This document shows, one piece after another, positions 1 through 10,000 of a stretch of DNA of 10,000 nucleotides. The stretch is taken from positions 1 through 10,000 of the forward strand of contig VSJD01000209.1 in NCBI GenBank assembly GCA_008636095.1, read 5' to 3'. The notes beneath the pieces are model-generated. The model saw nothing but the letters and a program-made list of their open reading frames with translations. It ran no database searches and was not told the origin of the DNA. The DNA comes from Kiritimatiellota bacterium (GTDB lineage: Bacteria > Verrucomicrobiota > Kiritimatiellia > JAAZAB01). The translations under genes were made by a program, and so were the position numbers. The stretch's first letter is position 1. Each line of letters begins with the position of its first letter.

Positions 1-628
1 CATCTGCCATAAGCAAGGCCTTGAAATGACGGTTTACAGCGGCTACGAGTGCGAGGACACGCATATGCTTTACGGCGTGGACTGGCACAAGCTGGGGCCG
101 CAGGTGGACAAGGGGTATTGCGGCTATGGCCTCAACCCGGCACGGATCGCCGAGACCAAAGCCTGCCTGGGCCAGGCACCGCTGATCGGCGGTTTGCTTA
201 CCACCGGCGAACGTCTGCAGGGCCATACGCCGGCGCAGATTCTACAGCAGTTGCTGGCCTGTGGCGGCGGTGTGCTCATCTGGTATGAGGCTGGCTGGGA
301 CGCCGGTCTGTTGCAATCGGTCGCCAAGGTCACGAAAATGGTCGCCGGTTGCGAGGACATTCTTACCGCCGGCCAGCGCTGCGACACCTTGGTGACGATT
401 GGCGGCGGCCTGAAGGCCGGCAACCTCGCGGCCTTCCGGTTGGATAACAGACTGCTGGTATTGCTGTGGAACAATTCCGGTAATCCGTGCGAGGCGCGCT
501 TGAAGTTTCCTGAAAAAACGGTCGGACTGACGGAGTTTGCCACCGGCCGGCAACTGCCCGCGCCGCCGTCAGAGACGGTAGTGACGGTGCCGGCGGGCGA
601 GTTTGTGGTCATTACCGCGAAGCTCTGA
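1..628 (+). CDS. C-terminal part of a glycosidase-like barrel protein (partial, 5' end outside the window)
   Basis: The reading frame is open from base 2 to the TGA at 626-628 and gives about 208 residues, so the ATG at 26 is an internal methionine and not the start. The residues align with the last ~210 residues of the 997-residue protein on the other strand: shared blocks are VYSGY, YGVDW, CGYG, a PLxxG strand and GGVLI, in the same order and spacing. It therefore represents the last strands of a TIM-barrel-like domain plus a small C-terminal beta domain of the kind that closes many glycoside hydrolases. The N-terminal part, where CBM9 and the CxC..C motif sit in the paralog, is not visible. 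One difference matters: the Glu after PLVVG in the long paralog is Leu here (PLIGGL). The sequence is much more GC-rich than the paralog. Substrate unknown; activity as a hydrolase is inferred only. Confidence 0.75.
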   Translation, partial: ICHKQGLEMTVYSGYECEDTHMLYGVDWHKLGPQVDKGYCGYGLNPARIAETKACLGQAPLIGGLLTTGERLQGHTPAQILQQLLACGGGVLIWYEAGWDAGLLQSVAKVTKMVAGCEDILTAGQRCDTLVTIGGGLKAGNLAAFRLDNRLLVLLWNNSGNPCEARLKFPEKTVGLTEFATGRQLPAPPSETVVTVPAGEFVVITAKL

Positions 629-812
629 GCGGCGCTGGGGGAAAAGGCGGTTACAAAAAACGAGTGACCGGAAATCCTGGCACGGAATCAGGAGAACAAA
701 ATATGAACGCAGCGCTAAAAAAGGAGAGCGGTATGTATTTAATTAAGGTTGTCTTCTCTGTCTTGCTGTTATTGCATATCCAAAATTAAGGTATAAGTCT
801 TCAAAACAACCC
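629..812. other. Intergenic stretch with a short orphan ORF and no clear promoter or terminator
   Basis: Between the barrel gene and the lipoprotein gene. It holds a 7-bp imperfect hairpin (648-654 with 664-670, one G-T pair) that is not followed by a T-run, so it is not a convincing terminator. It also holds two good ribosome binding sites, AGGAG at 690-694 and AAGGAG at 721-726, both serving the short ORF described separately. A TATAAG sits at 792-797 but the nearest TTG-type -35 candidates are 14 or 23 bases away, so I do not call a promoter. Confidence 0.5.
703..789 (+). CDS. Short ORF (28 aa) resembling an isolated signal-peptide start
   Basis: The ATG at 703 follows AGGAG by 8 bases. 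A second in-frame ATG at 733 follows AAGGAG by 6 bases. Either start reads into MYLIKVVFSVLLLLHIQN and stops at the TAA at 787-789. A Lys followed by a run of hydrophobic residues is what the first part of a Sec signal peptide looks like, but there is no mature protein behind it. The next gene begins 23 bases later in another frame and has no ribosome binding site of its own, so this could be a leader peptide that couples translation to it, or the intact start of a gene whose body has been lost. No homology is recognised. It may also be non-coding. Confidence 0.35.
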   Translation: MNAALKKESGMYLIKVVFSVLLLLHIQN

Positions 813-1850
813 ATGGCAAACCGTTCCATAACGAAAGTGATAAACAATCATGAAAAAATGTTGCATTTAATATTTTGTGTCCTTCTTATCTGGCTATTGG
901 GATGTATAAACGGCAAAACGGAGGAAAAAATGGAAGGCGTCAGTTTTATGGATTTCTGCGGTTATCCAAAATGTACCGTACTGTCCAATACTTCTGCCAG
1001 AGTCGTATTGGGACCGCACTGTGGCGGACGTATTCTGGAATATTCGCTTAATGGCGTAAACGTTATCAAACTTGATCCGAAACATGATGGCTGGATTTAC
1101 GTCCCTGGCAAATCGGCGATTGATCCTTACGGTGGACGTTTTGATATCGGCCCGGAGATGGTAATCCCGCTCCATCCTGATCTTTGGGTTGGCCCATGGC
1201 AGGCCGAGGCGATTGGCTCAAGGACCGTGCGCATGACAAGCCTGCCGGATAAGCCGACCGGGGTGCAACTGGTCCGGGAATTCGAGCTGGCCAGGGATTC
1301 TACCCGTCTGCGCTGCACTCAGATCATCCGGAATATCTCAGAAACGCCAAAAAACTGGTGCCACTGGAGCCGAACACTGGCGGTTGGAGGAGGCATCTGT
1401 GTAATACCGCTCACTCCAGATAGTCGTTTCCCTAATAAATATATTATGTATGGACCGGGAACAGTGATGAATTATAAGCCCAACGACACAAATATCACCG
1501 TCAGTAATGATTTCCTGATAATCAGCGGCATTCCTCAATTTCCCAAGCTGGGAATTGATTCTTATGCCGGCTGGTTCTCTTATATAATGAAGAATAACAT
1601 CATGTTCATTAAACATTTTCCGGTGTATCCGGAACGCATCTACAACGAAATGGCCGGCATCACTATCTCTATTTATTATTATACCGACCTCTTCTGCGAG
1701 CTGGAACCGATCGGGCCAAAGGAAAACATCAAGCCCGGCGAGTCCGCCGCCTATACGGAAGACTGGTGTCTTGTGCCCTTTGATTATCCCAGGGATGGCA
1801 AGATTGATTCAGCCAAAGTAAAAGACACGGTAGAGAAAAATATCCGTTGA
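813..1850 (+). CDS. DUF4380-like (aldose-1-epimerase-like fold) predicted lipoprotein
   Basis: 345 residues from the first ATG. The N-terminus has a basic stretch, a hydrophobic run and the lipobox LLGC (Cys at about residue 31), so the product is predicted to be lipid-anchored after signal peptidase II cleavage. The body has the pattern GGRILEYSLNG near residue 70 and GGRFDIGPE near residue 108, followed by beta-rich sequence with CHWSRT near residue 182. This matches my memory of DUF4380 and related mutarotase-like proteins, which have a galactose-mutarotase-like beta-sandwich and often sit near sugar-degradation genes. A specific reaction cannot be assigned. The start is uncertain: ATG 813, GTG 837 and ATG 858 are all in frame, none has a Shine-Dalgarno site, and ATG 858 would leave almost no basic residues before the hydrophobic run, which favours 813 or 837. 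Its role in sugar handling is inferred from the neighbourhood. Confidence 0.65.
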   Translation: MANRSITKVINNHEKMLHLIFCVLLIWLLGCINGKTEEKMEGVSFMDFCGYPKCTVLSNTSARVVLGPHCGGRILEYSLNGVNVIKLDPKHDGWIYVPGKSAIDPYGGRFDIGPEMVIPLHPDLWVGPWQAEAIGSRTVRMTSLPDKPTGVQLVREFELARDSTRLRCTQIIRNISETPKNWCHWSRTLAVGGGICVIPLTPDSRFPNKYIMYGPGTVMNYKPNDTNITVSNDFLIISGIPQFPKLGIDSYAGWFSYIMKNNIMFIKHFPVYPERIYNEMAGITISIYYYTDLFCELEPIGPKENIKPGESAAYTEDWCLVPFDYPRDGKIDSAKVKDTVEKNIR

Positions 1851-2143
1851 CCAGATTGTCCTATCGGATTGGCAATTGATGAGGAGTTATGGTAACGCGG
1901 ATACCGGCCAAAACAGGTCCACACGAAGGCACAGGCTCGGGCCCAGTGCCCCACACCGGAACCCTGTCGCCGAATGGCGATTTTTCTTGACGCCCCTCGT
2001 TTGGCACGGTACTCTTCCTCCATTAAACAGGCATTTACGAAGACGTTGCCTACGCCATTAATATGTGTTGCGATAACTACGGGTCGCAGGGTGTATTATC
2101 CGTGATCATTGGTAAAAATATAAAGACACCCCAGGGGCGTGAA
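1851..2143. other. Intergenic region with one probable terminator
   Basis: Lies between the lipoprotein gene and the beta-helix gene. Besides the hairpin at 1967-1988 it has a GC-rich imperfect dyad, GGCAC at 1928-1932 facing GTGCC at 1946-1950. Small open frames here (for example 1876-2061) give arginine-rich, low-complexity translations with no ribosome binding site and are judged non-coding. A weak TATAAA at 2119-2124 lies 19 bases before the beta-helix start but lacks a good -35 box. Confidence 0.5.
1967..1988 (+). terminator. Probable intrinsic terminator after the lipoprotein gene
   Basis: TCGCC at 1967-1971 pairs with GGCGA at 1976-1980 across a GAAT loop and is followed directly by TTTTTCTT. 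The position, about 115 bases after the lipoprotein stop and before the next gene on the same strand, fits. The 5-bp stem is short for a strong terminator. Confidence 0.5.
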
Positions 2144-2146
2144 ATG
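2133..2146 (+). promoter_or_regulatory. Ribosome binding site that fixes the beta-helix start at ATG 2144
   Basis: AGGGG at 2133-2137 lies 6 bases before ATG 2144. The longer open frame from ATG 2063 has no such site and would put 27 non-signal residues ahead of a normal signal peptide, so 2144 is preferred. Confidence 0.65.
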
Positions 2147-3577
2147 ACTAATCTAAATTTTCACCGAACAGCGGATTGTGTCGGTCGAACATGTCTGTTT
2201 GCGGTTGTCTGGCTTGTTAGCGCCCTGGCGGTGCAGGCCGCCGACACGCATTACGTCTCAATGCCCGGGGGCTATGGCACGAACGATACTGCCGGCGGCT
2301 ATACCAACTGGGAGGGTGCGGCGACTCAAATTCAATGGGCGGTGACTGCGGCCGTTGACGGCGATACGGTGCTGGTTACCAACGGAACATATAATCTGAC
2401 CAACCAGATTGTCGTGACGAACGCAATTACACTGCAAAGCGTGAATGGCCGTGACTTTACATTTATCAACGGCAATTATCCCGCCTATTCCAACCGGTGC
2501 ATGTTGTTGAGTGATACCAATACTGGCATAGCGATAGTGGATGGGTTTACAATATCTAATGGGTATATTACGACTAGTTCTGGCGGTGGCGTTTACATAT
2601 TTGGCGGATCCTTGAAAAATTGCCACATTCACGACAATTACGGCGCATACGGCGGTGGTGTTGCTATGGCTACGGTCCCATGGGGGAGACCATTCTATTA
2701 CGCGAAGCAAGATGTTTTAAATTGTATTATCAACAGTAATCGGGGGGGGAACTTTGGCGGCGCATTAATAGGTGGCGGACAATACGGTGGCAATTGTGGC
2801 ATGGTAAGCAATTGCGTTATTTCATACAATACCGCAACCACAGCCGGATATCCCGGAGGTTTGGAACTTGGGGAAAAGTCTATGTATAATTCCGAAATTT
2901 CCTATAATACCGGACCTATCGGCGGTATTAAGGCCGGCTGGAACGCCAGCATGATCTATGAATGTAAAATTATCGGTAACAGCGGAACTGACTGTGGCGG
3001 GGTAAGTTTCTCAAAGGGTCATACCTGGGGTTTGAGAAATTGTCTGGTCTACAGCAACCATGCCACAACCGGTGCAGGTGGCGTTAAGATTTGGATGGAG
3101 TGCCGTTATGTAATTAGCGACATCATACGCAACAGCACGATAGTTTCTAATTCCACCGACTCTTCAACTAATGCCGGCGGAATCTATTTTTACAGTTTGG
3201 CCAACTCGAACGAGAGTGCCTCAATTTATAATTCCATTGTGTATTACAATTCAGCCGGCGGCCCATATAGCAATGTTTGCAATGGCCTCGGTAGCACTAA
3301 TATTAATGTTTATAATTGTTGTATTGGGACGACTAACGATGCATTCTTGCCGGCAACGAACGTCAATAATATTATTTACGCCGATCCGTTATTGATTGAT
3401 CTGCCCGTCGGAAATTGTCGTTTAAGTTCCAGTTCGCCCTGTATCAATGCCGGGATGTTCGAGACCTGGATGACGACGGGTGTTGATCTTGATAACCGCA
3501 TCCGTATCCGGTACGGGATCGTGGACCTGGGGGCGTATGAGTTTGTCCGCAGCGGCACCATCTACGGTTTCCATTAG
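2144..3577 (+). CDS. Secreted right-handed parallel beta-helix protein with choice-of-anchor-like C-terminus
   Basis: 477 residues from ATG 2144. A signal peptide with a hydrophobic core (FAVVWLVSALAVQA) ends at a likely AVQA|AD cleavage site. The mature part opens with the start typical of this group (an Ala-X-Gln-X-Ala-V helix followed by GDTVLVTNGTY and then a cap strand). It continues with about nine imperfect rungs of the form N-C/S-x-I-x-x-N followed by a Gly-Gly turn, for example LKNCHIHDN, VLNCIINSN, VSNCVISYN, LRNCLVYSN and IRNSTIVSN. This is the pattern of pectate-lyase-like and Pmp-like beta-helices. The end (SPCINAG, then DLDNR, then VDLGAYE) matches the choice-of-anchor type Q domain seen in surface proteins. 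There are only about ten residues after that, and I see no PEP-CTERM or LPXTG-type sorting tail. No catalytic residues can be named. Binding or cleavage of a polysaccharide at the cell surface is possible, and so is an adhesin-like role. An eight-G tract lies inside it. Confidence 0.8.
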   Translation: MTNLNFHRTADCVGRTCLFAVVWLVSALAVQAADTHYVSMPGGYGTNDTAGGYTNWEGAATQIQWAVTAAVDGDTVLVTNGTYNLTNQIVVTNAITLQSVNGRDFTFINGNYPAYSNRCMLLSDTNTGIAIVDGFTISNGYITTSSGGGVYIFGGSLKNCHIHDNYGAYGGGVAMATVPWGRPFYYAKQDVLNCIINSNRGGNFGGALIGGGQYGGNCGMVSNCVISYNTATTAGYPGGLELGEKSMYNSEISYNTGPIGGIKAGWNASMIYECKIIGNSGTDCGGVSFSKGHTWGLRNCLVYSNHATTGAGGVKIWMECRYVISDIIRNSTIVSNSTDSSTNAGGIYFYSLANSNESASIYNSIVYYNSAGGPYSNVCNGLGSTNINVYNCCIGTTNDAFLPATNVNNIIYADPLLIDLPVGNCRLSSSSPCINAGMFETWMTTGVDLDNRIRIRYGIVDLGAYEFVRSGTIYGFH

Positions 3578-6567
3578 CCCGGACATTTTATTACAAATAC
3601 TGCGGCATCGTGCGGCAAAATGTCGGCATTAATCGTGTTCACATGGCCCAAATCCTTGCCGCCGTAATAGTCAAGGACGCGCGTGTTTTCGCCGAGATTT
3701 TGATTGGTAATGACCACTTTCCGGACGACATTTTCCTCGTTGATAATCACAATCAATCTTGTCTGGCCGTCCGTGAAAACCACCACGCTATCCGGTTCAA
3801 TGCCGGAAACCTTGACCAGGGAAGAATCTTTATTCCGGGTAAGGAACAGCGGCTCGTAATCCTTTACCAGTCTGGATACTTCCGCCAGGGCGTAAAACGT
3901 TCTCCCGTCAAGCTCGGTCAGCGTGTAAATCAGCACCCCGCCCGTTCCATCCGTAACCCGCCTTAAAAGGGTCGCTTTGCTTGCATACGCCGGATATATT
4001 TGCTTTTTAACATCATAGGGATAAACTATCTCGCCGACAACCAGAGGGGTTTTGCCGAGGGCGGCAAGGGTGTCATTGATTGTTTTTTCGGAACGTCCGT
4101 ACCCGCACATGGCGTAATCAATCTTGCCGGCCAGCATTGACCAGTCAACCCCATAGCCCTCCTTGGTTCTTTCATCTTGATAACCGCTATAGACCGAGAA
4201 GATTGCCTCAGGATTGGCCTTTTTTACTGCTTCCCGCTCTTTTCCGGCTACTAAAGCCATGCGCATGTTCATAAACCTGATCCATTCATTAGGGTAATCC
4301 TTCTTGATACTCGCCGAGGTAATTTTTATCGAAGGGGAGATTTGGGAGGATTCTTTGAACTTCTCTAAACAACGGGGGCAGTAGCAGGAAAGATAACCAT
4401 GCCAGACTCCATTTTCACAATCCCAGTTAACATGGCCTAATTTTCGACTCTTTACATGTTCGCCAATTCGCTCCACAACAAATTCCCAGGCAGAGGAATC
4501 CTTATCCAAAAGAAAACTGGTACAAGGGTACCTGTAACTGACGTTGCCTTTATCATCCAATAAGGCATGTTCAGGATGTTGTTTAAGATAGGAACTGCAA
4601 TCTATGCCATTCCCTCCTGTGGCGTTTATAAGACTGGCATTTCTTAAGTTAATTCCTGCTGGAATCGACTTGCCATATATTATGTCGTTAAATCCGACCG
4701 CCGCAAACCCCGCCATTATTTTTTTTGCCAGATCAGGATTGTCCAGCCTGCTCAGCCAGCCAGTCCATAACTGGAAAATATACTTTTGCGGCTGGCCCCC
4801 TTTTATGGGCGGCAGAATATTGACGGCCAGTTTCTGGGGCACTTCGGCAATATTGCCGTTTTCCGCGCCCAGGTAATAATAAAATTCGGTTTTGCCGCTC
4901 TTGTCCCCCAGTTCCGGGAGCTGAACCGGAATAGAGACAAACTGATATGAGCCGAGCTTGTTGTTGAACGGCAGGTTGGTATTTACGCTAATCTGGTATT
5001 TAACGTAATTCTTGCCGTTGCGCGCGACCTTTTCGCTCCCTTTCACGGAACAAGTTGCCCTCTTATAGTAACCGCTGGCTCCGAGCACTTTAAACTCTTC
5101 CGGAACTTCAAGATAAAAATTATAATCATTCAGCGTCCTGCCCGCCAGCCCCTCGGGAACCAGGAAAAGCTGCTGGATGCTGTTCCGGGCTATTGATATT
5201 CCGCCCTTCTGCCAGTTCGGCCAGAATTTGCTTGTATTTAAAACGATTGATTTGCGGTAATATCCCTTGGCCTTGAATTCACTGCCCGCGGCCGAGGCAA
5301 AATTCCAGGCGCCGGCGTTGAAGGCCCTGGCATTCCAATTGCTTTCGGCCGATTCGGAATATTTCCAGGTATTGTCCAGCGGAATAACATGTGTTCTGAC
5401 CGTAAATCCGCCCTTGAGCGTCCCTTCTGTTTTAATCCCCACTATATTCTCGCCTTTCAACAGAAATCCCTGCTTGTCTATTTTCTGGCCGTTTAAATAT
5501 ATTTCATAGGCTGAATTTCCGGAAAGGTCAGCGGCCAGGGCTGATGATTTAACATCCGAACGATAAGCAGGTGTCCGGTAATATGTTTTCAGATTCAAAG
5601 GATTCACTATCCCGAACTGCGCCATAAACTCTCCATCCTTGTCCAGCGCATAATTTAAATCCAAGGCCGTCTTTTCCGATATGTCAAAGTCCTTTAAGGT
5701 TCTGGCCGGGACGGACTGGGCGAATTCAACCAGGCTTTCCAGCCGCACGTGAAAATTGGTGCCGGGCGGCAATACCGAGCAATTGAGCGTATTTGATCCG
5801 CGGACAAAACCACCGTAGTCCAGATTCCTGACCTGCGGAACCGCTCCCGCAAGAACCATCCGGCCGAAGCCTCCCGGGGTGTGAAAAGCTTTTTCCATCG
5901 GCTGCCAGAGACTCCCCTCCTTACCAAAGCAATTATGCCTGCCGATTTGGAATCCGAACGTTTGATCCAGGATCGGATTGATTTTCAGGCTCGCTAAAGG
6001 AACCGCGCATTCCACTGTCCAGCAGCCATCGCCGATCTGCGATTTTACAGTCGCTTCACTGTTCCATGTTTTGTCCCTGTTCCCCCACGAATTCGCGCCG
6101 GAGCACAGGCCATCATTGACCGCGCCATTGGCATTGATGAAAATATCGTAGAAACTGTTTTTAGCTACATCCGGCTGAAGCAGGACAAGCACCCAATCGT
6201 CGGCAAAGAGTTTATCATCGTCATTGGCGCAAACATCTTTTTTAAACGCCTGCAGTTGATTCTGAACGGGGTCAAGGCAACCCTGGGCGCAATGGAAGGC
6301 GATATATAAATTTTTCCGGTCGTAACAGATATAGGCCTTGGTCTGTTCCAGCGCCTTTTTGTCGGATGTGTCGGCATTGATAAAAGGCGCAATTTCAACG
6401 GAGTTTTGCCAGCAGGCGTCATCCAGCTTGCCGTCAATAACCGGAGCGGCCGGAGTTTTCCCGGCCGCGATCAGGCCGGGCAATGGGGCCGCCACGGCAA
6501 AATTACCAAGGACCAGCCATGCCGCGTACGATATGATAAGCATTGATTTTGTTATGAACGCATGCAC
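3574..6567 (-). CDS. Secreted multidomain glycosidase-like protein: CBM9-like module plus TIM-barrel-like domain
   Basis: 997 residues from a GTG start. Residues 1-27 are a signal peptide with an AVA|AP cleavage site. Residues ~30-241 resemble the CBM9 family: VIDGKLDDACW at the start, a YICYDRKNLYIAF strand, a DDWVLVLL strand, and WTVECAVPLASL near the end. Residues ~350-445 contain a jelly-roll-like stretch (YEIYLNG, then GENIVGIKT) as found in accessory domains of large glycosidases. Residues ~594-905 look like a beta/alpha barrel, with HVNWDCENG at ~712-720, the cysteine cluster CYCPRC at 728-733, YSGY and YGVDW at ~793-809, and PLVVGE at ~841-846. A beta domain closes the protein (~906-997). 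Asp716, Glu718 and Glu846 are candidate acidic active-site residues, by position only. CYCPxC sequences also occur in barrel glycosidases of the GH42-like type, often as a metal or structural site. Substrate unknown. It is probably co-transcribed with the gene upstream (46-base gap). Confidence 0.75.
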   Translation of the reverse strand: MHAFITKSMLIISYAAWLVLGNFAVAAPLPGLIAAGKTPAAPVIDGKLDDACWQNSVEIAPFINADTSDKKALEQTKAYICYDRKNLYIAFHCAQGCLDPVQNQLQAFKKDVCANDDDKLFADDWVLVLLQPDVAKNSFYDIFINANGAVNDGLCSGANSWGNRDKTWNSEATVKSQIGDGCWTVECAVPLASLKINPILDQTFGFQIGRHNCFGKEGSLWQPMEKAFHTPGGFGRMVLAGAVPQVRNLDYGGFVRGSNTLNCSVLPPGTNFHVRLESLVEFAQSVPARTLKDFDISEKTALDLNYALDKDGEFMAQFGIVNPLNLKTYYRTPAYRSDVKSSALAADLSGNSAYEIYLNGQKIDKQGFLLKGENIVGIKTEGTLKGGFTVRTHVIPLDNTWKYSESAESNWNARAFNAGAWNFASAAGSEFKAKGYYRKSIVLNTSKFWPNWQKGGISIARNSIQQLFLVPEGLAGRTLNDYNFYLEVPEEFKVLGASGYYKRATCSVKGSEKVARNGKNYVKYQISVNTNLPFNNKLGSYQFVSIPVQLPELGDKSGKTEFYYYLGAENGNIAEVPQKLAVNILPPIKGGQPQKYIFQLWTGWLSRLDNPDLAKKIMAGFAAVGFNDIIYGKSIPAGINLRNASLINATGGNGIDCSSYLKQHPEHALLDDKGNVSYRYPCTSFLLDKDSSAWEFVVERIGEHVKSRKLGHVNWDCENGVWHGYLSCYCPRCLEKFKESSQISPSIKITSASIKKDYPNEWIRFMNMRMALVAGKEREAVKKANPEAIFSVYSGYQDERTKEGYGVDWSMLAGKIDYAMCGYGRSEKTINDTLAALGKTPLVVGEIVYPYDVKKQIYPAYASKATLLRRVTDGTGGVLIYTLTELDGRTFYALAEVSRLVKDYEPLFLTRNKDSSLVKVSGIEPDSVVVFTDGQTRLIVIINEENVVRKVVITNQNLGENTRVLDYYGGKDLGHVNTINADILPHDAAVFVIKCPG

Positions 6568-6581
6568 TTGTTTCCTCCTCC
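6565..6581 (-). promoter_or_regulatory. Strong ribosome binding site supporting a GTG start
   Basis: On the minus strand GGAGGAGG (plus-strand 6574-6581) lies 6 bases before a GTG at 6567-6565. The next in-frame ATG, eight codons downstream at 6543, lacks such a site and would shorten the basic part of the signal peptide. The GTG is therefore the likely start. Confidence 0.75.
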
Positions 6582-6613
6582 GGATGGTTGGTTTATAAAA
6601 ATTACATTTGCCT

Positions 6614-7741
6614 TCAACGATTGGGAATCACTTTGTCCAATTCTATTTCACTCAAATCACTGCGGGTGGCGATGACGATTGAATCCAGTTTTGCGACCGC
6701 ATCCTTATCGCCGGCTCCGGCGCTGACTATGAAACTTTTCCCGATTTTATACGACAATGGCCCCGTCCTGACCCAAACCCATTTTTCGGCCGCGGGAATT
6801 GTGGCGCGCGCAAATACTTCAGTGACGGACTTTCTGTAGATCAGGTCCATGGACTTCATGCTGGCATTATTTACCATAACCCTGAGATAAACATAAAAAG
6901 GCCGCCCCGTCTGAGGCAGGGGCACGTTTTCCGCAAGACCGAAATAACTTTTGCCCTCAACGTATGCGCTGCCGCCGGCGCTTTTGTCTTTTACCAGTTT
7001 ACCCGCCGCGCCGTCGGCCGGATAACGCTCCGCTTCAAACCGGATCGGATCCATTTCAACATCGGGCATTTCCGGAGCTTTTATCATTTCAATTTTGAAG
7101 TCACAGATGTTGAGCGTGCCTTCCTGCGGTTTGTCGGAAACAAGCAGTAAATTAGGGCTGAAGCCCGCGGTTTCCGCAAAGAACTCCAATTCAAAATCCT
7201 GCCAGTCCGTGGAAAGAATCCGTGTCGGACCATAGACCCATCCGCCCCTGTAAACAGACAACATGCCCCGGCCTTCGCCCATAAGTTTGCAGGAAATTAA
7301 ATATCGGTTTTGCGGCTCAACTGTTAAATCCGTTTTGACCCCTGCCAGCGTTTTTTTGCCGGGCGTCTTGACTTGCATTACTGTTTTCCGGATCGGCGGC
7401 TTAGGTGCGGTTTCCGGGGATCGGACCTGGGCTGGGGTGGGGGTGTTTTTTTTAAATCCCCAAAAAACAAGCAGTTTTTCCTTTAAAACCATCCATTTAC
7501 TACCGGGTTGTGGGGATTTTGCTGCGCTCTGGTCGGAGGTTGGGACAGGTTCTGGAACAGGAATTTCAACCGATTCAATCGTAATTGTGACTTTAGGCTC
7601 CTCGTTATCGTAAGGTTGCCATTTTGAATAATCTGTTGCGATAGGCAGGGGAGCAGCGGCAAGGCTGTTTTGTGAAAGAATAAGAATCAGAAAAAGCAGT
7701 TTCACGCTAATTGCCATGGATTGGATTAACTTGCCATTCAT
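6614..7741 (-). CDS. Secreted two-domain carbohydrate-binding-like protein with a proline-rich linker
   Basis: 375 residues. A signal peptide (hydrophobic core LLFLILIL) ends near LAA|APLP, giving a mature N-terminus nearly identical to that of the 997-residue protein. Residues ~35-60 begin a beta domain (WQPY, then VTITIE). This is interrupted at ~61-120 by a Pro/Lys-rich segment (PVPEPVPTS, KNTPTPAQ, APKPPIRK). It resumes at ~121-222 with YLISCKLMGEGRG, DWQDFELEFFAE and LNICDFKIE, the pattern of CBM4/CBM9-type jelly rolls. A second domain at ~232-362 starts with IRFEAERYPADGA and ends with KLDSIVIATRSD, the classic outline of CBM6/CBM35-like sandwiches. No catalytic domain is visible. Likely job: binding a carbohydrate or helping the downstream enzyme, with which it shares an operon. 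Family assignment is from recognition of the pattern only. Confidence 0.65.
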   Translation of the reverse strand: MNGKLIQSMAISVKLLFLILILSQNSLAAAPLPIATDYSKWQPYDNEEPKVTITIESVEIPVPEPVPTSDQSAAKSPQPGSKWMVLKEKLLVFWGFKKNTPTPAQVRSPETAPKPPIRKTVMQVKTPGKKTLAGVKTDLTVEPQNRYLISCKLMGEGRGMLSVYRGGWVYGPTRILSTDWQDFELEFFAETAGFSPNLLLVSDKPQEGTLNICDFKIEMIKAPEMPDVEMDPIRFEAERYPADGAAGKLVKDKSAGGSAYVEGKSYFGLAENVPLPQTGRPFYVYLRVMVNNASMKSMDLIYRKSVTEVFARATIPAAEKWVWVRTGPLSYKIGKSFIVSAGAGDKDAVAKLDSIVIATRSDLSEIELDKVIPNR

Positions 7742-7754
7742 TTTATTCCTCCCC
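7739..7754 (-). promoter_or_regulatory. Ribosome binding site of the carbohydrate-binding-like gene
   Basis: On the minus strand GGGGAGG (plus-strand 7748-7754) lies 6 bases before ATG 7741-7739. This supports that start over the internal methionine at residue 9. Confidence 0.7.
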
Positions 7755-7796
7755 GATTGTGACGTGCGACCGGCTATTACAACACATAAATCCCGA

Positions 7797-7812
7797 CCCG
7801 CCGCGGGGCGGG
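7797..7812 (-). terminator. GC-rich hairpin just after the AAC(3)-family gene; weak terminator candidate
   Basis: CCCGCC at 7797-7802 pairs with GGCGGG at 7807-7812. It starts 4 bases after the minus-strand stop codon at 7817-7819. There is no clear T-run behind it on the minus strand (TCGGGATTT follows), so it could be a Rho-dependent or attenuating hairpin or simply chance in a GC-rich spot. If it works, the two secreted-protein genes downstream would need their own promoter in the 75-base gap. Confidence 0.3.
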
Positions 7813-7816
7813 CAAA

Positions 7817-8578
7817 TTACTCCTGTTTTTTTTCGACGAAATAGAATGGATCTTCCTGCAATTTCTTATATGCCACATCCCACAACGGTTTGGTGTGAAT
7901 GATATGCATAGCGCCTTGAAGAAAAGGTCTGCATAGCAGGTGGTCTTTATTTAGTAATGGCTCGATGCGGTCATACCTCTGACGCCATCCAGCAAACCCA
8001 TGTGTTTTATAAGTTTTGACACGCTCAGTTCCGTCCGGGAGTTTCAACGTATAGGTTATTTCCGGCCCGAATAAATAAGGCGGTACCACGAGTTCCTCGA
8101 TGGCATGCATCGAGGTGTTGGGACCCAGGCCGCATCCCAGCATGATGATATAACCCTGCTCGTCAGGTAATATGTGAAACGGAGAGTGCGGACCGCAGGG
8201 CGTGGTATCCAAAACATGATTTCCCAGCATTCTTTCAGCCAGTCTTCCGATTCCGCAGACAGAATGCGTGGGATGAATGCTTCGCAGCGTCCCCGCGCGA
8301 ACGCGAAAATATTCGGGCAGCGTCCCCACGCATGCGGGCGTCAATTTTACATCAAATACCGGCTGAGTCGGCGTAATATGTTTATAGCTCAAGGCCGGCA
8401 TCAACAGGGTCCCTTCGGTCCCCAACACCTCCAGGAGAGCTCGAATGATAGCTTCAGCTCCTCCGGGCACATTTCCCAAGGGCCGCAGGGCCGCATGAAC
8501 AAGAACAACCTGCCCTTGCTTAACGCCCGCCTTCTCCAAAGCCATGGTCATATCCGAAATATATGTCGATTCATTCAT
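7817..8578 (-). CDS. AAC(3)-family N-acyltransferase (YokD/FrbF-like), full length
   Basis: 253 residues from ATG 8578; a TTG just upstream at 8581 is a less likely start. The family is the antibiotic N-acetyltransferase fold (AAC(3), Pfam PF02522), which moves an acyl group from acyl-CoA to an amine. Visible signatures: VLVHAALRPLGNVPGGAE at ~26-42, TEGTLLMP at ~54-61, RSIHPTHSVCGIG at ~99-111, TTPCGPHSPF at ~125-134, LGCGLGPNTSMHAIEE at ~147-162 and RYDRIEP at ~201-207. The His of HPTHS (102) and the Glu of HAIEE (161) match the family's catalytic residues. The usual length is about 260-290, so it is complete. No signal peptide: cytoplasmic. Chromosomal members of this family in environmental bacteria often do not act on antibiotics; known relatives act on other amines, including natural-product intermediates (FrbF). 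The ribosome binding site is weak (AGG, 9 bases before the ATG). Antibiotic resistance should not be assumed. Confidence 0.85.
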   Translation of the reverse strand: MNESTYISDMTMALEKAGVKQGQVVLVHAALRPLGNVPGGAEAIIRALLEVLGTEGTLLMPALSYKHITPTQPVFDVKLTPACVGTLPEYFRVRAGTLRSIHPTHSVCGIGRLAERMLGNHVLDTTPCGPHSPFHILPDEQGYIIMLGCGLGPNTSMHAIEELVVPPYLFGPEITYTLKLPDGTERVKTYKTHGFAGWRQRYDRIEPLLNKDHLLCRPFLQGAMHIIHTKPLWDVAYKKLQEDPFYFVEKKQE

Positions 8579-8650
8579 CAATCAAACCTGAGTTTTACTT
8601 GAAAGATAACCAGTTTTGCGGCCTGCGTAAAGAGGAAAATCGGCGCATCT

Positions 8651-8680
8651 GGTGCATCAAAAAAGGGTGCATCAAAAAAC
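8651..8680. repeat. Tandem 15-bp direct repeat next to the promoter
   Basis: GGTGCATCAAAAAA occurs at 8651-8664 and again at 8666-8679, a period of 15 bases. A related GGCGCATC lies just before (8642-8649) and a GTGCGCAT after (8693-8700). The second copy ends four bases before the -35 hexamer of the plus-strand promoter, and lies downstream of any minus-strand start site. That placement would suit a regulator binding site, which is inference. Confidence 0.5.
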
Positions 8681-8683
8681 GGC

Positions 8684-8712
8684 TTGAGCCCCGTGCGCAT
8701 TAATCATATACT
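8684..8712 (+). promoter_or_regulatory. Sigma70-like promoter upstream of the cyclase gene
   Basis: TTGAGC at 8684-8689 and TATACT at 8707-8712 are separated by exactly 17 bases. Transcription would start near 8719 and run through the inserted element into the cyclase gene, giving a leader of about 180 bases, of which 119 bases are the insertion and its duplicated target. Confidence 0.5.
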
Positions 8713-8760
8713 ATTTTCATTACCCACAAATAGCTGTTTTTGAACCATGCCTCCTTTCCC

Positions 8761-8769
8761 ATGAAACAA
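8761..8769 (+). repeat. Left target-site duplication of the MITE-like element
   Basis: ATGAAACAA directly abuts the left terminal inverted repeat. The same nine bases stand directly after the right one (8880-8888). Confidence 0.8.
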
Positions 8770-8787
8770 AAGACTTCTGCAAAATAC

Positions 8788-8807
8788 GCCGCGTGAGGTC
8801 ACGCGGC
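8788..8807. repeat. Hairpin 1 of the element (9-bp stem)
   Basis: GCCGCGTGA at 8788-8796 pairs with TCACGCGGC at 8799-8807. Read on the minus strand, it directly follows TTTGTAGG and forms the unit that mirrors hairpin 3. Confidence 0.75.
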
Positions 8808-8834
8808 CTACAAAGTCCTTGTTTTTTGTAGGCC
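8805..8834. repeat. Central inverted repeat of the element (10-bp arms)
   Basis: GGCCTACAAA at 8805-8814 is the exact reverse complement of TTTGTAGGCC at 8825-8834. Its arms share bases with the two outer hairpins, so the folds are mutually exclusive in part. Confidence 0.75.
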
Positions 8835-8850
8835 CACTCACCGAGTGGGC
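8832..8850. repeat. Hairpin 3 of the element (8-bp stem)
   Basis: GCCCACTC at 8832-8839 pairs with GAGTGGGC at 8843-8850 across ACC. It follows TTTGTAGG on the plus strand. Confidence 0.75.
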
Positions 8851-8879
8851 GCGATTTCAGGTCATTTTGCAGAAGTCTT

Positions 8880-8888
8880 ATGAAACAA
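8880..8888 (+). repeat. Right target-site duplication of the MITE-like element
   Basis: Second copy of ATGAAACAA, directly after the right terminal inverted repeat. Confidence 0.8.
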
Positions 8889-8896
8889 CGTTGGCT

Positions 8897-9532
8897 ATGA
8901 TGAGCACGCGGGTTGATTTAACGCTTTCCATTCCCGCCCAACCGGCGGATGGCACCGCCGTGGTCACGCCGGAAGAACTGCGCATTCAGAATTACACGGG
9001 CATGGTTTACCACTTCCGGCACGACAGTATGGCCGGAACCTATATTGATTTTCCGGGGCACATCAAGGAAACCGCGGACGGGTTCGATGCCGCCAATTAC
9101 CCGATGGGAAAATTATTCCGTGTGGAAGCTACCGTGATCCACCTGGACCGTGCCGGGGGCTCGGGCGCCGTGACCGCCGCAGAATTGGCGGCCGCCTGCC
9201 CAAAACCGTTCCGGGGACAAGCGCTCGTGCTGAACGCGCTCGGCGCGCGCCGGTTTGATGCAATTGAATCCCGCAGTGTCTGGCTGGGCCGGGATGCGCG
9301 CCGCTGGATTATCGAGCGCAACATTCATTTGCTGGTGTCCGATATTTATGAATCGAAAACGCTGGAGGGTGTGTTCCTGGATTTATTTGGGGCGGGCATT
9401 ACCACGGTTTGTCTGCCGATCAATCTGTCGGCACTGACAACTCCTTATGTGCGGCTGACAGCTTTGCCCGTGCGGTTTGAAACGGTGACCCAATTGCCCT
9501 GCCGGGTTGTGGCGGAGTTGATCCAAGCGTAA
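8897..9532 (+). CDS. Cyclase-family (KynB-like) protein with an altered metal-binding motif
   Basis: 211 residues from ATG 8897 (a second ATG follows at once at 8900). The length and outline fit the cyclase family (Pfam PF04199), to which the metal-dependent arylformamidase KynB and related amidases and lactonases belong. The family signature HxGTHxDxPxH appears at residues 45-55 as MAGTYIDFPGH: Gly, Thr, Asp51, Pro and His55 are kept, but the first and second His are Met45 and Tyr49. The C-terminal part (SDIYESKTLEG, LPINLSAL, TALPVRFE, PCRVVAELI) is typical of the family. With two metal ligands missing, the protein may bind one metal, use another mechanism or be inactive; this is inference. 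No signal peptide after residue 1, so cytoplasmic. There is no clear Shine-Dalgarno site, and the MITE ends 17 bases upstream. The frame stays open back through the element to the TGA at 8762. A 48-base gap leads to the second AAC(3)-family gene, a likely operon. Confidence 0.75.
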   Translation: MMSTRVDLTLSIPAQPADGTAVVTPEELRIQNYTGMVYHFRHDSMAGTYIDFPGHIKETADGFDAANYPMGKLFRVEATVIHLDRAGGSGAVTAAELAAACPKPFRGQALVLNALGARRFDAIESRSVWLGRDARRWIIERNIHLLVSDIYESKTLEGVFLDLFGAGITTVCLPINLSALTTPYVRLTALPVRFETVTQLPCRVVAELIQA

Positions 9533-9580
9533 AGCAGGTGATTTTTATCGCAAAGTAGAAAAGTAGATCGGAATTATATC

Positions 9581-10000
9581 ATGATTCAGCAAGCTGAGAT
9601 CGAAAAGGGATTAAAAACAGCGGGGCTCAAGAAGGGGGCCACGGTTATCCTGCACAGTTCGTTGGCCAGTCTGGGCCAAGTGGCCGGCGGTGCGGAGACG
9701 GTAGTGAACGCTTTTCTCCACGTGCTCGATTCGACCGGCACGCTGGTGGTGCCGACGTTTGGGGCTCTGGGCGCGATTACCGATGCGGTCAAGGCGCACC
9801 CAAAAGCAGTGCAGAGTCTGCATCCGCTGGCGGGTGTGGCGGCAATTGGCGCCAAGGCCAAAGCGATCTGCCGGGATCATTGGCAAGCCGGACTGGCGCA
9901 CGAAAAAGATACGCCTTATATGCGCATTGCGGAACTGGGCGGCTATGTCTGCCTGCTGGGCGTGGACCAGGACCGCAACACCATGCTGCACTCCGTAGAG
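9581..10000 (+). CDS. Second AAC(3)-family N-acyltransferase (partial, 3' end outside the window)
   Basis: 140 residues are visible from ATG 9581 to the window edge, with no stop. Signatures of the AAC(3) family are clear: VILHSSLASLGQVAGGAET at ~22-40, TGTLVVPTF at ~52-60, SLHPLAGVAAIG at ~79-90, DTPYMRI at ~110-116 and LLGVDQDRNTMLHSVE at ~125-140. The catalytic His (81) and Glu (140) of the family are both present. It differs from the copy at 7817-8578: the segment between the VP/MP strand end and the HP motif is about 18 residues shorter (25 against 43), and TTPCGPHSPF is replaced by DTPYMRI. The two are thus diverged subfamilies, not a recent duplication, and probably use different acceptors. 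The ribosome binding site is weak (GGA, about 8 bases before the ATG). A tandem AAAGTAGA pair (9552-9567) sits in the gap to the cyclase. Cytoplasmic; substrate unknown. Confidence 0.8.
   Translation, partial: MIQQAEIEKGLKTAGLKKGATVILHSSLASLGQVAGGAETVVNAFLHVLDSTGTLVVPTFGALGAITDAVKAHPKAVQSLHPLAGVAAIGAKAKAICRDHWQAGLAHEKDTPYMRIAELGGYVCLLGVDQDRNTMLHSVE

Follow-up and report, generated by a model that had tools for sequence, protein, structure and literature searches.

The window, as we call the whole 10,000-nt stretch of DNA analyzed here, derives from a Kiritimatiellota bacterium and contains near its end a cyclase-family gene (8897-9532, + strand; PF04199, E 1e-8) with an Antibiotic_NAT family gene (PF02522) on either side (7817-8581, - strand, and 9581-10000, + strand). 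Toward the other end, a gene fragment at 26-628 (+ strand) resembles by eye the C-terminal part of a 997-aa CBM9-domain protein encoded at 3574-6567 (- strand), and the two products look like paralogs. Upstream of the cyclase gene lies a 110-bp element (8770-8879) that we annotate, from its sequence, shuffles, a repeat search and family comparison, as a probable complete REP-cored MITE. Its left terminal inverted repeat (TIR) is the 16-bp sequence AAGACTTCTGCAAAAT (8770-8785, + strand), and its right TIR (8864-8879, - strand) is the perfect reverse complement. Directly outside the TIRs, the 9-bp sequence ATGAAACAA stands at 8761-8769 and again at 8880-8888. The perfect ends inside an exact 9-bp duplication, reported in an earlier note on this DNA, could be read directly in both coordinates and sequence, and family direct repeats also support the duplication. 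The insertion unit is thus 119 bp, with 78 bp between the ends. When we searched the 10-kb window with the 16-mer at up to 3 mismatches, only its two sites matched, and 200 shuffles of the window gave a mean of 0.07 matches and never two. A repeat search returned arms at 8767-8785 and 8864-8882 that are 95% complementary and enclose the 16-bp ends. The idea that the inverted and direct repeats arose by chance or as an assembly artefact carries practically no weight, being at odds with the shuffles and refuted by other genomes, in which separate elements carry these ends.

The earlier note had left the interior of the element anonymous, a description that no longer holds since the interior proved to be a GTAG-type REP pair. 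REP 1 (8787-8811, - strand) consists of GTAG (8811-8808) followed by the hairpin GCCGCGTGACCTCACGCGGC (8807-8788), and is also found elsewhere in the genome. REP 2 (8828-8850, + strand) consists of GTAG (8828-8831) followed by the hairpin GCCCACTCACCGAGTGGGC (8832-8850). Each of the two interior hairpins therefore adjoins a GTAG, and the two GTAG motifs face one another across an inner stretch from CTAC to GTAG (8808-8831), which forms a third hairpin, CTACAAA/TTTGTAG. The element folds far more stably than its shuffles (z -9.3 as DNA and z -9.9 as RNA), and the predicted fold is a cloverleaf made up of the TIR stem, the two REP hairpins and the third hairpin. On the minus strand, the REP 1 hairpin (8788-8807) also scores as terminator-like (1 found, 0.4 expected).

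No protein appears to be coded inside the element, in agreement with the earlier note; of the listed ORFs of at least 80 aa, just one runs into it, the cyclase frame when its start is placed upstream at a TTG (8819). The note had further held that the element separates a good promoter from the cyclase gene. A promoter-like site, TTGAGC-17-TATACT (8684-8712, + strand, 9 of 12 matches), is indeed present upstream of the element, but one such site found against 0.4 expected in shuffles is weak evidence for a promoter. If transcribed, the element would put a very stable cloverleaf-like structure in the 5′ leader of the cyclase gene, and might thereby influence cyclase expression. Within 8880-8900, a six-codon frame, MKQRWL, overlaps the start of the cyclase gene and takes its ATG from the right copy of ATGAAACAA.

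Upon searching the own assembly (3.8 Mb, 357 contigs, 87% complete) with the 128 bp comprising the element and its duplication, we found no second copy; beyond the element itself, the matches were confined to the REP-like part (query positions 26-66 or 26-52) and lay at three places, one of them on contig C328. The facing motifs GGCCTACA/TGTAGG occur at seven own-genome places, the window included, compared with two for the reversed pattern. An outer inverted repeat scoring at least 15 surrounds two of these seven places, namely the window element and the site on contig C328, where a similar GTAG pair sits inside another perfect inverted repeat, GGTTGTGTCATTCTT; the other five score at most 8. 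The interior of the window element thus also occurs without these ends, in the own genome as well as in relatives, and shows a GTAG beside a short palindrome, two inverted copies and multiple copies outside the element, as in GTAG-type REP pairs. Y1 (RAYT) transposases are thought to act on pairs of this kind, and the own genome holds four Y1 matches. Around two of these Y1 genes, inspection showed no GTAGGCC hairpin; the motif alone matched at three places, at distances of 0.5-1.4 kb. One related genome (G006, contig C397, 1-3561, locus L109) carries a Y1 transposase match (382-660) amid ten GTAGGGCG-type motifs, a layout that we describe as REPtron-like.

The ends themselves were followed outward from the order. 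When a single mismatch was tolerated, six places with the end turned up in 10 genomes of the order, and the window's genus accounted for five. The inner 14-mer, searched exactly, occurs at 13 places distributed over 10 of the 345 class genomes; five of the 13 were in the window's genus (G000, the own genome, with G002 and G004), and outside the genus none of the places had a second end within 400 bp, even with up to 3 mismatches allowed. Paired 10-bp arms spaced 76-106 bp apart were found in four of 332 class genomes, G000, G002, G004 and G135, the first three belonging to the window's genus, and inspection revealed full elements at G002:C118, G004:C48, G002:C225 and G004:C12. A contig collection spanning 84,980 species yielded five records with 12-bp arms at the same spacing, from KSB1, Caldithrix and Uhrbacteria plus two listed as bacterium and uncultured bacterium. 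Across these five distant genomes (G345-G349) together with G002 and G004, ends at up to 1 mismatch numbered 83, some single ones of which may fall within genes, versus 3 for the reversed control. A 17-base end matched none of 82 genomes of one phylum, and it is a poor probe because G345 and G346, which carry the family, fail to match it too. Short elements bounded by ends of the form AGACTTCTGCAAAA, often preceded by T, are present in two sister species and also in five distant bacteria; we refer to these ends as family A.

To evaluate insertion, we assembled 35 two-armed elements of 90-180 bp in which each arm had at most 3 mismatches and both together at most 4; unpaired ends were dropped, and the source loci were picked from earlier match lists, which cover part of the matched places. 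The longest exact repeat adjoining both ends, with up to 3 bp of slack, served as the direct-repeat measure. Direct repeats of at least 8 bp flanked 13 of the 35 elements and 1 of 1190 mismatched flank pairs; at a threshold of 9 bp the counts were 12 of 35 versus 0 of 1190, and at 11 bp they were 8 of 35 versus 0. In the sister species, for instance, elements with the same ends have direct repeats of their own, CAATGGGTA, ATATCCGGTAAA and GTACAAACGATCCA[T]. The earlier note had named further copies with different 9-bp duplications as support for its reading. Elements with these ends and differing direct repeats do exist beyond the own genome, but the duplication is not fixed at 9 bp because, where present, family-A direct repeats range from 8 to 15 bp. 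The remaining 22 of the 35 elements lack a direct repeat of at least 8 bp; in the 13 copies from G348 and G349, no repeat exceeds 6 bp. A start resembling a ribosome site lay within 60 bp outward of 20 of the 35 elements as compared with 524 of 2100 random positions, which suggests a preference and nothing firmer because the random positions included coding DNA. Lastly, AGAG occurs in exactly one arm of 8 of the 35 elements and in both arms of none; this one-sidedness could be a trace of the left and right ends of an IS.

Taken together, the TIRs common to several copies, the target duplication, the short length of 110 bp and the lack of coding capacity indicate that the window element is likely a mobile frame with a REP core, that is, a non-autonomous DNA transposon of the MITE type whose middle is a REP pair. 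The MITE-like nature proposed in the earlier note is borne out by the same ends with different direct repeats in sister species and distant bacteria. Mechanistically, a transposase supplied in trans would have recognized the AGACTTCTGCAAAA ends and would have inserted frame and core as one unit through a staggered cut, whose width would be 9 bp for this element and 8-15 bp across the family. Since targets are duplicated, this transposase is probably of the DDE type. A Y1 enzyme could instead have moved the outer repeats if they were of the TIRtron kind, a reading to which the four Y1 matches in the own genome would lend themselves. Y1 enzymes are not known to duplicate their targets, which sets the matched direct repeats in 13 of 35 elements against it, and on C138 and C203, the contigs of two of the four own-genome Y1 genes, there was no end at up to 3 mismatches. 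As far as the portions of PMC3733652 available to us go, TIRtron or TIRYT repeats are inverted repeats unrelated to REPs that occur repeatedly, often as dimers, in several species, and to this extent they are like the window ends; they are tied to Y1 genes and many bear a GGGGWSAS motif, neither of which we observed for the window ends. We thus regard a TIRtron origin as very improbable.

What family A encloses varies by lineage. As read from the sequences, the window holds a GTAGGCC pair; G002 and G004 hold GGAGGG-type REP pairs, with a GGTAGGG-type pair at G002:C225; G345 holds an outward-facing GTAG...CTAC pair; G346 holds GTCATTTCG arms; and G348 and G349 hold long palindromes. Most of the interiors are structured, with 31 of the 35 folding at z < -2 relative to 40 shuffles each. 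In 10 copies from G348 (L177-L179, L182, L200 and L202-L206), arms and interior change together: double changes occurred in 17 of 45 pairs, shuffles averaged 8.9 and none of 500 reached the observed value, and the double changes dropped sharply when partners were slid. This suggests that the palindrome is under selection or that one arm serves to repair the other. Deviations common to both arms numbered 8 across the 35 elements. Free permutations averaged 1.8, and 1 of 5000 gave as many as observed; permutations confined to genome groups averaged 4.1, with 110 of 5000 doing so.

These paired changes are what would be expected if the outer arms were not transposon ends at all and formed part of a long hairpin, a REP dimer plus an outer stem, kept for DNA or RNA structure, and frames besides family A and the GATTCC frame treated below, which mostly lack direct repeats, would suit this explanation as well. 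All 8 both-arm deviations, however, fall in G348 and G349, with deviations elsewhere being one-sided or differing between arms, and one of the five covariation measures in G348, that for further pair types, showed no excess (30 versus 29.9 in shuffles). Because it is limited to these two genomes, arm covariation is not a main argument for structure. Matched direct repeats outside the family-A arms, and one arm sequence in distant bacteria whose interiors differ, also speak against a conserved hairpin, and we consider it an unlikely account of the family. The same observations bear on age. The perfect ends had been taken by the earlier note as a sign of a recent event; this is unsafe because palindrome arms change together in at least one distant genome (G348), but the intact duplication still favors a fairly recent insertion at the window.

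Similar cores are also found in other frames. With the G004 core (GGAGGG type) as the query, matches were obtained in 7 of 10 family genomes. An outer inverted repeat scoring at least 10 surrounded 26 of 67 loci drawn from these matches and from the GTAG pairs, a set that includes some chance pattern matches inside genes, that excludes loci with flanks below 50 bp and whose 26 framed loci include family-A and GATTCC members; the control of flanks mixed between loci, in which some pairs come from a single frame family and some records overlap, gave 204 of 4422. The frames include AGAGCCTCTTGCAAAACTC at G000:C233, TGAGGTAATTTAAAACTCC at G000:C34 (score just 9), TGCAGAGGCTGTTGAAAAAC in G001, GAAGCTGTGAAAAAATTG-like frames in G001, G006 and G008, and the GATTCC frame GATTCCGCTGAAAAACCC in G006. 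Elements with this last frame are 109-111 bp long, the size of the window element, and three of six have direct repeats of 9-11 bp. At a score of at least 9 there were 31 framed loci, 7 of which had a direct repeat of at least 7 bp (up to 6 bp of slack) versus 7 of 930 mixed pairs. Since all seven loci belong to family A (four) or to the GATTCCGCTGAAAAACCC frame (three), insertion is unsupported for the other frames. Many frames are alike by eye in having a TTGCAAAAC-like block and could be divergent relatives of one another. Such likeness weakens exchange as an explanation for those frames, though not for the differing REP families inside family A.

We read the core as an exchangeable REP pair, and we favor its having entered the frame, or been swapped into it, separately from the ends. 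In a two-layer system, one end family spread across phyla would take up each lineage's REP pair or palindrome, and REP cores would pass between frames; the core would count as a mobile unit in its own right, which a RAYT-type enzyme perhaps put into the palindrome formed by the frame, and the frame would be its vehicle. We offer this larger scheme tentatively, as a possibility that we would not call probable. A plainer MITE history, in which internal deletion of an IS left REPs behind by chance or a REP jumped in once, would involve no recurrent exchange of cores and frames. Chance capture is possible given how common REPs are in some of the genomes, and frames that look alike may be diverged relatives that retained one core. 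Yet a single event is insufficient because the same ends hold three REP types in one genus, and similar REP cores sit in several frames within one family. We hold this plainer history to be a serious possibility that falls short of even chances.

Parts of this arrangement are already in print, namely MITEs that contain a REP and palindromes that enclose REP dimers. QMITE2 of Coxiella burnetii, in the portion of its description consulted, is a short MITE with TIRs, direct repeats of 7-9 bp and a GTAG-type REP, the same combination as in the window element (PMC10969869). It differs in a full length of ∼190 bp and TIRs of 23-29 bp, and in that portion it is described for C. burnetii only (PMC10969869). 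REP dimers inside palindromes are exemplified by GTAG-15 of A. variabilis and CGTC-1 of H. neapolitanus, which share with the window element a REP dimer in an outer palindrome with a family consensus (PMC3733652). The passages of that paper available to us mention them briefly as palindrome-inserted dimers, with no target duplication or cross-phylum frame, and the term "target site" is absent throughout (PMC3733652). By the terms used in those passages, the facing GTAGs of the window make a tail-to-tail dimer. REPINs or BIMEs and RAYT-linked GTAG REPs likewise have facing GTAG-tagged palindromes and Y1 genes in the genome; the sections available of the two sources do not describe REPINs with outer TIRs and target duplications (PMC3733652, PMC6006769). 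The wide spread of family-A ends and their changing cores appear to be new, as text and end-sequence searches, whose scope was the running text apart from figures and supplements, found neither the end family, nor its spread, nor the changing cores in print; the end sequences led to 13 papers whose titles point to other subjects, or to no paper. As a rule, REP pairs are set apart from MITEs, both as repeats and in the enzymes assigned to them. Regular nesting, ends common across phyla and lineage-specific cores would show that REPs can be carried without a transposase of their own, and nested elements would offer a reading of the REP dimers noted earlier inside palindromes. Family-A ends also provide a concrete set with which to seek the transposase.

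The earlier note had expected a parent IS elsewhere. No IS or transposase with family-A ends turned up in the own genome (at up to 3 mismatches), the order or the class, and the surroundings of unpaired ends in the five distant genomes showed nothing IS-like; most of the assemblies searched are fragmented. Viral contigs, searched with a 15-mer, gave 95 stretches, 80 of them listed as loci. Two inverted arms were present in 10 of 107 viral loci, of which the three with the widest spans were inspected as a parent IS and rejected: the spans of L346 and L311 lie by eye within phage-like genes, and the arms of L380 are poor. These two-armed viral loci are taken as chance. For an empty site, G004 carries the sole near ortholog of the cyclase gene among 10 family genomes (90% aa identity), and the element is absent beside it, but it provides no clean empty site because its upstream neighbor also differs, such that synteny breaks at this spot. 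Two minor forms of the family were seen in addition. At four loci in G346 (L166, L192, L194 and L195), a family-A end stands alone, and a repeated ACAGGACACAGAGAACAC-like tail comes after it in place of a second end. In G002 (C184, locus L190, ∼511-545 of the locus), two family-A ends with ∼8 bp between them form a near-bare palindrome from which the REP core is absent, either an empty frame or the product of a deletion.
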